Below, piece after piece: positions 1-64,000 of a DNA stretch of 64,000 nt; position 1 is the first letter of the stretch, and every line of letters starts with the position of its first letter. Where the stretch lies: the NCBI GenBank assembly GCA_002457145.1, contig NTJP01000008.1, positions 1-64,000 on the forward strand, in the 5' to 3' direction. The notes under the pieces were generated by a model. It was not told the origin of the DNA, did not search any database, and was given only the letters and a program-made list of their open reading frames with translations. A program made the position numbers and the translations under genes. The DNA is from Marine Group II euryarchaeote MED-G38. Its GTDB lineage: Archaea > Thermoplasmatota > Poseidoniia > Poseidoniales > Thalassarchaeaceae.

Positions 1-2
1 CA

Positions 3-3000
3 GTATCTAATTGGGATTGTGAAGTAAGATTGTATGTTTACATTCAATATGAAACATTCCAAGGATATAATAATCATATGATTTCAACCAATCAATACTT
101 CAACACAGATTGTCTTGAACCTGGAAATGTATCTCTAAACATGGATAATATGGGTGAAGTTTGGGACGATTGGTCTAATTTGAATAATGGAACTAACAAT
201 ATGAGTTGGGAAATGACAGATCTTATTGTGGGAGAAACTTACACAATAGACTGGTATGTAAAATACAATAATGATATTGTATCATATGAATATCTGACAT
301 GGACTACTGGAGATTCTAACGAATCTATATCCTGGTCTTTCGACATGGATAATTCCACAACATGTAATGTTGAGATAATGTACAGAATGTTTGTTGATTC
401 TGGAGATTCTGATTGGATTGAGATGGACAATGAATACTTCTATTGGTATCCTTCTTGCGATCAATGGGTATATCCTGATGATAATTATGTAAACTTGTAT
501 GTTGATATTAACGGTACAATGGTAGAAAATCCAGACACCCTTCCTTCAGGAGAAGTAGACTTTGAGGTACATTTCGAGAATATGTCAGTTGGTGCTGATT
601 ATAGAATGTATTTCTATTACAGTAATACAGGATTTAATAGTAATTCTCAGTACATATATTTCACATATGATGGCTCTCCAATGGAGATGACTATCGATAT
701 TGCTCCTTGGGCATGTAGTGTTTACTTTAGCTATGATATGCGTTTGTATGACTTTAGATATGGTGATGGAAACAGCTACAGTGATTGGTATCTAGGATCT
801 GACAGTACTTACATTGATGGTCCTTGTGAATCATTGAACTATGATAGCTCCAACTATCCTGATTTCACAATAACAGATGATGCTGGAAATGATATTGATG
901 ATGAGACTGATTTCCTAGAAGGAAACAACACAATCATACTTGGAGCAGATAATCTACAGAATAGCTTCCCATACTATATGGAATTACAAGTACGTTATGA
1001 TGGATATCTAAATGTCTTCAAGACTCATTCATTCACTGGAAATAATACAACTATGGAAGAATTCCATACTATAATCGATCTTCCAGGACACGTATGTAGT
1101 GTAGAAGTAAGATCTTATCTATACGTAACCACTTCTAGTGGTAGCAACCAATTGAATTATACAAATTACTATGCAGATGGTCCATGTGACGGATCTGATG
1201 GAGAAAGCAGACTTGACACTCCATTACATGCATATCTCAATGGAACATGGGTTGAAGTTGATGATGATACTTTCTTCCCTGCTGGAGAGACAGATATGTC
1301 TTGGGATCTTAGCGGATTAGATCCAGATACATACTATTACATGGATTATAACACACCTACCAATGGATGGTCTGGTTATTTCTATGGTGATAATATTCCT
1401 GATCAACTAGATGATTGGACAATGACCCTGAGTGAATTCAGATGTGATATGAATATCTACAGAAATATCTATGCAATCAGTGACTACACAGGTTGGAACA
1501 GTATGGGTAGTCAATACTTCTATCCAGATAATGATTGTCTAGATGGTGGAGATATTACTCTAGAAATACAAGATGATGAAGGTAATTGGAGTTCATATGA
1601 CAGTTCCAGCTCATATGACTTATTACCAGGAACAACAAACTTCTCTTGGTCATTAGATAATCTACTAGAAGGATATGATTACGAATTCTATTGGTATCAA
1701 CAAGGATCTGAATATCGAAGTGAATATCAATATTTCACAGCAGATTCTACAGCACAAGAATCCATTGATTTCTCAATAACCATAGATCAATACGAGTGTA
1801 ACGTGTATTTCTATGCATACTTGAGACCAATGTCTGATTATACTGGAAATTATGAAGAAACAGAATATTTCCGTTTCGATCCGATTGAGCCTTGCTACCC
1901 CCCATTCAATTTCGCTGCAGAAGATGCTGCAGGTAATTTGACTGTGGATGCATTAGATCCTGACTTTGTTCTAAGTCCAGGAGATAATCACTTATTCTTT
2001 GATTTCAACCATATGGATAATGGAACAACATACTATCTAGACTGGTATTGGAGTTCTCAGAATAGCTGGAATGGATGGTACCAAAACTATGTTTATGTAG
2101 ATACTACAGACAATATTTCTGATGGATTACATTTCAATATGACTTTGGATTCAATGGAATGTTATGCTTATGTTTATGTGAATGTGTACAATTATTCTAA
2201 TGGTAATTCATACCATATGGGCAATTATAATATTGATTTGGAAGGACCTTGTATGGTGCCATTTAGTCTTGAAAATTATGAAGATGAACCAATTGTTGAT
2301 ATTGGAGAAAATCAATTTACATGGGTTATTGATAATTTAGATGTGGGAAGTAACTATACTTTACAATATTATTATTCTATGAATTCAGGATTTTATGGTT
2401 GGCATAATTACGATTTTACGTTCAATGGGACTGATTTTATTGACTTCACAGTGAATGTTACTGAATGGGACTGTAATGTAAACTTCAATGCAAATATGTA
2501 CAATACAACAAACGGTTCTATGACTAATCTTTATGGAAATAATTGGAACTTCTACAATCCGAATTGCTATGAAGTTGATTATTATGCACTGGATTCAGAT
2601 GGTGATTGGATACAATATAATGATATTGATGCAGGAACTACGGAATTATTTTGGGAAATAAACTACTTTAACGGCAATGTTCCAGAAGGGTATGAATTTG
2701 AACTTGAATATCAAATAATAATAGACAATGATTGGTCTAATCCTGCCCAGTACAGTGTAACATGGATACAAGATGACGATACAACAGAACAATTACCTTG
2801 GAATATTACTATCAATGACTTTGTATGCAATGTCTATGTATCTTCTAATCTACATGTAAATACATCAAGTGGATGGTCAAGCGTTAGAGGAAACGGATTC
2901 AGTCTCTACGGTCCTTGTGAATCGATGCCATCAGGATGGTACAACTTCTCTATGAATGATAACGGTACATGGACAGATGTTCATGAAGGCTGGAATAATA

Positions 3001-5390
3001 TGATTGAAGACGAAGGAGATTATGAGATGAGATTAGAACTTTCAGATCTTGAAGTTGGAATTTGGTATGAAATGTCTGTGAAGGCATTTATGTATGGAAA
3101 TCTGTTATATGACGAGTCTTTATTCTGGCCTGTACAAGATAATTCTACTGTGATTATTGATATTAACATGAGTATTCCACACTGGTATTGTGGGATAACA
3201 TTCGAAACACAACTATCATTTGAGCATGAAGAAGAAATGTTTGAAATAATGACTAGAGAATACTATGAAGAAGGACCATGTCATACTAATATTCAAGACT
3301 TTACCGAAAGTTTTGATGTAAATCTTGAATTATTATTAATTAATGATAACTTATACTCTCAAGATTACGAATATGTGATACCATTTACTTACAACCTTAA
3401 TGATAATTTCAAACTATATTTAGATGCAAATTATGGTAATATGGATGGCATTCTTAATGAATCAGAGGCCATTATGGCTGAAGACGCATATAATTCAAAT
3501 TCATTAAGTGTCGAAGAAGATGCCCCGGAATTCTACTTGAACGAAGAATTATTCGAATCATACAGATACAATAACCCAATTCTAAGTAATTTATCAGGAA
3601 CGCCAATTGTTACAGGTTCTTGGATTTTGGAATATTTCAATATACAAGGCGTAGAAATATCAACCTCAATCACTGACATTGAGATTGACGATCTGGTTCC
3701 ATGGCACTTTTCTCTACTAGAAAGCTCTGATATTCTAGTACAATCTATTGAGGTAAATGATAGCGAGAATGGGTCTTATGAACAATCTACTCAATTTGAT
3801 CTGTTGGCCGGTAATTATTCAATAAACATTACATGGCTATTGGCCAATATCCCTGATCCTATTTTAGAATTAGAACAGTATGATTTAGTTTCAGAAGAGT
3901 TTGGTGAATTAACCGATGTTATGGAAGATAGTTTCAATGAAACTATGACTGTCCACACTTTCCAAATTAGTCTAACTAACTTGAGTTATCAAGAATATCT
4001 AGTTGCGTATGATGTAAATATTGATGAATATTATAATTATAATTCATCATATGACATCAACAGAGAAGTTAGTAATGATATTACAACCTTTAGTGTATCT
4101 ACAGATATACATACATGTGATGTATCAATTTCTATTGAAATATATGATAGAAACGAGGAGCATTTGTTAACCCAAAACTATACTTTGGAAGGCACTTGTC
4201 AACCTTATGATATTGATATGGATGGAATTTCTGATGAAGATGATGCATTCCCATACGACCCAACTGAATGGCTAGATACAGATGGTGATGGAGTAGGAGA
4301 TAATTCTGATGCATTCCCTAACGATCCAACTGAATGGCTAGATTCTGATGGTGATGGATTAGGTAACAATAATGATACCGATGATGATAATGATGGAATA
4401 GATGATGATTTAGATAATGATGGTGATGGTGATGGAGTGAATAATGAAGATGATGCATTCCCAGATGACCCCGACGAATGGAACGATACTGATGGTGATG
4501 GATATGGTGATAATTCTGACGTATTCCCTAACAATTCAACCGAATGGGAAGATACTGATGGTGATGGTATTGGAGATAATTCTGATGATGATGCTGATGG
4601 TGATGGAGTGCCAAATGACGAAGATGGCCTACCACTAAATCCAAACGAATCTTCTGACTCTGATAATGACGGAATAGGAAATAATCAGGATGCATTCCCT
4701 AATGATGCAAATGAACAGTATGATACTGACTCTGACGGTATCGGAGATAATTCTGATACCGATGATGATAACGATGGTGTTGAAGATATTGCAGATGCAT
4801 TCCCATTAGATCCAAATGAATCACTAGATACAGATGGAGATGGAGCGGGAGATAATTCTGATGTATTCCCTAATGATGCTTCTGAAAAATTAGATTCTGA
4901 TGGCGATGGAGTAGGAGATAATTCTGATATGTTCCCAAGTAACACTGATGAATGGTCTGATACAGATGGAGATGGAGTAGGAGATAATTCTGATGCATTC
5001 CCTATTGATTCTAATGAACAATTAGATTCTGATGGTGATGGAGTAGGAGACAATGCTGATGCATTCCCGTATGATAATAATGAGCAAGAAGACTCTGATG
5101 GCGATGGAGTAGGAGACAATGCTGATGCATTACCAAACGACTCTGGTGAAAATGCAGATTCTGATGGCGATGGAGTAGGGGATAATTCTGATGCATTCCC
5201 TAACGATTCATCCGAAGATACAGATTCTGATGGCGATGGAGTAGGAGATAATTCAGATGAATATCCTGATGATCCATTTAGAACAGAAGCTGAAGCAGAT
5301 GGCGGATTCTTACCTGGATTCTCTTCAATTATGGGTATTATCTCTATGTTGGGTGCTGCTATAATATTAACAGGACGACGTAAGGAATGA
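3..5390 (+). CDS. Giant acidic surface protein, 5'-truncated (two-Cys modules, calcium-loop repeats, PGF-like C-terminal anchor)
   Basis: The frame is open to the window edge. The first possible start, TTG at 30, lies inside a repeat module, so the true start is upstream. About 1400 residues consist of roughly eleven degenerate modules of about 120-150 residues. Each has an early Cys in a strand of the type W-x-C-x-V and a second Cys about 30-45 residues later, often in GPC; disulfide pairing is likely. Asn-x-Ser/Thr sequons are frequent. Then come about 14 calcium-loop blocks of the type DxDGDGxGDNSDxFP. The tail is GGFLPGF, a hydrophobic stretch and GRRKE, matching the archaeal PGF-CTERM layout that archaeosortase-type enzymes process. 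Inferred role: S-layer, adhesin or stalk protein. No enzyme domain is visible. Confidence 0.85.
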   Translation, partial: VSNWDCEVRLYVYIQYETFQGYNNHMISTNQYFNTDCLEPGNVSLNMDNMGEVWDDWSNLNNGTNNMSWEMTDLIVGETYTIDWYVKYNNDIVSYEYLTWTTGDSNESISWSFDMDNSTTCNVEIMYRMFVDSGDSDWIEMDNEYFYWYPSCDQWVYPDDNYVNLYVDINGTMVENPDTLPSGEVDFEVHFENMSVGADYRMYFYYSNTGFNSNSQYIYFTYDGSPMEMTIDIAPWACSVYFSYDMRLYDFRYGDGNSYSDWYLGSDSTYIDGPCESLNYDSSNYPDFTITDDAGNDIDDETDFLEGNNTIILGADNLQNSFPYYMELQVRYDGYLNVFKTHSFTGNNTTMEEFHTIIDLPGHVCSVEVRSYLYVTTSSGSNQLNYTNYYADGPCDGSDGESRLDTPLHAYLNGTWVEVDDDTFFPAGETDMSWDLSGLDPDTYYYMDYNTPTNGWSGYFYGDNIPDQLDDWTMTLSEFRCDMNIYRNIYAISDYTGWNSMGSQYFYPDNDCLDGGDITLEIQDDEGNWSSYDSSSSYDLLPGTTNFSWSLDNLLEGYDYEFYWYQQGSEYRSEYQYFTADSTAQESIDFSITIDQYECNVYFYAYLRPMSDYTGNYEETEYFRFDPIEPCYPPFNFAAEDAAGNLTVDALDPDFVLSPGDNHLFFDFNHMDNGTTYYLDWYWSSQNSWNGWYQNYVYVDTTDNISDGLHFNMTLDSMECYAYVYVNVYNYSNGNSYHMGNYNIDLEGPCMVPFSLENYEDEPIVDIGENQFTWVIDNLDVGSNYTLQYYYSMNSGFYGWHNYDFTFNGTDFIDFTVNVTEWDCNVNFNANMYNTTNGSMTNLYGNNWNFYNPNCYEVDYYALDSDGDWIQYNDIDAGTTELFWEINYFNGNVPEGYEFELEYQIIIDNDWSNPAQYSVTWIQDDDTTEQLPWNITINDFVCNVYVSSNLHVNTSSGWSSVRGNGFSLYGPCESMPSGWYNFSMNDNGTWTDVHEGWNNMIEDEGDYEMRLELSDLEVGIWYEMSVKAFMYGNLLYDESLFWPVQDNSTVIIDINMSIPHWYCGITFETQLSFEHEEEMFEIMTREYYEEGPCHTNIQDFTESFDVNLELLLINDNLYSQDYEYVIPFTYNLNDNFKLYLDANYGNMDGILNESEAIMAEDAYNSNSLSVEEDAPEFYLNEELFESYRYNNPILSNLSGTPIVTGSWILEYFNIQGVEISTSITDIEIDDLVPWHFSLLESSDILVQSIEVNDSENGSYEQSTQFDLLAGNYSINITWLLANIPDPILELEQYDLVSEEFGELTDVMEDSFNETMTVHTFQISLTNLSYQEYLVAYDVNIDEYYNYNSSYDINREVSNDITTFSVSTDIHTCDVSISIEIYDRNEEHLLTQNYTLEGTCQPYDIDMDGISDEDDAFPYDPTEWLDTDGDGVGDNSDAFPNDPTEWLDSDGDGLGNNNDTDDDNDGIDDDLDNDGDGDGVNNEDDAFPDDPDEWNDTDGDGYGDNSDVFPNNSTEWEDTDGDGIGDNSDDDADGDGVPNDEDGLPLNPNESSDSDNDGIGNNQDAFPNDANEQYDTDSDGIGDNSDTDDDNDGVEDIADAFPLDPNESLDTDGDGAGDNSDVFPNDASEKLDSDGDGVGDNSDMFPSNTDEWSDTDGDGVGDNSDAFPIDSNEQLDSDGDGVGDNADAFPYDNNEQEDSDGDGVGDNADALPNDSGENADSDGDGVGDNSDAFPNDSSEDTDSDGDGVGDNSDEYPDDPFRTEAEADGGFLPGFSSIMGIISMLGAAIILTGRRKE
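4209..5279 (+). repeat. Tandem array coding calcium-binding (thrombospondin type 3-like) repeats
   Basis: This is an imperfect repeat with a period near 66 bases, coding blocks of about 22 residues of the type DSDGDGVGDNSDAFPNDPTE. About 14 blocks are seen, and the last seven are the most alike (for example the GATGGCGATGGAGTAGGAGA variants at about 4900-5250). The last blocks being nearly identical suggests recent unequal exchange or slippage. Asp/Asn side chains in such loops bind calcium in the thrombospondin type 3 family. Confidence 0.85.
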
Positions 5391-5412
5391 GTTGGCCATT
5401 TTTTGGCCACTC
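5389..5412 (+). terminator. Hairpin after the giant surface protein gene
   Basis: TGGCCA (5393-5398) and TGGCCA (5404-5409) form a 6-bp stem around five T. GAG (5389-5391) can extend it with CTC (5410-5412) past one bulged T. It overlaps the stop codon and lies between convergent genes (this CDS and tRNA-Leu), so termination is plausible. Archaeal terminators are usually T-runs, so the role is inferred. Confidence 0.4.
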
Positions 5413-5464
5413 ATCCCCCACCAATCAAAACTGATTGTTACGAATAGGCCCCAGTAATCTTGTA

Positions 5465-5549
5465 TGGTGCAGAGGACAGGATTTGAACCTGCGAAGCACT
5501 ACGCACTGGGACCTCATCCCAGCCCCTTTGACCGCTCGGGTACCTCTGC
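5465..5549 (-). tRNA. tRNA-Leu (anticodon GAG), CCA encoded
   Basis: The reverse complement folds with acceptor GCAGAGG/CCTCTGC, discriminator A and encoded CCA at 5465-5467. The anticodon stem CTGGG/CCCAG holds the loop ATGAGGT, giving U33 and anticodon GAG. A long variable arm (TGCGTAGTGCTTCGCA) is as expected for the class II tRNA-Leu, and the T loop is TTCAAAT. No intron is present. Confidence 0.95.
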
Positions 5550-5600
5550 CTATCATCGACCGGGAACTCTAATGTATTTCAAGAATGATGAATATTTTTA

Positions 5601-6059
5601 TTATTCCAAAGACACCGTATCATTTGTATTAATTACACCTTCTCTAATAACAGAAGCATACCATCTTGACCAGCCCGGATTATTTTTCTCAAGAATACGA
5701 GTAAAATTTCCTCCATTGAAGGATTTAATAATTGTTTTACATGGAGGAGCAGTATCTGTTAGCCGAATCAAAACATCACCAATAGAAATCCTTGTTCCCG
5801 ACTTAAGTATACCCCAATCAATTCCCTTAATGGTAATGTTTTCTCCTGTACTGCCGATATCAATTGGATGACCTTCGGATTGTAATTGTTCAATCCTTTC
5901 TAGTGAAAATAAACAAACAGCTCTAGTAGGTCCACCATGATATTTCAAGTCATTTTGCTTATCGCCATCTACTCCAGTAAATTCAATTTTTATTTTATTA
6001 ACAGGATATTTCGGGACGCCTCCTAAAGGATTAACATTCAAAGAGTACACATGCCCCAT
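5601..6059 (-). CDS. MOSC domain protein
   Basis: A 152-residue protein resembling the MOSC (molybdenum cofactor sulfurase C-terminal) domain, YiiM-type. Visible family marks are GVDGDKQNDLKYHGGP near residues 30-45, the segment STGENITI, and TAPPCKTI with the conserved Cys near residue 105. MOSC proteins bind molybdopterin or carry sulfur, or act as reductase subunits for N-hydroxylated substrates; which applies here cannot be told. ATG at 6059 is the natural start. A mobA-like gene also lies in the window (13045-13611), consistent with molybdenum cofactor use, but the two are not linked in an operon. Confidence 0.8.
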   Translation of the reverse strand: MGHVYSLNVNPLGGVPKYPVNKIKIEFTGVDGDKQNDLKYHGGPTRAVCLFSLERIEQLQSEGHPIDIGSTGENITIKGIDWGILKSGTRISIGDVLIRLTDTAPPCKTIIKSFNGGNFTRILEKNNPGWSRWYASVIREGVINTNDTVSLE

Positions 6060-6182
6060 AAAATCTTGAATGAGGATACAGACATAACAATATCCCTATT
6101 TAGTAAAATTTTTTTTTAGTTTCGGTAACTTTTGAATCATTTTCTGCTGAATCATCATATCCTTTGGCTTATTGGATAGTAC

Positions 6183-7553
6183 ATGGCAGCTTTCGGCGAT
6201 CACCCATCTATACCAATCAGTATTGAAAATTTATTAACTGATGAAACCGTTTCAACTGCATTCCTTAAAGCAGAGTGTTCTACAAGGGTAAAGTGTGGAC
6301 ACATCTCCTCATTATTACTTAAACAGTTAGAAGACGAAATATGGACTAAACCTAAATTAGAAACTCTTGCAGAAGAATTATCTTTAGTTATAGAACAAAA
6401 TGAAGATCGATCGGATTGTTTTATTGAAATAGAACGTACAGGTTGTAAAATTATGCAAATAGGCGATTTAAGAATAACTTGTGCTTGGCCACCGTTTTCT
6501 GATGCATGGGAAATTACAATAGTCAGACCAGTTGCACATCTAATGATATCAGATTATAATCTGAATGATGAATTAATGGGGAGGCTGAAAGATCATCATC
6601 GAGGGGTCTTTGTCGTTGGGCGTCCTGGTTCTGGAAAGACTACTTTTGCACAGGCAATAGCCTCATATTTAGATTCAGAAGTAGGAGCAATGGTAAAGAC
6701 GATGGAAGCTCCCAGGGATCTTCAGGTACCTCAAAGGGTTACTCAATATGCACCTTTGGAAGGAGATTTGGAGAAGACCGCAGAAGTAATATTTTTGGTA
6801 AGACCAGATTTTGTTATATTTGATGAGGTTCGTAGAGCAAGAGATTTCGAAATATTTGGTGATGTTAGACTAGCCGGTGTTGGATTATTGGGAGTAACCC
6901 ACGCCAACAGTGCATTAGAAGCGATACAACGCTTAGTCGGAAAAGTTGAATTAGGTTTGATATCACAAGTCCTTGATACAGTAATACATATAGAAAAAGG
7001 AAAAGTACATCAAGTTCTTGAATTAAAAATGGTAGTTAGAGCACCAACAGGTATGGAATCAGATTTAAGTAGACCTGTAATTGAAATCAAAGAATTCCCC
7101 TCTGGAAAAATAACTCATGAGATGTTTGCCTTTGGTTCAGAAATAGCCGTTGTACCAGTAAATATGGAAGATGGTGAAGGAGGAAGCCCAGCAATGAAAT
7201 TTGCATCCGAACAATTAAAACGTGAGATTACAAGATTAACGGGTATCCCGATTCCTCATGCAAAGTTTGTAACTGATGCATCGGCAGAGATTTTTATCAA
7301 TGAATCAGCAATAGGATCAATGGTTGGAACCAGAGGAGAATCCATTCGACAATTAGAACAGGATTTAAATCTAAAATTAAAAGTCAATTCCATACAAGAT
7401 ATTCCCAGGGCCCTTAGAAAAAGAATTGAACGAACTTCATCTTTCAATGAAGATATAGATCAATGGCGAAGCCAATCTGGTAGACAGTGGGAACATAATG
7501 GTGGGAAAACAAAAAAAGGTAGACGAAAAACAAGGAAAAATAGGAAAAAATAA
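6183..7553 (+). CDS. PilT/VirB11-type ATPase with C-terminal KH RNA-binding domain, lacking the PIN domain
   Basis: The 456-residue protein has a Walker A motif GRPGSGKT at about residues 146-153, a Walker B-like FVIFDEVRR, and a following GVTHANS sensor region as in secretion-type ATPases. A KH-like domain (AIGSMVGTRGESIRQLE) lies near residues 365-400, and the tail is very basic (KKGRRKTRKNRKK). This is the core of the archaeal PIN-ATPase-KH family, normally about 600 residues with an N-terminal PIN nuclease domain. Here the first ~130 residues show no PIN aspartate pattern. ATG at 6183 is taken. The likely role is an RNA-linked ATPase; its substrate is unknown. Confidence 0.75.
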   Translation: MAAFGDHPSIPISIENLLTDETVSTAFLKAECSTRVKCGHISSLLLKQLEDEIWTKPKLETLAEELSLVIEQNEDRSDCFIEIERTGCKIMQIGDLRITCAWPPFSDAWEITIVRPVAHLMISDYNLNDELMGRLKDHHRGVFVVGRPGSGKTTFAQAIASYLDSEVGAMVKTMEAPRDLQVPQRVTQYAPLEGDLEKTAEVIFLVRPDFVIFDEVRRARDFEIFGDVRLAGVGLLGVTHANSALEAIQRLVGKVELGLISQVLDTVIHIEKGKVHQVLELKMVVRAPTGMESDLSRPVIEIKEFPSGKITHEMFAFGSEIAVVPVNMEDGEGGSPAMKFASEQLKREITRLTGIPIPHAKFVTDASAEIFINESAIGSMVGTRGESIRQLEQDLNLKLKVNSIQDIPRALRKRIERTSSFNEDIDQWRSQSGRQWEHNGGKTKKGRRKTRKNRKK

Positions 7554-7558
7554 AACAC

Positions 7559-8521
7559 CTATCTTCTGTATCTAAAAAATGCAGCAAATAGTATTATTAG
7601 TAGTAAAAAAGAACCACCGAAATACATTACTTGTTTTTCAGAAATATTATAATCATCGAGGACACTAATGTTTCCTCCGACTCCATTGATAATTCCATTT
7701 TCCTTAGGATTAACGATAAATTCCAATGAATCTTCATTCTGACATGAGCCAGCAATCATTGTTCTTTCATCCAGAACTATAAGACAACCTTCATATTTTT
7801 CATCTATATTCGAGGGAGTAGTTAATTCAAACTCACAATTTTCAAAACCACTACCTTCAGAAATTAAAATAGTACATTTTTCACTAATTACATTAAATCC
7901 AGATGCCCACGTACTCTCCGCGTTTGCATTTTTCCCTACAAGATGTAATTCTACAACTAATTCCCTATCTAAATTACTCTCACAATTGTAGGATGCTGTA
8001 AATAAAGCATTTTCTCCTCCTTCTACATTTAATGAATTGATACCATAATTAACATTGCAAGTAGTATATTCCATTATTTCTATTTCAATACTCCATTCTT
8101 CAACTTCAGTTAGGAATCCCATTGGAATCCCTATTGCAGAGATAACCTCTGCCGTTATATTTAATTCGTATATTTGTGGAATTAATGAATTATCTACATC
8201 AATAATCACTTGAAATGACGCATCACTGTTGCCTTCTACCGTAAGGCTTCCTGGCCCAGAAGTATCAATATATTCTGAAATATATTCTAAAGCAACTTCT
8301 TCAACATAAGGACGATCATTGGTAAGTATACATTCTATTATTTGATTATTAGAATCAACTTCATCAAATTGAACCACAATTGAACTTGTTGAACATTCTA
8401 ACTCAATACCAGGTAATATTTGTTGAGCGCTCGCCGAAGGAATAAATAGGACCATTTGAGTGTTCAGGAGAAACAGAACAATCACACCCACTCTCCATTT
8501 CATGTCATTTGAATTTCCCAT
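7559..8521 (-). CDS. Secreted, C-terminally membrane-anchored protein of unknown function
   Basis: A 320-residue protein with an N-terminal hydrophobic signal (residues ~8-32, ending SASA) and one C-terminal membrane span (VMYFGGSFLLLIILFAAFF) followed by RYRR, so the bulk is outside the cell. The ectodomain is acidic, predicted beta-rich, with several Cys (e.g. LECSTS, IIECILT, SYNCES, KCTILIS, ENCEFEL). It looks like two or three Ig-like or NEW3-like domains, but no family is certain. It converges with the KH ATPase (5-base gap) and diverges from the thermosome gene. Confidence 0.6.
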   Translation of the reverse strand: MGNSNDMKWRVGVIVLFLLNTQMVLFIPSASAQQILPGIELECSTSSIVVQFDEVDSNNQIIECILTNDRPYVEEVALEYISEYIDTSGPGSLTVEGNSDASFQVIIDVDNSLIPQIYELNITAEVISAIGIPMGFLTEVEEWSIEIEIMEYTTCNVNYGINSLNVEGGENALFTASYNCESNLDRELVVELHLVGKNANAESTWASGFNVISEKCTILISEGSGFENCEFELTTPSNIDEKYEGCLIVLDERTMIAGSCQNEDSLEFIVNPKENGIINGVGGNISVLDDYNISEKQVMYFGGSFLLLIILFAAFFRYRR

Positions 8522-8610
8522 TAGGACATAGATTTATCTATTTTTAGTTTCCTCCAGTATCAATTTCTATCTCAAAGCATTCATGACGGATTTGCTTTTC
8601 GGCATTAATA

Positions 8611-10182
8611 ATGAGTGACGGTGCGGGCAAACCTCAGGTTGTAATTGTTCCAGAACAAACCAATATTACTAGTGGAACAGAAGTCCAAGAAAAATTGATT
8701 TTGGCAGCAAGAGTATTCTCTGATTTACTCAAGCCAACATATGGGCCACGTGGCTTGGATAAAATGTTGTATAAAACCGACGGAACCACTGCTGTTACAA
8801 ATGATGGAGCAAAAATAGTTGCGGAATTGATGGTAAAACATCCAGCTGCTAAGATGATGGTTTCAATGGGTAACGTTCAAGAAGAAACATGTGGAGATGG
8901 AGTGACTACAACTATGCTATTATGTGGCTCATTACTAATAGAAGCAAATACACTACTCAAAAAAGGTCTACACCCATTAACCCTCGTAGAAGGATACAGA
9001 CTTGCATTAGAAGTTGCAAAAAAGAAAATAGAACAAGAATCTACGACCGTCAACAAAGAACGCCTTATGGGCGTTGCTAAGACAGCATTAAGAGGTAAGG
9101 GAGCTGAAAATGCAATCGACCTCTTTTCAAATATAATTGTTGAAGGATTATCAGTACTTTCTGATAATAGAAAAAATGTTGGTGCAGAACATGTTATAAT
9201 GTTCAAAACCAATCTTGGTACAATTCATAACTCATGTCTTCGAAAAGGAGTAGTAATAAACCGTAGAGTATTATTGGATAATCTACCAAATAATTTGATA
9301 AACCCAAATATAGCAGTAATTAATTCAGACTTGAAGATCCGTTCTTTTACTAGAAATGTCGAAATCAAAATTAATAATGCCAATCAACTAGATTCGTTTG
9401 TAGATGCTGAACAAGAGCGTAAAGAATCGATAGCAAATGCAATAATTAATAGTGGCGCTAATACTGTATTTTGTACAGGGGAAATAGATAGAGAAATATT
9501 ATATCTATTATCTGATAATTCTATATTAACAGTAGGAGAATTAGATTCTTCTGAAATAGAAAATATTGCAGAGGCTACAGGAGCAAATATTGTAGAATCT
9601 ATTCTTGACATAGAATCTTCAGATATTGGTACTTGTGGTTCGTTAAAATGGGAAAGAAGAGAAAATACAGAACAAGTTGAAGATATTATTACAATTGATG
9701 AATGTAATAATCCAAAAATTGTAACTATCGAAGTTGGAGGTTCAGGAGACATTTCTACTGAAGAAATAATTAGAGGCCTACATGATTCTCTACGTGCATC
9801 ATCTATTGCGTTATCAGAAAATGAAATACTTTTAGGAGCAGGTACAATACATTCTCAAATGGCCAACTCAGTTAGAGAAGCATCTGAATCAGAACCAGGA
9901 AGAGCAAGATTAGCGATGGAGGCATTTGCGAGAGCATTGGAAACTATTCCTGCAACCTTGGTTGAGAATTCAGGAGGAGAACCATTAGATCGTATTTTGG
10001 AATTACGCACATCTTCTAGAGAAAATAAAATCTCAATGGGCATTAATATTGATGGTTTTGTAGCTCCAACCGAAGATGTTTGGCACCCTCGTTTAGTAAT
10101 TGAAGCATCATTAGAATCAGCAACTGAAACAGCGATGAGTATGCTTAGGATAGATCAAGTGATATCTTCTCGTGGCGATTAA
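8611..10182 (+). CDS. Thermosome subunit (group II chaperonin)
   Basis: The 523-residue protein matches archaeal CCT/thermosome subunits along its length. PTYGPRGLDKML is near residue 45, the nucleotide-binding NDGA near 66 and GDGVTT (usual GDGTTT) near 95, followed by the apical domain and a C-terminal equatorial half with ENSGGEPLDRI. It forms the double-ring ATP-driven folding chamber in the cytoplasm. The C-terminal Gly/Met-rich tail of many thermosomes is absent, and the N-terminus starts with SDGAGKPQVVIVPEQ. ATG at 8611 gives the family start. It is monocistronic, divergent from the preceding gene. Confidence 0.95.
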   Translation: MSDGAGKPQVVIVPEQTNITSGTEVQEKLILAARVFSDLLKPTYGPRGLDKMLYKTDGTTAVTNDGAKIVAELMVKHPAAKMMVSMGNVQEETCGDGVTTTMLLCGSLLIEANTLLKKGLHPLTLVEGYRLALEVAKKKIEQESTTVNKERLMGVAKTALRGKGAENAIDLFSNIIVEGLSVLSDNRKNVGAEHVIMFKTNLGTIHNSCLRKGVVINRRVLLDNLPNNLINPNIAVINSDLKIRSFTRNVEIKINNANQLDSFVDAEQERKESIANAIINSGANTVFCTGEIDREILYLLSDNSILTVGELDSSEIENIAEATGANIVESILDIESSDIGTCGSLKWERRENTEQVEDIITIDECNNPKIVTIEVGGSGDISTEEIIRGLHDSLRASSIALSENEILLGAGTIHSQMANSVREASESEPGRARLAMEAFARALETIPATLVENSGGEPLDRILELRTSSRENKISMGINIDGFVAPTEDVWHPRLVIEASLESATETAMSMLRIDQVISSRGD

Positions 10183-10228
10183 TTATAAATTATCGAACTG
10201 TTGAAGAACTTGTGATTAATGGCAGAGC

Positions 10229-11821
10229 ATGGTCAGTCCACGAGCACTACTAAGTGTATGGGAAAAAAAAGGAATAGTAGAGTTTGCTAATTCACTTTCC
10301 GACTTGGGTTGGACTATTATTTCAACTGGTGGAACTTCAAAAAAACTAAGAGAATCAAATATAGATGTAATAGATGTCTCAGAAGTAACCAACCATCCTG
10401 AGATTTTGCATGGTAGGGTAAAGACTCTCCATCCTGCGGTTCATGGTGGGATACTTGCACGTAGAAAAATTGATAATGATTTAGAAACATTAGAAAAATT
10501 AGGCTATGGAACCATCGATCTAGTTTGCGTCAATCTCTATCCATTTCAGAATGTTGCAGCCCAAGAACCGAAAGTTTCTGATGAGGAATTAATAGAAATG
10601 ATAGACATTGGAGGGCCAACAATGATTAGATCTGCTGCTAAAAATCATTCCGATGTAATTGTAGTTACCAATAATAATCAATATGATGATATTATAAAAA
10701 AACTTTCCAAATCATCAGGAGAACCATCAGGTGTAGACATTGAAATGAGGAAAAATTTGGCAATATCAGCATTTCAATCCACTGCTTCTTATGATATAAT
10801 AGTGAGTAATGAATTAGAAGAACGTTTTTCAGATTTAGAAATACCTAGTAAGTTACACATAAGCACAGATATAGGAACACATCTAAGATATGGTGAAAAT
10901 CCACATCAACCAGCAGCCTTCTATTCAGATTCTATTACACAGGAAAAGACCGGTCTCGCTAATGCAATTCAACACGGAGGAAAAGAACTTTCGTTCAATA
11001 ATTATCTTGATTTAGATGGTGCATTACGTATTGCACGTAATCTTTTATTGGATATTACAAATCAATATAATCACGGTTGTGTGATAATAAAACACACTAA
11101 TCCATGTGGTGTCGCTTTGGATAAATACCAACATAATGCTTGGGAGAATGCACTGGCTAGTGATCCAGAGAGTGCGTTCGGGTGTGTCATAGCATTTACT
11201 ACAATCGTTCAAAAAGAAACCGCAGAATTAATTGGAAATCATTTTTTTGAATGCATTATTTCGCCGGGATATGCTCCTGGTGCATTAGAAATATTATCTT
11301 TGAAGAAGAACAGAAGAATGTTAACTTTGGATGACTTTTCTCCAAGAAATGATGAGATAAGACTACGTCAAATTAATGGAGGTTGGCTGGCACAGATACA
11401 AGGAGCTCCGAATATCGATTGGGGAAATGTAAAATGTGTTACAAAAAGAATTGCGAATGAAAAAGAATATGCACTTGCTAGATTTGGCTGTCAAGTTCTT
11501 TCAGAAGTAAAGTCAAACTCTGTTGCGCTTGTTTCGGAAACTGATACTGGATTTGCTACAATAGGCATTGGTCCAGGCCAAACAAGCAGAGTTGAAGCAG
11601 TACATATCGCTGCAAGAAGGGCCGGTGTAAGGGCCAAGTCATCAATGATGATTTCAGACGCATTTTTCCCATTCAGAGACGGTATTGATGCCGCAAACGA
11701 AATTGGAGTTAAAACAGTAATTCAGCCAGGTGGATCTATTCGCGATCAAGAGGTGATTGATGCCGCAAACGAGCATAAAATGTCCATGTTATTCACTGAT
11801 AAGAGATTATTTTTACATTAA
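10229..11821 (+). CDS. purH: Bifunctional AICAR transformylase / IMP cyclohydrolase
   Basis: The 530-residue product carries the last two steps of IMP synthesis: formylation of AICAR with 10-formyl-tetrahydrofolate, then ring closure. The N-terminal MGS-like cyclohydrolase domain shows STGGTSKKL and KTLHPAVHGGILARR. The transformylase part has RYGENPHQ, the catalytic KHTNPCG and the C-terminal FPFRDGID and IQPGGSIRD. Length matches bacterial PurH. ATG at 10229 is chosen; ATG at 10219 is in another frame. purN lies 600 bases on, so two folate-dependent purine steps sit close together though not in one operon. Confidence 0.95.
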   Translation: MVSPRALLSVWEKKGIVEFANSLSDLGWTIISTGGTSKKLRESNIDVIDVSEVTNHPEILHGRVKTLHPAVHGGILARRKIDNDLETLEKLGYGTIDLVCVNLYPFQNVAAQEPKVSDEELIEMIDIGGPTMIRSAAKNHSDVIVVTNNNQYDDIIKKLSKSSGEPSGVDIEMRKNLAISAFQSTASYDIIVSNELEERFSDLEIPSKLHISTDIGTHLRYGENPHQPAAFYSDSITQEKTGLANAIQHGGKELSFNNYLDLDGALRIARNLLLDITNQYNHGCVIIKHTNPCGVALDKYQHNAWENALASDPESAFGCVIAFTTIVQKETAELIGNHFFECIISPGYAPGALEILSLKKNRRMLTLDDFSPRNDEIRLRQINGGWLAQIQGAPNIDWGNVKCVTKRIANEKEYALARFGCQVLSEVKSNSVALVSETDTGFATIGIGPGQTSRVEAVHIAARRAGVRAKSSMMISDAFFPFRDGIDAANEIGVKTVIQPGGSIRDQEVIDAANEHKMSMLFTDKRLFLH

Positions 11822-11824
11822 ATG

Positions 11825-12322
11825 TTATTCACGACTTTTTATCTTTAAAATAACGTAGGCAATCCCCATAACCCCTACAAGAATAATCGTTGCTGAACCG
11901 TATCCGGGGTCAGCACCATCCCATGAGGCTGGATTTGACAATTCACCACTACCTTTTGTGGAAACATGCCATACAAAATATGTAGATAAAGAAGTCATGA
12001 TTGTAATTAACCCCACAACTCCATATTTAGCATGCCTAGGTATCGTTTTACCGGTGGCATAATATTCAAAAATAGAAGAACCAAAGTATGGATTCGTCAA
12101 AGTCCAATGAAATAATCTTTTATTAGAAATGGAAAATAAAAATGCAGCAGGAACGGCCCAAGATACAGTAGGCCATCCAGGAATAAAAACTCCTATTATC
12201 GCAAAAAAGACAAATAAACATCCTAGAGAAACATAAATTTTACTTTTAATAGGGTTGCTAGTAACAGCATATCTTTCGATAATTTGTTCTACATCATCTA
12301 GCCTTTCCATGCCGTTCTCCAT
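11825..12322 (-). CDS. DUF454 (YbaN-like) inner-membrane protein
   Basis: The 165-residue protein has the DUF454 pattern: GVFIPGWPTVSWAVPAAFLFS, then RLFHWTLTNPYFG and an IPRHAKYG segment. Predicted membrane spans lie near residues 28-65, 105-122 and 140-160. The N-terminal 25 residues are a cytosolic acidic extension. The biochemical role of the family is unknown. The gene converges on purH with a 3-base gap. Confidence 0.75.
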   Translation of the reverse strand: MENGMERLDDVEQIIERYAVTSNPIKSKIYVSLGCLFVFFAIIGVFIPGWPTVSWAVPAAFLFSISNKRLFHWTLTNPYFGSSIFEYYATGKTIPRHAKYGVVGLITIMTSLSTYFVWHVSTKGSGELSNPASWDGADPGYGSATIILVGVMGIAYVILKIKSRE

Positions 12323-12421
12323 TAATTGGCACGCCGTGTTGTGTTTAAGTTCAGTTATGTATAAGTTACTTTTTATTATTTTATAACGAAACCTAAAATC
12401 CTACTAACTCCTGACGTGTTC

Positions 12422-13060
12422 ATGGAGAAGCCATACATACTTCCTAGACGAGCTTCCATAGACAAACCCCTAAGGATAGCAGTCTTTATTTCAGGAAGTG
12501 GTTCAGGCTTGAATGCATTATTAAATTATCAACAAACTCCAAGAGCGCATATTACTAAATTAATTATATCAGATAATATAAATGCCCATGGTCTAAAATA
12601 TGGCTATGATAATAATATCAAAACAAAGATTATACCATTACCAGATATTTTTGATAAAAATAGACAGAGAATTTTACATGAAGGATTAATTAATATTGAA
12701 TTAATTAATTCAAAGGTCGAACTTATTGTTTTAAGTGGTTATATGAGGATTCTTACACCATCTTTTGTTGCTAAATGGAAAGGTCGTATAATAAATATTC
12801 ATCCTTCATTACTTCCTGATTTTCCAGGTGTACATGCACATAGAGATGCAATACAATCAGGTGTTAAGATAAGTGGATGTACTGTTCATTTGGTTGATTC
12901 CGGAGTAGATACTGGAATGATATTAGCGCAAAGAGAAGTTAAAATTATTCCTGGAGAAACGATTCAAACATTACAAGATAAAATAAAAAAAATAGAACAT
13001 GAAATATACCCCCAAATTCTAGATTTATTATGTGAAGGACAATATCATCCTATGTCATGA
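12422..13060 (+). CDS. purN: Phosphoribosylglycinamide formyltransferase
   Basis: GAR transformylase, the third step of purine synthesis, using 10-formyl-tetrahydrofolate. The sequence shows the N-terminal fold start RIAVFISGSGSGLNALL, the catalytic block INIHPSLLPDFPGVHAHRDAI, and CTVHLVDSGVDTGMILAQ with the active-site Asp (human Asp144 equivalent). The reading frame is open back to a GTG at 12416, but ATG at 12422 is the more likely start (212 residues). The 3' end overlaps the converging mobA-like gene by 16 bases. Confidence 0.92.
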   Translation: MEKPYILPRRASIDKPLRIAVFISGSGSGLNALLNYQQTPRAHITKLIISDNINAHGLKYGYDNNIKTKIIPLPDIFDKNRQRILHEGLINIELINSKVELIVLSGYMRILTPSFVAKWKGRIINIHPSLLPDFPGVHAHRDAIQSGVKISGCTVHLVDSGVDTGMILAQREVKIIPGETIQTLQDKIKKIEHEIYPQILDLLCEGQYHPMS

Positions 13061-13611
13061 GGATAATTAATATTCTTTAGGATTTTAAAATCTTCCAAAT
13101 AAGATGAACATTCTAGTTCAGAAAACTGAATAAACAATGGCTTTTTACTCCCTTTCTTTAATTTATTTAGTACTACTTTGGGCCTAACTAAAGATAGTAA
13201 TGGATGTTTTTTTACACCATCGGTTGGCATTAGTAAATCATCATTATCACCAATAGAATTTCTTAAACAATTAAAAAAATCATTTGTAACCCAAGGAACA
13301 TCAACAGTAGCTAGTTGTATCAAATCTTCTTTCAGAATACTATTATCTTCAAAATTTTCAATAATTGCTTCTATGGGGCCGGCGTACTGATTACTATCTA
13401 CAAACCAATCTAGTTCTATCTCTGAATTTATTATTTTACCATATTTTTCAATATATTTAATATCTGAAACTACTATTCTTATAGGTTCATTATCTGATGA
13501 ATACAGGGCATTTACTATACGAGAAATACAGTATTCCCCTTCAATTTTAATCATAGCCTTATCTTGCCCCATTCTTGATGATTTACCTCCTGCCAAGAGT
13601 AAAGACCGCAT
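13045..13611 (-). CDS. mobA: MobA-like molybdenum cofactor nucleotidyltransferase
   Basis: The 188-residue protein has the nucleotidyltransferase signature LLAGGKSSRMGQDKAMI at residues 4-21, a DVPWV metal-binding region near residue 100, and a C-terminal region HPLLSLVRP. MobA adds GMP to molybdopterin; a CMP-specific or related NTP-transferase role cannot be excluded. It is the last gene of a minus-strand group (14983 to 13045) with only 4 bases to the small gene before it. Its 3' end overlaps purN. Confidence 0.8.
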   Translation of the reverse strand: MRSLLLAGGKSSRMGQDKAMIKIEGEYCISRIVNALYSSDNEPIRIVVSDIKYIEKYGKIINSEIELDWFVDSNQYAGPIEAIIENFEDNSILKEDLIQLATVDVPWVTNDFFNCLRNSIGDNDDLLMPTDGVKKHPLLSLVRPKVVLNKLKKGSKKPLFIQFSELECSSYLEDFKILKNINYPHDIG

Positions 13612-13615
13612 TTAA

Positions 13616-13825
13616 TCACCTTAACTCATCTAGACGATTTAATGCATATTGGATTTCGTCCATAAGATCTAAAGCCCTTTTTAATAAAATTTGACGCTCC
13701 TTCCTTCCATTAGATTCACCCAACCAACGCATCAATTGTGAAATATCATCCGAATTTTTTTGTATTGTCCATGTAAGTACTTGTTCAGAAATAGGATCAT
13801 CTGATGGCAAAAGTCGTACGCCCAT
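13616..13825 (-). CDS. Small conserved-looking helical protein, unknown function
   Basis: A 69-residue protein, starting at ATG 13825, predicted almost entirely alpha-helical, with heptad-like leucines in its second half (LLKRALDLMDEIQYALNRLDEL). It has no Cys, membrane span or known motif. It lies 31 bases after the preceding gene and 4 bases before mobA, so co-transcription is likely. The function is not recognised. Confidence 0.55.
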   Translation of the reverse strand: MGVRLLPSDDPISEQVLTWTIQKNSDDISQLMRWLGESNGRKERQILLKRALDLMDEIQYALNRLDELR

Positions 13826-13856
13826 AACTGCCCGAAGGGCGGTAGTCCCATCAGTT

Positions 13857-14507
13857 CTACGGTTTAATGGCGCTTATTTTACTCATTATTCTTGTAATAA
13901 CTGAATCATTAGATGGAATATTTATATTTTCTAGACATGAAACCATATCTAAACTTGGATCAATCCCCCTAATCATTCCATTATATGTAACTAATATTGC
14001 CAAATGACCATCAACTAATCTTTTTTTACTCCACATTTTTCTAAGGCTTTCAGTTGGCATCTCTCGTCCGGAACGTAATAATTCTTCTATTGTTAGTAAT
14101 AACCCATCAATAGGCTCCTTTTTTCTTAGGCATGATCTAAAAATTTTCCAAGGATTAGTTTTCATACTTGCATGATCCAAATTAGCAATTAGTATAGCTG
14201 AAAGTGCTACATCTTCTCTGCCATGTCTTTTCCATAATTTTTCATTAAATTTTAATAACAATTTATGATTTCCATTGTTTTTTGTTATTAACCAAGATGC
14301 CAATCTTCTAAGTAAACCATCAGGAGTACCTAGATGGAACGAGTAACCAGCTGAAGACCCCAACCTATCGGTACTTGATTTCATTATTAGGGCTGGAATT
14401 CCTATTGGGTAGGCCTCTCTTGTAATTTTTAATAATTTTTTTTCTGAAGTATGTACCGAATCTTCATACTCTGCTAAAAATTCATCTAATACTGTATACT
14501 CTTTCAT
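13857..14507 (-). CDS. Uncharacterised helical protein, coupled to a TerB-like gene
   Basis: A soluble 216-residue protein rich in Leu, Lys and Arg, apparently all-alpha. Segments such as AILIANLDHASMKTNPWKIF and SLRKMWSKKRLVDG could form HEAT-like or ALK-like helices, but no catalytic motif is seen. Its ATG overlaps the stop of the upstream TerB-like gene by four bases (14504-14507), a sign of translational coupling. The function is not recognised. Confidence 0.6.
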   Translation of the reverse strand: MKEYTVLDEFLAEYEDSVHTSEKKLLKITREAYPIGIPALIMKSSTDRLGSSAGYSFHLGTPDGLLRRLASWLITKNNGNHKLLLKFNEKLWKRHGREDVALSAILIANLDHASMKTNPWKIFRSCLRKKEPIDGLLLTIEELLRSGREMPTESLRKMWSKKRLVDGHLAILVTYNGMIRGIDPSLDMVSCLENINIPSNDSVITRIMSKISAIKP

Positions 14508-14983
14508 TTACGATCCTCATTTTTAACAAGAATATTATCAAAAATATCTCCCATGCGATCAATAGAGTCATATAACCTTATTCTAACCTCATCTTTTAGA
14601 GTTCTGTGAATGACTTCCTCTAACTGCCTATCCATACTTCGAGCAATCGCTCTGTGTTCCGAATCGTCTATTTGAAATATTTTTCTGAGATATGCAATTT
14701 GTAAGAGCTCATCATCTGATCGGTCTGTATGAATCAACATCGCCTCCAATACTTGCCCATAAATTCGCCGCTGTTCTTCTTCACTAATTTTTTTTCCAGG
14801 CTCAAGACTTTTGTTGTCGATAATCGAGTCATAAATCATTTTAGGTTCATTATCATCCAATTTTAGCGAATGAGCCAGTTTTATCAATAAACGTTTTTCA
14901 CCATTACTCAATTGACCATCTTTTAACGCTAGAGAAGTGGCCCCACGAAACACACTTCGTCTGTCAAAACCAAATTCCTCCAT
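14504..14983 (-). CDS. TerB-like helical domain protein
   Basis: A 159-residue all-helical protein. The pattern LALKDGQLSNGEKRLLIKLAHSL (described here by residues ~18-40), with Asp-Gly-x-x-x-x-x-Glu, recurs in the TerB/DUF533 tellurite-resistance fold, and a second similar helix pair follows (AMLIHTDRSDDELLQIAYL). TerB-like proteins bind divalent metal or act as scaffolds; that this one does so is inference. It is first in a minus-strand group of four that ends in mobA. Confidence 0.5.
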   Translation of the reverse strand: MEEFGFDRRSVFRGATSLALKDGQLSNGEKRLLIKLAHSLKLDDNEPKMIYDSIIDNKSLEPGKKISEEEQRRIYGQVLEAMLIHTDRSDDELLQIAYLRKIFQIDDSEHRAIARSMDRQLEEVIHRTLKDEVRIRLYDSIDRMGDIFDNILVKNEDRK

Positions 14984-15210
14984 ACCTTTCGATGTAAGCC
15001 AGTGAATATAATTCCTCGCTAAAATTAATTTTTAGATAAATAATAATAAAAATTATTTTTAATAGGAGCATTCATCAACTAGCGACTACTGGGTCAATAT
15101 GCTTACAAGCCACACTCGAGGATGCCTTGCGTCCATTCACCCAACTGCCATTTAGGCAAATCCGGAACGAGTTTTTGGGGTGTGGATTTAAAAAATGGAG
15201 AGAAAATAAT
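14984..15210. other. 227-base gene-free stretch with a G+C-rich core; possible unassigned RNA
   Basis: The outer parts are very AT-rich, but about 15075-15175 is close to half G+C by count, far above other spacers here. GGGTCAAT (15091-15098) can pair with ATTCACCC (from about 15139) with one mismatch, enclosing about 45 bases. It is not a tRNA, 5S rRNA or SRP RNA by any motif I can find. The frame leading into dnaG is open through it but lacks an ATG or GTG. Confidence 0.35.
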
Positions 15211-16377
15211 ATGTCAAAAGAAGGAAAATATATCATACACGCATCAATTCGTACAGACGGAACAGTTGCAAGAAAAGACGTCATAGGGGCTATTTTTGGT
15301 CAAACAGAAGGCCTCCTAGGAGATCAATTACAATTGAGAAAATTACAAAGAACTGGAAGAATAGGACACGTTGATGTGGTACTACATCAAAATAAAGGAC
15401 AAGTGCAAGGAGAGATTCTAGTAACCTCATCTTTGGATCAAGTTAGTACTGCAGTAATTGGAGCCGCATTGGAAACAATAGAAAGAATTGGTCCTTGCAA
15501 ATCTTCAATAAAGGTAAAACAGATAGAAAATATACGTTCAGCAAAGAGAGAACATGTAATTGATAGAGCCAAACAATTACTGGTTAATTTAGTAAATTCT
15601 GGTACAGATGAATCAAAGAACATTCTTGATGAAGTAAGATCTGTTTTAACACTAAATACTGAGATAGAAATTTCTGGCATGACTGCGGGTCCAAATGTCA
15701 AAAATAGTGAAGCCATAATTATTGTTGAAGGAAGAAATGATGTCAGAAATTTATTGAAATATGGAATAAAGAATGCTATTGCAACCATGGGGTCTGGTAT
15801 TGATTCCGAACTCGTATCATTGGCCAAAACAAAGAAAGTAGTTACAGCATTCTTAGATGGAGATAGGGGCGGTAAACTATTATTGTTAGAATTAAGTGGT
15901 AAATTAGGAAAAACACTTACTCATGTCTCTATAGCTCCTCAAAGTAGAGAAGTAGAACACCTAGAAGGTAAAGTTATTACAAAATGTCTTAACCAAAAAG
16001 AAGTATCCTCAAAAGCAGTTGCTAGAATTCAGGTTGAAATACAAAAAGATGATGATGAAACCGTAGGCACCGGTACAGAATTATTGGAAGTACCAGATCA
16101 TGTAAAAGAATGGGCCGCACATCTTGAAGGTTTACCACGAAATAAAGCAATTATTATTCATGAAGATGGTACCGCCTCAGAACCAATTGGTGCTAGCAAT
16201 TTGAAAGAATCACTAGAAGAAACACAGGGGGCCCAAGGACTTGTTTTCGCTGGAAAAATTAATGACAAAATATTTGATTATGCTTCTGGTGCTGGCATAG
16301 AGAATGTACTCGGTAATTCTAGAGGTAACACTTCGCGTAAGCAAGATGTTCAAGCCTTTTCACCAAAAGATTTTTGA
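15211..16377 (+). CDS. dnaG: Archaeal DnaG-type primase (Toprim domain)
   Basis: The protein starts MSKEGKYIIHA at ATG 15211, the usual archaeal DnaG N-terminus, followed by FGQTEGLLGDQL. The Toprim core shows IIIVEGRNDV with the catalytic Glu and FLDGDRGG with the Asp pair. The length (388 residues) fits the family. In archaea DnaG can make short RNA primers but is also found with the exosome and Csl4, so an RNA-decay role is possible. A longer frame back to TTG 15127 exists, but nothing in the extra residues looks like DnaG. Confidence 0.9.
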   Translation: MSKEGKYIIHASIRTDGTVARKDVIGAIFGQTEGLLGDQLQLRKLQRTGRIGHVDVVLHQNKGQVQGEILVTSSLDQVSTAVIGAALETIERIGPCKSSIKVKQIENIRSAKREHVIDRAKQLLVNLVNSGTDESKNILDEVRSVLTLNTEIEISGMTAGPNVKNSEAIIIVEGRNDVRNLLKYGIKNAIATMGSGIDSELVSLAKTKKVVTAFLDGDRGGKLLLLELSGKLGKTLTHVSIAPQSREVEHLEGKVITKCLNQKEVSSKAVARIQVEIQKDDDETVGTGTELLEVPDHVKEWAAHLEGLPRNKAIIIHEDGTASEPIGASNLKESLEETQGAQGLVFAGKINDKIFDYASGAGIENVLGNSRGNTSRKQDVQAFSPKDF

Positions 16378-16502
16378 TTTTTATTTAATCTCTTGCCCCT
16401 GATTAATTAATATCCTGACTATTTTTAATTACTATTGTAATTGCTATCTTCTACATGTAATTAGTAGAAGCCATCAAAAGTCTAGTATGTCCGCTAAGGG
16501 CG

Positions 16503-18785
16503 ATGGATTCTTCTACAATGACTTTAGGAACGGTCTATGGAATACTCATCATCGCATTTACTACTCTTTGGTTAAAACATAATAGTATGCTAAGAAAGAG
16601 TAAAAAATTTCATACGAGACTAGGCTCCTTACAAGGAAGTCTGAATGATAAAGCAACTTCTTTGGATCTATTATCTAGAGGAGTTAACACCATCCTCTCT
16701 GACTCTCCAAAAGTACATGATTTGTTGAATGTACACCATTCATTAGAAAATGCTGAAAATTTATTATTAAATCAAGGATTCGCAATAAGCTCTAGCGAAT
16801 CATGTGCTATAGCTACTCATGCCACGAGATCCATATTGATTCATTACCCTGGCCTTACTCATAATGAGTATGAAGAAATTACACCAGGGCTCTTACCATT
16901 AACAAAAAGATTAGATGTAATACTGACTCAATCAGATATGAAAGCAGAAGATATTGAATTGAATGGGAATGAATATAGGAGGATAGGCGAATTGTTTCAT
17001 GCAATTGGAAAAATAGACAGAGCTGCAGATTTTTACAAAATGGCACATGAGTTAGAACCTGAAGACCCCAATTCACTTTTATCATTAGCAGATATTCAGA
17101 GGCATAAAGGCGATTTAGAATCTCTTGATATCACTTTGGAGAGATTATTGGCAATTAATCCAGATAACATGCAAGTTCTTCAAGAGCAGATACTATTAGT
17201 TATGGATTCAGATTCTAACCGCGTTTCTAGAAATAAGAAAAGATTAGAAGGATTGGGCGTAGATACAGAAAATATAGGACATGATATGTTAGAATTTTCT
17301 GACATAGTCGATAGAGCAAATAAGATTGGTCGTCAAATAAATCCTATTTTTGGAAAGCCTAAAAATGCGAAAGAATTAGTTAACAAGGCCACTAAATTAT
17401 TATTATTATCTGAAATTAATACTGCTTTAGAATGTGTTGAAATGGCATTAAAACTGGATCCAAATAATGGAGAAGCATGGCTTTTACATTCTAAAATATT
17501 ATCCACAAACCCATATAAAATAAAGGAAGCATTAGCCAGTATCAAGAAAGCAAAGGCATTAGGTGAGTTTGGTATAATAATAGAATCTGAGATATTAGAA
17601 AATAATGGTAAGTTTGATGCTGCAATTTCAGCACTTGAAGGCTATTTATCAAATGAAACCGAAAACCCTGAAGTCAGAGGTCGTTTGAGTTTATTACTTC
17701 TTAGAAATGGTTCTTTAGAATGGTCCAAAAAGGTGCTGGAAGAGGCACCAGAAGAATCTTGGAAACATTCCGCTTTACATGTTATGAGGGGCCGTCTATA
17801 TCTTTCAGATGTTGATGAATATAGAGATAATACTGGTAATCATAACCAATTGATTCTTTTAGATGCTCTTTCATCATTTGACTCAGCGATTGAATATGAT
17901 CGTGAATCTGGATTAGCATGGTTAGGAAGGTCTCGAACATTAAGATACCAAGGCTCACTTAATGAGGCTGAAATAGCATTGGTAAGGGCAAGAAGACTAA
18001 TTCCTGAACATCCCTCTATACCTCTAGAAGAAGCACAACTTTCTATGGATTTAGGAAAATTAGATCAGGCCAATGTAATGATTTCAGAAGCATCCACTCA
18101 ATTACAAAATAATATTACAATACCATTCCTAAAAGGATTAATTGCTGCAAAGAAAGGAAATCTATCTGAAGCACAAGATCTATTCACCCGCACCCTTGAA
18201 ATGGATGAAAATCATGTAAGGGCCCGGTTAAATAGATGTTCTGCCGCTCTTTTAAGAGAAGAATTAGGTTTGGCCCTAGATGATGCTAACTTCTTAGTTG
18301 AAAATAGGCCTGATCTAAATTTGGCTAGATTAAGAAGGTCGGAAATTCTAATGAATTTAGGAGATTGGATAGAAGCCGATATTGAACTAAGACGTTTATT
18401 GACAAAATCTCCCGAATATACGATGGCCTTGGTTCATTTAGGGACTTGTATGAATGCAATGGGAAGGGCTGAACAGGCAGAAAAGCCACTGAATAAGGCA
18501 ATACAAATAGATCCGACACTTTCAGATGCATGGTATCAAAGAGGCCTTTTGTATCTAGATTTTGGTAGATTGGATGAATCATTTTCAGATTTTGAAAGTG
18601 CTGCCAAATGTAATCCAAGACATCTCGATGCAAGGCTTAGAATTGCTGCAATTTTACATGATGGAGATAGCCCAGAAGCTGCAATATCTGCATGGAGGGA
18701 AGTACTGAATATCGATCCAGAAAATCGTCTAGCCAGAAGGCGGTTAGAAGAAAGTAGAGGGAAAACTACCAGACAAAAAATTTAA
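16503..18785 (+). CDS. Membrane-anchored TPR-repeat protein
   Basis: A 760-residue protein with one N-terminal membrane span (residues ~6-24, GTVYGILIIAFTTLWL) and then mostly helical repeats. Clear TPR units with the W/L-G-Y-A-F-A-P pattern lie at about residues 165-230, 300-360 and from 440 to the end (e.g. AWYQRGLLYLDFGRLDESF). They predict a superhelical scaffold facing the cytoplasm or the outside. No catalytic domain is visible. The protein partner is unknown. It stands alone between dnaG and a redoxin gene. Confidence 0.8.
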   Translation: MDSSTMTLGTVYGILIIAFTTLWLKHNSMLRKSKKFHTRLGSLQGSLNDKATSLDLLSRGVNTILSDSPKVHDLLNVHHSLENAENLLLNQGFAISSSESCAIATHATRSILIHYPGLTHNEYEEITPGLLPLTKRLDVILTQSDMKAEDIELNGNEYRRIGELFHAIGKIDRAADFYKMAHELEPEDPNSLLSLADIQRHKGDLESLDITLERLLAINPDNMQVLQEQILLVMDSDSNRVSRNKKRLEGLGVDTENIGHDMLEFSDIVDRANKIGRQINPIFGKPKNAKELVNKATKLLLLSEINTALECVEMALKLDPNNGEAWLLHSKILSTNPYKIKEALASIKKAKALGEFGIIIESEILENNGKFDAAISALEGYLSNETENPEVRGRLSLLLLRNGSLEWSKKVLEEAPEESWKHSALHVMRGRLYLSDVDEYRDNTGNHNQLILLDALSSFDSAIEYDRESGLAWLGRSRTLRYQGSLNEAEIALVRARRLIPEHPSIPLEEAQLSMDLGKLDQANVMISEASTQLQNNITIPFLKGLIAAKKGNLSEAQDLFTRTLEMDENHVRARLNRCSAALLREELGLALDDANFLVENRPDLNLARLRRSEILMNLGDWIEADIELRRLLTKSPEYTMALVHLGTCMNAMGRAEQAEKPLNKAIQIDPTLSDAWYQRGLLYLDFGRLDESFSDFESAAKCNPRHLDARLRIAAILHDGDSPEAAISAWREVLNIDPENRLARRRLEESRGKTTRQKI

Positions 18786-18829
18786 TGTTTTTACAAAGCA
18801 TTAATTCCACAGTGCACTTCCGATAAAAT

Positions 18830-19384
18830 ATGACTGAAGGCAAGGGGATAGAACCTGGAGATAAAGCACCAAATTTTATGCTAAAAAATGCCAATCCATC
18901 AATTTCTGGAGATATTGTCTCTTTCTCTGAATCAATAATGGAAAATGGGTTGATAGTTATGTTTACTTGCAACCACTGCCCTTACGTCGTAGGCTCTGAA
19001 TCAAGAATAGAGGCCATGTCACTAAAAGCTCAAAGTAATAATATTGGATTCATTGGAATTAATTCTAATGATCCAATAAATTATACTACCGATTCTTGGG
19101 AAAATATGGTTAAAAGAGCAAAATCTGGAATGTCATATGCTTATTTAGTAGATGAAAATCAGGAAATTGCACAAAATTATGGTGCTGAAAGAACACCTGA
19201 ATTTTATTTAATAAATTCATCTGGAATAGTTGTTTATCGAGGCCGTTTAGACGACTCTCCACGTGATCCTTCTCATGCTAAAACTTCTGATTTATCTGAT
19301 GCAATAGATGAACTAATTGCGGGTCAACCAATCTCTCAAGCTAGGAATGATAGTATCGGTTGCTCAGTAAAATGGAAAAATTAA
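18830..19384 (+). CDS. Thioredoxin-fold redoxin with CNHCPY motif
   Basis: The 184-residue protein has the AhpC/TSA-redoxin fold. It opens GDKAPNFMLKN and has a CxxC site within FTCNHCPYVVG near residues 46-56, then YGAERTPEFYLI containing the cis-Pro, and YRGRLDD. The CNHCP redoxin group is common in bacteria and archaea and is taken to be a cytosolic thiol oxidoreductase; substrates are not established. There is no signal peptide. Confidence 0.8.
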   Translation: MTEGKGIEPGDKAPNFMLKNANPSISGDIVSFSESIMENGLIVMFTCNHCPYVVGSESRIEAMSLKAQSNNIGFIGINSNDPINYTTDSWENMVKRAKSGMSYAYLVDENQEIAQNYGAERTPEFYLINSSGIVVYRGRLDDSPRDPSHAKTSDLSDAIDELIAGQPISQARNDSIGCSVKWKN

Positions 19385-19403
19385 TTGTTAAATTAAGAAG
19401 CAA

Positions 19404-19826
19404 TTAGTACTGTTCCAATACAAGTTCAGTTTGAGTTGAACTAATATCACCGGGCGCTGCTAACCACATTTTATCTAACATATTTCTCAATCCTGCAGTG
19501 TCATCCACATGCACGATAGCAATTAAGTCAGCTTCACCACTTATCTCGTAAACAGATTCTACTCCAACCCAACCAGCAAATTCTCCTGCTAGAGTTCCAA
19601 TTTCGGTTCCTGGGCCAACTTTCATACGTATTAAAGCTGACAAACCTATTCCACTTTCTCTTACGGTATATCCTCTTATGACACCCTCTTCTTCTAATTT
19701 TCTCATCCTAGTCCTAACAGTCCTCTCAGTAACTCCAACACTTTTTGCTATTTCCACGTAAGCTGCTCTCCCATTATCTCTAAGTACTCCTAAAATGCTT
19801 CTATCTAAAGAATCAATATTTGACAT
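19404..19826 (-). CDS. Lrp/AsnC family transcriptional regulator
   Basis: A standard-length (140 residues) regulator. An N-terminal HTH (residues ~5-50, SVGVTERTVRTRMRKLEEEGV) binds DNA, and the C-terminal RAM domain (residues ~65-138) has the effector-linked pattern YEISGEADLIAIVHVDD. Such proteins form dimers to octamers and often sense amino acids. It is divergent from the next gene across a 140-base AT-rich spacer where it may act on itself. The ligand is unknown. Confidence 0.88.
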   Translation of the reverse strand: MSNIDSLDRSILGVLRDNGRAAYVEIAKSVGVTERTVRTRMRKLEEEGVIRGYTVRESGIGLSALIRMKVGPGTEIGTLAGEFAGWVGVESVYEISGEADLIAIVHVDDTAGLRNMLDKMWLAAPGDISSTQTELVLEQY

Positions 19827-19966
19827 ATTTACTCCGAAAACCGTATCTTATTTCTACTTTCACAACGCAAATCCTTATTATTTATAACTTTATTTCCGTA
19901 TTATGTAAATTGATAATAACTTTTTTTTAAAGTTTGGTTAAAATGTGATGACGTTAGCAGATAGTT

Positions 19967-20398
19967 ATGCAAACGGATGAGGCGACGACAAATCTTTGCA
20001 TTCAAGAGTTTCTTGACGACATCTCAAAATTGAATTTGTCATATGCTTATTCTCAATGGTATAATGTTGATGTTGCATCACTTATATCAGATACTAATAT
20101 TCTAGGCCATGAAATAGATGATTCTACTGGGGCTGCATTAATTTTTTTAGATCGTAGTGTTATGTTTTGTTGCCCAAATTCTGGTAAAATACATCATTAT
20201 CCCAAACATTTACTACATTGTTTTGTAGATGATAAAAGAGGACAAACAGAAATAAATGATACTTTATTTAGAGCAGAACTATTTTCCATATCTCCTAAAG
20301 ATGAGCAATTGTGTTGGGAAAAATGTTGTAATTCAGAAATTGATATACCAAATCTTCAGTCCAAAGTCTCTAATTGGATAGGTTGGTTAAACAGATAA
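19967..20398 (+). CDS. Cys-rich small protein of unknown function
   Basis: A soluble 143-residue protein with eight Cys, including SVMFCCPNSGKIHHYPKHLLHC and LCWEKCC (described by position: about residues 67-87 and 117-123). The Cys/His spacing could bind metal, but no known zinc motif fits. It lies between the divergent Lrp regulator and enolase, 51 bases before the likely enolase start. The function is not recognised. Confidence 0.55.
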   Translation: MQTDEATTNLCIQEFLDDISKLNLSYAYSQWYNVDVASLISDTNILGHEIDDSTGAALIFLDRSVMFCCPNSGKIHHYPKHLLHCFVDDKRGQTEINDTLFRAELFSISPKDEQLCWEKCCNSEIDIPNLQSKVSNWIGWLNR

Positions 20399-20449
20399 TT
20401 TTGATTATACTCCGCTATCTTGACAAGAGAAACACATCTCCCATCAAAT

Positions 20450-21700
20450 ATGGGCTTACCTATAAGTGATTTACACGGTCGAATGATTTTAGATTCAAGA
20501 GGTAATCCTACTATAGAAGTTGAATGCTATGCTAGCATAGATATACCTTCACGCGCCGGGGTTCCATCAGGGGCCTCAACAGGTAGTTATGAAGCTGTAG
20601 AATTGAGAGATGGGGGAGAAAAGTGGGCCGGTAAAGGAGTTCATTCCGCGATTGATAATATTAATGGAAAAATAAAAGATGCTTTAATTGGAGAAGATAT
20701 TTCTGAACAAAGTAATATTGACAAGATTATGTTAGATTTAGACAATACATCCAACAAATCAAATCTTGGAGCAAATGCAATTCTTGGAGTTTCATTGGCT
20801 TGTTTAAGGGCAGCTGCGGGAATTGGTTATCCGTTGTGGTCATATATCGCATCTGAAGAAGATAAATGTGCTTTACCTGTCCCATTAATGAATATACTCA
20901 ATGGTGGTGCACATGCTAATTCTGATGTGGATATTCAAGAATTTATGGTCGTTCCACACGGTTTTACAAACTTTAATGATTCATTACGCGCGGGTGTTGA
21001 AATATATCATACTTTGAAAACAGTTCTAAAAACTAATGGATTGCTTAGTGGCGTTGGAGATGAAGGAGGCTTTGCTCCAAATTTACCATGTAATGAAGAT
21101 GGCCTTATTTATGTTGTTCAAGCTATAGAAAAAGCCGGATATAAACCAGGAGAAGAGGTTTCAATTGCATTAGATGTTGCAGCACAGGAGTTTCTTAAGG
21201 ATAATAAATATCATTTTGATGGAAAAAGACTATCAGGTACTGAATTAGCAGAAATTTATTCTGAATGGATTAAAAAATACCCAATAGTGTCTATAGAAGA
21301 TCCATTTGGGGAAGATGATTGGGACTCATGGATTGAATTCACAAGAAAAGAAGGAAAAAATGTACAAATTGTAGGGGACGATTTGTATGTTACTAACCCA
21401 ACCCGTCTAATCAAAGGTATTGAAGAATATGCATCAAATGCAATTTTAATAAAATTGAACCAAATAGGAACCTTCACAGAAACTATGAATGTAATAAAAA
21501 TGGCTAAAGAAGCAGGCTTTGCTACCATAATAAGCCATCGCTCAGGAGAAACAAGTGATGAAATAATTTCTGATATAGCAGTAGGTACTAACGCTGGCCA
21601 AATAAAAACTGGGGCCCCAGCAAGAAGTGATAGGACTTCTAAATATAACCAATTATTGAGAATTTCAGAAACATGTAAAAATTTTACTCAGCTATTCTAA
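20450..21700 (+). CDS. eno: Enolase (phosphopyruvate hydratase)
   Basis: It converts 2-phosphoglycerate to phosphoenolpyruvate in glycolysis and gluconeogenesis. Hallmarks in order are ILDSRGNPTIEVE, GVPSGASTGSYEA, GDEGGFAPN, SIEDPFGEDDW, the catalytic KLNQIGT, the SHRSGET signature, and GAPARSDRTSKYNQLLRI. The frame is open to TTG 20420, but ATG 20450 gives the usual N-terminus (416 residues). The 3' end overlaps the converging deoxyhypusine synthase gene by 9 bases. Confidence 0.95.
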   Translation: MGLPISDLHGRMILDSRGNPTIEVECYASIDIPSRAGVPSGASTGSYEAVELRDGGEKWAGKGVHSAIDNINGKIKDALIGEDISEQSNIDKIMLDLDNTSNKSNLGANAILGVSLACLRAAAGIGYPLWSYIASEEDKCALPVPLMNILNGGAHANSDVDIQEFMVVPHGFTNFNDSLRAGVEIYHTLKTVLKTNGLLSGVGDEGGFAPNLPCNEDGLIYVVQAIEKAGYKPGEEVSIALDVAAQEFLKDNKYHFDGKRLSGTELAEIYSEWIKKYPIVSIEDPFGEDDWDSWIEFTRKEGKNVQIVGDDLYVTNPTRLIKGIEEYASNAILIKLNQIGTFTETMNVIKMAKEAGFATIISHRSGETSDEIISDIAVGTNAGQIKTGAPARSDRTSKYNQLLRISETCKNFTQLF

Positions 21701-22639
21701 GGAATTAAGGATTAGAGGCAATACAATTGTTGCATCCGATTCTATTACAAAGCGTGGAGTATCAGTATCTAATTTTCCCCAACTTATTTTTTCATTCGGA
21801 GGGGCACCGGAATATCCTCCATATGATGGTTTAGACTCACTAATTTGTGCAAACCATTTCCATCGATTGATTTTCATTCCTACGTCCTGTTCCAACATTG
21901 GAACTACACATATAGCAAAATCACCAGCTATTCCTCCTCCAACCTGTAGAATTCCAGTTGGAGAATCATCTTCTCTATACCAATCTGCCAGTGATTGCAT
22001 AGCATATAAGCCTCCTTTTATTATGTCTGGATTTTTGAAAGTACAATCAATTACTCTAGCGGTAAGAATATTTCCAAGCGTAGAATCTTCCCAACCTGGT
22101 ACAAATATTGGTATATTAGCATCAGCTGCAGCCACTAACCATGAATTTTCTGGATTTCCTTCAAATTCTAACTCACTATGGAGTAAAATATCATATAAAT
22201 ATTCATGAGGAAATCTCTTATCTCCTGCAGCCTCGGCATTTTTCCATAATGGTATGAGTAATTTTTCAATCTTTCTTATTGCCTCTTCTTCAGGAATAGC
22301 AACATCTGTAACTCGATTCATTCCCCTTTCTCTAAGTTTTTTATCATCTTCTGCCGTCATTTCTCTCCAATTTAATATCTTTTCATAACTTGAATAAGCA
22401 ACCAACTTGAATAAATCCTCTTCAAGATTGGCACCCGTACAACAAATTGCATGTATTTTTTGAGATCTTATTGCCGGGGCCAACGTCCTACCTATCTCGG
22501 CTGTTGACATAGCACCAGCCAATGTAATCATAAGTCTACCTTTATGATCTAAGAAGTTCCTAAGAGATTCCGAACACTCAGCTAATATTCCTGCATTGAA
22601 ATGTTTATAATTTTCTTTAATAAATTTTTTTATAGACAT
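21692..22639 (-). CDS. dys: Deoxyhypusine synthase family protein
   Basis: The 315-residue protein transfers the butylamine part of spermidine, using NAD, to a lysine of aIF5A. Family marks are MITLAGAMSTAEIG, CTGANLEEDL, the NAD-site ILQVGGGIAGDFAI, and SGAPPNEKISWGKLD, whose Lys289 matches the catalytic lysine of the human enzyme. The gene follows speD by 4 bases, which fits, as SpeD makes the aminopropyl donor for spermidine. A DHS homologue acting in polyamine synthesis is the alternative. Confidence 0.85.
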   Translation of the reverse strand: MSIKKFIKENYKHFNAGILAECSESLRNFLDHKGRLMITLAGAMSTAEIGRTLAPAIRSQKIHAICCTGANLEEDLFKLVAYSSYEKILNWREMTAEDDKKLRERGMNRVTDVAIPEEEAIRKIEKLLIPLWKNAEAAGDKRFPHEYLYDILLHSELEFEGNPENSWLVAAADANIPIFVPGWEDSTLGNILTARVIDCTFKNPDIIKGGLYAMQSLADWYREDDSPTGILQVGGGIAGDFAICVVPMLEQDVGMKINRWKWFAQISESKPSYGGYSGAPPNEKISWGKLDTDTPRFVIESDATIVLPLILNSLE

Positions 22640-22643
22640 ATAA

Positions 22644-23036
22644 TCACCTATCTATAAATCTATCAATTTGCTGCTCTCTAACTAGCCTGATCTCTTTAAT
22701 TGATTTCGAAAAAAGATTTTTTAATCCATTAACAACTAGTTGAGGGTCATTATTTCCACAAGTAAATACATCAATTGCCAACAAACCAATGTCTGAATAA
22801 CAATGTGCAGTTACATGACTCTCATCTATCAAAACAACAGCAGCATATCCTGTTGGACTTTTTGTTCCATCAAATTCTTCTACATGGGAATGAACTTCTC
22901 TAATTCCAGCTTTTTTTACAATTTCTCTTAGTTTCTCTAACATCCAATTTCCATCATTTTTTTCAGGAGCAGTATAATTTACATAGTCCAAAAAAATATG
23001 CACACCTCTGCCAACTTCGCCGCTCATTTTCTTCAA
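22644..23036 (-). CDS. speD: S-adenosylmethionine decarboxylase proenzyme
   Basis: The short prokaryotic form (130 residues) makes decarboxylated SAM, the aminopropyl donor for spermidine. The self-cleavage site is DESHVTAH: Ser73 would become the pyruvoyl group. His78 and Cys93 (in FTCG) sit exactly +5 and +20 from it, as in the Thermotoga enzyme. It is paired with deoxyhypusine synthase (4-base gap) and lies 59 bases after an aminotransferase on the same strand. Confidence 0.92.
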   Translation of the reverse strand: MKKMSGEVGRGVHIFLDYVNYTAPEKNDGNWMLEKLREIVKKAGIREVHSHVEEFDGTKSPTGYAAVVLIDESHVTAHCYSDIGLLAIDVFTCGNNDPQLVVNGLKNLFSKSIKEIRLVREQQIDRFIDR

Positions 23037-23095
23037 TGCAGTATTTAATCATAAATATAATTTTAGATTTTGATTAATATTAGTTCTTACTTATT

Positions 23096-24256
23096 TCAAT
23101 CAATAAGCCACTTTTTCAATCTTTTCAATCCTTCTATTATTATCTCTTCACTACATGCATATGAGATTCTAATAAAGCCGGCTCCGCCGGTTATAAGTGA
23201 TGCAGGAATTAATTGAACGCCCGCCTCAAGTGCTCCATCTGCAAACTCTACATCTGTCATTCCAGTTCCGGTCACATCTACGAATAAGTAGAACGCACCT
23301 TCCGGATTTATAATTCTTAAACCAGGAATTTTGGAAAGTCCTTCAACCATGATTTCTTTTCTTTTGAGGTATTCATTATTAAAATTTTCAACTTCATCAT
23401 CGCATTTAAGTGCAATTTTTGCTGCATCCATAAGAAAGGTAGGGACATGAGATGCCGAATTAGCTTGACTCTTTGCCGCTGCTTTCATTGCATTTTTTGG
23501 TCCAGCTAAGAAACCTAATCGCATTCCAGTCATTGCCCAAGATTTTGACCAACCATTTACAACAATAGTTCTTTCAAATCCTCCAGGAATACTGGCCGGA
23601 GAGACATGAGGATAGTCTACCCATACAAGGCGTGCATATATTTCATCAGAAACAATCCACAAGTCATGTTCCTTTGCAATCTTTACAATCTCTTCTATTT
23701 CTGAAGGAGTAAATACAGCACCAGTAGGATTACACGGTGAATTTATTAAAATCATTTTTGTTTTATTATTTATTGAATTTCTTATAGCATCAATATCTGG
23801 ATGAAAAGTATCTTTATTTACAGGAACATGAACTGGTTTAGCACCAATAAATTTTAACATTGGTTCATATGATGCCCATGAAGGAGCAAGTAAAATTACT
23901 TCATCACCTGGCATCGTTGTAATCAAAAATGAATAAAGCAATCCTTGTTTAGCTCCAGGCGTAATTATTATATCTTCAGCAGGACAATTTATGTTATGTT
24001 TTTGTTTAATGTAGTCTGAAACAGCATTACATAATTCTAATGAACCAGCACCGCGTGTATATTTTGTTTTCCCATCCTTTAAACCTTTAATAGCCATATC
24101 AATTATTTCGTCTGGAGTACCAAAACCAGGTTCTCCAACAGTCCATCTTACTACTCCATCCGCAGGTGGCTGTAGATAAGGAGCGAAGCCAACCCCAAGC
24201 CCCTCATATCGTCCCGATACTTGTGGCATATCCCATCCCGAGTGTTGAACGTTCAT
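23096..24256 (-). CDS. Class I/II PLP-dependent aminotransferase (aspartate aminotransferase-like)
   Basis: Fold-type I aminotransferase of about 386 residues. The PLP lysine lies in VNGWSKSWAMTGMRLGF, the Asn/Asp contacts are in INSPCNPTGAVF and IVSDEIYARL, and the carboxylate-binding Arg is in GFIRISYA. The N-terminal WTVGEPGFGTP is typical of the aspartate/aromatic group. The frame reaches TTG 24268, but ATG 24256 is a better start. The substrate is not resolved. It precedes speD and may be co-transcribed, though an amino-acid role separate from polyamines is equally likely. Confidence 0.85.
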   Translation of the reverse strand: MNVQHSGWDMPQVSGRYEGLGVGFAPYLQPPADGVVRWTVGEPGFGTPDEIIDMAIKGLKDGKTKYTRGAGSLELCNAVSDYIKQKHNINCPAEDIIITPGAKQGLLYSFLITTMPGDEVILLAPSWASYEPMLKFIGAKPVHVPVNKDTFHPDIDAIRNSINNKTKMILINSPCNPTGAVFTPSEIEEIVKIAKEHDLWIVSDEIYARLVWVDYPHVSPASIPGGFERTIVVNGWSKSWAMTGMRLGFLAGPKNAMKAAAKSQANSASHVPTFLMDAAKIALKCDDEVENFNNEYLKRKEIMVEGLSKIPGLRIINPEGAFYLFVDVTGTGMTDVEFADGALEAGVQLIPASLITGGAGFIRISYACSEEIIIEGLKRLKKWLID

Positions 24257-24339
24257 GATAGTATGCAATAAAAATTATTTTTTTTACCCAATGTTGTACG
24301 AACAATATTCAAAGAGAACTAGTTCTTGGGACACATATC

Positions 24340-24413
24340 GCACGGATGGCAGAGCAGCTATGCAAGGGATTGCAGATCCCTGGACCCGGGTGCAAATCCC
24401 GGTCCGTGCTCCA
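24340..24413 (+). tRNA. tRNA-Cys (anticodon GCA), CCA encoded, unusual D and T loops
   Basis: Acceptor GCACGGA/TCCGTGC has discriminator U73 and CCA at 24411-24413. The anticodon stem AGGGA/TCCCT holds loop TTGCAGA (anticodon GCA). The T loop reads TGCAAAT, with G in place of the invariant U55, and the D loop AGCAGCTA lacks the usual G18-G19 pair. The rest of the cloverleaf is sound. Confidence 0.92.
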
Positions 24414-24416
24414 TGA

Positions 24417-24851
24417 TCATGGCTTCCATTCCATATCATGATGTGGACCAATCCCCTCTATTTCAAAAATCTCAGATACAATCTTAAAATCACATCTAGC
24501 ATACATTGGTACTGCTTTTATTCTAGCATTACACCAAATTCCTGTATCTTCTTTCCTAACTTCATTTTGTAATTTTTTAACAATATCTGAACCAATACCT
24601 TGATTACGAAATTCAGAATCAACTGCCATACCTCTTATTCTGTACTTACACCCCTCCCTAGGGTCCAATTGTAAGGTCGCACAACCAATAATTTTTTTTT
24701 CTATGTATGCACATAGAAATCTAGTATTTTCATCATCATCAACACCAGGATAATGCTCAGTTCCTCTGGGCATTCCAACCCTAAGAACTTTGAACCTCAA
24801 TTCTAGATGATCCAAATCAACTTTATCTGACCACCTCAATACATGTTTCAT
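24417..24851 (-). CDS. GNAT family N-acetyltransferase
   Basis: The 144-residue protein has the GNAT fold: beta-strand 4 GCATLQLDP, acetyl-CoA binding loop VDSEFRNQGIGSDIVKKL (residues ~76-93, motif R/Q-x-x-G-x-G), and a later YARCDF segment. The substrate could be a small molecule or a protein N-terminus; no closer assignment is possible. It ends 3 bases from the CCA end of tRNA-Cys on the other strand. Confidence 0.85.
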   Translation of the reverse strand: MKHVLRWSDKVDLDHLELRFKVLRVGMPRGTEHYPGVDDDENTRFLCAYIEKKIIGCATLQLDPREGCKYRIRGMAVDSEFRNQGIGSDIVKKLQNEVRKEDTGIWCNARIKAVPMYARCDFKIVSEIFEIEGIGPHHDMEWKP

Positions 24852-24904
24852 ATATTGGCGAAAGATAACTACACAATTAATACATCTTCTATCGGCGCTT
24901 TAAA

Positions 24905-25342
24905 ATGGACATTGATGTTGGTGTAGACATGAATGAACCCAAAAACACCGATTGGAAAATTTTTGGCATAATTGGATTTATTTTAGTAATCAATACCATT
25001 TATCCTAAATTTTCTTTTTCTGGACCTTGGAATTCAAATTCTTTTTCGTTGGGTATAGTGGGATTAATTGGAATATGCTTTTTATATGTCTCATGGTATC
25101 GCTTTACGTTTAACAGAAATGGACTAATTCCATGGATGGATAGTTTAGAAAATCCTTCAAAATCTTCAAAAATTGAATTATTGATAGGTTTTTTCTTTAT
25201 CTTCGGAGCATGGTTTGCAGGAAATATTATGCAAAATAATCTCCCCGACCCAACGGGACTAATATTGGCTTTAATTGGTGTATTATTGATCCTTCATTCA
25301 ATTTATGTTTTACTAAGTATTGGTCCATTAAAGGATAATTAA
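24905..25342 (+). CDS. Four-span membrane protein of unknown function
   Basis: A 145-residue protein with predicted spans at about residues 20-36, 48-65, 95-112 and 117-138, joined by short polar loops (ENPSKSSKIE on one side). No motif or charged membrane residue suggests transport. It converges on the RNase HI gene with a 2-base gap and diverges from the GNAT gene. The function is not recognised. Confidence 0.6.
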   Translation: MDIDVGVDMNEPKNTDWKIFGIIGFILVINTIYPKFSFSGPWNSNSFSLGIVGLIGICFLYVSWYRFTFNRNGLIPWMDSLENPSKSSKIELLIGFFFIFGAWFAGNIMQNNLPDPTGLILALIGVLLILHSIYVLLSIGPLKDN

Positions 25343-25344
25343 TA

Positions 25345-25881
25345 TTATCTTTTGCCCGGCTTCCAAAATTGTAGTGGTAATGCATTGTCGCCTTTCATTG
25401 CTCTAAATGCTAAATGATCAGCACGCTCATTCCACCTATGTCCTCTATGTGCCTTGATATGCTCGAAACCTATCGTTCTAATCGATAAAACCTCTTTCCA
25501 TATCTGTTGAACTCGATTTGCTATCTGACGATTGGCTTTTACTTTCCATTTCCCCATAGTAATATTCATTGCATACTGTGAATCTCCTTTAATAATCACA
25601 TCTTTTCCACTATTTTCTAATAATATCCATCGAAGAGCATGCGCTATCGCGCTCAATTCTGCAGTGTTGTTTGATCCTACTTCGGCACCAAGAAATAGCT
25701 TGGAATCTCTATTAGTAATTACTTTACCACTTTCTTCATAAATTAAATTTCCATGACCTTTACCTAATCCATTATCTCCTTCTATAACACAAAAACCCCA
25801 GCCTGCAGGAGTTTCAGATGTTACATTTCTATTTTCTTCACAAGAACCATCTACATAGATGTATATGGCATCTAAAACCAT
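25345..25881 (-). CDS. rnhA: Ribonuclease HI
   Basis: The 178-residue protein cleaves RNA in RNA-DNA hybrids. The four catalytic acids are in place: Asp in IYVDGSCEE (residues ~7-15), Glu in NNTAELSAIAHAL, Asp in IKGDSQYA, and Asp in WNERADHLA after the conserved AHRGH histidine. Residues VTSETPAGWGFCVIEGDN and an insertion before the Glu make it slightly longer than the E. coli enzyme. It starts 2 bases after gcvH ends, so the two are co-transcribed. Confidence 0.92.
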   Translation of the reverse strand: MVLDAIYIYVDGSCEENRNVTSETPAGWGFCVIEGDNGLGKGHGNLIYEESGKVITNRDSKLFLGAEVGSNNTAELSAIAHALRWILLENSGKDVIIKGDSQYAMNITMGKWKVKANRQIANRVQQIWKEVLSIRTIGFEHIKAHRGHRWNERADHLAFRAMKGDNALPLQFWKPGKR

Positions 25882-25883
25882 AG

Positions 25884-26276
25884 CTATTCTTCCAATAATT
25901 CTTGATATGCATCAGAATTCAGGAGCCCTTCTATTTGATTTGCATCTTCTACAGTCATTTTACAGATCCAACCATCTCCATAAGGATCCATATTTATTGT
26001 TTCTGGAGCATCCTCTAATAATTCATTTACCTCAATTACTGTGCCAGCAATAGGAGCATATATTTCACTAACAGATTTTACAGATTCTACACTTGCATAG
26101 GACTCCATAATAGAAACCTTAGCTCCTACTTCAGGTAACTCTACCCAAACCACGTCTGTTAATGCGTTTTGTGCAAAATCAGTTATCCCAACTACTATTT
26201 CATCTCCATCAATTCTTATCCATTCATGTTCAGCTGTATATTTTAATTCACTCGGTACGTCACTCATCGCATCCAC
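25884..26276 (-). CDS. gcvH: Glycine cleavage system H protein
   Basis: This is the lipoyl carrier that shuttles the aminomethyl group between P, T and L proteins. The hybrid-lipoyl fold is clear: HEWIRIDGDEIVVGITDFAQ, then SVESVKSVSEIYAP with Lys67 as the lipoylation site, and the C-terminal NMDPYGDGWICKM. The length of 130 is typical. The other gcv genes are not in this window. It may also serve lipoate assembly, a known second role for H proteins. Confidence 0.95.
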   Translation of the reverse strand: MDAMSDVPSELKYTAEHEWIRIDGDEIVVGITDFAQNALTDVVWVELPEVGAKVSIMESYASVESVKSVSEIYAPIAGTVIEVNELLEDAPETINMDPYGDGWICKMTVEDANQIEGLLNSDAYQELLEE

Positions 26277-26323
26277 CTTCTTATTATGCGGTAGGTATAG
26301 AGAGGGTCAACTTTTCGCTTATA

Positions 26324-26710
26324 CTATTCTTCTTCATGTTTGTTCTCAAGATGTTCCATTTCCATTTTCGCCCATTCAGAACTTAAATTTGATACATCTG
26401 CTTCTAGCATTTCTTCTTCTAAACGAGCACGCATTTCTTGATCGTTTTCTTTACTGAACCAATCTTCTAAAATATTTGTAAACTTGTTAATTATTAAAAT
26501 AATAATAAAAATAATCACTGTAAAAATAAGTAGTAATAATATTAGAAAATTATTACAGGTCCCATATGAACATTCTTTTACGGTTAGTTCATTATCGACA
26601 TAAACTATAGAAATAAGAAATATTAAAGGTAAGATAACGCCAATTAGAACTCTTTCAAGTCTCCCCGCGGGCGAATCCATATGTTTCCTGTAGGGGAGGT
26701 ATCTAATCAA
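26324..26710 (-). CDS. Two-span membrane protein with acidic tail
   Basis: A 128-residue protein with spans at about residues 20-38 and 52-78 and a short Cys-containing loop between them (KECSYGTCNN). The cytosolic C-terminus is Glu-rich and helical (KENDQEMRARLEEEML onward). It starts within the last four bases of the THEP1-like gene (overlap 26707-26710), indicating coupled translation, and lies 47 bases before gcvH. The function is not recognised. Confidence 0.6.
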   Translation of the reverse strand: MIRYLPYRKHMDSPAGRLERVLIGVILPLIFLISIVYVDNELTVKECSYGTCNNFLILLLLIFTVIIFIIILIINKFTNILEDWFSKENDQEMRARLEEEMLEADVSNLSSEWAKMEMEHLENKHEEE

Positions 26711-27285
26711 TACATTTCTTTAACCAGTTTATGTATCTTGTAAGGAAGAAGTGCTCTATTAACAGGCGTAACCTCCAGTATGCGTCCATCATCCCTTCTT
26801 CTAATATCTTGAAGTAGAGGATGTCTACTTTTTTTATGTAAAGTTAATAATGTGGGCATATCATTATTTAGAGCGGCTCTTACTGCTGAAACAAACATTT
26901 CACTTTCAACCGAGAACTTACCTACTTCATCAATTACTAAAATTTCACAATTTCCTATACTGTCCAATATTGCAGGCACTGCTACTCTATCGAGCTCAGT
27001 AGGATCAATTCCAAATCCAAGTATTCTTAACCTCGAATCTATATTTCTATGAGCCATTACTCCTTTTTCACCTGTTTTTATATTTACACAAGCATATCCT
27101 ACTCTTTCACCATTTTCTATGATAGATTCAGTAGTCATTCCTCCAATCAAATTTTCAGCGGAAAATGGGCCCCTCGTTACCCCATTTTTCCTATCCTCAA
27201 CAAGCATATCAATCACTTTTTTGAGAACAGCAGATTTACCAGATCTGGGCAATCCAGTGATTCCTATTTTTGGATTTATTCCCAT
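26707..27285 (-). CDS. THEP1-type nucleoside-triphosphatase
   Basis: The 192-residue P-loop protein of the archaeal/eukaryotic THEP1 (NTPCR) family hydrolyses NTPs in the cytosol. Walker A is GLPRSGKS at residues 11-18, Walker B is ILVIDEVGKFSVES, and the family-typical GGMTTESIIENGERVGY and MPTLLTLHKKSRHPLL are present. The cellular role of THEP1 is not settled. The gene is first in a minus-strand group with the small membrane protein, gcvH and rnhA. Confidence 0.88.
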   Translation of the reverse strand: MGINPKIGITGLPRSGKSAVLKKVIDMLVEDRKNGVTRGPFSAENLIGGMTTESIIENGERVGYACVNIKTGEKGVMAHRNIDSRLRILGFGIDPTELDRVAVPAILDSIGNCEILVIDEVGKFSVESEMFVSAVRAALNNDMPTLLTLHKKSRHPLLQDIRRRDDGRILEVTPVNRALLPYKIHKLVKEMY

Positions 27286-27299
27286 ATTATCTCAACTAT

Positions 27300-27346
27300 C
27301 CTTTGCTATGCCGGAACGCTAACGCATTGCGCACATCCTGCAAAGG
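27300..27346. repeat. G+C-rich inverted repeat between the methyltransferase-like gene and THEP1
   Basis: CCTTTGC (27300-27306) and GCAAAGG (27340-27346) form a perfect 7-bp stem around a 33-base, roughly half-G+C interior inside an otherwise AT-rich spacer (27286-27420). It could be a hairpin terminator or small RNA for the upstream minus-strand gene. Alternatively it is part of a frameshifted coding tail of that gene. Confidence 0.35.
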
Positions 27347-27420
27347 TATAACTAGTTTCATCAATTTTGTCTAGAAAAGTACCGAGACCGGAATTTAAAT
27401 CAAGACATTTGTAACTAGAT

Positions 27421-29394
27421 TTAGTTTTTATTACCACTAAATGGTAATGAAGAAGTATTAGCAAGTCTTGGAAAAGGTAAATCAACAATTTCATAATTAT
27501 TAACATTACCATTTGCAGCCCAAACATTCGACCAAATATTAAGATCATCCGAATTTAAATGATTAACTATAGTATTCAGAGCATTTTCCAAATTTCCAAA
27601 TTCTCCTCTCAACATTTCGCAAGTCTGTTCCGGTATTTGTAAATAGTTCATTGAATTACCTAAAGCACAATTTTTAGGCATTACAGACCATAATAATCTT
27701 CTCCCAAAACTAGAGTTAATAACTGTTTGACAAACTATTCTTGGACTATCTTTCATTTTCATATCGCCTTTCCATATTGCTTGTACTGTTTCGTGACAAT
27801 CTCTAGGCATATTTTTGACAAATGATGGATGATTGATTATTACATTTTTCCCATCTAATTTCAAATGACCAGATCTAATTAGAGGAACACCTTTTGTTTC
27901 TTCATTCCAATCAAAAATTCCTATGTTATTGCTCTGCTCTACTTCTCCTACTTTGATACGTATTGTTTTATCTCCTCTATTCAGCCAGTTGTCTTCCTCG
28001 CCCAATCGAGGCTCATCTGCGAGATTATTTATTGCATTTAACGTCTTTCGCCTCATTAAAGAATCTCTTGGCATTCTTGGGACAGCCCACGAAGTATCCG
28101 TCCAAGTTGACCACGGACCTCTTTCCAACTCTAGAAATGGAGCCTTAGAATTCAATCCTTCTTTATTTGAAAAATCACCACTTTCTAGTGGTCCGAAGCT
28201 AGTTAAAACTTCTGTTTTTCCTCCTGCTATCAATTCTATTACTAAGATGCCTTGAGAATGTCCTGGAAAGAGCTTATTACTTTCTGAAAAAGACCAACAC
28301 GTTTCCCATCTATTTTTAGATACCAATATTTTTCTTAGCGGAGAACTACTTTTCTCACGAAGCAATGAATCTGGAACTATCATTCTAATTTTACCATCTT
28401 TCTGAACAATTTGTAATGATCTTTCGACGTACAAACGATATAAATTAACATTACCTCTGAGTGCAGAATATCTCAATTTACCATTCAAATCACATATATT
28501 TCTAAGTTTTTCAGACATTCTTTTTCTTAATTCACTACCATTTTGTTGATTTCTAAACTTATCTTTGATTCTCAACCAAGGAGGCTTAGAAACAATAAAT
28601 TTTGGCTTTTCATTCCATGGCCAATCGTCAATTAAAATGTCTCTACAAAGAACATTATTCTCCAAAATCAATTCAGCATCTAATCTGCCTATTTTCCCTT
28701 TTTCTTTCTTCGAACTTACTAAGCCTAATTTCATTAGAATTATTATAATTCTTCTTCTTGTTGCATAAACTCCAACTTCTGAATAATCAAGAAGCTGTAA
28801 ACCTTCTAAAAGCCTAGTTGTATCTTCTTTTTTTAGTGATTCTTCCAAACTTTCACATCTTTCCGCATGAATTTTTAACATCCTGTCGGGGAATATTCCT
28901 GCGCCAACTGCTATATCTGCAAATGGAATAGGTATACCAGTCATAGTTTGATTTTCTAATTTAACATCATACTTATTTATTTCAGATTTAGTCTGTACTT
29001 CATTATTTATCTGTTCAGCATATGCTCTAAAGCCGGGAGGTAATGAAGATATGGAAATTGTAGCCAGTGGCTCTTTCTTCTTTATGGTATTAGTATTCTT
29101 AAATTCATCAGCCAATATCAAATCGGCTAATTTTACTTGTATGGATCCTATTCCTCTTACTGATCTACCATCTTGTCCTGCTTCATGTCTAGAAAGTAGT
29201 GTGTCAAGTACTGTTCCGGGCTCAGATAACAAACCAGCAGGTAAAGTTGGCCAATTTTTTGGAAGCGTTGCTGCAACAGGAATATTCTTTTCTACTGATT
29301 TTTCCCATGAATCAAGCCATATCTCAATTTGCTTTACTCTATCACAGCATTCGTGGTCAACTCTAGCATACCATCCAGCTGCTTCACTAACCAT
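27421..29394 (-). CDS. Divergent Eco57I-type DNA methyltransferase-like protein with altered catalytic motifs
   Basis: The 657-residue protein follows the layout of Eco57I/type IIG N6-adenine methyltransferases: an N-terminal helical part, a SAM-binding Rossmann core and a C-terminal target-recognition-like region (from about residue 400). Motif I reads DIAVGAGIF (residues 160-168; usual DPACGSGxF). Motif IV reads SKPPW (269-273; usual NPPY/W), so the residue before PPW is Lys. RMIVPDSLLREKSSSPLRK follows as in this family. Gly-x-Gly of motif I is kept, so SAM may still bind, but catalysis is doubtful. There is no restriction nuclease motif or partner. The preceding gene on the same strand may be a partner. 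Confidence 0.6.
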   Translation of the reverse strand: MVSEAAGWYARVDHECCDRVKQIEIWLDSWEKSVEKNIPVAATLPKNWPTLPAGLLSEPGTVLDTLLSRHEAGQDGRSVRGIGSIQVKLADLILADEFKNTNTIKKKEPLATISISSLPPGFRAYAEQINNEVQTKSEINKYDVKLENQTMTGIPIPFADIAVGAGIFPDRMLKIHAERCESLEESLKKEDTTRLLEGLQLLDYSEVGVYATRRRIIIILMKLGLVSSKKEKGKIGRLDAELILENNVLCRDILIDDWPWNEKPKFIVSKPPWLRIKDKFRNQQNGSELRKRMSEKLRNICDLNGKLRYSALRGNVNLYRLYVERSLQIVQKDGKIRMIVPDSLLREKSSSPLRKILVSKNRWETCWSFSESNKLFPGHSQGILVIELIAGGKTEVLTSFGPLESGDFSNKEGLNSKAPFLELERGPWSTWTDTSWAVPRMPRDSLMRRKTLNAINNLADEPRLGEEDNWLNRGDKTIRIKVGEVEQSNNIGIFDWNEETKGVPLIRSGHLKLDGKNVIINHPSFVKNMPRDCHETVQAIWKGDMKMKDSPRIVCQTVINSSFGRRLLWSVMPKNCALGNSMNYLQIPEQTCEMLRGEFGNLENALNTIVNHLNSDDLNIWSNVWAANGNVNNYEIVDLPFPRLANTSSLPFSGNKN

Positions 29395-29450
29395 TTAAAT
29401 CGAATATACTAGAAGCATTTTCTTTTTGAAAGATTGTATATATTTTTTAA

Positions 29451-30074
29451 TCAATTTTCGAGACCAAAAATATCTTGATCTAATTCAACAATCATTCTTT
29501 TTTGCAATAATATTGATATTGCTTCATCAATCTCTTTTTCATCTATTGCTAGAGTTTTAAATCTCTTAACCAAATGAGAATAGTGTACTACATTATTTCC
29601 AGATATTTTTTCATTTTCCATCATACTCAATATATGTTCTGAAACTATGGCTAATAATGGATCATCATCGAATCCAAGAGCTCCAAAATCTACGATTGCC
29701 TCGCCTTCATCAACTTGGTTATTTTTTCCTTTTTTACCTTTGTCTAAACTTTTTTCATTGTTTTCATAGACATCAAACAAATTTTTTTGGTTGGGATCGG
29801 TTATTCTTACTCCATCAGATACTTCTCTTTGTCTTTTTAATCTCTTTACTAGAGTTTCAATTCGATGTAATCTTTGCTCTAATCGTAATCTTTCTCTTCC
29901 AAGATGACCCTCAACTAGTTCTAACTCATCTTGGGCTCTTTCATCTAACCATTTTGATAAATCCCAGTTTGGTTCTATTCGCAACATTGTTTCCCATAAT
30001 CTTGCTACGGAGTCAGGAAGAGCCTTTATGTCAATCCGTGGAGTCTCTTTTCCATCCTTTGGCCCACTCTCCAT
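29451..30074 (-). CDS. Coiled-coil protein with C-terminal winged-helix-like region
   Basis: About 207 residues from ATG 30074 (a GTG lies at 30080). A long charged helix at residues ~40-90 (ELVEGHLGRERLRLEQRLHR and on) predicts a coiled coil. A Lys/Asp/Glu-rich linker follows (residues ~95-130), and then the C-terminal 75 residues resemble a winged helix (HYSHLVKRFKTLAIDEKEIDEAI, LLQKRMIVELD). It precedes the methyltransferase-like gene by 56 bases on the same strand, so joint action is plausible. The function is not recognised. Confidence 0.55.
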   Translation of the reverse strand: MESGPKDGKETPRIDIKALPDSVARLWETMLRIEPNWDLSKWLDERAQDELELVEGHLGRERLRLEQRLHRIETLVKRLKRQREVSDGVRITDPNQKNLFDVYENNEKSLDKGKKGKNNQVDEGEAIVDFGALGFDDDPLLAIVSEHILSMMENEKISGNNVVHYSHLVKRFKTLAIDEKEIDEAISILLQKRMIVELDQDIFGLEN

Positions 30075-30142
30075 AACCACCCATCACACTCGGCCGTCTA
30101 TCAATTATCCCATCCCTCATTAGGTTCAATAAAGGAGTTGAA

Positions 30143-31363
30143 GTGATAAATGAAGTCGCTCTGCCAAGAGCCATGACTGTCTACCGTCTGACTATTTTGC
30201 CTGGAGACGGTACTGGTAAAGAAGTGGCTAAAGAAGGGCAGAAGATTTTACAAGTTTTTCAAGACTACAGCCCATTAAATTTTGATATAACCGAAATTCC
30301 TTGCGGAGGAGAATACTATTTAGAAACTGGAATGGAATGGCCAGAAGGATCATTTGAACATTGTAGAGATAACTCTGATGCGATTCTATTGGGTGCAATA
30401 GGTTGGCCAGATGCAAAATTACCTAATGGTGACAACGCTGGAGGTTCAGTAATACTTGGGTTACGATCCGGCTTAGATTTGTATGCAAATGTTCGTCCAG
30501 TCAAACTATATCCAGGAGTAGATCATAAAATACATGGAAAATATATGCAAGTATGGGATTCAAAATTGGTTGACATGGTTTTAATTAGAGAAAATACTGA
30601 GGGACTTTATCATGCATTATTACGTCGTTCAGCATTAGCTGTATCCGGCCAAAATCCTGATGAGCCAGTAACTATAGAGAAATTTCCTGGATTGGAAGGT
30701 GAAGTTGCATGGGATCCAAGGCCAATATCAAAAAATGGTAGCCATAGAGTAATAGATTTTGGATTTAAATTAGCCAATCGAAGAATGGGAAAAACAGGAA
30801 TCCAACAAAAAGTTACATGTGTAGATAAAAGTAATGTTACCAAAGGATGTAGACTTTTTAGGAAAGTTTTCCAAGATGTTGCATCTGAATATCCTGAGTT
30901 AGAAACACATGAAGCATATATTGATGCTTTTACTATGTGGCTCATCCGTAGTCCAGAAGACTTAGACGTCGTAGTTCTACCAAATATGTTTGGAGATATT
31001 GCCACAGATTTAGCATCAGTATTACAAGGAGGATTAGGCATGGCTGCTAGCGCTAATATCGGTGATAATCACATGCTATTCGAACCAGTACATGGATCGG
31101 CACCTCAACATGCTGGAAAGAATATTGTTAATCCAATAGCAACAATTTCCTCAGTCCAACTTATGTTTGATAATTTAGGATCTAGACATAACGATGAAGA
31201 TGCAATATTATGTGCTGAATTACTTGATAGAGCTATTTCAGAGCATTTGGCTCAGAGTGACATAATTACTTATGATTTAGGCGGAAATGCCTCAACCTCA
31301 GAAGTCGGTACCGCAATTGCAGATAGATGCGCTGCAATATTAAAAGAGACTTTTAATAATTAA
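30143..31363 (+). CDS. Isocitrate/isopropylmalate dehydrogenase family enzyme
   Basis: The 406-residue NAD(P)-dependent decarboxylating beta-hydroxyacid dehydrogenase has ILPGDGTGKEV at the start, LRSGLDLYANVRPVKLYPG for substrate contact, RENTEGLYHALL, and the metal-binding signature NMFGDIATDLASVLQGGLGMA, then EPVHGSAPQHAGK. The motifs fit both LeuB-type isopropylmalate and archaeal NAD-isocitrate enzymes, so specificity is open. GTG 30143 is preceded by AAAGGAG with 5 bases spacing; ATG 30173 is the alternative. No leu or citrate-cycle genes are adjacent. Confidence 0.85.
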   Translation: MINEVALPRAMTVYRLTILPGDGTGKEVAKEGQKILQVFQDYSPLNFDITEIPCGGEYYLETGMEWPEGSFEHCRDNSDAILLGAIGWPDAKLPNGDNAGGSVILGLRSGLDLYANVRPVKLYPGVDHKIHGKYMQVWDSKLVDMVLIRENTEGLYHALLRRSALAVSGQNPDEPVTIEKFPGLEGEVAWDPRPISKNGSHRVIDFGFKLANRRMGKTGIQQKVTCVDKSNVTKGCRLFRKVFQDVASEYPELETHEAYIDAFTMWLIRSPEDLDVVVLPNMFGDIATDLASVLQGGLGMAASANIGDNHMLFEPVHGSAPQHAGKNIVNPIATISSVQLMFDNLGSRHNDEDAILCAELLDRAISEHLAQSDIITYDLGGNASTSEVGTAIADRCAAILKETFNN

Positions 31364-32985
31364 CAAAACTCATTTTTTTTACCAGAAAATATTGAACCTA
31401 TTATGAGCGTTGAAATTACAGATAAAAATCCAAAACCTGGCAAGAAAACTCCTCCAGTAGGCATTTGTGCCCACTCGTCGTAAAATCTAATTTGAAAATC
31501 ATGATTACTATATTCATCAGAACATGAACCTCCAACATTAACTCTATCTGTTCTTGTTACTGTATATGTATCTCCTGAAGAGGTATAGCCATCATTATCC
31601 GAGTCTGACCATGTTAATGACCAAATAAAACACTGATCGGTACTACTAGAATCTTGATCAATCAAACTAAGGTCTGCAACCACTGTAAAATTTCCCTCAT
31701 CATCCTCATATCCAGTTTGCATAGTTATTTCATTCAAGTAAACTTCTTCTGAATGATCTTCGCCCAAATTTCCACCCCAAGTTTTGGTATTTTCAGTTTC
31801 ACTTTCTTCTTCATTTTCAAAATTCATAGTCATTGATGTACGAGGATAGTTAGGATTTACCTCCATCTTTAAGTTATCAGCATCTAGTAATTGAATTCCA
31901 CAAGACTCTAAACCATTAACTTCAATCAAACTCATCTTCAAATGCTCTACTGGGTTACCTTCTAATTCGATATTTAAATCCCAAGTACCATTATTAGCAG
32001 TTATCATATGTACACCATCCTTTGTAGAAATATTCCAGTTATCAGCCCATGTTGAGTTTAAACCATCTAACGTTGGACCTTCTTCATTACAATTAACGCC
32101 ATCATTTACAACTTCATCATCCTCGGAATCCTCCTCATCTGAGAGTGGATCTGAAAATTGATAAATTTCATCTCTTGCAAAATACCACGCTCCAGACATA
32201 TCATCTCCTGTTCTATAATTTATTCCAGTAGAATTCTGAACTGTAGTTTGGTCAATAGAAACATCTCCTGAAAATCTGATTAACGTTCTTAAATAAGTCG
32301 TTTCTGTATCCGCATTAGCCCCAATCCATACCTCTGTACCGGTAGTATTTGCATTTCCTCCAAATACAGGGTCTTCTTCTGAAATTAATACACTCCAAAA
32401 CCTGATAACATTTTTACTTGAATTTAACACAATTCCCAAAACATCACAATCATCTAAATTATCACAATCTAATAATGTCCAAAATTCATTTAATTCCATC
32501 ATATATTCAGGTTCAAAATAACATATCCCCTCATCAGTAGCGTTGATATCATAATTCATGGCAATAGAATCACTACAACCAATTATCTCTAAATTATCCA
32601 AAATACCATCTCCATCCGAATCATATACACAAGAACCATCATCTTTAGTTGCATTAGAATTAAAATTGAATGCACCTAAATACATACATCCTAATATCGG
32701 ATCTGGGACTACTGGATATCTGCAAGAACCATCATCTTCAGTTGCCAATGAATTATAATTAAGTGCATCAGAATACATACATCCCAATATGGGAACATCA
32801 GGTTCAGGATAAACACACGAACCATCATCCAAAGTGGCAGATTCATTATAATTCATTGCATCAAGGTATGTACATCCAATAATTTCATCAGAAAAATCAT
32901 TATCTGAATTTGCATCTAAGCAGCCCGTAAGTGTAGAAATAAAAATTAAAAAAATAATTGCAAACCCTGATTGTACTTTTGTCAT
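31360..32985 (-). CDS. Exported lipoprotein with DGSC repeats and PGF-like C-terminal anchor
   Basis: From ATG 32985 (a TTG lies at 33024) a signal peptide ends in the lipobox STLTGC. Four repeats of about 30 residues follow, of the form GCxYxxAxNYNxxATxDDGSC, the fourth degenerate. Such repeats are known mostly from marine bacteria with multidomain cell-surface proteins. The middle is an acidic beta-rich region with paired Cys. The C-terminus has GVFLPGF, a hydrophobic stretch and GKKNEFC, resembling the PGF sorting tail of the giant protein at the window start. Having both a lipobox and a C-terminal anchor is odd. The 3' end overlaps the dehydrogenase gene by 4 bases. Confidence 0.75.
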   Translation of the reverse strand: MTKVQSGFAIIFLIFISTLTGCLDANSDNDFSDEIIGCTYLDAMNYNESATLDDGSCVYPEPDVPILGCMYSDALNYNSLATEDDGSCRYPVVPDPILGCMYLGAFNFNSNATKDDGSCVYDSDGDGILDNLEIIGCSDSIAMNYDINATDEGICYFEPEYMMELNEFWTLLDCDNLDDCDVLGIVLNSSKNVIRFWSVLISEEDPVFGGNANTTGTEVWIGANADTETTYLRTLIRFSGDVSIDQTTVQNSTGINYRTGDDMSGAWYFARDEIYQFSDPLSDEEDSEDDEVVNDGVNCNEEGPTLDGLNSTWADNWNISTKDGVHMITANNGTWDLNIELEGNPVEHLKMSLIEVNGLESCGIQLLDADNLKMEVNPNYPRTSMTMNFENEEESETENTKTWGGNLGEDHSEEVYLNEITMQTGYEDDEGNFTVVADLSLIDQDSSSTDQCFIWSLTWSDSDNDGYTSSGDTYTVTRTDRVNVGGSCSDEYSNHDFQIRFYDEWAQMPTGGVFLPGFGFLSVISTLIIGSIFSGKKNEFC

Positions 32986-33053
32986 GATTCTATGTTTAGA
33001 TATCTTTATTTGAAACTTTTTCAAATTAATAATTTAAAATATCATTTTAATAG

Positions 33054-33950
33054 TCAACTAAGATATTTAGTTCCTGTCATCTCTTCACTTATTTCCCATA
33101 GACGTTTTGCTATATTTTCGTCTCTTACTTTTTTATTCAGTTTTGCTTTTCCTGTAGAACCTCTCATTTCTATTATCCCAGTTGGGCCCCAATAAATGTA
33201 TTCAGTAGCCTTTGGTTCAGTTGCTGCAAAAAGTGTAGCCTCCGCACCTTTCTTTGCAGACATAGCAAAAAATATGTTTAATATTCGCCATAAAATAGAA
33301 TATCTTTGTAATTCTGTATTTGAATATCCTGGATGGCTACCCAGTGAAATTGTAGAGTAACCTTTAGCCCTTAAACGCTTATCTAACTCTATTGTAAAGT
33401 ACAAATTAGAAATTTTACTTTGTGAATAAGAACCCCATTTATTGTATCTTTTACGTTCACTATTTAGATCATCAAAATCTACTACTCCCGGATTATGTGC
33501 TATACTTGAAACAGTGATTATGCGACCACCTTCATTTTTCTCCAAAAGAGGAAGTAGTAAACCAGTAAGTGAAAAATGCCCAAGATGGTTTGTACCAAAT
33601 TGTAATTCAAAATTATTTTTTGTTTTTGAATAAGGAGGTATCATCACACCAGCATTATTTATTAGTACATCAAGTCGTTCATTTTCATCAATAAATTTCT
33701 TTGCAAAGTTACTAATATTTTCTAAGTCAGCAAGATCTAATTGGTATAATTTGATATCTGCTTCTGGAAAATCTTTAAGAATTTTTTTTCGTGCCAAAGC
33801 TGCTTTTTCTAAATTCCTACATGCCATGATCACACTTGCCCCTTTGGCTGCTAAACTATGAGCCATATGGTATCCAATACCGGTATTCGATCCGGTGATA
33901 ATTATCACTTTACCAGTTTGATTATTCATCATTTCAACTTTCCATTTCAT
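33054..33950 (-). CDS. Short-chain dehydrogenase/reductase (retinol dehydrogenase-like)
   Basis: A classical SDR of about 298 residues. The NADP(H) site is ITGSNTGIGYH with MACRN after strand 2, followed by NNAGVM, catalytic Ser in ITVSSIAH, and the YSQSK motif with catalytic Tyr and Lys. It resembles the retinol-dehydrogenase/WW-oxidoreductase branch, which reduces a wide range of carbonyls, so the substrate is unknown. ATG 33950 is preferred over the TTG at 33965. It diverges from the MFS transporter gene. Confidence 0.88.
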   Translation of the reverse strand: MKWKVEMMNNQTGKVIIITGSNTGIGYHMAHSLAAKGASVIMACRNLEKAALARKKILKDFPEADIKLYQLDLADLENISNFAKKFIDENERLDVLINNAGVMIPPYSKTKNNFELQFGTNHLGHFSLTGLLLPLLEKNEGGRIITVSSIAHNPGVVDFDDLNSERKRYNKWGSYSQSKISNLYFTIELDKRLRAKGYSTISLGSHPGYSNTELQRYSILWRILNIFFAMSAKKGAEATLFAATEPKATEYIYWGPTGIIEMRGSTGKAKLNKKVRDENIAKRLWEISEEMTGTKYLS

Positions 33951-34080
33951 AAATTCAAACCTCAATCTATTAGCTAGACAAAGATATCTGTTACAGTAAT
34001 CAAATTAAATCTTGTTTATTTTTAAAATCTAAAATATATTTATAAGATAAAGTTATTTGATTCACTCATCTCCAAATAAT

Positions 34081-35325
34081 ATGGAAAAACAATCCTCCTT
34101 GATAAATCCAGTCTTGATTTGTGGTTGTTTGATAATTCTTACAGGATTTTCAATTAGAGCATCTTTTGGAGTATTTCAAATTCCAATAGAGGAAGAATTT
34201 GGCTGGCCACGTGTAGAATTCAGTCTGGCAATAGCGATTCAAAATTTAGCATGGGGATTTGGGGCACCAATATTTGGAGCAATCGCCGAGAAGGTAGGAG
34301 ATCGCAAATCAATTATAATCGGTGCTATATTTTATTCTCTTGGTTTAGTTTTGACAGCTGGTGCAACAACGCCAATTGAATATCAAATATACGAAATATT
34401 AGTTGGTTTTGGAATTGCAGGAACTGGTTTTGGAGTTGTACTTGCAGTAGTCGGACGTGCAAGCGCCTCTGAACATAGATCCATGAGTTTAGCAATAACC
34501 ACAGCAGCTGGTTCGTTGGGTCAAGTCATCGGACCAATTGCTGCCGTTGCACTTTTAGTTCACGTAAGCGTACAAACAGTATTTCTTATCTTCGCAATAA
34601 CAATTCTTGCTACTCTACTTTTATTACCATTAATGAAAGCACCTGCAGCTGCCAGTAAAGAGCAGTTAGAAGAGAGCATGAGAGATATTCTAAAATTGGC
34701 TTCCAAAGACCCTTCTTTTGCTATGATTTTCATTGGATTCTTTTCTTGTGGGTATCAGTTGGCTTTTATTACAGCACATTTTCCAGCACTTGTCACCGAA
34801 ATGAGCTCACCAATAGATCCTAGTGGATGGTGTGGTGATTTAGGAATAGAAACTACCGCCGCTCTTGGAGGTTTTTCCATCTCTGTAATTGGCTTTGCCA
34901 ACATCTTGGGGACCTTACTAGCCGGATGGGCAGGTAAAAGATATCCTCGTAAATGGATATTATCTGGAATATATGCAGGCAGATCAATTTCAGCAATTTG
35001 GTTTATTTTAACACCTATCACGCCAAATTCAGTTTTGATATTTTCTTTTGCTATGGGCTTTCTTTGGTTAGCTACGGTTCCTTTAACAAGTGGTTTAATT
35101 GCTCATATTTATGGATTAAAGTATATGGCTACTCTTTATGGGATAGTATTTTTTTCACATCAATTGGGTAGTTTTACTGGCGTTTATCTCGGAGGAATAC
35201 TCTATGATAGTTATGGTTCCTACAATCTAGTATGGTGGGTCGGGATAGCTGCAGGAATTCTTTCCGCACTTATCCATATTCCAATACGCGAAGAATCTAG
35301 AGTAAAGAATTTGAATAAAACCTAA
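34081..35325 (+). CDS. MFS transporter
   Basis: About 414 residues from ATG 34081 (a TTG lies at 34057), with 12 predicted spans. The region GAIAEKVGDRKSIIIGAIFYSLG matches the MFS loop 2-3 signature, and GFGIAGTGFGVVLAVVGR matches span 4-5 of the monocarboxylate/oxalate-formate branch. The substrate is not known. A TATATTTATAA stretch about 35-45 bases upstream could be the promoter. The 3' end overlaps the next, converging gene by 4 bases. Confidence 0.88.
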   Translation: MEKQSSLINPVLICGCLIILTGFSIRASFGVFQIPIEEEFGWPRVEFSLAIAIQNLAWGFGAPIFGAIAEKVGDRKSIIIGAIFYSLGLVLTAGATTPIEYQIYEILVGFGIAGTGFGVVLAVVGRASASEHRSMSLAITTAAGSLGQVIGPIAAVALLVHVSVQTVFLIFAITILATLLLLPLMKAPAAASKEQLEESMRDILKLASKDPSFAMIFIGFFSCGYQLAFITAHFPALVTEMSSPIDPSGWCGDLGIETTAALGGFSISVIGFANILGTLLAGWAGKRYPRKWILSGIYAGRSISAIWFILTPITPNSVLIFSFAMGFLWLATVPLTSGLIAHIYGLKYMATLYGIVFFSHQLGSFTGVYLGGILYDSYGSYNLVWWVGIAAGILSALIHIPIREESRVKNLNKT

Positions 35326-36242
35326 TCATTATATTCTGGTTGTTTAATCCTTACAATAGCCCCAGTGAATAGAATAATCAATAAACTACCAATAAATAAA
35401 TTCCAATTCACTAATCTTTCAAAAAGTATTACAATAAAAAAAGAAAACATCAAAAAACTTAGTAGAAGAAAATGAATTAATGGAGCTCCCTTTAATCTAG
35501 GATCTAAGAAATTGTAAATATAAACATCTGCTAAATTAGCATATATTCTTGCCCAAAAAACATAGATTATACCAAAAATTATTGGTAAAGAAAAATATCT
35601 CCAATCTACTTCTATATTATTGATTATCAATGCTGCTCCTAATATTATGACATTCAGATTATGCATTACTATCTCATACCAATAAAATAAATGATCAATA
35701 TTATTACCTTTTGAAATTTCATTATCTATAATATGAAACGAAACAACACAAGTCACCAATATTGCACAACTATATGTTGTAGCAAAAAGTGCTGGGCTCG
35801 AAATAAGTATCCAATTGGGCACCTCATTACCAGATATATGAATCCATGAAGCCGCGGCAGAAATTGCAAAACTCAAGCCAAAAAGACCAAAATGCCACAT
35901 TGTAAATGCCGCAAGTCGTGTTATTCCAGATGAATGACGTTTGCGATTAATTCTTTCTTCAAAGTACAAGGGATAATCTGGAGCCCCTTTAGGATCTAAC
36001 GCCACCCATGCCAGAGTCACTAAACTTAGTATCGCACACAAAGTCCGAAATAATGCAAGTAATTCATCAGATAAATAATTTGAAGAGACAACAGAATCTA
36101 ATGCTGGCACATCTCGTAATAAATCATTGTAAAAAATAAAAAATAACATAATTAAAAATACGAAAGAAGTTATCAACGCAGTTTCTACATGCATATCTTT
36201 TTTCCCATAAGCCATCAATTTATGTCTCCCGATGAAACTCAT
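35322..36242 (-). CDS. Polytopic membrane protein, possibly FAR-17a/AIG1-like
   Basis: A 306-residue protein with about seven to eight spans. Segments MWHFGLFGLSFAISAAASW, YEIVMHNLNVIILGAALI and FGIIYVFWARIYANL recall the FAR-17a/AIG1 fold. In that family a conserved Thr and His act as a threonine hydrolase for fatty-acid esters; the His here would be in MHNLNV, but I cannot place the Thr with confidence. The assignment is tentative. It is convergent with the MFS gene and divergent from the next one. Confidence 0.45.
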   Translation of the reverse strand: MSFIGRHKLMAYGKKDMHVETALITSFVFLIMLFFIFYNDLLRDVPALDSVVSSNYLSDELLALFRTLCAILSLVTLAWVALDPKGAPDYPLYFEERINRKRHSSGITRLAAFTMWHFGLFGLSFAISAAASWIHISGNEVPNWILISSPALFATTYSCAILVTCVVSFHIIDNEISKGNNIDHLFYWYEIVMHNLNVIILGAALIINNIEVDWRYFSLPIIFGIIYVFWARIYANLADVYIYNFLDPRLKGAPLIHFLLLSFLMFSFFIVILFERLVNWNLFIGSLLIILFTGAIVRIKQPEYND

Positions 36243-36341
36243 GACATACTATGATTGGCCATAAGTATTCAGTTATTTGCGTAATTCGATTTTAAAATAT
36301 TATCAAATAAAATCACTATTCTAAAAAAATTATTATAAAAC

Positions 36342-36350
36342 TATAAAATA
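36342..36350 (+). promoter_or_regulatory. TATA box (box A) candidate for the following membrane protein gene
   Basis: TATAAAATA begins 29 bases before ATG 36371. This is the spacing expected for an archaeal box A with a leaderless transcript starting at or near the ATG. No factor B-response element can be asserted in the AT-rich context. Confidence 0.35.
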
Positions 36351-36370
36351 TCAGTTAACCAGTATTAACT

Positions 36371-37261
36371 ATGCAACAATATGTGATAGGCTTTATTTGC
36401 TTATCAATAGGAATATATCTTTTTAGAGATCCTGCAAAACAGAAGAGGAAAGTTGTCGGCCATTATGCATTGGGAATATCAATTAATAATACTCGTCTTT
36501 ACAAAATTTTTGGACTAATTGGAGCAATAGTAGCATATTTCATTTATGAAGCATACATTGAATCATTTATCCCATCTGATTTTCCTATTCCAAAGAATCT
36601 TTTGGCAGCCATAATAGCGATAATTGGAGCATTTATAGTCCGTTCTTGGATGCAGGTAACTGAAGACATTATCTCAGTTAGTGGACCAACATTTTTATTC
36701 ATTTTTAGTTATGATTATCTTAAGTTCGAAAGAAACATCGATTTACTTGATTATATTGCAAAGCTACCTGCGATTCCTAATATAACAAATGATACATTAG
36801 AATTTATTATGCTCTTAATAATAATCATAATATCGTACATGTTTAGGAGAATTTTACGAAGAACAATGCCAATCATACTTGCTGGAATTTTTTCAGGTTT
36901 GTTAATAGCCAACGGATCTAATATTCTTATCAAGGGTACTTTACCTTCATCTCGCAAAGAATTAGAATTACAGGCTTCTGCAATACTTACAATTATCAGT
37001 ATCACATATCAAATTTATTTTAATAGAAAGCAACGAAAGAATGCAGAAATTATTAATGAAGAACCAATTTCTACGATTCCAACAAATATTAAGATTAATT
37101 GTCCAGCATGTTTAGAATATACCAACCATGAAATAATAAATAGAAAAGAAACTCCAGATGGAATTGATGTATTAATACAATGTAAAGGGAAAAATGTTTA
37201 TGATACAATATGTGATAACTATCAAACAGTACGTGAAGAAAATACACAATCACTATTATGA
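36371..37261 (+). CDS. Polytopic membrane protein with C-terminal Cys pairs
   Basis: A 296-residue protein. Hydrophobic segments occur near residues 3-18, 46-62, 77-92, 100-116, 143-158, 166-185 and 200-216. The cytosolic tail has Cys244-x2-Cys247 and later Cys271 and Cys281, which could form a zinc ribbon. The N-terminus has a short FRDPAKQKRK segment. No family is recognised. It converges on panD with a 9-base gap. Confidence 0.6.
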   Translation: MQQYVIGFICLSIGIYLFRDPAKQKRKVVGHYALGISINNTRLYKIFGLIGAIVAYFIYEAYIESFIPSDFPIPKNLLAAIIAIIGAFIVRSWMQVTEDIISVSGPTFLFIFSYDYLKFERNIDLLDYIAKLPAIPNITNDTLEFIMLLIIIIISYMFRRILRRTMPIILAGIFSGLLIANGSNILIKGTLPSSRKELELQASAILTIISITYQIYFNRKQRKNAEIINEEPISTIPTNIKINCPACLEYTNHEIINRKETPDGIDVLIQCKGKNVYDTICDNYQTVREENTQSLL

Positions 37262-37270
37262 CTAATAGAG

Positions 37271-37624
37271 TTATATTATCTTATTATTATTATCAACATG
37301 AATAATTTTAGGTTTATGACTATTGATCTTATCATCATCTAAAGTAATATAAGTGCATAATATTACCAAATCTCCAGTATTTACCAAATGTGCTGCAGCA
37401 CCATTTATACATATTTTTCCAGAATTTCTAGGTGCTTTAATTACATAAGTTTCTAATCTAGATCCATTAGTTATATCCAATACCTGTATTTTTTCCCATT
37501 CTATTATGCCTGCGGCATCCATAAGATCTTCATCTATTGAGATAGATCCTATGTAATCTAAATCTGCTTCAGTTACTACTGCTCTATGTATCTTTGAATT
37601 AAGTAAATGCCTCCCAGAACTCAT
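37271..37624 (-). CDS. panD: Aspartate 1-decarboxylase (bacterial type)
   Basis: The 117-residue proenzyme makes beta-alanine for pantothenate and coenzyme A. Self-cleavage site Gly26-Ser27 in DYIGSISID produces the pyruvoyl group. Catalytic Lys11 and the segments SKIHRAVVTEADL, NGSRLETYVI and ICINGAAAHLVNTGDLVIL are all intact, so it should be active. Most archaea use an unrelated PLP decarboxylase for this step, so the gene was probably acquired from bacteria. No other pantothenate gene is in the window. Confidence 0.93.
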   Translation of the reverse strand: MSSGRHLLNSKIHRAVVTEADLDYIGSISIDEDLMDAAGIIEWEKIQVLDITNGSRLETYVIKAPRNSGKICINGAAAHLVNTGDLVILCTYITLDDDKINSHKPKIIHVDNNNKII

Positions 37625-37774
37625 GATATTGCCCAGTAACTTTATAATTTAATTTTAATCATTTCACATTCACAAATTTAAATCTAAGATGATACTAAAA
37701 CACTTAGATGATACAATAGAATAAAATCAAACAATTTATTCATAAATGATAATAAGTCGTAAAGGATTACTTAG

Positions 37775-40700
37775 GTGATTATAGTGAGAGCAAGATTAAC
37801 AAATAAAATAAACATCAAAGATAAAAAGAAAACTCTTTCAGCAATATTTTTAGTTTCAATAATGATATTTAGTACCCAGATGTATTCCTTCCAAGATTTT
37901 GATAATAAATCAAATTTAGATGATGAACATGAAAATCCTAATAATACATTATTTCAACATTCATCATTACCTTCTGAAGAACCAAATGGCCAAGAATTAC
38001 AAGAACAACAAAATATGAATTTCTTTGATCACCCAATGTATTCAGATATTTTTTACAATGACCCTGCATCATATTATGGTAAAATCTCAGATCCTTCCGC
38101 ACTTGCATTAAATCCTAATTATGAATTTTATTTAGAAGAGACAAATACGGACGATCATGATAATGATGGAATCAGCGACCTTAATGATTTAGATGATGAT
38201 AATGATGGAATCAGCGATCTTATTGAGAGATTTGATGGTTGCTATGGAACAGATCCTTTTGACCACGATAATGATGGTATAAGTGATGAGTTTGATTGGG
38301 ATGATGACAATGATGGAATTTTGGAAGGACCCCTTGATCTTTCACAAGGCTCAGATCCAAGTAACGTAACTTCAGATAGGTATGTCGTACCTTCTACAGT
38401 TCATCCTTGGACTCTTACTGAAGTAGGTACTGGTTATTTGATTGATCAAAATCCCTTTGACCATGATAATGATGGTGTACCAGATGAAGACATAGATGGT
38501 AGTGGAAAAGGGACATATGATGAGGACGATGATAATGATGCCCGTTTAGATCAGTTCACATGGCCATGTGATTTTGATGGAGATGGTGAACAAGATTATT
38601 TCGATATAGATGACGACAACGATGGTGTTGAAGATATATGGGACGAGCATCCTTGGGATGATCAACTTACATCTAACATCACGCTATCAGCTCCTTGGGC
38701 TGCTGCTGAAGTATGGGCAAGTACCGAAGAATTTGATATATCTATGACAAATGCAGGTCTTTCAATTCAATCAATTACTATAGAAGCCGGTGATACTATA
38801 GTATGGACAAATAACGCTGTATCTGATAGATCGGTAAGAGCTGCAGATAGTTCTTTTGATAGTGGACCAATTTCACCTGGAAGCACATTCAGTCACAAAT
38901 TTAATGCTATTGGCACTGTACTTTATGCAGATCCTGACTCATCATTTTACGATGGTGAAGTTACAATAAGGGACGAATCTGGGAAACCGTTCCCAGAAGC
39001 ATTTACAATGGATCCTGCTGCTTATGGGACGGATACATTTGATTTCGTGACGAAAGAAAGAACAATCTGGCATCCTCTAGAACAGACATTTACGCAAATT
39101 ATTGATGGCGATCTTGATGATGATGGTATACCTAACTTCATCGACCCAGATAATGACAACGATGGCTCACCAGATTCTTCAGATACTGATGATGATAATG
39201 ATGGACTTCTAGATATGTGGGATGTTGACGATGATAATGATGGAATACCAGATAGTTGTATGCAAGTAGATACCAATGGAGACGGTATGGGCGATCTTCC
39301 AAATTCACACTTAATCGGAATCCCTGGTATAGATTGTGAACTTGATTATGATAGAGATGCAGATGATGATATTTACAGAGCCATTGATGCAGATTATGAC
39401 TTAGTTTGGGATTGGAAAGATACAGACATGGGAGCGCCACTTTCACCAGACAGTCTTATCGGAAATCCTGGGATAGATATCACAGATATTCCTTATGATC
39501 TGGATAATGATGGTTTAGTGAATGAATTAGATCCATTTATGAACTCTACAGATTCAGAAATAGATGGATGGAATTGTCCTTCTTTGGAGAATCCTAATCC
39601 ACAAAACCCTGATGATAATTGTATTTTAATGCGTAAATCATACACTGGGAACAATGATTGGGATGGCGACGGTCTGAATAATTGGGTGGATATGGATGAT
39701 GATAATGATGGAGTAATTGACTGGTTAGATATTGATGAAAACTGTGACCTAGACGATGACAACGATCTGCATTTATTGAATGGTTCAAAATATAGGGATG
39801 ATGGATTAAATTCAATTGATACAGATATTGATGGAGACGGACTCGCTAATGATGAAGATTGGGACGATGATAATGATGGTATCCCAGATCTTTATGACCC
39901 TGATGATGGAAACTGTGGGATACTAGATACTGATAGTACAGATATTTTTACGAATAATTATCCTCATTCAGATGGAGATATAATTGATGGAAGTACTGAT
40001 AGTGGGCTATATACTGGAACTTTTACTCTACTCTTTGATATGTATTGGCACTTTAGTCCATTTATGTACGTACAAGACTTCGTCCTACCGTACAATGGGT
40101 ACTCTACAGATGGAGCAACAACCATCACATCCAATGGAATGATTCCAGAAATGTATTGGGCAGTAGTAACTCAATGGAGCCCTTTTAATGGTAATAATTT
40201 CTTTGATATTGATATGGATGGAGACTCATTAATCAATGGTATTGATGTCGATATGGATTCAGATGGACTTCCAAACTGGTGGGACCAAGATGAGGGCTCT
40301 GATGGGCGTTTAGATACTAATAATCCTCAATTTGGAGGCTCTTTTGATGATAGCGAATGTGATATTTCTATAGCATTCCTCGCGGGAGTAGCAGGAGCAG
40401 ATGGACCATTTGCCTGTGGACTTTCTCTAGCATGGCTCTTTGGATTTCCTCTCTTACAGGGATCACAAACTGGTGGTAACTTCTACACAGTTCCATATAG
40501 TAGTAGACCAGATCCAGCACGCGATGACGGTGCATATGATGGTGCCAACTCTCAAGGAAATAACCAATGCAGTAGTAACTGTTGGTGGTTCACATTTGAT
40601 CCAGGTAGCAATCCAGTACCTACTGCTGCTGTAACATACAACGATATTAAGAATAATAGAGATCTTTACATTGCATATATCGGCCTAAATAATTTCCAAA

Positions 40701-43700
40701 ACGCCCCACTATTTCAATGGACTTCAGATGGAAATGCCAATCTTTTCCCCGATGAAGTAGCTGATATGTTAAATGATAATGAAGATCCAGATGATGATTG
40801 TGGTGCACCAATTATTGGAAATTTAGAGCCCCAATGTATGGCCAATGATACTGCAGATTTAGATGATGATTTTGATGGAGTGTATGATCATTGGGATGTT
40901 GATGATGATAATGATGGACTCTGGGATTATTTAGAAGTAGATCCAAATGATGATTGGGATGATGATGGGACAACTGATGATGATACATATTATTTCACAG
41001 GAAGTAACTGCGTAGATGCTGACGATGATGGTTTAGATACTGACCCGGATGATGATGGATGGTACCAAGCTGTTTGGGATCAAGGTGTAATGGGACAAGG
41101 TCTACTATTTCCACAATATTATGATGTTGATAATGATAATGATGGAGTCCCTGACGGAGAAGATCCAGATGATGATAATAATGGATTAACAGATGAATTC
41201 CAAGAAACTATAGAGTTATGCTTCACGGGAGAAGAGCAATCTGTTTGGGATCATGATAATGATGGAATACCAGATTGGAAAGATGATGATTGGGACGCTG
41301 ATGGCATCAATAATTCTCAAGAATTATCAAGTGTCACCCCATTTGTATCTGCATGGGATCATGATAATGATGGATTAAGAGATGATGTCGATGAAGATGA
41401 TGATCAAGATGGTATGAAGGATATCGATGAAGTACTGTTATGGCCAACCAGATTTAATTCAGAATCTACCAACCCCTGGGATCATGATGATTTTGGAAAT
41501 GGATCTGCAATAGCAAATCCTTCTGATCCATTCACAGGCCCTGATTCATATGATATTGATGATGATGCAGATAATAGGACAGATTCAGATTTCGATCACA
41601 TGGAAGAAAATTTTGATCCAGAAACATCCGATTGGGATTCAAACAATAATGGCATTCTCGATGAAGATGATAAAACACCAACTAGAATTACACTTTATTC
41701 ACCTTCAGTATTATGGCTTGATGCCATAACTCCAGCAATCTTTTCAGGAGAGGTCAATTTATTAGCAGACAATGGTACATTTATGCCTACTGCAAACATA
41801 CCAGTCCAGATTCAAATAATCTGGACTAGAAACGGAACAGTTGCTTTGGAAACTGTAGACGTCTTGACAGATTCTAATGGCCGTTATACAGTCGGACAAT
41901 TCTTATTCCCTGAAGATATTTCAGTTGGTTCCAATTCTACTTACTATGTTTATGCTGAAGTTACTGAGATGTTTATTCATGATAGCGCAGTATCCGAAAA
42001 TATACCTGTTGAAGTTAGGGCAAATACGACAACTGGATACAGTGCAGGTACTCAATTTAGATCAGAAGAGATGCCATTGAAAATTAGTCTTAAGACACAT
42101 TATTCAGCAGATTATGATCGAGGTATTTTTGATAATAGAATATCAAATGCACCATTTTCGTTCGTAGTAAATGGAGGTATTTTTGGGAATGTAACACATC
42201 CAACTGAATTCGATGGTTATGGATTTGGATATAGAGCAGGAAATGATGGCTGGGCGAACCTAAGATTTAACCAATCTAATGGAATTGTAGGAGCATGGGA
42301 ACAGGTCCGATATGATAGCAGCCTAGATAATGGAGAAGGTACAATTGCAGGTGGCTGGGAAGAAATTTTATGGAATAATTTTTCGAAACAACACGAGGTA
42401 ATACGTTCTCCATATCTTGAAGTTCCAACTAGCCTAGATGTTGGTGATTATTCATTTATGGGGTCAGTAGACCCTTCTTTGGGATATGATTGGCCTTGGC
42501 CATATTTGGAACCGTCTGAAACTGATAGTTTCTCTATTAGATCCATGAAGAGAATGTTTGTTGAAACCCAATTGATTACTCCTGCCACAAGGCCGGTTTA
42601 TTTTTATGATGCTACACAATTCACAGGATCATCATTTGGCGCTTGGAGAGCATTATACCATCAACCGTCTTTGGTTTCTGCAGGACTAGATTATTCTGAG
42701 GTAAGTGTAGGTAAAGCGTATCCAATATTATGGGATGGTCAAGAATCCTCATTTGTCGAAATAGCAGGTGGTGTTCTTCTAGATAATAACAATCAGCCTT
42801 TTGTGACGGTTCAATATCTAGAATCTAATGTGCATGTTGATGATGGTAATTACTGGTCAACAAAATTACAAAACGGAGCCGCCTTTGATGTTCCACCATG
42901 TGGAGCTGCAGACCCAACAGATCCAGATAGTCCAATTAGATGCGAAATTATCCCAGAAATGTTTACTGGTGAAACTTTGTATGTTGAAGGAAAGGTTTGG
43001 AATAGAACTATGGCTCCTTATGTTTATGATCGTATGCAACTTGCCGTTGATAAAGATCGTAACTTAGTCTTCCAAGGAGTGGGAGAAGTAAGAAGGTCAG
43101 GATCTCCTAGTTTGATTGAAGGAGAAGCAAGATTTGAATTCAATCATACCTTTGATTCCACATGGGCCGCAGGAACATTTGGAATTAAATCAGGTTTTGT
43201 TAATTCAAACTACTATTTTACCGGAAATCAAGAACAAGTATTAGCACCTGTAGGTAGCTTTGGTAACGTCTCAATGATAGGTACTACTAAGATTAAAATA
43301 ACTACCGAACCACGTCTTTATCGAGGACAAAACGCTTCCATCGAGGCAAGACTTACAGATAATTCAGATATTCCTCTACGAGAAGTACCTGTCAATTATA
43401 CATGGTCGGCTGACGGCTCAAATGGCGTAGTTATTACAGATAGGAATGGAATTTTCCAAGTTAATCTTTCAATAGGAGATGCACATGAGTTAGGCAATTT
43501 CACACTTGGTTATACATACCTAGGAGACGCTTTACACGAAGGAACACATACTGAAGCATCATTATGGGTTGTATCTAGAACCTACATCAATCTTCAAAGT
43601 ACTTCACCTAATAAATTAGGAACGGGCGATATTTGGTACTTCACAGCTCAAGTTACTGATGATAATAGAACAGCATTTGAAAAAGATAGAGGAGAAGCTC

Positions 43701-45808
43701 TGTCTGGATGTGATTCACTTGGTGGAGAAGTTTCAGTAATTCTTGAAGGAATAGATTTCGAAGACAGAGTACACCGTCAAATTGTGAATAAATTATGCCC
43801 TAATGCAGGTACAATACATCATGAAATAGTCCTGAATCCACAATTACTACGAGATGATCCATTTTCTTTCTTGCCTGATGGATTTGGGCCAGTGAATGTT
43901 ATTCTTAGATTTGAAGAAAATTTACCTCATGAGGGTTGTGAACCATTGGCAGAAGAAATGCTAGCTATTTCTGGAGCCTGGGATTCATGTGTATTACTGG
44001 CTAACAACGATCATTTCCGAAAAGTTATGCAATTCCAAGTAGATGGTTTTAGCCTAATTGGAGGAACATCTCTACAAGTGGATGATCAGATTGTATACAC
44101 CTCCGAAATAGACCCTAATACCGGCCTTGCAATTGAAAAACCAATGATTGTCACAGGTCAATTAACTGATGAATTAGGAGGACTACTAGAAAACAGAGCA
44201 ATAAGAGTTACTTATGAGATGGATAATTCAGACAAAGGTATTGTATCATGTATTCCAGGAGTTACAGATTCTACTGGAAATTTCTCTATTATCTGTCCAA
44301 TTTCTGGCGTACAAGCAGGTCAAGCAAGAGTAAATATTGAATTTAATTCATATGAAAATAATGACAGATATCGATATAAGAATGCCACCAAAGTAAAATT
44401 ATTCCCTGTTTTCTCAAATTCATCTTTGAGTATCTCTGAGATTGGACCATTTAGATCTGATTTCACACAGTTTGAATTTTCAAATGGCTCTATATTTGAT
44501 GTATTATATCTCAAGGAAGCATTCCACCTTGATGCTAGATTGATTCAGACAAATGGAAAACCAATAGGTGGTAAATGTCTGAACATCTATATGGATCCTG
44601 AAACCAATACTCGACCAATGGCTACAGCAATTACTGAAGACGGAACTGGACGTATGTCCTGGTATTCTGGGGATCCAGATGACAATCCGAGTCGACGTGG
44701 TGTAGAGCCTAATGGTAATGAATTAGAGGGATTCCGTACAGTACGAGTTGCCTATGAGCCAGATAAGGAAATACCTGGTGGATGTAGGGCTGAGTCCAAT
44801 CCAGTTGTAAATAGCTCTTACATTGATGTGGAAGTATTAGTCAGAAGTAGAGTAGATATACTATTGAAAGATCATTGGTCAAACCCTCAAGGATATCAAG
44901 AAGGAGATATGATTTCAGGAGCAGTTACAATACTCAGAGATAGATTGGCAATAACCGTTGAAGGTGAACAAGTAATATTCACTATTCAGTATTGGAATGG
45001 AACTGGTTGGGAAACACATGATGTAGAATATATGATTACAAATGAACAAGGAGTGGCCAATTTCAGCTTTATATACACTGGTGAAGAGATACCAGGAGAA
45101 TTAGAAAAGATTGCCGAAGATGGAATGTGGAGAGTATTGGTTCAATTCCAAGAGTCGGCATTGTTTGAAGGTGAATATCTAAACAATACACCTGTTATTG
45201 CATTGGGAGGGGATTTAGAAGTTGGACAACAAAGCTTCTTTACCACTCAAGCACTAATAGTGGTAGCTATAGCATTAGCAATTGCTGTACTTGTTGGAGC
45301 AGTGATGTATCAAAACTATCGTGAAAGACGCAAGATTGAAATTATTAGAGGTATATTAACAGATTCTTTAATGGCTCTAAAAGCTTCTAACAACTACATA
45401 GAGGCAATTTTTGACTGTTATAAGAATTTGATCAAATTCTTCCGTTCAAGAGGAGCAATGAAAAAAGTTTTCGAAACTACTCGTGAATTTGAGGATGTAA
45501 TCAGTAATATGCTCTCCGGAGTTATTCCACCAGAAGAAATGAACGTCTTCTTTTCTATATTTGAAGAAGCAAGATATTCTGACCATGAAATAGGTGCAGA
45601 TCAGAGAGATCGTGCAATACAAGTATTCCAGCAAATGATTACTCGTATTACTAGTGCTCTAGGAGAAAGCATGCTCAACAGAACGTCAGTTAATGAATCG
45701 GGACTTTATGGTACAGCTACTAAGGCAGGAGAGTTTATTGATTCTGATGGGAATGTTAGAATTGCCGGTGAAGAAAGTGAAATAGCGAATGATGATTTCA
45801 GGATATGA
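37775..45808 (+). CDS. Giant single-pass surface protein: calcium-loop repeats, degenerate cupredoxin, Ig-like region, cytosolic DUF4129-like tail
   Basis: The 2677-residue protein starts at GTG. A hydrophobic N-terminal segment (residues ~23-40) directs export. Residues ~125-305 and ~440-1300 are DxDNDGxxD calcium loops broken by spacer segments. Residues ~333-400 look like a cupredoxin (EAGDTIVWTNN, then FDSGPISPGSTFSHKF) whose copper ligands are replaced. About 1300-2480 is beta-rich Ig-like or carboxypeptidase-regulatory-like repeats. One span at ~2491-2511 is followed by RERRK and a helical cytosolic domain of about 165 residues resembling DUF4129 (FRSRGAMKKVFETTREFED, then EEARYSDHEIGADQRDRAI). 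It is monocistronic, just upstream of the ribosomal operon. Confidence 0.85.
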   Translation: MIIVRARLTNKINIKDKKKTLSAIFLVSIMIFSTQMYSFQDFDNKSNLDDEHENPNNTLFQHSSLPSEEPNGQELQEQQNMNFFDHPMYSDIFYNDPASYYGKISDPSALALNPNYEFYLEETNTDDHDNDGISDLNDLDDDNDGISDLIERFDGCYGTDPFDHDNDGISDEFDWDDDNDGILEGPLDLSQGSDPSNVTSDRYVVPSTVHPWTLTEVGTGYLIDQNPFDHDNDGVPDEDIDGSGKGTYDEDDDNDARLDQFTWPCDFDGDGEQDYFDIDDDNDGVEDIWDEHPWDDQLTSNITLSAPWAAAEVWASTEEFDISMTNAGLSIQSITIEAGDTIVWTNNAVSDRSVRAADSSFDSGPISPGSTFSHKFNAIGTVLYADPDSSFYDGEVTIRDESGKPFPEAFTMDPAAYGTDTFDFVTKERTIWHPLEQTFTQIIDGDLDDDGIPNFIDPDNDNDGSPDSSDTDDDNDGLLDMWDVDDDNDGIPDSCMQVDTNGDGMGDLPNSHLIGIPGIDCELDYDRDADDDIYRAIDADYDLVWDWKDTDMGAPLSPDSLIGNPGIDITDIPYDLDNDGLVNELDPFMNSTDSEIDGWNCPSLENPNPQNPDDNCILMRKSYTGNNDWDGDGLNNWVDMDDDNDGVIDWLDIDENCDLDDDNDLHLLNGSKYRDDGLNSIDTDIDGDGLANDEDWDDDNDGIPDLYDPDDGNCGILDTDSTDIFTNNYPHSDGDIIDGSTDSGLYTGTFTLLFDMYWHFSPFMYVQDFVLPYNGYSTDGATTITSNGMIPEMYWAVVTQWSPFNGNNFFDIDMDGDSLINGIDVDMDSDGLPNWWDQDEGSDGRLDTNNPQFGGSFDDSECDISIAFLAGVAGADGPFACGLSLAWLFGFPLLQGSQTGGNFYTVPYSSRPDPARDDGAYDGANSQGNNQCSSNCWWFTFDPGSNPVPTAAVTYNDIKNNRDLYIAYIGLNNFQNAPLFQWTSDGNANLFPDEVADMLNDNEDPDDDCGAPIIGNLEPQCMANDTADLDDDFDGVYDHWDVDDDNDGLWDYLEVDPNDDWDDDGTTDDDTYYFTGSNCVDADDDGLDTDPDDDGWYQAVWDQGVMGQGLLFPQYYDVDNDNDGVPDGEDPDDDNNGLTDEFQETIELCFTGEEQSVWDHDNDGIPDWKDDDWDADGINNSQELSSVTPFVSAWDHDNDGLRDDVDEDDDQDGMKDIDEVLLWPTRFNSESTNPWDHDDFGNGSAIANPSDPFTGPDSYDIDDDADNRTDSDFDHMEENFDPETSDWDSNNNGILDEDDKTPTRITLYSPSVLWLDAITPAIFSGEVNLLADNGTFMPTANIPVQIQIIWTRNGTVALETVDVLTDSNGRYTVGQFLFPEDISVGSNSTYYVYAEVTEMFIHDSAVSENIPVEVRANTTTGYSAGTQFRSEEMPLKISLKTHYSADYDRGIFDNRISNAPFSFVVNGGIFGNVTHPTEFDGYGFGYRAGNDGWANLRFNQSNGIVGAWEQVRYDSSLDNGEGTIAGGWEEILWNNFSKQHEVIRSPYLEVPTSLDVGDYSFMGSVDPSLGYDWPWPYLEPSETDSFSIRSMKRMFVETQLITPATRPVYFYDATQFTGSSFGAWRALYHQPSLVSAGLDYSEVSVGKAYPILWDGQESSFVEIAGGVLLDNNNQPFVTVQYLESNVHVDDGNYWSTKLQNGAAFDVPPCGAADPTDPDSPIRCEIIPEMFTGETLYVEGKVWNRTMAPYVYDRMQLAVDKDRNLVFQGVGEVRRSGSPSLIEGEARFEFNHTFDSTWAAGTFGIKSGFVNSNYYFTGNQEQVLAPVGSFGNVSMIGTTKIKITTEPRLYRGQNASIEARLTDNSDIPLREVPVNYTWSADGSNGVVITDRNGIFQVNLSIGDAHELGNFTLGYTYLGDALHEGTHTEASLWVVSRTYINLQSTSPNKLGTGDIWYFTAQVTDDNRTAFEKDRGEALSGCDSLGGEVSVILEGIDFEDRVHRQIVNKLCPNAGTIHHEIVLNPQLLRDDPFSFLPDGFGPVNVILRFEENLPHEGCEPLAEEMLAISGAWDSCVLLANNDHFRKVMQFQVDGFSLIGGTSLQVDDQIVYTSEIDPNTGLAIEKPMIVTGQLTDELGGLLENRAIRVTYEMDNSDKGIVSCIPGVTDSTGNFSIICPISGVQAGQARVNIEFNSYENNDRYRYKNATKVKLFPVFSNSSLSISEIGPFRSDFTQFEFSNGSIFDVLYLKEAFHLDARLIQTNGKPIGGKCLNIYMDPETNTRPMATAITEDGTGRMSWYSGDPDDNPSRRGVEPNGNELEGFRTVRVAYEPDKEIPGGCRAESNPVVNSSYIDVEVLVRSRVDILLKDHWSNPQGYQEGDMISGAVTILRDRLAITVEGEQVIFTIQYWNGTGWETHDVEYMITNEQGVANFSFIYTGEEIPGELEKIAEDGMWRVLVQFQESALFEGEYLNNTPVIALGGDLEVGQQSFFTTQALIVVAIALAIAVLVGAVMYQNYRERRKIEIIRGILTDSLMALKASNNYIEAIFDCYKNLIKFFRSRGAMKKVFETTREFEDVISNMLSGVIPPEEMNVFFSIFEEARYSDHEIGADQRDRAIQVFQQMITRITSALGESMLNRTSVNESGLYGTATKAGEFIDSDGNVRIAGEESEIANDDFRI
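38150..41690 (+). repeat. Calcium-loop coding repeats in the 2677-residue surface protein
   Basis: Many irregular copies of GATGATGATAATGATGG-type sequence code DDDNDGIxD loops, as at 38170-38320, 38570-38640, 39110-39260, 39640-39900, 40860-41180 and 41240-41420. Spacing is irregular, unlike the regular 66-base array in the first giant gene, and the repeats are interrupted by the degenerate cupredoxin (about 38770-38980). Confidence 0.75.
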
Positions 45809-45928
45809 AAATATCATTTTTTCAGTTTTTTGATTACTTTTTGGTTTAATTGACCCTGAAGCAGTCCCGTAGCATTGATAACATAACCGAAAGTGGCCGC
45901 GATACCCAACAAACGTCGAGGGAGTCAT

Positions 45929-46294
45929 ATGAGTAAAAATAACAGAAAGACCAATCAGTCCTTGATTGCCTTAATTGGCGATTTAAAGGACCAGAGCAGG
46001 TCATCTGGCTCTGCACTGTGGCGAGACGTTGCTTTGAGGCTTGAAGCAAGCAGAAGCAATTGGTCCCAACCAAACCTAAGTCGCCTATCGCGATATGCTA
46101 AGGAAGAGGAAATGATCCTTGTTCCTGGTAAATTGCTAGGTAGCGGAGATATTTTTGGAAAGGCCAACGTCGCAGCATTCAGTGTAAGTTCCAGTGCCCG
46201 CTCTAAAATAGAAGCCGCAGGCGGTCGTGTAATCACGATTCGTGAATTGATGAATGAAAACCCAAAAGGAAAAGGGGTGAGAATACTTGGGTGA
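45929..46294 (+). CDS. rpl18e: 50S ribosomal protein L18e
   Basis: The archaeal/eukaryotic large-subunit protein. NQSLIALIGDLKDQS, WRDVALRLE and LVPGKLLGSGDIFGKANVAAFSVS are typical. ATG 45929 is preferred over GTG 45893: it is preceded by GAGGGAG (45918-45924) and gives the usual 121-residue length. It is the first gene of the L18e-L13-S9-RpoN operon, with the neighbouring rpoD found in many archaea missing here. Its stop overlaps the L13 start by 8 bases. Confidence 0.93.
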   Translation: MSKNNRKTNQSLIALIGDLKDQSRSSGSALWRDVALRLEASRSNWSQPNLSRLSRYAKEEEMILVPGKLLGSGDIFGKANVAAFSVSSSARSKIEAAGGRVITIRELMNENPKGKGVRILG

Positions 46295-46778
46295 AACTAC
46301 TACTTTCGTTTATGATGCCAAGGACAAGATCCTTGGTCGCCTTGCAAGTAAGGTTGCAAAGCAATTACTTTCTGCCAGAAAGTCAGGAAATCCAAATAAA
46401 GTGATTATACTTAATGCAGAAGAAGCCATAGTATCTGGCCCTAAGAAAGCAGTATTAGCAGATTATCATTTTAGATATAATTTGAACCATCCAAGAAAAG
46501 GTCCTTTCTTTCCAAGAATGCCAGATCAAATTTTGAAGAGAACAGTTCGTGGAATGTTACCTTATCAGAAGAATAGTAGTGGAAGAAATGCATTACGTGA
46601 CTTAAGAGTGATGATAGGACGACCATCCAATCTTTCTGGAGAAGAATTACCAGAAGGCCACGAATGGGGAGATACTTCTCAATTAGAACGACCTTTGCCT
46701 TTGAAATACATCCGATTAGGTGAAATAAGCAAGTCTCTAGGAGTGGATGCTACAAGATGGAACGGAGGTGACAATTAA
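46287..46778 (+). CDS. rpl13: 50S ribosomal protein L13
   Basis: The 163-residue protein shows KILGRLASKVAKQL, the nucleotide-like IILNAEEAIVSGPKK, and the central HPRKGPFFPRMPDQILKR with RGMLPY. Start TTG 46287 lies inside the L18e gene and follows AAGGGGTGA by a few bases, consistent with translational coupling. Slightly longer than E. coli L13, as is common in archaea. The stop TAA overlaps the S9 ATG by one base. Confidence 0.93.
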   Translation: MGETTTFVYDAKDKILGRLASKVAKQLLSARKSGNPNKVIILNAEEAIVSGPKKAVLADYHFRYNLNHPRKGPFFPRMPDQILKRTVRGMLPYQKNSSGRNALRDLRVMIGRPSNLSGEELPEGHEWGDTSQLERPLPLKYIRLGEISKSLGVDATRWNGGDN

Positions 46779-47221
46779 TGGCTGCAAGAAAATCACGTAA
46801 GATTGCCAACGTTACTACCAGTGGAAAAAGAAAAACCTCAATTGCTAGAGCAGTAGTAAGCAAAGGAAAAGGTCGTATCAGAGTCAATGGTCAACCCATC
46901 CACATCATGGAACCAACCTTAGCTAGAAGAAAAGCATTAGAGCCAGTCCAAATTGCAGATGCAATGAATAGACTATCGGGTGTTGATATCAAAGTAGATG
47001 TTCATGGAGGAGGTCAAATGGGTCAAGTGGATGCAATTAGAACTGCTATCGCTCGTGGCTTAGTTAAATGGAATGATGGAGCAGAAGGAGATGATGAAGA
47101 ATTAAGAGATGAATTTATCAGATTTGACAGGTCCCTTTTGGTCAACGATCCACGTAGGAAAGAACCCAAGCATCAAATGGGACGTGGTGCTCGTAAGAAG
47201 TGGCAGAAGTCATATAGGTAA
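46778..47221 (+). CDS. rps9: 30S ribosomal protein S9
   Basis: The 147-residue protein has TTSGKRKTSIARAVVSKGKG near the start, VHGGGQMGQVDAIRTAIARGL in the core and a C-terminal tail ending KKWQKSYR. The basic C-terminal tail reaches the P-site tRNA in the ribosome. The order L13-S9-RpoN is conserved in archaea. Confidence 0.95.
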   Translation: MAARKSRKIANVTTSGKRKTSIARAVVSKGKGRIRVNGQPIHIMEPTLARRKALEPVQIADAMNRLSGVDIKVDVHGGGQMGQVDAIRTAIARGLVKWNDGAEGDDEELRDEFIRFDRSLLVNDPRRKEPKHQMGRGARKKWQKSYR

Positions 47222-47232
47222 GGTGAAGAAGT

Positions 47233-47442
47233 ATGTTGATACCAGTAAGATGTTGGAGTTGTGGCAAAGTAATAGCTCACAAATACGCTCAATACAAAGA
47301 AGCTTTAGATAATGGTGGAGATACAAATAAAGTATTAGATGATGCAGGAATTACAAGATATTGCTGCAGAAGAATGTTCGTTGGACATATCGATCTACTT
47401 GATGAAGTCGCTCCGTTCAGTGTTGCACGTGAAGAACTATAA
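47233..47442 (+). CDS. rpoN: DNA-directed RNA polymerase subunit N
   Basis: The 69-residue archaeal RpoN (eukaryotic Rpb10 homologue) has the zinc bundle Cys7-x2-Cys10 and Cys44-Cys45 (MLIPVRCWSCGK, TRYCCRRM). It helps assemble the RpoD-RpoL platform with RNA polymerase. It starts 11 bases after S9, the last gene of the operon. Confidence 0.96.
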   Translation: MLIPVRCWSCGKVIAHKYAQYKEALDNGGDTNKVLDDAGITRYCCRRMFVGHIDLLDEVAPFSVAREEL

Positions 47443-47492
47443 TTTTCCGGCAATATTTTGACTACGAACATTTTCGTCTTAATAATCCCAAA

Positions 47493-47570
47493 GGGCTTGT
47501 AGGTTAGCTTGGCCTATACTTCGCGGCTGGGGGTCGCGAGACCCAGGTTCAAATCCTGGCAGGCCCACCA
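47493..47570 (+). tRNA. tRNA-Pro (anticodon GGG), CCA encoded
   Basis: Acceptor GGGCTTG/CAGGCCC, discriminator A and CCA at 47568-47570. Anticodon stem CGCGG/TCGCG with loop CTGGGGG gives anticodon GGG. The T loop is TTCAAAT and the D loop holds GG. No intron. It lies 50 bases after rpoN. Confidence 0.95.
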
Positions 47571-47629
47571 TAATTTATTTTTTAGCATAGAAAGAGAGGA
47601 TTGAAGCGTACTACCTCACTTCATTAGAC

Positions 47630-49780
47630 ATGGTTGAACAGGGCACATCAAAGAAGCCCTCATCGGCCCGAATTGAACAACTAGCAGAGCTTATTTCATA
47701 TCATTCTGATCTTTATTATAATAAAGCAAATCCTGAATTATCTGATTTAGAATTTGATAAGTTATGGGATGAATTACAAATTCTTTCTCCTGAACATCCC
47801 CAATTACAAAGGGTGGGATCTGATCCCCCTCCTGGCTCTGTAAAAGTTAATCATTTATTTCCGATGTTAAGCCTTGATAAGGCGAATAAAGACGATGAAG
47901 TCATTCATTATATCACTCAAACTACTGCACAAGGTCGTAGATTTGTATGTCAACCCAAATTAGATGGTTCAGCCCTTTCATTGGAATATCGTAGAGGCCG
48001 TCTAGTCCGTGCAGCGACACGCGGCAGTGGTTCTCGAGGTGAAGATATAACTGCAAATGCCCGTAGAATATCCAATATCCCAGAATCTATTGATTGGAAA
48101 GGAGATTGCCATATACGTGGAGAGGTTGTTATGCCTTTAGCAACATTTAGAGAGAAATATTCTGAAATAGCTCCAAACCCTAGAAATTTAGCTGCAGGTT
48201 CTTTACGTCAAAAGACATTAAAATCAGGAACCGGAAAAGCAGAGGATCTAATATTTCTAGCATATGGTGCTAAATTTCCAGAAGGTGAAGATAGACACCC
48301 TGATAGCAGAAATCCTCCTAATTTTACTTATGATTCAGAAATTATTTCTTGGTTAGAAAGTGTGGGTATTGAGGTTGCAGGCAATCATATTGCATCTGGT
48401 TCTGATAATGAATCGACAATTGAAGAAGTGACTTCTGCTATAGAATACTGGACACAAAAAAGAGCAGAAGCAGATTGGGAAATAGATGGCATCGTGATAA
48501 AATTAGATAGATTGGACAAAAGAGAACTTTTGGGCATGACCGCACATCATCCGAGATGGGCTTTAGCATGGAAATTTCCTCCTGAAGAAGCAACTACAGT
48601 TTTGATGGATGTTGAATGGCAAGTAGGAAGGACAGGTAACATAACTCCAGTTTCTAGAGTTGCTCCAGTAGTCGTGTCCGGAGTAACGGTTGAGAATACC
48701 ACATTACATAACCGAGGAGAAGTAATTAGATTAGGAATAAAAATTGGAGATAAAGTTCGTATTGTGCGTAGAGGAGATGTTATTCCAAAGATTATTGAAA
48801 CAATGGGTCCTGCCAAAAAAACCGATTTGATAGGTAGAAAACATGCTGATGGTTCACCTTACACTGATTCTTTGCCAGAAATAAAAAATATCAATATCCC
48901 AATTACTTGTCCTCGGTGTTCTACTGAATTAGTCGAAGATGGGGCATTTATTCGTTGTATAAATATGATTTGCCCTTCAAGATTGGAGCGCTCTATACTA
49001 TACTGGTGTCGCTATTTAGAGATGGATGGAATTGGAGAGAAACTGGTGGAACAATTATGCTCTTCCGGTTTAGTGACAAATATAGCCGATTTGTATAAAT
49101 TAGAACTTTCTGATGTAATGGGATTAGAGCGTATGGCCACTAAATCAGCGAGTAATGTAATCAAAGAAATAAGTAATACCCGACAGTTAACCCTAACACA
49201 ATTCATTTCAGCCTTTGGATTGCCTCGTGTAGGACCAGAAATAGCAACCTTGATTTCTTCAGAAGTTAAAACATTTGAGACGTTAATGGATTTAGTGGAT
49301 AACCGCAATGCAGCCATCGAGAGTGATGAACAAGGAAATATGATGAAATTTAATCTAGCGATAAACAGACTTGTTAGTATAGACGGAATAGGTGAGACAG
49401 TAGCAAGATTAGTATTAGATGGGTTGGCTAATAGATTATCTACAATAAATGAATTAAAGAAATATTTGGAAATATCAGAGGAAAAAGAGACTTTAAATTC
49501 TGGAAAATTACTAGGAAAAACATTCTGTATAACTGGAACATTAAGTCGTCCTAGAAAAGAAATTGCACTTTCAATAAAATCTGAAGGAGGAAAAGTGCAA
49601 TCTTCTATCTCTGGGAATTTAGATTATTTATTGGCAGGAGAATCTGCAGGATCAAAATTAGATAAAGCCAACCGAATAGGTGTAAAAATAATCTCTGAAA
49701 AAGAACTATCCTCTCTCATTGGAGTTGAAATATTAAAAAATTTACCAGAAGAGCATCAAACTACTCTTGGAGATTTTTAA
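47630..49780 (+). CDS. ligA: NAD-dependent DNA ligase
   Basis: This 716-residue bacterial-type ligase seals nicks with NAD. Visible in order are the Ia domain (YYNKANPELSDLEFD), adenylation Lys110 in PKLDGSAL, EIDGIVIKLDR, the OB region with GRTGNITPVSRV, a four-Cys zinc finger (CPRC near residue 427 to CPSR), helix-hairpin-helix motifs and a C-terminal BRCT domain (about residues 625-700, KTFCITGTLSRPRKE). Most archaea rely on ATP-dependent ligase, so lateral acquisition is likely; whether an ATP ligase also exists cannot be seen here. Confidence 0.95.
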   Translation: MVEQGTSKKPSSARIEQLAELISYHSDLYYNKANPELSDLEFDKLWDELQILSPEHPQLQRVGSDPPPGSVKVNHLFPMLSLDKANKDDEVIHYITQTTAQGRRFVCQPKLDGSALSLEYRRGRLVRAATRGSGSRGEDITANARRISNIPESIDWKGDCHIRGEVVMPLATFREKYSEIAPNPRNLAAGSLRQKTLKSGTGKAEDLIFLAYGAKFPEGEDRHPDSRNPPNFTYDSEIISWLESVGIEVAGNHIASGSDNESTIEEVTSAIEYWTQKRAEADWEIDGIVIKLDRLDKRELLGMTAHHPRWALAWKFPPEEATTVLMDVEWQVGRTGNITPVSRVAPVVVSGVTVENTTLHNRGEVIRLGIKIGDKVRIVRRGDVIPKIIETMGPAKKTDLIGRKHADGSPYTDSLPEIKNINIPITCPRCSTELVEDGAFIRCINMICPSRLERSILYWCRYLEMDGIGEKLVEQLCSSGLVTNIADLYKLELSDVMGLERMATKSASNVIKEISNTRQLTLTQFISAFGLPRVGPEIATLISSEVKTFETLMDLVDNRNAAIESDEQGNMMKFNLAINRLVSIDGIGETVARLVLDGLANRLSTINELKKYLEISEEKETLNSGKLLGKTFCITGTLSRPRKEIALSIKSEGGKVQSSISGNLDYLLAGESAGSKLDKANRIGVKIISEKELSSLIGVEILKNLPEEHQTTLGDF

Positions 49781-50584
49781 TCAACCATACATCGATTCAG
49801 GGCCATTATCTTCATTACTTTGATTTAGATTTACAGCCATCATATCTCTTATCTGATTTTCAATTTTTTGTGCTTCTTCAAGAAGAGGCTCAGGATCAAG
49901 ATGAATAGCAGGTAATAAACCATCTAAACACTCAATTATTCTTGCAGCAGCCCTAGCATCTGGAAATGGTTGACCTTCAATTGGACCACCACTTGATTCA
50001 GCAAGAATTGCTAAAGAATCCAAACCTCTTCTCCTACTTTCGCCCATCATAACACCTGTCATACCTCCTACTATACCATGTTTTAACAAAGGTAAACCAA
50101 TTTCTTCCAGAGTCTTTATTGCTACATCTGTGGAACCTATTCCTAGCATTGTTGTATCCTTATCATCATCATCTAATATTGTATGTCCTTCTTTGTTATT
50201 TTTTGCAAATGAATCAATCATTATTGAAATCCCAGAACCAGATTCTTTGTTCCAATCCATCAGACTCCTAGCAAGACCCATCTTTATCTGATTATCAATT
50301 TGCACTTCTGATACAATTAGGATTACTTTATCGCATCTTTCTAAGTTACAAATAGGTTCTCCGGAATAAAATCTCAAGGGAGGTAATGGCTTTCCATCTT
50401 GAACTAAGCACATTGCAGGTAATTTGGGATGACTAACTCCTCCTACTAATTTCAATTCTAACTTCTCGATCAAATAGTGTGCTACAATACTACTTACAAA
50501 CCCGACTGAAGGAAAACAATTCACAACTAATGCGCCTGTGGGTGCAATTCCTTCATCAACTTCGACTACCGGCCTCTCTGTCAT
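49781..50584 (-). CDS. PAC2 family (proteasome assembly chaperone-like) protein
   Basis: About 267 residues from ATG 50584. The open frame reaches TTG 50695, but that would overlap the divergent nuclease gene. Family marks: VVNCFPSVGFVSSIVAHYLIEKL (residues ~17-39), a central PPLRFYSGEPI, and the late GIVGGMTGVMMGESRRRGLD. Archaeal PAC2-like proteins include PbaA-type oligomers with no assured proteasome role. The C-terminus is a helical Glu-rich tail. It abuts the ligA stop back to back. Confidence 0.8.
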   Translation of the reverse strand: MTERPVVEVDEGIAPTGALVVNCFPSVGFVSSIVAHYLIEKLELKLVGGVSHPKLPAMCLVQDGKPLPPLRFYSGEPICNLERCDKVILIVSEVQIDNQIKMGLARSLMDWNKESGSGISIMIDSFAKNNKEGHTILDDDDKDTTMLGIGSTDVAIKTLEEIGLPLLKHGIVGGMTGVMMGESRRRGLDSLAILAESSGGPIEGQPFPDARAAARIIECLDGLLPAIHLDPEPLLEEAQKIENQIRDMMAVNLNQSNEDNGPESMYG

Positions 50585-50635
50585 GAAGCCTAGTGAAACT
50601 AAATCACTGTTAACCGTTACCACCTCTGGGGCATC

Positions 50636-51823
50636 ATGAAGGAGGGAGAAGTAGACTGGGGGCCCTCTGATGGATACGATATCAAAGAATATCAATTATC
50701 TCCTTCATCATGGAATAGATATGAAGAATGTCCTCGTAAATATTGGCTATCTAGACAGGGCTTACCAAAGAAAATAGGTATGCCGATTGTAATAGGTAAT
50801 GCTATTCACAATTCCATAGAGGATATCTGCAACGCCGATGTATCAGATAGGGAAAGTACAGAAAAAGGATGGCTTCCAAAATTAGCCAAGGATATACTAA
50901 GCAAGCATTGGCAATTACAAAAAGAAATTTTCTTTGAAACCAAACGACATTCAGGTTGGAAAAAAAACTCATACAACAAAGCACGAGAAGGATTGGATAA
51001 AGCCTTATTCATGCTACTTAATCAAGCAAAAATATCTGATGTAGAACTTTCCAAAGTTACAATAGATATGTGGAAGGAAGTAAAAGGTATTATTTTAGCA
51101 AATGAAGGAACAATGAATTCTGAATGTGGAAAATTAATGGGAAGATTAGATCTTTTACTGAAGGATATTGATGAATCTGGAAACGAGAAAGGTTGGATAG
51201 TTGTAGATTTGAAAACTGGCAGACCTCCAAAAGGTAGTTTGAGTGAAACAGTAAACCGTCAACTATTATTTTATCGAGATTTACTAATTTTAATCAATCC
51301 TGATCATCCATCAATAAGGACTGAAGGATGGTATACATCAAATCAAAAAATGTACGAAGCCACGGGACCATCAGTTACTGAAGATGCCATGAATGCATGG
51401 CAATCAATTGAATTAACCGATACTCCGTTTCAAGCAACACCTCAAGAATTTATTTGCGGCTTTTGTGAATGGAAAGCATGGTGTCCAAAATGGCTTGTAG
51501 CCATCCATGATGATACATTAAAAAGGCATAAAAGATTCAATGATGAAGTTGTTACTTTGATAAATTTTGACGCAGAAGAAGGCCTAGCATCATTCAAACT
51601 CATGCTTCCAGACGGAATCAATGGAAAACTAATAGATTCAGAAAAGAACTTTGGGGCTTTTTTATCAAATCAACCTTTAAATCAATTAAGAGAGTTACAA
51701 ACTTTAGGATATGATGGTCCATTATTTCTTGGTAGTACGAGGATAGATGGAGAAATTAGACATCTTGGGGACTGGTCAGAAATATTACCATGGAAACCGT
51801 TGTTAAAATCAATTAGAAATTGA
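50636..51823 (+). CDS. PD-(D/E)XK nuclease with Fe-S cluster cysteines (Cas4/AddB/Dna2-like)
   Basis: The 395-residue protein begins LSPSSWNRYEECPRKYWL, as in RecB-family nucleases, and has His58 (GNAIHNS), Asp172 (GRLDLL) and the Asp191-x-Lys193 core in WIVVDLKTG. Four cysteines with the Cas4/Dna2 pattern: Cys32, then C-x2-C-x5-C in FICGFCEWKAWCPKW. It therefore should bind 4Fe-4S and cut single-stranded DNA. A C-terminal region of about 100 residues is of unknown type. No cas genes are near. It converges on a DEDDh exonuclease (15-base overlap). Confidence 0.82.
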   Translation: MKEGEVDWGPSDGYDIKEYQLSPSSWNRYEECPRKYWLSRQGLPKKIGMPIVIGNAIHNSIEDICNADVSDRESTEKGWLPKLAKDILSKHWQLQKEIFFETKRHSGWKKNSYNKAREGLDKALFMLLNQAKISDVELSKVTIDMWKEVKGIILANEGTMNSECGKLMGRLDLLLKDIDESGNEKGWIVVDLKTGRPPKGSLSETVNRQLLFYRDLLILINPDHPSIRTEGWYTSNQKMYEATGPSVTEDAMNAWQSIELTDTPFQATPQEFICGFCEWKAWCPKWLVAIHDDTLKRHKRFNDEVVTLINFDAEEGLASFKLMLPDGINGKLIDSEKNFGAFLSNQPLNQLRELQTLGYDGPLFLGSTRIDGEIRHLGDWSEILPWKPLLKSIRN

Positions 51824-52381
51824 TTTATCCAACTCATCCCACCATGTCTGGAATTTTTCAGGATAAGTTTTCATTACTCTCCACAATAGAAGTAATGTAG
51901 CACCAGCATCTGCATCAGCCGAGTGAGCCCTTTCCAAAGTAATTCCAAATTTTTCGCATAAAGAACCTAGCTTCTTACTCCCATAATGATCAATTTTAAA
52001 TTTTCTAGCAAGTACTAATGTGTCAATAATAGCATAGGGTTTTGGCATTTCAATACCACATCTTAGATATTCCATTTCAAGAAATGGCCAATCAAATTTA
52101 TTTATATTATGACCAACAATTATTGACCCTTCAACAAGATTAGTAATTTTTTCAATATGTTCAGAAAAGTATGGAATATTTTTAACATCCATATCTGAAA
52201 TACCATGTATATCAGTAGTCTCTGAAGGGATCTTCATATTCGGGTTGACCAACGATTCAACGTTAATATGATTACCTTCTTTGTCACTTCCAACAAAGGC
52301 ATATTGTACTATTTTATGCTTATTTGAAGCAAAACCTGTTGTTTCAAGATCAAACCCGAGAACTTGAAAATTACCAAACAT
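51809..52381 (-). CDS. DEDDh 3'-5' exonuclease (DnaQ/RNase T-like)
   Basis: The 190-residue protein has the five exonuclease marks: Asp/Glu in FDLETTG, Asp in HNINKFDWPFL, and His-x4-Asp in HSADADAG. It is typical of free-standing proofreading-type exonucleases acting on single-stranded DNA or RNA ends. Its start at 52381 follows the family. It lies tail-to-tail with the Cas4-like nuclease, in an apparent DNA-repair neighbourhood with ligA. Confidence 0.88.
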   Translation of the reverse strand: MFGNFQVLGFDLETTGFASNKHKIVQYAFVGSDKEGNHINVESLVNPNMKIPSETTDIHGISDMDVKNIPYFSEHIEKITNLVEGSIIVGHNINKFDWPFLEMEYLRCGIEMPKPYAIIDTLVLARKFKIDHYGSKKLGSLCEKFGITLERAHSADADAGATLLLLWRVMKTYPEKFQTWWDELDKSISN

Positions 52382-52491
52382 ACTTTACCCAATACCCGCG
52401 AAAACGACGTCACGAATTAACTCTCTTAATTGGATGCAAATCAAATTTTTACCCAACAGCCATATGAGTGTAGAGTTCGCCTCGAGCATTG

Positions 52492-53664
52492 ATGAAAGTC
52501 ACTGCGACATCTTTAACGCTGCTAATCACCTTAATGTTGTTAGTAACTTCATTTGCAGGTTGTAGTGGACTATCTAATGTAAATCCAAACGCAAAGTTGG
52601 TTGCAGATAGAGATGAAATAAATGCTGGAGAAACTGTAAACTTCGATGCCCGCGAATCATCAACTCCAGATCCTACTATAATTGAAGAATATAGATGGAA
52701 TTTTGATGATGGCTCAACAAAAACTTCCAAACAAGGCGTTTCCAGTCATCAATTTTCAATACCAGGTTACTATTCAATAGAAGTTACAGTTGTCAATGAT
52801 CAAGGAGGGACTGATATTGCTTATGTTTCATTATTTGTTAATTCACCTCCAATACTAACCTTTGATGTCTCTACTGTAATTAGAACCGGAGATTCAGTGA
52901 TTATGGATGCTAGTGATTCTATGGATCCAGAAGGGGGAGTTGTTAGTTTTGCATGGGATTTTGATATAACTGTAGATACAAATAATGATGGAGATCCTTC
53001 TAATGATGTTGATTCTACAGATAGTATAACAACCGAACTAATTTTATCCCAATCAGGTAACCGAACAGGTAGTATTACTGTAACAGATGACAAAGGAGCT
53101 TCGAACACTTCCTCATGGTCCGTGATGGTTATTTCACGTACTTTTAGAATTGTCTGGGAGCAGCAACATGTAGAGCTTGAATGGTCAGGATATTTAGAAC
53201 AGGGACAATCATATCAGATAACTGACATCCCTCACTCCTCATCTAGAATGATAAGTGTAAATTCAACATTAGTACTTGCAAGAGATATACTTCCAATAAT
53301 GTGGCCAGAAGATAATTTTACAATGGCTATTAGCGTTCCTTCATCAGGTTGGAATATCTTTTCTGCTACTGCTCAAGATAATATTACACAAAATTCATCT
53401 GCGTCAATAGTTAGGGATAACATGAATTCTTATCCAGAATCTGGATATACAATAACCGCAGATTCTGCAGACGATCTTCTATATTCCTTATTGAATGAAC
53501 CAGGGCAAAGATTTGGTCAAGGCGAATGGATTTGGACAATAACAGCCGATGACTGCCATCCAGATATACCAATAGATGATATCGATCCAGATCAAGGTAA
53601 TGATTGGCAATTAGTAGTTGATTTTCTACTATTAGTCCCTAGAATAAGTGAAATAGGAATATAA
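52492..53664 (+). CDS. Lipoprotein with two PKD domains
   Basis: About 390 residues from ATG 52492. The signal peptide ends in lipobox VTSFAGC. Residues ~30-120 and ~125-215 are PKD/Ig-like domains (YRWNFDDGSTKTS, then VSFAWDFDITVDTNNDGD with an inserted calcium-like loop). The last 170 residues are an unknown extracellular beta-region without membrane span. PKD domains mediate protein or polysaccharide binding at cell surfaces. Confidence 0.8.
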   Translation: MKVTATSLTLLITLMLLVTSFAGCSGLSNVNPNAKLVADRDEINAGETVNFDARESSTPDPTIIEEYRWNFDDGSTKTSKQGVSSHQFSIPGYYSIEVTVVNDQGGTDIAYVSLFVNSPPILTFDVSTVIRTGDSVIMDASDSMDPEGGVVSFAWDFDITVDTNNDGDPSNDVDSTDSITTELILSQSGNRTGSITVTDDKGASNTSSWSVMVISRTFRIVWEQQHVELEWSGYLEQGQSYQITDIPHSSSRMISVNSTLVLARDILPIMWPEDNFTMAISVPSSGWNIFSATAQDNITQNSSASIVRDNMNSYPESGYTITADSADDLLYSLLNEPGQRFGQGEWIWTITADDCHPDIPIDDIDPDQGNDWQLVVDFLLLVPRISEIGI

Positions 53665-53718
53665 TAATACTGTATTTAGAGTGCGAAGTGCTTTGAACTG
53701 AAGACCAATGCCATCTAC

Positions 53719-54072
53719 ATGGTTAAGTCCATTCAGATAACCAAGGCTTCTATCCGTGATCGCCTAATAATAGATGCAGAAGTAAAAATGAATGATCCAC
53801 ATGATTATGATTTTTCTCCAAGAGCTAATATGGAGGGTAACGTGTTGCAAATACAAAATGAGGATGATCCAGAATCAATTTCTACAATTGAATTAGATAA
53901 TGAACAAATGAATACTGTAGAGAGAGATAGACTTGTAGAATTAAGAGTAAAATTTTCTGTCCATGGTATGCATGGTGTTTTGACTCATAAGACAAAGATC
54001 GCTAGAGATGGCCCAAATTCGAAGAAATTAGCTGAGCCAAGATGGAAAACAGTACTTCCTATAGTATTGTAA
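53719..54072 (+). CDS. Uncharacterised 117-residue protein
   Basis: A soluble, charged protein, predicted alternating beta strands (SIQITKASIRDRLIIDAEVKM, later ELRVKFSVHGMHGVLTHK). Met-Asn-x-x-Glu-Arg-Asp and a basic tail are visible but no known motif. It lies 54 bases after the PKD lipoprotein on the same strand and 10 bases from the converging solute-binding gene. The function is not recognised. Confidence 0.55.
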   Translation: MVKSIQITKASIRDRLIIDAEVKMNDPHDYDFSPRANMEGNVLQIQNEDDPESISTIELDNEQMNTVERDRLVELRVKFSVHGMHGVLTHKTKIARDGPNSKKLAEPRWKTVLPIVL

Positions 54073-54082
54073 TTTGATTCAA

Positions 54083-55711
54083 TTAACGCATAGGTGGAGA
54101 GTATTGTACGCCACCTTCAGATACTAATGCGTTCAGTGTCCCAGATCTAGAAATCAAGCACCCCGACATTGAATCTGAACCACTATATCCATCGTAACTT
54201 CCATCACAAAAAGCATCATCATAAGCCTCTCCATAATTTCCAACTTCTTCTAGTACTGATTGCATCCAGGTATTTGAGAGTGGATTGCTCTCAGTACCAA
54301 GTCCAAGGTTTTCGTTCAACAGTCTATCTATTGAAGGTTTACTAGTATCTGCATTCTGATAATTATTTGAGGTAATTCCTAATTCTTCTGCAGTTATCAT
54401 CCCATACCATACCCATGCAACAATCTCATTCCATTCAGTATCATAATCTCTAGTAACGGACGCCAAAGGTTCTTTAGATAATAATTCAGGCATTATTGTC
54501 ATTCCAAAATCTGCTGCTCCATTTTGTTCAATATCCCATTTTGCTGCTACCAATGCTGACATATCTCCTGTCACGGCATCACAATTTTCATTAACAAAAT
54601 CTTGAGTCTCCTGCCAAGTATTGACAGCCTGATAACTCATATTATTTTCTTCAAAGTAATCTGCAATATTCCCTGCCGAAGTACTTCCTATTGCAACACA
54701 AATACTTGCTCCATCTAAGTCTAATGCAGAAGTTGCATCAGGGAATTCATCGGTGTTTACAAGAATGCCCTGACCGTCGTAGAAATTAATAGCACCAAAG
54801 TCAGCGTTTAGACCTGCATCTCTACTAGTTGTCCAGGTAGTAGTACGAATCAGAACATCAACACTACCATTAGCTAATAATTCAAATCTATTAGAACCTC
54901 CAGAATTGATATATTCAATATCATTTTCAGGATTAAGTCCAATTGCTATTGCTATTGCTTTACAATAGGAAATATCGAGTCCAAAACGTTCACCAGTATC
55001 TGGATCAATGTCAGCCATCCCATATTGACCTTGTTTGACTCCACATTTCATATACCCACGATCAATTATTGTATCTAATGTACTATTCTCTATCACAGAT
55101 ATGGTATCAATAAGTTCTGAAATTGTAGCATTCAAGGTCGCAGCAAAATCTTGTAATTCTGAAATAACTATGGTCAAATTCTGATTCTCTGTATTCAAAT
55201 TCTGATTCTCTGTATTCAAATTCTGATTCTCTGTATTCAAATTCTGATTGGTTGAAGAAAGTGAAGATACTTGATTCTCTAGTTCTGACTTAGCGTTTTC
55301 TAAAATTCCAATTTGAACTTCTAAAACTGTCTTAGCATCTTGAAGAGAAATTATCTGTACCCCCAATTCAGTTATTATTAATTCTAGATTTGTAATATTT
55401 AGAGATAATTGATTAATCAATCCTGTATTAGTTTTGTTCTGATTGTTTAGTGAAGTTATGGATGATTCATATTCAGAAATTCGCAGTAGATGAGTTACAA
55501 TTTCGGCCTCTAGTTCAACTATTGTTAAATTTAATTGGTCAACATTCCCTTGTAATCCTTCTACAGTTAAATTTAATTCATTCATCATAAATTGATTATC
55601 TTGAATATTTATCTCAAGTTGATCTATTTTATCCTCATCCTCTCCAGTACATCCAGTTAAAGAAACAGAAATAAGCATAATTGTTGTTAAAAATGTAAGC
55701 TTTTTGTTCAT
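54083..55711 (-). CDS. Lipoprotein: coiled coil fused to an amino-acid solute-binding domain
   Basis: The 542-residue protein has lipobox LTGC (Cys21). Residues ~25-210 are a long predicted coiled coil, including three near-identical heptads NLNTENQ at ~157-178. From residue ~213 it is an SBP_bac_3-type amino-acid binding protein (MKCGVKQGQYGMADIDPDTGERFGLDISYC... described by position, and ANGSVDVLIRTTTWT). The coiled coil would hold the binder off the membrane or make oligomers. No permease or ATPase gene is adjacent, so it is an orphan binding protein here. Confidence 0.82.
   Translation of the reverse strand: MNKKLTFLTTIMLISVSLTGCTGEDEDKIDQLEINIQDNQFMMNELNLTVEGLQGNVDQLNLTIVELEAEIVTHLLRISEYESSITSLNNQNKTNTGLINQLSLNITNLELIITELGVQIISLQDAKTVLEVQIGILENAKSELENQVSSLSSTNQNLNTENQNLNTENQNLNTENQNLTIVISELQDFAATLNATISELIDTISVIENSTLDTIIDRGYMKCGVKQGQYGMADIDPDTGERFGLDISYCKAIAIAIGLNPENDIEYINSGGSNRFELLANGSVDVLIRTTTWTTSRDAGLNADFGAINFYDGQGILVNTDEFPDATSALDLDGASICVAIGSTSAGNIADYFEENNMSYQAVNTWQETQDFVNENCDAVTGDMSALVAAKWDIEQNGAADFGMTIMPELLSKEPLASVTRDYDTEWNEIVAWVWYGMITAEELGITSNNYQNADTSKPSIDRLLNENLGLGTESNPLSNTWMQSVLEEVGNYGEAYDDAFCDGSYDGYSGSDSMSGCLISRSGTLNALVSEGGVQYSPPMR
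55178..55250. repeat. Three perfect 21-base tandem repeats within the coiled-coil coding region
   Basis: Units ATTCTGATTCTCTGTATTCAA at 55178-55198, 55199-55219 and 55220-55240 are identical, and a partial fourth follows to 55250. On the minus strand each codes seven residues (one heptad) of the coiled coil. Perfect identity points to a recent duplication; the length is a multiple of seven residues, so the heptad register is kept. Confidence 0.85.
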
Positions 55712-55788
55712 AGCCGAAATTAAATTTACATCATATATGTTTCTTTTCCCTGCATTTCTATTTTTTATTAATAAGTATTCTATATCAA

Positions 55789-56268
55789 CTATTCATCCAA
55801 GTTTAATATTAGATAATAATAATCTGCAAATAGTTCTGTTTCATATGAACAACTATTCAAACATGTGCCACTGAGATTTTCAATATCGTCATATTCATCT
55901 TCTGCAATATATTTTACATATTCAGATTGATTTAATGAAATGATATTGAAATTAGAATTTGTTTGAATATCAAAATTCATCATAATTGATGCAGTTTCAT
56001 TTATTTGAATGATGATTATATCAGTTTTAGCGGCATCTAATCCAACAAAAGAAGATCCATTAATTACTTCCTCATCATTTAAGATTAGTACCAGATCTAT
56101 TTTTGCACATTTTTCAAAAAAAGAGTTGTTTGATAACTCATCAGCATCAACAGTATTGTATTCATTCACACAATAACTAGCATCTATTTTTCCTGTTGTT
56201 GATTGAGTACAACCCCCTAATGACACCGTTATTATTACAATGGCTAACGAGATTGCAACTACTCTCAT
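55789..56268 (-). CDS. Small lipoprotein of unknown function
   Basis: A 159-residue protein with signal peptide and lipobox VSLGGC (about residues 15-20). The remainder is acidic, with two cysteine pairs (SYC/KC and TCLNSC), no known domain. It diverges from the HTH gene at 56389 across a 120-base spacer that holds the palindromic array, so the regulator may control it too. The function is not recognised. Confidence 0.65.
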   Translation of the reverse strand: MRVVAISLAIVIITVSLGGCTQSTTGKIDASYCVNEYNTVDADELSNNSFFEKCAKIDLVLILNDEEVINGSSFVGLDAAKTDIIIIQINETASIMMNFDIQTNSNFNIISLNQSEYVKYIAEDEYDDIENLSGTCLNSCSYETELFADYYYLILNLDE

Positions 56269-56311
56269 GGTTAGTCATATTAGCAGTTAGAATTAAACTT
56301 ATCATTAAGTT

Positions 56312-56384
56312 TATTTCCTAAATAATGACTATTTTTAGGAAATAGTCTTAATATAAACATTTAATTAGGAAATGTTCCTAGGAA
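56312..56384. promoter_or_regulatory. Operator-like array of TTCCTA/TAGGAA half-sites
   Basis: Five TTCCTA/TAGGAA hexamers lie in 71 bases (56314-56319 as TTTCCTA, 56336-56341, 56366-56371, 56375-56380, 56379-56384). They form a perfect 11-bp inverted repeat (TATTTCCTAAA 56312-56322 with 56334-56344), a second perfect 8-bp one (GACTATTT 56327-56334 with 56340-56347), a 7-bp one (56356-56362 with 56370-56376) and TAGGAA/TTCCTA (56366-56380). This sits between divergent genes, directly before an HTH gene. Confidence 0.6.
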
Positions 56385-56388
56385 TATT

Positions 56389-56637
56389 ATGGCTACTAAA
56401 GAACAAATTGCACAGATTGTTCAACTTAGAGGTACAGGCCACTCTTTGGAAGAGATTGCAAAAATTGTTGGATTATCCAAATCTTCGGTAGCTTATCAAC
56501 TTAAATTACTAAAGAAAAAGTCATCCAAGTCTAATTCTTCTGAAGTATTTTCTTCTGCAATTTTAGCAGGTACAATCGGTGCAGCAGGTGGTTTAGCATT
56601 AGCAATTCTTATTCAGGAATTAAAAAAAGGTAAGTGA
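56389..56637 (+). CDS. Small HTH protein with C-terminal membrane span
   Basis: An 82-residue protein. Residues ~4-43 are an HTH (GHSLEEIAKIVGLSKSSVAYQL), similar to resolvase/HTH_23-type DNA-binding units. Residues ~53-75 form one hydrophobic segment (AILAGTIGAAGGLALAILI) with a Lys tail, so the HTH would face the cytoplasm at the membrane. It is coupled to the NYN nuclease (4-base gap) and preceded by the palindromic array, suggesting autoregulation. No family name is known to me for this combination. Confidence 0.75.
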   Translation: MATKEQIAQIVQLRGTGHSLEEIAKIVGLSKSSVAYQLKLLKKKSSKSNSSEVFSSAILAGTIGAAGGLALAILIQELKKGK

Positions 56638-56641
56638 AATT

Positions 56642-57550
56642 ATGAAAGATAAATATGAAAAAATTGTCATTGATGCAGCAAATATTCTCCACAATGACAC
56701 TGGAATTGAAATGAAAGATGAAAAAGGTCAACCAAGAGTCCAATCTCGGCCAGAAAGACTCAAAGACTGTATATCGTTCTGTGAAAAAAAAGGGTGGAAA
56801 GTAACCGCTTTTTTAAAAGAATCAACCTATAAATATGCTGTATCATTAGCCAAAAGTAAATCCAATACAACAGTCGGGGATGTCAACATTCTAGATAATC
56901 TGATAGAACAAGATAAATTACATTTAATTGCCGCAGATAAAGAAGACATTTATTGGGTCGATTATGCAGTTGCTGAAAATGCTTTGATAGTTACACATGA
57001 CAAATTTAGAAACGAGATGAAGGAATATCAAGATAGAGATTGGAAAGACATCAATAAACGTACATTAAGAGATTTCAAATTTGTTAACAATAAATTCATT
57101 CTTCCAAGTTTGAAAAAGAAACAAGTAACTAGAAAACAAAATAAAGAACAAATTACTCTTGATCAAATATTCACCGCTATTCAGAAATTAAACACTAATG
57201 TTGCAGAATTAGAAAGATATGTAAGGAAAAGAGAATTCACTAATCTTAAAAAATCACAAGATAAACCAAAAACTAAACAACAACAAATAAAATCGAATCT
57301 TGAAATAGTTAATACTGTGGTTAATAGCCTCTTATCCTCAGGTAATGCAGTCGTTGCATCACATATCCAATCAGAACTAGCTCGACCAATATTGGGCTTA
57401 GATGAGAATATACATGAATGGAAAGCAGGTTGGTCTGAAGACTTACGTGAAATCTTAGGATACTCCAAAACTGGAGGATTTCCAAAATGGTTAATCTCTA
57501 ATTCCAAGAAGAAAATTGTACAACAAGGTAACAAATTATCTTATGCCTGA
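56642..57550 (+). CDS. Regnase/Zc3h12a-like NYN ribonuclease with C-terminal helical domain
   Basis: A 302-residue protein. Residues 8-155 follow the Zc3h12a-type NYN fold: Asp11 and Asn14 (IVIDAANIL), Asp102 aligned 18 residues before Asp120 (IVTHDKFRN), and FKFVNNKFILP; Regnase-1 Asp248 would be Asn124 here. These acids hold magnesium for RNA cleavage. Residues ~165-225 are a basic, Gln/Lys linker helix; ~225-300 may be a winged-helix/LOTUS-like domain (VNSLLSSGNAVVASHI). It shares an operon with the HTH-membrane protein. Confidence 0.72.
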   Translation: MKDKYEKIVIDAANILHNDTGIEMKDEKGQPRVQSRPERLKDCISFCEKKGWKVTAFLKESTYKYAVSLAKSKSNTTVGDVNILDNLIEQDKLHLIAADKEDIYWVDYAVAENALIVTHDKFRNEMKEYQDRDWKDINKRTLRDFKFVNNKFILPSLKKKQVTRKQNKEQITLDQIFTAIQKLNTNVAELERYVRKREFTNLKKSQDKPKTKQQQIKSNLEIVNTVVNSLLSSGNAVVASHIQSELARPILGLDENIHEWKAGWSEDLREILGYSKTGGFPKWLISNSKKKIVQQGNKLSYA

Positions 57551-57567
57551 ATAAATTTATGAATTAA

Positions 57568-58275
57568 TTATTCAGACCCTGGAACTGCTAGATTTCCTGA
57601 CAACAATAGTCCACCAATGATTATGTGAAAAATCATTACAACTGGGAACATTAAATTGAAGAAACTTGGTTCATTGAGTATTGGAGCCGCAAGGAAGGCT
57701 GTACCTACAGCCATCAAACTCGGAAGTACGAATCCCATGGCACCCTCAGGGCGCTGAGAAGAGAAAGCCACAAAGCCAATTATAATCATAGCTAGACCCC
57801 ATGTTACAGGAGACATTTGCCAAGCAGTAGAGCCAGCATCAAAGTAATTTTGTTGTGAGTCTTTTTGATCCGCTTCAGTTTCATATGTACCTACTGGATC
57901 AACAGCATCAATATCTGTATTTTCTGCATTTATTACACTGACATTACTGCCCATGCCCATGATAAAAGCTACTAATGAAGCAATAATTAGCATACTACCT
58001 ACTGTAAGTAATTGTTTGTTCATGCCATCTGCATTTGCCATCATTTCTGAATTTAACAAATATAATCCTCCAAACATTACCATTGTTCCTAATGATGCAG
58101 CAATTAGTAAAGGCATCAGTGTATCTGCTTCTTGTGCCAGAGAATCGGTACCTCGTGTACCTACATAATCTGCTGCTGGCCAGAGAATAAATGCTCCCAT
58201 TAGGAGTATCGGTCCTGCTATCAACATGTACGGCGTTAGGCTTGTGTCACTTTCATTAGACATGAATAAAGGCAT
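57568..58275 (-). CDS. Polytopic membrane protein of unknown function
   Basis: A 235-residue protein (ATG at 58275 or 58263) with about seven predicted spans (e.g. YMLIAGPILLMGAFILW, LLIAASLGTMVMFGGLYLL, VMIFHIIIGGLLLSG). A central hydrophilic loop of about 40 residues (residues ~115-155, Asp/Glu-rich) separates them. No transport signature is seen. It stands alone, convergent with the NYN ribonuclease gene and divergent from the next. Confidence 0.6.
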   Translation of the reverse strand: MPLFMSNESDTSLTPYMLIAGPILLMGAFILWPAADYVGTRGTDSLAQEADTLMPLLIAASLGTMVMFGGLYLLNSEMMANADGMNKQLLTVGSMLIIASLVAFIMGMGSNVSVINAENTDIDAVDPVGTYETEADQKDSQQNYFDAGSTAWQMSPVTWGLAMIIIGFVAFSSQRPEGAMGFVLPSLMAVGTAFLAAPILNEPSFFNLMFPVVMIFHIIIGGLLLSGNLAVPGSE

Positions 58276-58424
58276 TATTATGAGTACTTAACATTTTATT
58301 AAATAAATTTGATTATATATGTTTTTATGTATGATAGTATTTTATCCGTTTTTAGAATTAAATATTCCTTTTCATAATATATAAGTGCAAACAATCATGT
58401 CTAATCATATTTGCGACATACTAT

Positions 58425-59264
58425 ATGGAAGGAGATAAAGAAGAGAAAAATCTTCCATCTGATCAACCATCTTCAATATTTATAGGTGGACCTGCAAAAG
58501 CAGAAAATATTCTTTCAGGAAGTATTAATAAAAATAAAGAAAATAAAAATATAAGATTTTGGGGAAATAACAATATTGAAGAAATATCACAAACACCTTC
58601 TTGGGCTTGGTTTTTGATAGGTCTGATCCTAATTCCTATAATTCTCAGTATAATCAGTACACTAATATTAACAATTGCAGATTTTGGTTTATTTAGAGAA
58701 ATAAACTCCTCAAATATAGATAATGGAGATAGCGTTACTATTAACGACCAGACTTTTGAAGTTTATATTTTTACCATGTCTTCGAATTTTGATAATAATT
58801 ATGGAACAACTTCTTTTTGGGATTTGAATATTGAGTCTTCTAATCCCGGCTCATTAGATTGGATGACTTATATCTCAGGATATTATGATAATATAGATCA
58901 AAGAGAAACTCAAGATGATTCAGGTAATCTATGGTATGAATCAAACTCCCATTCCGATATGCAAGATGTTTACGATGATCCAAGCGTATATATCAGAGTA
59001 ATTGAAAATAAAGTAGTAGTTGCTGTTGGAGATAATCTTCCTCCGCCAACTTTTTCTGTATATTATTGGGATAATAGTGGCCCTGAGATGAATGGTACTA
59101 CTATATTTTCAGCTTGTTTAATATGGCCTGTAACAATTATAGGAGGAACTATTTGGAGCATCAGAACAGATAGGAAACCACTAGCATATGGACTTCTTTC
59201 CTGGGGAATAGTGGCTCTAATTGCTCTATTATTATTCAGCTTTGCATGGTTCATTGGTTTCTAA
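58425..59264 (+). CDS. Membrane protein with extracellular loop, unknown function
   Basis: A 279-residue protein: an Asn/Lys-rich cytosolic head (~1-60), a span at about 62-88, an extracellular acidic domain of about 130 residues (SSNFDNNYGTTSFWDLNI region), then spans near 225-243 and 250-275. No domain is recognised. A TATATAAG at about 58376-58383 could be its promoter. Confidence 0.6.
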   Translation: MEGDKEEKNLPSDQPSSIFIGGPAKAENILSGSINKNKENKNIRFWGNNNIEEISQTPSWAWFLIGLILIPIILSIISTLILTIADFGLFREINSSNIDNGDSVTINDQTFEVYIFTMSSNFDNNYGTTSFWDLNIESSNPGSLDWMTYISGYYDNIDQRETQDDSGNLWYESNSHSDMQDVYDDPSVYIRVIENKVVVAVGDNLPPPTFSVYYWDNSGPEMNGTTIFSACLIWPVTIIGGTIWSIRTDRKPLAYGLLSWGIVALIALLLFSFAWFIGF

Positions 59265-59278
59265 TTTTATTTACTAAA

Positions 59279-60103
59279 TCAATTTAGATCTCCAAGCTCT
59301 CTTGACCTATTCTTAGCTTTGAGAATAGCTTCAATTACAATTTTTGTATAATTATTCTCTTTAAGATGGCTTATTGCAGCATCTGTAGTCCCTCCTTTGG
59401 ATGTAACCTCTTTTCGAAGATCCGTTGGATTCAGTTCGGATTTCATAGCAAGTAAAGCAGAACCAAATACTGTCTGTAAAACCAGTTTTTCTGCCACAAC
59501 TCTAGACATACCCATTTCAATTCCACTTTCTATCATTACTTCTATTGTATGAAAAACATATGCAGGACCAGTTCCACTTAGTGCAGTAACTGCATCCATT
59601 AAGTCTTCAGGAGCGTGTAAACAAATACCAACCGCATCTAATACATTTCTTACCCTTTCGAAGTCAGTATTACCTACATGAGTACCTCCACAATATATGC
59701 TCATACCTTCTCCAACCACAGCAGGAAGATTGGGCATTACACGGACAATAGGTATATCTCCAAAAAGTACCCTTTCAATAGAATTGGTAGTTATACCAGC
59801 TGCAATACTCATTACAGTCTGATTAGACTTTATTGATTTTGAGATTTCCTTAAGCAAAGTCGACATATTCTGTGGCTTCGATGCTAAAATAACTAAATCA
59901 GCTAATTTTGAGGTATTATTAGCATCAATACCATCTATCACACCCAAATCCCTACATAAAGATTCGACTTTTACTTTATCCACGTCACAAATGATAATTG
60001 ATTTGGCTTCAATACCACTCTTATTTACTATTCCTCGCACCAATGCAGAGCCCATATTACCAACTCCAATAACGCCTACTACGAACTGATTCTCTATAGT
60101 CAT
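59279..60103 (-). CDS. proC: Pyrroline-5-carboxylate reductase
   Basis: The 274-residue enzyme reduces pyrroline-5-carboxylate to proline with NADPH. It has the Rossmann start VGVIGVGNMGSALVRGI, then LVILASKPQNM, RVMPNLPAVVGEGMS and the ALSGTGPAYVF signature with VTSKGGTTDAAI. The length is typical. It converges on the membrane protein gene before it (14-base gap). It stands alone; proA/proB are not seen here. Confidence 0.95.
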   Translation of the reverse strand: MTIENQFVVGVIGVGNMGSALVRGIVNKSGIEAKSIIICDVDKVKVESLCRDLGVIDGIDANNTSKLADLVILASKPQNMSTLLKEISKSIKSNQTVMSIAAGITTNSIERVLFGDIPIVRVMPNLPAVVGEGMSIYCGGTHVGNTDFERVRNVLDAVGICLHAPEDLMDAVTALSGTGPAYVFHTIEVMIESGIEMGMSRVVAEKLVLQTVFGSALLAMKSELNPTDLRKEVTSKGGTTDAAISHLKENNYTKIVIEAILKAKNRSRELGDLN

Positions 60104-60175
60104 AGAAATTGGAGTAAGGAGTAATATATCATACTGACCCTTATTTCTAACGATAATTAAAAATATTAAACATAT

Positions 60176-60361
60176 TTAAGATTCTAAAATACCAAGTATC
60201 GTGGGTGCAAACAAGAAAATTATGGCCAATAATACAACTGAATAATAGGCAATCCTCATAAAAATCTTCCAAATTGAACTCTTAGATCTTTGGTTGGGGC
60301 GAATATCTGCTCCAAATAGAACCAAACCAACAAGATCACCAATTGCTCCCATATACTTCAA
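60176..60361 (-). CDS. Small single-span membrane protein
   Basis: A 61-residue protein with one or two hydrophobic segments (residues ~5-18 and ~35-58, YYSVVLLAIIFLFAPTILGIL) joined by a basic stretch DIRPNQRSKSSIWK. Starts ATG 60361. It lies upstream of proC on the same strand (72-base gap). Too short for a family call; coding status is moderately supported. Confidence 0.45.
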   Translation of the reverse strand: MKYMGAIGDLVGLVLFGADIRPNQRSKSSIWKIFMRIAYYSVVLLAIIFLFAPTILGILES

Positions 60362-60496
60362 GCAGCATGTAATGTTAATTTAGATTTTGATATATTGATG
60401 AATAATATGATAAGATTATTTTATTTAGAATTTAAATTAATATACATCTATTGAAACCGTTGAGATTAAACAGAAGTTACCCTTCGGTCCATTATT

Positions 60497-60573
60497 GGAC
60501 CCATAGTGTAGCCTGGATATCACAGGGGCTTGCGGAGCCTTTAACCCGTGTTCAAATCGCGGTGGGTCCGCCA
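60497..60573 (+). tRNA. tRNA-Arg (anticodon GCG), CCA encoded
   Basis: Acceptor GGACCCA/TGGGTCC, discriminator G73 and CCA at 60571-60573. Anticodon stem GGGGC/GCCTT with loop TTGCGGA gives GCG. D arm GTG/CAC with GG in the loop; T arm CCGTG/CGCGG with loop TTCAAAT. No intron. Confidence 0.93.
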
Positions 60574-60685
60574 TACATGACATATGTAGAAATGATTGTT
60601 TTGCATGTTTTTTCATCGATTTTTGAGCATTTATTGAACATTTTGATATGGTTTTGCAACTTAGGGATAACTAAGGTGTCCAAAA

Positions 60686-61981
60686 ATGAAACCAGAGATG
60701 AACAATATTAATCGACAAAAAAGATCACTAAGTGTAATATTGGCATTAGCCGTTATTTCACTTTTAGCAGGCGCGTCAGTAAGCACAAGTGTAGACGATC
60801 TTGTTGAGCCAAGATATGCCGAAGATAGCCCATATGCAGGAGTAGTTGATGATGCAGTTGGTGATGCTACTTGGGATAAAATAGAGAAGAATGACAAAGG
60901 GCTAAAAGGAAAACTCCAGTCCTTTCTTTCTGATAGATTAGATATTTCAGAAGAAGATAGAGAAATACATCTGGAGAAAAGAGTAGAAGCAAATAAAGTA
61001 TTAACAACAGCATATCAATTTTGTATCGATAACATAGATTGCGATGCTGACTCTGAAGTACTTACTGAAATGTTATTTTCAATGGATTCTCGAGCAAAAC
61101 CTATGATGAAGGAAGTAAATTTAGATATGGAAGACTGGGAAGAAAAGAAAGCTGATTGGGAAGCTGAAAAGCCAGACTGGGAAGAAAAGAAAGCTGATTG
61201 GGAAGCTGAAAAGCCAGATTGGGATTTAATGGTTAGAGAAGGTGAAACGCCTTTAAATCGGGAATCAAGAGAAAAGGAAATGAAAGACACCCATAAAAAC
61301 CATGAATGGAAAGATTTCGGTGAAAAAGAACTTACAGATAAAATGAGCATGGTTGAAAATGGAGCAATCGCAATTTCATATTGTATTTCCAACAGTGATT
61401 GTGCCGGATTAGCAGTCACTAATGATGAGCGCCATACATTTAACTCGATTCTAAATAAAATAGGAGAAGAGATGGCTAATCGCCATGCTGACTATCAAGA
61501 ATGCTATGAAGGCGAGGATTGTTCTCGAGACGGTAAAGAAGCAGATATTAGATCCCCAAGAGGCTTGATATCAAGAATTAGTGATAACTTAAGATCTGAT
61601 GATATGGAAATCACAGAACCAGTAGATCGTGAAGAGTTAGAGCGTTCCGATTTTAGAAAATTCGATGTAACACAAGAAATCTGTGAATCACGTGAAGGAT
61701 CTTGGATTATTGAAGAGGATAAGTCATATTGTGATTGGTCTTCAAAAGAAGATTGTTCTGATAAAGATTGTCTCGATGGAGAGCAGAGAATAAGTTCAGA
61801 TGGTTGTAATGAATGTATATGCGATAGTGGAAATTGGTCCTGCACAGAAAAAGCTTGTGAAAACTCCGAAGCAGATAGAGAAGAATCAGAACAAGATGAT
61901 TCTGATGACGACAATTCATCACAAGAAAGTTGTGAAGCGAGCGGCGGAACATGGTCCGACGATCGTCAAGTATGTTATTAA
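60686..61981 (+). CDS. Secreted Cys-rich protein with pacifastin-like motif
   Basis: A 431-residue protein: signal peptide (residues ~14-35, VILALAVISLLAG), an acidic helical body with two perfect 14-residue repeats (DWEEKKADWEAEKP), and a Cys-rich tail. Near residues ~355-390 the spacing C-x11-C-N-x-C-x-C-x2-G-x3-C-T-x3-C (CNECIC, then SCTEKAC) exactly fits the pacifastin light-chain consensus of serine-protease inhibitors. C-x-x-x-x-G-x-W modules flank it (CEASGGTW at the end). It is expected outside the cell, perhaps as protease inhibitor or binder. Confidence 0.7.
   Translation: MKPEMNNINRQKRSLSVILALAVISLLAGASVSTSVDDLVEPRYAEDSPYAGVVDDAVGDATWDKIEKNDKGLKGKLQSFLSDRLDISEEDREIHLEKRVEANKVLTTAYQFCIDNIDCDADSEVLTEMLFSMDSRAKPMMKEVNLDMEDWEEKKADWEAEKPDWEEKKADWEAEKPDWDLMVREGETPLNRESREKEMKDTHKNHEWKDFGEKELTDKMSMVENGAIAISYCISNSDCAGLAVTNDERHTFNSILNKIGEEMANRHADYQECYEGEDCSRDGKEADIRSPRGLISRISDNLRSDDMEITEPVDREELERSDFRKFDVTQEICESREGSWIIEEDKSYCDWSSKEDCSDKDCLDGEQRISSDGCNECICDSGNWSCTEKACENSEADREESEQDDSDDDNSSQESCEASGGTWSDDRQVCY
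61133..61216 (+). repeat. Perfect 42-base tandem duplication
   Basis: The 42 bases starting GACTGGGAAGAAAAG at 61133-61174 recur unchanged at 61175-61216, and a partial third copy (GATTGGGA) follows. They code DWEEKKADWEAEKP twice, in frame, in the helical body of the secreted Cys-rich protein. The identity implies recent duplication. Confidence 0.85.
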
Positions 61982-61998
61982 AAATAATTCTCATAGGA

Positions 61999-62037
61999 AA
62001 ATGTTGGGTGATTATTACACATAGTCACCCAACATTT
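61999..62037. terminator. Perfect 13-bp inverted repeat downstream of the pacifastin-like gene
   Basis: AAATGTTGGGTGA (61999-62011) and TCACCCAACATTT (62025-62037) match perfectly across a 13-base loop, 17 bases after the stop codon and 27 bases before the next ATG. There is no following T-run. It may be a terminator, an RNA-stabilising hairpin or an operator for the winged-helix regulator just downstream. Confidence 0.45.
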
Positions 62038-62063
62038 GAATTATAATTAGGTTTCGTGTAGTC

Positions 62064-62558
62064 ATGGTTGATGATGAAAAATACAATTCATCAAATTCTA
62101 TGGAGCAAATTGCTAAGTTAACTTTGGGAATGGCATTATTTATGTTTATTCTTTTAATTTTAGTACCCTTTACATTATCTTCAACATCTTTTGATAATAT
62201 AGTTCCATACCTTATTTATTCATTATTTCTTACAAGTATAGGTGTACTTATTGGAATTTCTATGACTTGGTTACTAAATAACAACCCAACAGAATCGGGA
62301 CCTAAAAGTCAAGAATCGAATATCCCTAATGAAGCAAAAAAATTACCTTTATTATCTTCAGCAGAAAGAACTGTAGTCACAATACTTCAGTCGAATGATA
62401 ATAAAATGTGGCAAGCAGAATTAGTGCGCCAGGGAGGATTTACAAACTCCAAAGCTAGTAGATTACTATCTAGTATGGAACGAGATGGATTAGTTAGGCG
62501 TGTACGTGATGGAATGGGAAAAAGGGTTGAATTAGTTAAAATGGATGGATATTTATGA
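62064..62558 (+). CDS. Membrane-bound winged-helix regulator
   Basis: A 164-residue protein. Two spans (~20-45 and ~50-70) are followed by a linker rich in Asn/Ser/Pro and a C-terminal winged helix from ~90 (LSSAERTVVTILQ, WQAELVRQGGFTNSKASRLLS, RDGLVRRVRDGMGKRVEL), of the type seen in archaeal membrane HTH proteins. It overlaps the next gene by four bases (ATGA at 62555-62558), so the pair is co-translated; the 13-bp inverted repeat just before it could be an operator. Confidence 0.8.
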   Translation: MVDDEKYNSSNSMEQIAKLTLGMALFMFILLILVPFTLSSTSFDNIVPYLIYSLFLTSIGVLIGISMTWLLNNNPTESGPKSQESNIPNEAKKLPLLSSAERTVVTILQSNDNKMWQAELVRQGGFTNSKASRLLSSMERDGLVRRVRDGMGKRVELVKMDGYL

Positions 62559-62998
62559 ATAATAGTCAAAATCAAAAAATATTTGCAATAGTTGGACTTT
62601 TAACTATTGTAATAATTGCATTATGTACTCAAATTATTTTGAATTTGGAGACTAATTCTGAATCACTTGCCGAAGAAGGAATTTTTACAATTCCATTACT
62701 TATTTTAATTATCTCCTTAATCTTAATTCTTAGTATAATATATCAAAGAGGACCATTTAATGATGGAAAATTAAAATTGACACGTAATGATTTTAACATA
62801 GTATTATTACTAATTGCTATGTTTATTATTGGCTTGATAATAGGACCATCACTAACATTACCAAGTATTTTTACCAACTCTGATCTTATTGGTGTAATCA
62901 TTCTTTTAATGCCAATTTTAATGATATTCTTAATGTTAACAAACTTTCAAAATGATAGCAAAAAGAATATTCCCATCTCTCTTCATGAAGAAGAATAA
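62555..62998 (+). CDS. Four-span membrane protein coupled to the winged-helix regulator
   Basis: A 147-residue protein with four predicted spans near residues 9-30, 43-62, 83-102 and 108-128, short loops, and a Glu-rich end (LHEEE). Its ATG lies inside the regulator stop codon region (4-base overlap), so it may be the membrane partner or sensor. No family is recognised. Confidence 0.6.
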   Translation: MNNSQNQKIFAIVGLLTIVIIALCTQIILNLETNSESLAEEGIFTIPLLILIISLILILSIIYQRGPFNDGKLKLTRNDFNIVLLLIAMFIIGLIIGPSLTLPSIFTNSDLIGVIILLMPILMIFLMLTNFQNDSKKNIPISLHEEE

Positions 62999-63068
62999 CC
63001 AGCAATAACATCATTCAATTTCTATTAACGTAGGAATAATTAACATTAAAAACGATTTCCAAATAATT

Positions 63069-63956
63069 ATGCAGAGTATGGATACAACCCAAAATTTGAG
63101 TTTTTGGAGTAGATTGGGAAGAGGCTGGAAGATGACTAAATTAGGGATGTCTGTTGTACGTGCAGATCCCGAATTAATTATTTACACATTTTTTTCTATG
63201 ATTTTGTCATTAGGAGTTTCTATAGCTATTATATCGGGAACTTTTGGTATCGATGTACTATTCGACTCCTCAGACAACCCTGGGGCCGAAGAAGATGCAG
63301 TCGCTATTGCAACCTTGGCTCTTGTTTTCTTAGGCTACATGCTCGTTTCTATTATCACGGTATTTTGGAATTCAGCAATAATAGCTAGTGCTCATGAAAG
63401 ATTATCAAGTGGCTCTAATCCTAGTTTTTCATATGGAATAAATCAAGCCATGAAATGTCTACCAAGTATATTTGCTTGGGGACTAATTTCTGGCACAGTA
63501 GGAGTAATTCTAAAAATATTGGAGTCAACAGCACAAAATCAAAAATCTCCCTTGGCTGTAGTTGCTATGATAGCCAGCTTCATTCTAGGAACAGCATGGT
63601 GGATGCTAACATTCTTTGTAGTACCTAGTATGGTTTTAGATAAAAATGGTGTTTTTGACAGTATGAAGAAGAGTCCTCATTTGTTCAAATCAACTTGGGG
63701 AGAGAACGCAGGAGCAACAGGGGGCATCGGAATAATACAATTCTTTGTTAGTATGTTGGTTATACTTATGTGTTCACCATTATTTTTCTTAGGAGATTAT
63801 GGAATTATTACCGGAGTAATATTATTTATTTTTATATTTGGCTTTGTAACACTATTTTTCACAACTGTAGATTCTGTGAATCGTGCCTCATTATTTTATT
63901 ATGCTAAAACCGGGGAAATGCCTCCAATGGCGGAAAAAATGGGAATCACATTTTGA
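63069..63956 (+). CDS. DUF6159-like polytopic membrane protein
   Basis: A 295-residue protein. The start FWSRLGRGWKMTKLGMSVVRADPELI fits the family start by pattern (quoted here as residues ~12-37), and six spans follow (e.g. LALVFLGYMLVSIITVFW, MIASFILGTAWWMLTFFV). Conserved HERLSSG and VDSVNRASLFYYAKTGE segments are visible. The function of the family is unknown. It ends 44 bases before the window edge. Confidence 0.7.
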   Translation: MQSMDTTQNLSFWSRLGRGWKMTKLGMSVVRADPELIIYTFFSMILSLGVSIAIISGTFGIDVLFDSSDNPGAEEDAVAIATLALVFLGYMLVSIITVFWNSAIIASAHERLSSGSNPSFSYGINQAMKCLPSIFAWGLISGTVGVILKILESTAQNQKSPLAVVAMIASFILGTAWWMLTFFVVPSMVLDKNGVFDSMKKSPHLFKSTWGENAGATGGIGIIQFFVSMLVILMCSPLFFLGDYGIITGVILFIFIFGFVTLFFTTVDSVNRASLFYYAKTGEMPPMAEKMGITF

Positions 63957-64000
63957 ATAAATGTAGTTAAGAAAAAACAAAATAATGTTCCTTTCTCTCA

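Follow-up and report, generated by a model that had tools for sequence, protein, structure and literature searches.

A small HTH protein with a hydrophobic helix precedes a Regnase-like NYN gene and other nuclease or defence-type operons in Marine Group II archaea

Regulators encoded ahead of diverse defence systems are already known in bacteria, and prokaryotic immunity is already known to use NYN RNases. BrxR and CapW are first-gene DNA-binding regulators that lie beside diverse defence systems, with inverted repeats upstream (PMC9122601, PMC9122588); BrxR represses its own island, and about half of its homologues adjoin known systems (PMC9122601). Similarly, the CapK and CapS regulator genes stand ahead of diverse immune operons (PMC13373217), and RptR controls restriction systems in diverse bacteria (PMC12255303). 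On the effector side, a Zc3h12a-type NYN domain with a catalytic Asp/Asn set is found in Regnase/ZC3H12 proteins and in KHNYN, which is antiviral in vertebrates (PMC6615859, PMC12709174), and a CRISPR-associated NYN protein acts as a prokaryotic immune RNase through Mn-dependent cleavage of ssRNA (PMC11346440). VapBC-type toxin-antitoxin (TA) systems, with their PIN toxins, join a small DNA-binding protein to a PIN-fold nuclease in a two-gene autoregulated operon.

The locus described here, from the Marine Group II euryarchaeote MED-G38 (Thalassarchaeaceae), recalls each of these systems and matches none of them. It lies in a stretch of 64,000 nucleotides, which we call the window, and comprises a small HTH protein (the leader) followed by a Zc3h12a-type NYN protein. 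The leader resembles BrxR, CapW, CapK/CapS and RptR in its place and its diverse neighbours; however, BrxR and CapW, both bacterial, combine a winged HTH with a WYL sensor domain, and the architectures of CapK (a kinase) and CapS (a repressor) are HTH-STAS-GHKL and STAS-wHTH, respectively, whereas the leader is a single protein of 82 aa, made of an HTH and a hydrophobic helix without WYL, STAS or kinase domain, and is essentially confined to one archaeal order. The NYN protein carries the domain and residues of Regnase and KHNYN but is archaeal, linked to an HTH leader, and has neither CCCH zinc finger nor KH domain. The CRISPR-associated NYN protein differs in architecture and belongs to a type III CRISPR locus (PMC11346440), whereas no cas gene was seen beside the window pair. 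As for VapBC, the likeness in operon layout is offset by a leader that is common to non-toxin multi-gene systems and unrelated nucleases, and by an effector of NYN type with an extra C-terminal domain. A literature search of limited reach returned no papers on the leader family; the module is genuine and, as the initial annotation supposed, apparently undescribed.

A leader and an NYN protein in tandem

The pair is laid out as follows.

56389 to 56637, + strand: HTH-TM leader gene, 82 aa; family found in 38 of 319 genomes of the order, counting diverged and remote matches.
Leader protein: HTH, residues 3-44; Lys/Ser-rich linker; glycine-rich hydrophobic helix, residues 57-75 (56557-56613); basic tail.
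56642 to 57550, + strand: Zc3h12a/Regnase-type NYN ribonuclease-like effector, 302 aa; PF11977, E 4.4e-12.
NYN protein: NYN domain, residues 6-162; coiled-coil-like linker; C-terminal domain, residues ~222-302.

The initial annotation had drawn both genes at these positions, on the same strand with a 4-bp gap, and both stand as drawn. The genome that carries them is 1.37 Mb in size and 75% complete. The adjoining genes are ordinary (lipoproteins, P5C reductase), and among the genes scanned from 53.7 to 60.1 kb of the window no match to a defence-like gene flanks the pair. Both genes are under purifying selection, with dN/dS of about 0.12-0.19 for the NYN gene and 0.10-0.12 for the HTH gene.

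The HTH that had been read in the small protein is confirmed by Pfam (HTH_7, E 3.6e-6, above the family's cut-off) and by AlphaFold2 (AF2), which returns a three-helix HTH with a block pLDDT of 84-91; over the 82 aa HTH models alone match, and a WYL domain is absent. As for the single membrane span also claimed, the hydrophobic segment is there: residues 57-75 are glycine-rich and score 2.19 on the Kyte-Doolittle scale over 19 residues. It is a likely membrane helix, to which AF2 gives a confidence of about 50. All canonical leaders keep such a Gly/Ala-rich segment of 19-23 residues (Kyte-Doolittle 1.8-2.2) flanked by basic residues, with borderline hydrophobicity in some (genomes G053 and G101).

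The NYN protein scores 46.4 bits against PF11977 (RNase_Zc3h12a), for which the cut-off is 23, and its family profile matches structures of ZC3H12A/B/C and KHNYN (E 2e-6 to 2e-5), with the D102/D120 region aligned to both groups. The residues singled out as catalytic in the initial annotation, D11, N14, D102 and D120, are the same in all 8 homologues compared, at identities as low as 21%, and the D102-D120 spacing is indeed 18 residues. The AF2 model, built from a shallow 5-row alignment, reaches a pLDDT of 47, and a Foldseek search with this low-confidence model gives PIN domains as its best matches, all non-significant (best E 0.15); the fold assignment therefore rests on sequence. By that measure the window protein is a member of the Zc3h12a-type NYN family, and it would be expected to act as an RNase. 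No CCCH zinc finger lies beside the domain: no zinc-finger Pfam family matches, and the protein has two Cys only (C43, C47). No PADLOC model covers it.

The C-terminal domain of ~80 residues (57305-57547) is common to the homologues and recurs as a separate 90-aa ORF at locus L110. In the window protein it matches no Pfam family, a LOTUS/OST-HTH identity being likewise without Pfam support, and the L110 ORF has a weak match, below cut-off, to the NrS-1 polymerase tail domain. Other types of NYN protein also occur in the order (L139-L145, L150, L151); they measure 350-520 aa, frequently contain basic repeats, resemble core genes and are without an HTH-TM leader.

Relatives of the two genes recur side by side. 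Within the window genus both are present in 5 of 10 genomes and never one alone, always adjacent, in the same neighbourhood and with the same 4-bp gap, and in four genomes of the sister family (G303, G232, G169 and G302) the leader again lies directly 5' of an NYN gene, although that of G169 is divergent and that of G302 is represented by its first 15 codons before the contig ends. The initial annotation's premise that the two would be neighbours in related genomes thus holds in 5 of 5 genus genomes and in four lineages elsewhere, far above chance. In G232 (L110:7141-8069) the NYN effector lies in two frames, a 180-aa NYN ORF and the 90-aa C-terminal ORF, which may reflect decay of the effector, an error of sequencing or a gene that is truly split. 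No clean empty site was found in the window genus, because the genomes that lack the pair have a different neighbourhood. A viral origin was considered and set aside: no NYN relative was found in viral contigs or phage records, and the viral-contig matches to the leader HTH are short or lie within unrelated fusions.

A leader family joined to different effectors

The leader profile matches 38 of the 319 genomes, patchily, across 12 of 22 genera and both families, a count that includes some remote HTH matches as well as the diverged variant of genus g10, a core gene, most of the genomes compared being incomplete MAGs. Leader loci are labelled almost without exception Poseidoniales, Thalassarchaeaceae, Poseidoniaceae or Euryarchaeota, and 375 genomes drawn evenly from the phylum yielded one weak match outside the order, lacking the hydrophobic helix. 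One locus labelled Dehalococcoidia (L165, RS420) carries a leader nearly identical to that of Poseidoniales genome G041 on a bacterium-binned contig, either through mis-binning or through very recent transfer.

What follows the leader varies widely. Counting canonical leaders whose contig continues into a downstream gene, and the five window-genus genomes as one, there are 15 distinct contexts, and in 12 of them the next gene is of nuclease or defence type:

NYN: five contexts.
PIN7: G215 (E 1.2e-18).
HNH: G053, G294, G196.
NgoFVII-type PLD enzyme: G041, 145 bp away.
Wadjet/Mks-like operons: G049, G177 (MksE, E 1.4e-19 and 1.7e-19).

The other three contexts (G090, G101, G167) have small proteins of no known function. 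Apart from G041, the measured gaps between leader and effector are -4 to +10 bp. As a control, ten upstream neighbours of leaders belong to housekeeping families or families of no known function, the only nuclease-type matches among them being an RNase PH exosome-like subunit and a metallo-beta-lactamase-fold protein. In having several unrelated systems beside them, the leaders resemble defence-operon leader regulators, a functional class that is not one homologous family. A dedicated HTH-TM/NYN two-component system, which the initial annotation had implied, is rejected: the leader has many other partners, and close NYN relatives stand without a leader in six genomes (G137, G141, G256, G285, G286 and G289).

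The two Wadjet/Mks-like four-gene operons (L058:7082-12432, L118:6810-12124) receive marginal PADLOC scores, and were called from MksE matches together with weak similarity to JetB/JetC/MksF and DUF2399/JetD_C/DUF7281. The leader-type HTH is also found fused to the N-terminus of other proteins: the type I methyltransferase HsdM (G309; L120:6840-7442), a 709-aa protein of no known function (L122:4172-6301), and a 330-aa protein encoded two genes ahead of a PbeA-like helicase (G053; L055:745-6187), the last two with inverted repeats upstream. In genus g10 and in G003 (L060, L062-L067) a core-gene relative of the leader is 95-98 aa long, with an acidic tail and a weak hydrophobic segment; this g10-type relative has no adjoining nuclease, and its own dyad, CCTATCAWTGATAGG, lies at -48.

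Exchange of effectors can be followed most closely in G232 and G169, which belong to different genera: their leaders are 91% identical at DNA level and the 260 bp upstream 78% identical, whereas the figure for the downstream DNA (61) is close to that for shuffled sequence (58.7). The leader tree joins the window leaders to that of G196, from another family (support 100/99), whose effector is a coiled-coil and HNH pair; the effector labels need at least 8 changes in all, and NYN at least 2 separate gains or losses. Nearly alike leaders with unlike downstream sequence, together with this tree, therefore indicate that leader and promoter form a cassette joined to different effectors.

Palindromic sites and the control of the operons

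Nearly every leader has a 15-bp palindrome 42-60 bp (for most, about 45 bp) upstream, the leader of G079 being an exception without a convincing one. The sequence of the palindrome goes with that of the recognition helix: SQQ-V/I with TTTGTATWATACAAA, SQQTV with TTGGTATAATACCAA, SRQ with TTGGCATTATGCCAA, SQPS (g10) with CCTATCAWTGATAGG, and SKSS, in the window genus and in G196 of the other family, with TAGGAAATATTCCTA-type dyads, of which the window copy is TAGGAAATGTTCCTA. The two arms covary, a change in one being mirrored in the other. Exact TTTGTATWATACAAA occurs 11 times in 10 of the 319 genomes searched; ten of the sites lie 42-60 bp before a leader, and at the eleventh the contig ends 11 bp past the dyad. 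The reversed pattern, as control, has 0 occurrences in the 319 genomes, and all 10 genomes with TTTGTATWATACAAA fall among the 38 that bear a leader, a coincidence with a chance of about 2e-10 if genomes are drawn at random and relatedness is ignored. In the window, the region before the leader reads as follows.

56312 to 56344: operator-like inverted repeat TATTTCCTAAA-N11-TTTAGGAAATA; arms 0/22 variable and spacer 6/11 over five genomes.
56350 to 56357, + strand: putative TATA-like box AATATAAA, between the two operator-like sites.
56366 to 56380: operator-like 15-bp dyad TAGGAAATGTTCCTA, 23 bp before the leader start; pattern match with 0 mismatches at 56365-56380.

All five genomes of the genus that bear a leader have a single copy of the inverted repeat, and the other five have none. 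Over the same five genomes the arms of the TAGGAAATGTTCCTA dyad are 0/10 variable and its spacer 2/5; overall, the operator arms vary at 0 of 32 positions vs 41 of 98 elsewhere upstream (Fisher p 1e-6). The same dyad as TAGGAAATGTTCCTA stands upstream of the G196 leader, and the position of the TATA-like box is typical of archaeal promoters. These comparisons provide strong evidence, at the level of sequence, for a link between operators and leader.

With the pair, its NYN membership, the leader family, the exchange of effectors and the operator-leader link read from sequence, we consider it fairly probable that the leader is an autoregulator, and probably a repressor, of interchangeable nuclease or defence effectors. 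The leader would bind the palindromic sites at its own promoter and control the operon, most likely by repression, because its sites flank the TATA-like box; the position of the operators is compatible with a repressor or an activator alike. Perhaps a stress or infection signal relieves this control, and the NYN RNase, made upon induction of the operon, would then cleave viral or cellular RNA. The hydrophobic helix may bring the regulator to the membrane, or else mediate oligomerisation. The evidence for regulation is strong and that for a defence role of the operon family circumstantial, on a finding broader than the initial annotation. That annotation had proposed, as one option, that mRNA decay is regulated from the membrane; autoregulation, at the level of transcription, of exchangeable nuclease or defence effectors is better supported.

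Could the hydrophobic helix do more? It might anchor the HTH protein, and perhaps the promoter, so that a membrane disturbance induced by infection is sensed and the operon released. The retention of the Gly/Ala-rich segment with basic flanks in all canonical leaders speaks for this, but hydrophobicity is borderline in G053 and G101, AF2 gives two short low-confidence helices, the segment could be a soluble oligomerisation helix, and there is no known partner or signal; we consider such a sensor unlikely, if conceivable, and it would add to autoregulation, with which it is compatible, rather than replace it.

Less probable still is an ordinary RNA-turnover operon, in which the NYN protein trims or degrades cellular RNA, the HTH-TM protein merely sets its level, and no antiviral role exists. 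Purifying selection and the ordinary neighbours of the pair fit this, as do the core-like character of other NYN proteins in the order and the proposal that the CRISPR-associated NYN protein is a crRNA trimmer (PMC11346440). However, presence in only half of the genus genomes, and a leader held in common with restriction-like and Wadjet-like systems, argue for an accessory role in conflict.

The initial annotation had also suggested a toxin-antitoxin or abortive unit. An abortive-infection outcome could still follow from autoregulated effectors, but a strict, type II-like TA pair, in which the HTH-TM protein would, as the antitoxin, both bind DNA and neutralise the NYN toxin by direct contact, is improbable: the gene order (a small DNA-binding protein, then a nuclease), the close spacing, the palindromes resembling operators at the promoter and the fact that PIN-fold toxins are common all suit it, yet it is disfavoured because the same leader heads four-gene Wadjet-like operons and restriction enzymes (the NgoFVII-type enzyme), as well as HNH proteins, and, in addition, near-identical leaders face unrelated NYN proteins, as fits a promoter-level regulator and not a fitted inhibitor, and close NYN relatives exist without any leader.

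Returning to the autoregulator, a bolder reading, on which our own judgement is evenly divided, is that this is an undescribed archaeal immune architecture, in which a small HTH autoregulator, associated with the membrane and having an operator code of its own, serves as a universal control cassette, and recombination between genera swaps the nucleases or entire defence systems that follow it. If so, TTTGTATWATACAAA-type dyads could be used to find Marine Group II defence operons missed by current tools; in any case, the dyad flags accessory nuclease operons at DNA level, among them Wadjet-like and HNH systems that are hardly detected by PADLOC. To our knowledge, the control of defence genes in archaea has been little studied. 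A 2026 survey of archaeal immunity, so far as it was searched, makes no mention of Poseidoni-, HTH or NYN (PMC12988326). The leader family, in the most abundant archaea of the surface ocean, offers a regulator that is open to test and whose operator code can be read, and it connects an RNase of Regnase type with what is probably antiviral defence in archaea.

A further repeat, distinct from the operators, is an intergenic element of ~70-76 bp (beginning GGTAGCGTTAGCACCGACCCACTGCAAGCCCTTCG), present in 78 of the 319 Poseidoniales genomes and 18 genera (L111:5327-5400, L110, L109, L112, L181-L209). It matches no Rfam RNA family, nor the integron attC consensus. The element shows strong sequence conservation with almost no covariation, and is not leader-specific: it often lies just 3' of a gene and near contig ends, as well as upstream of several f2 leaders, and is possibly a mobile or recombination element.
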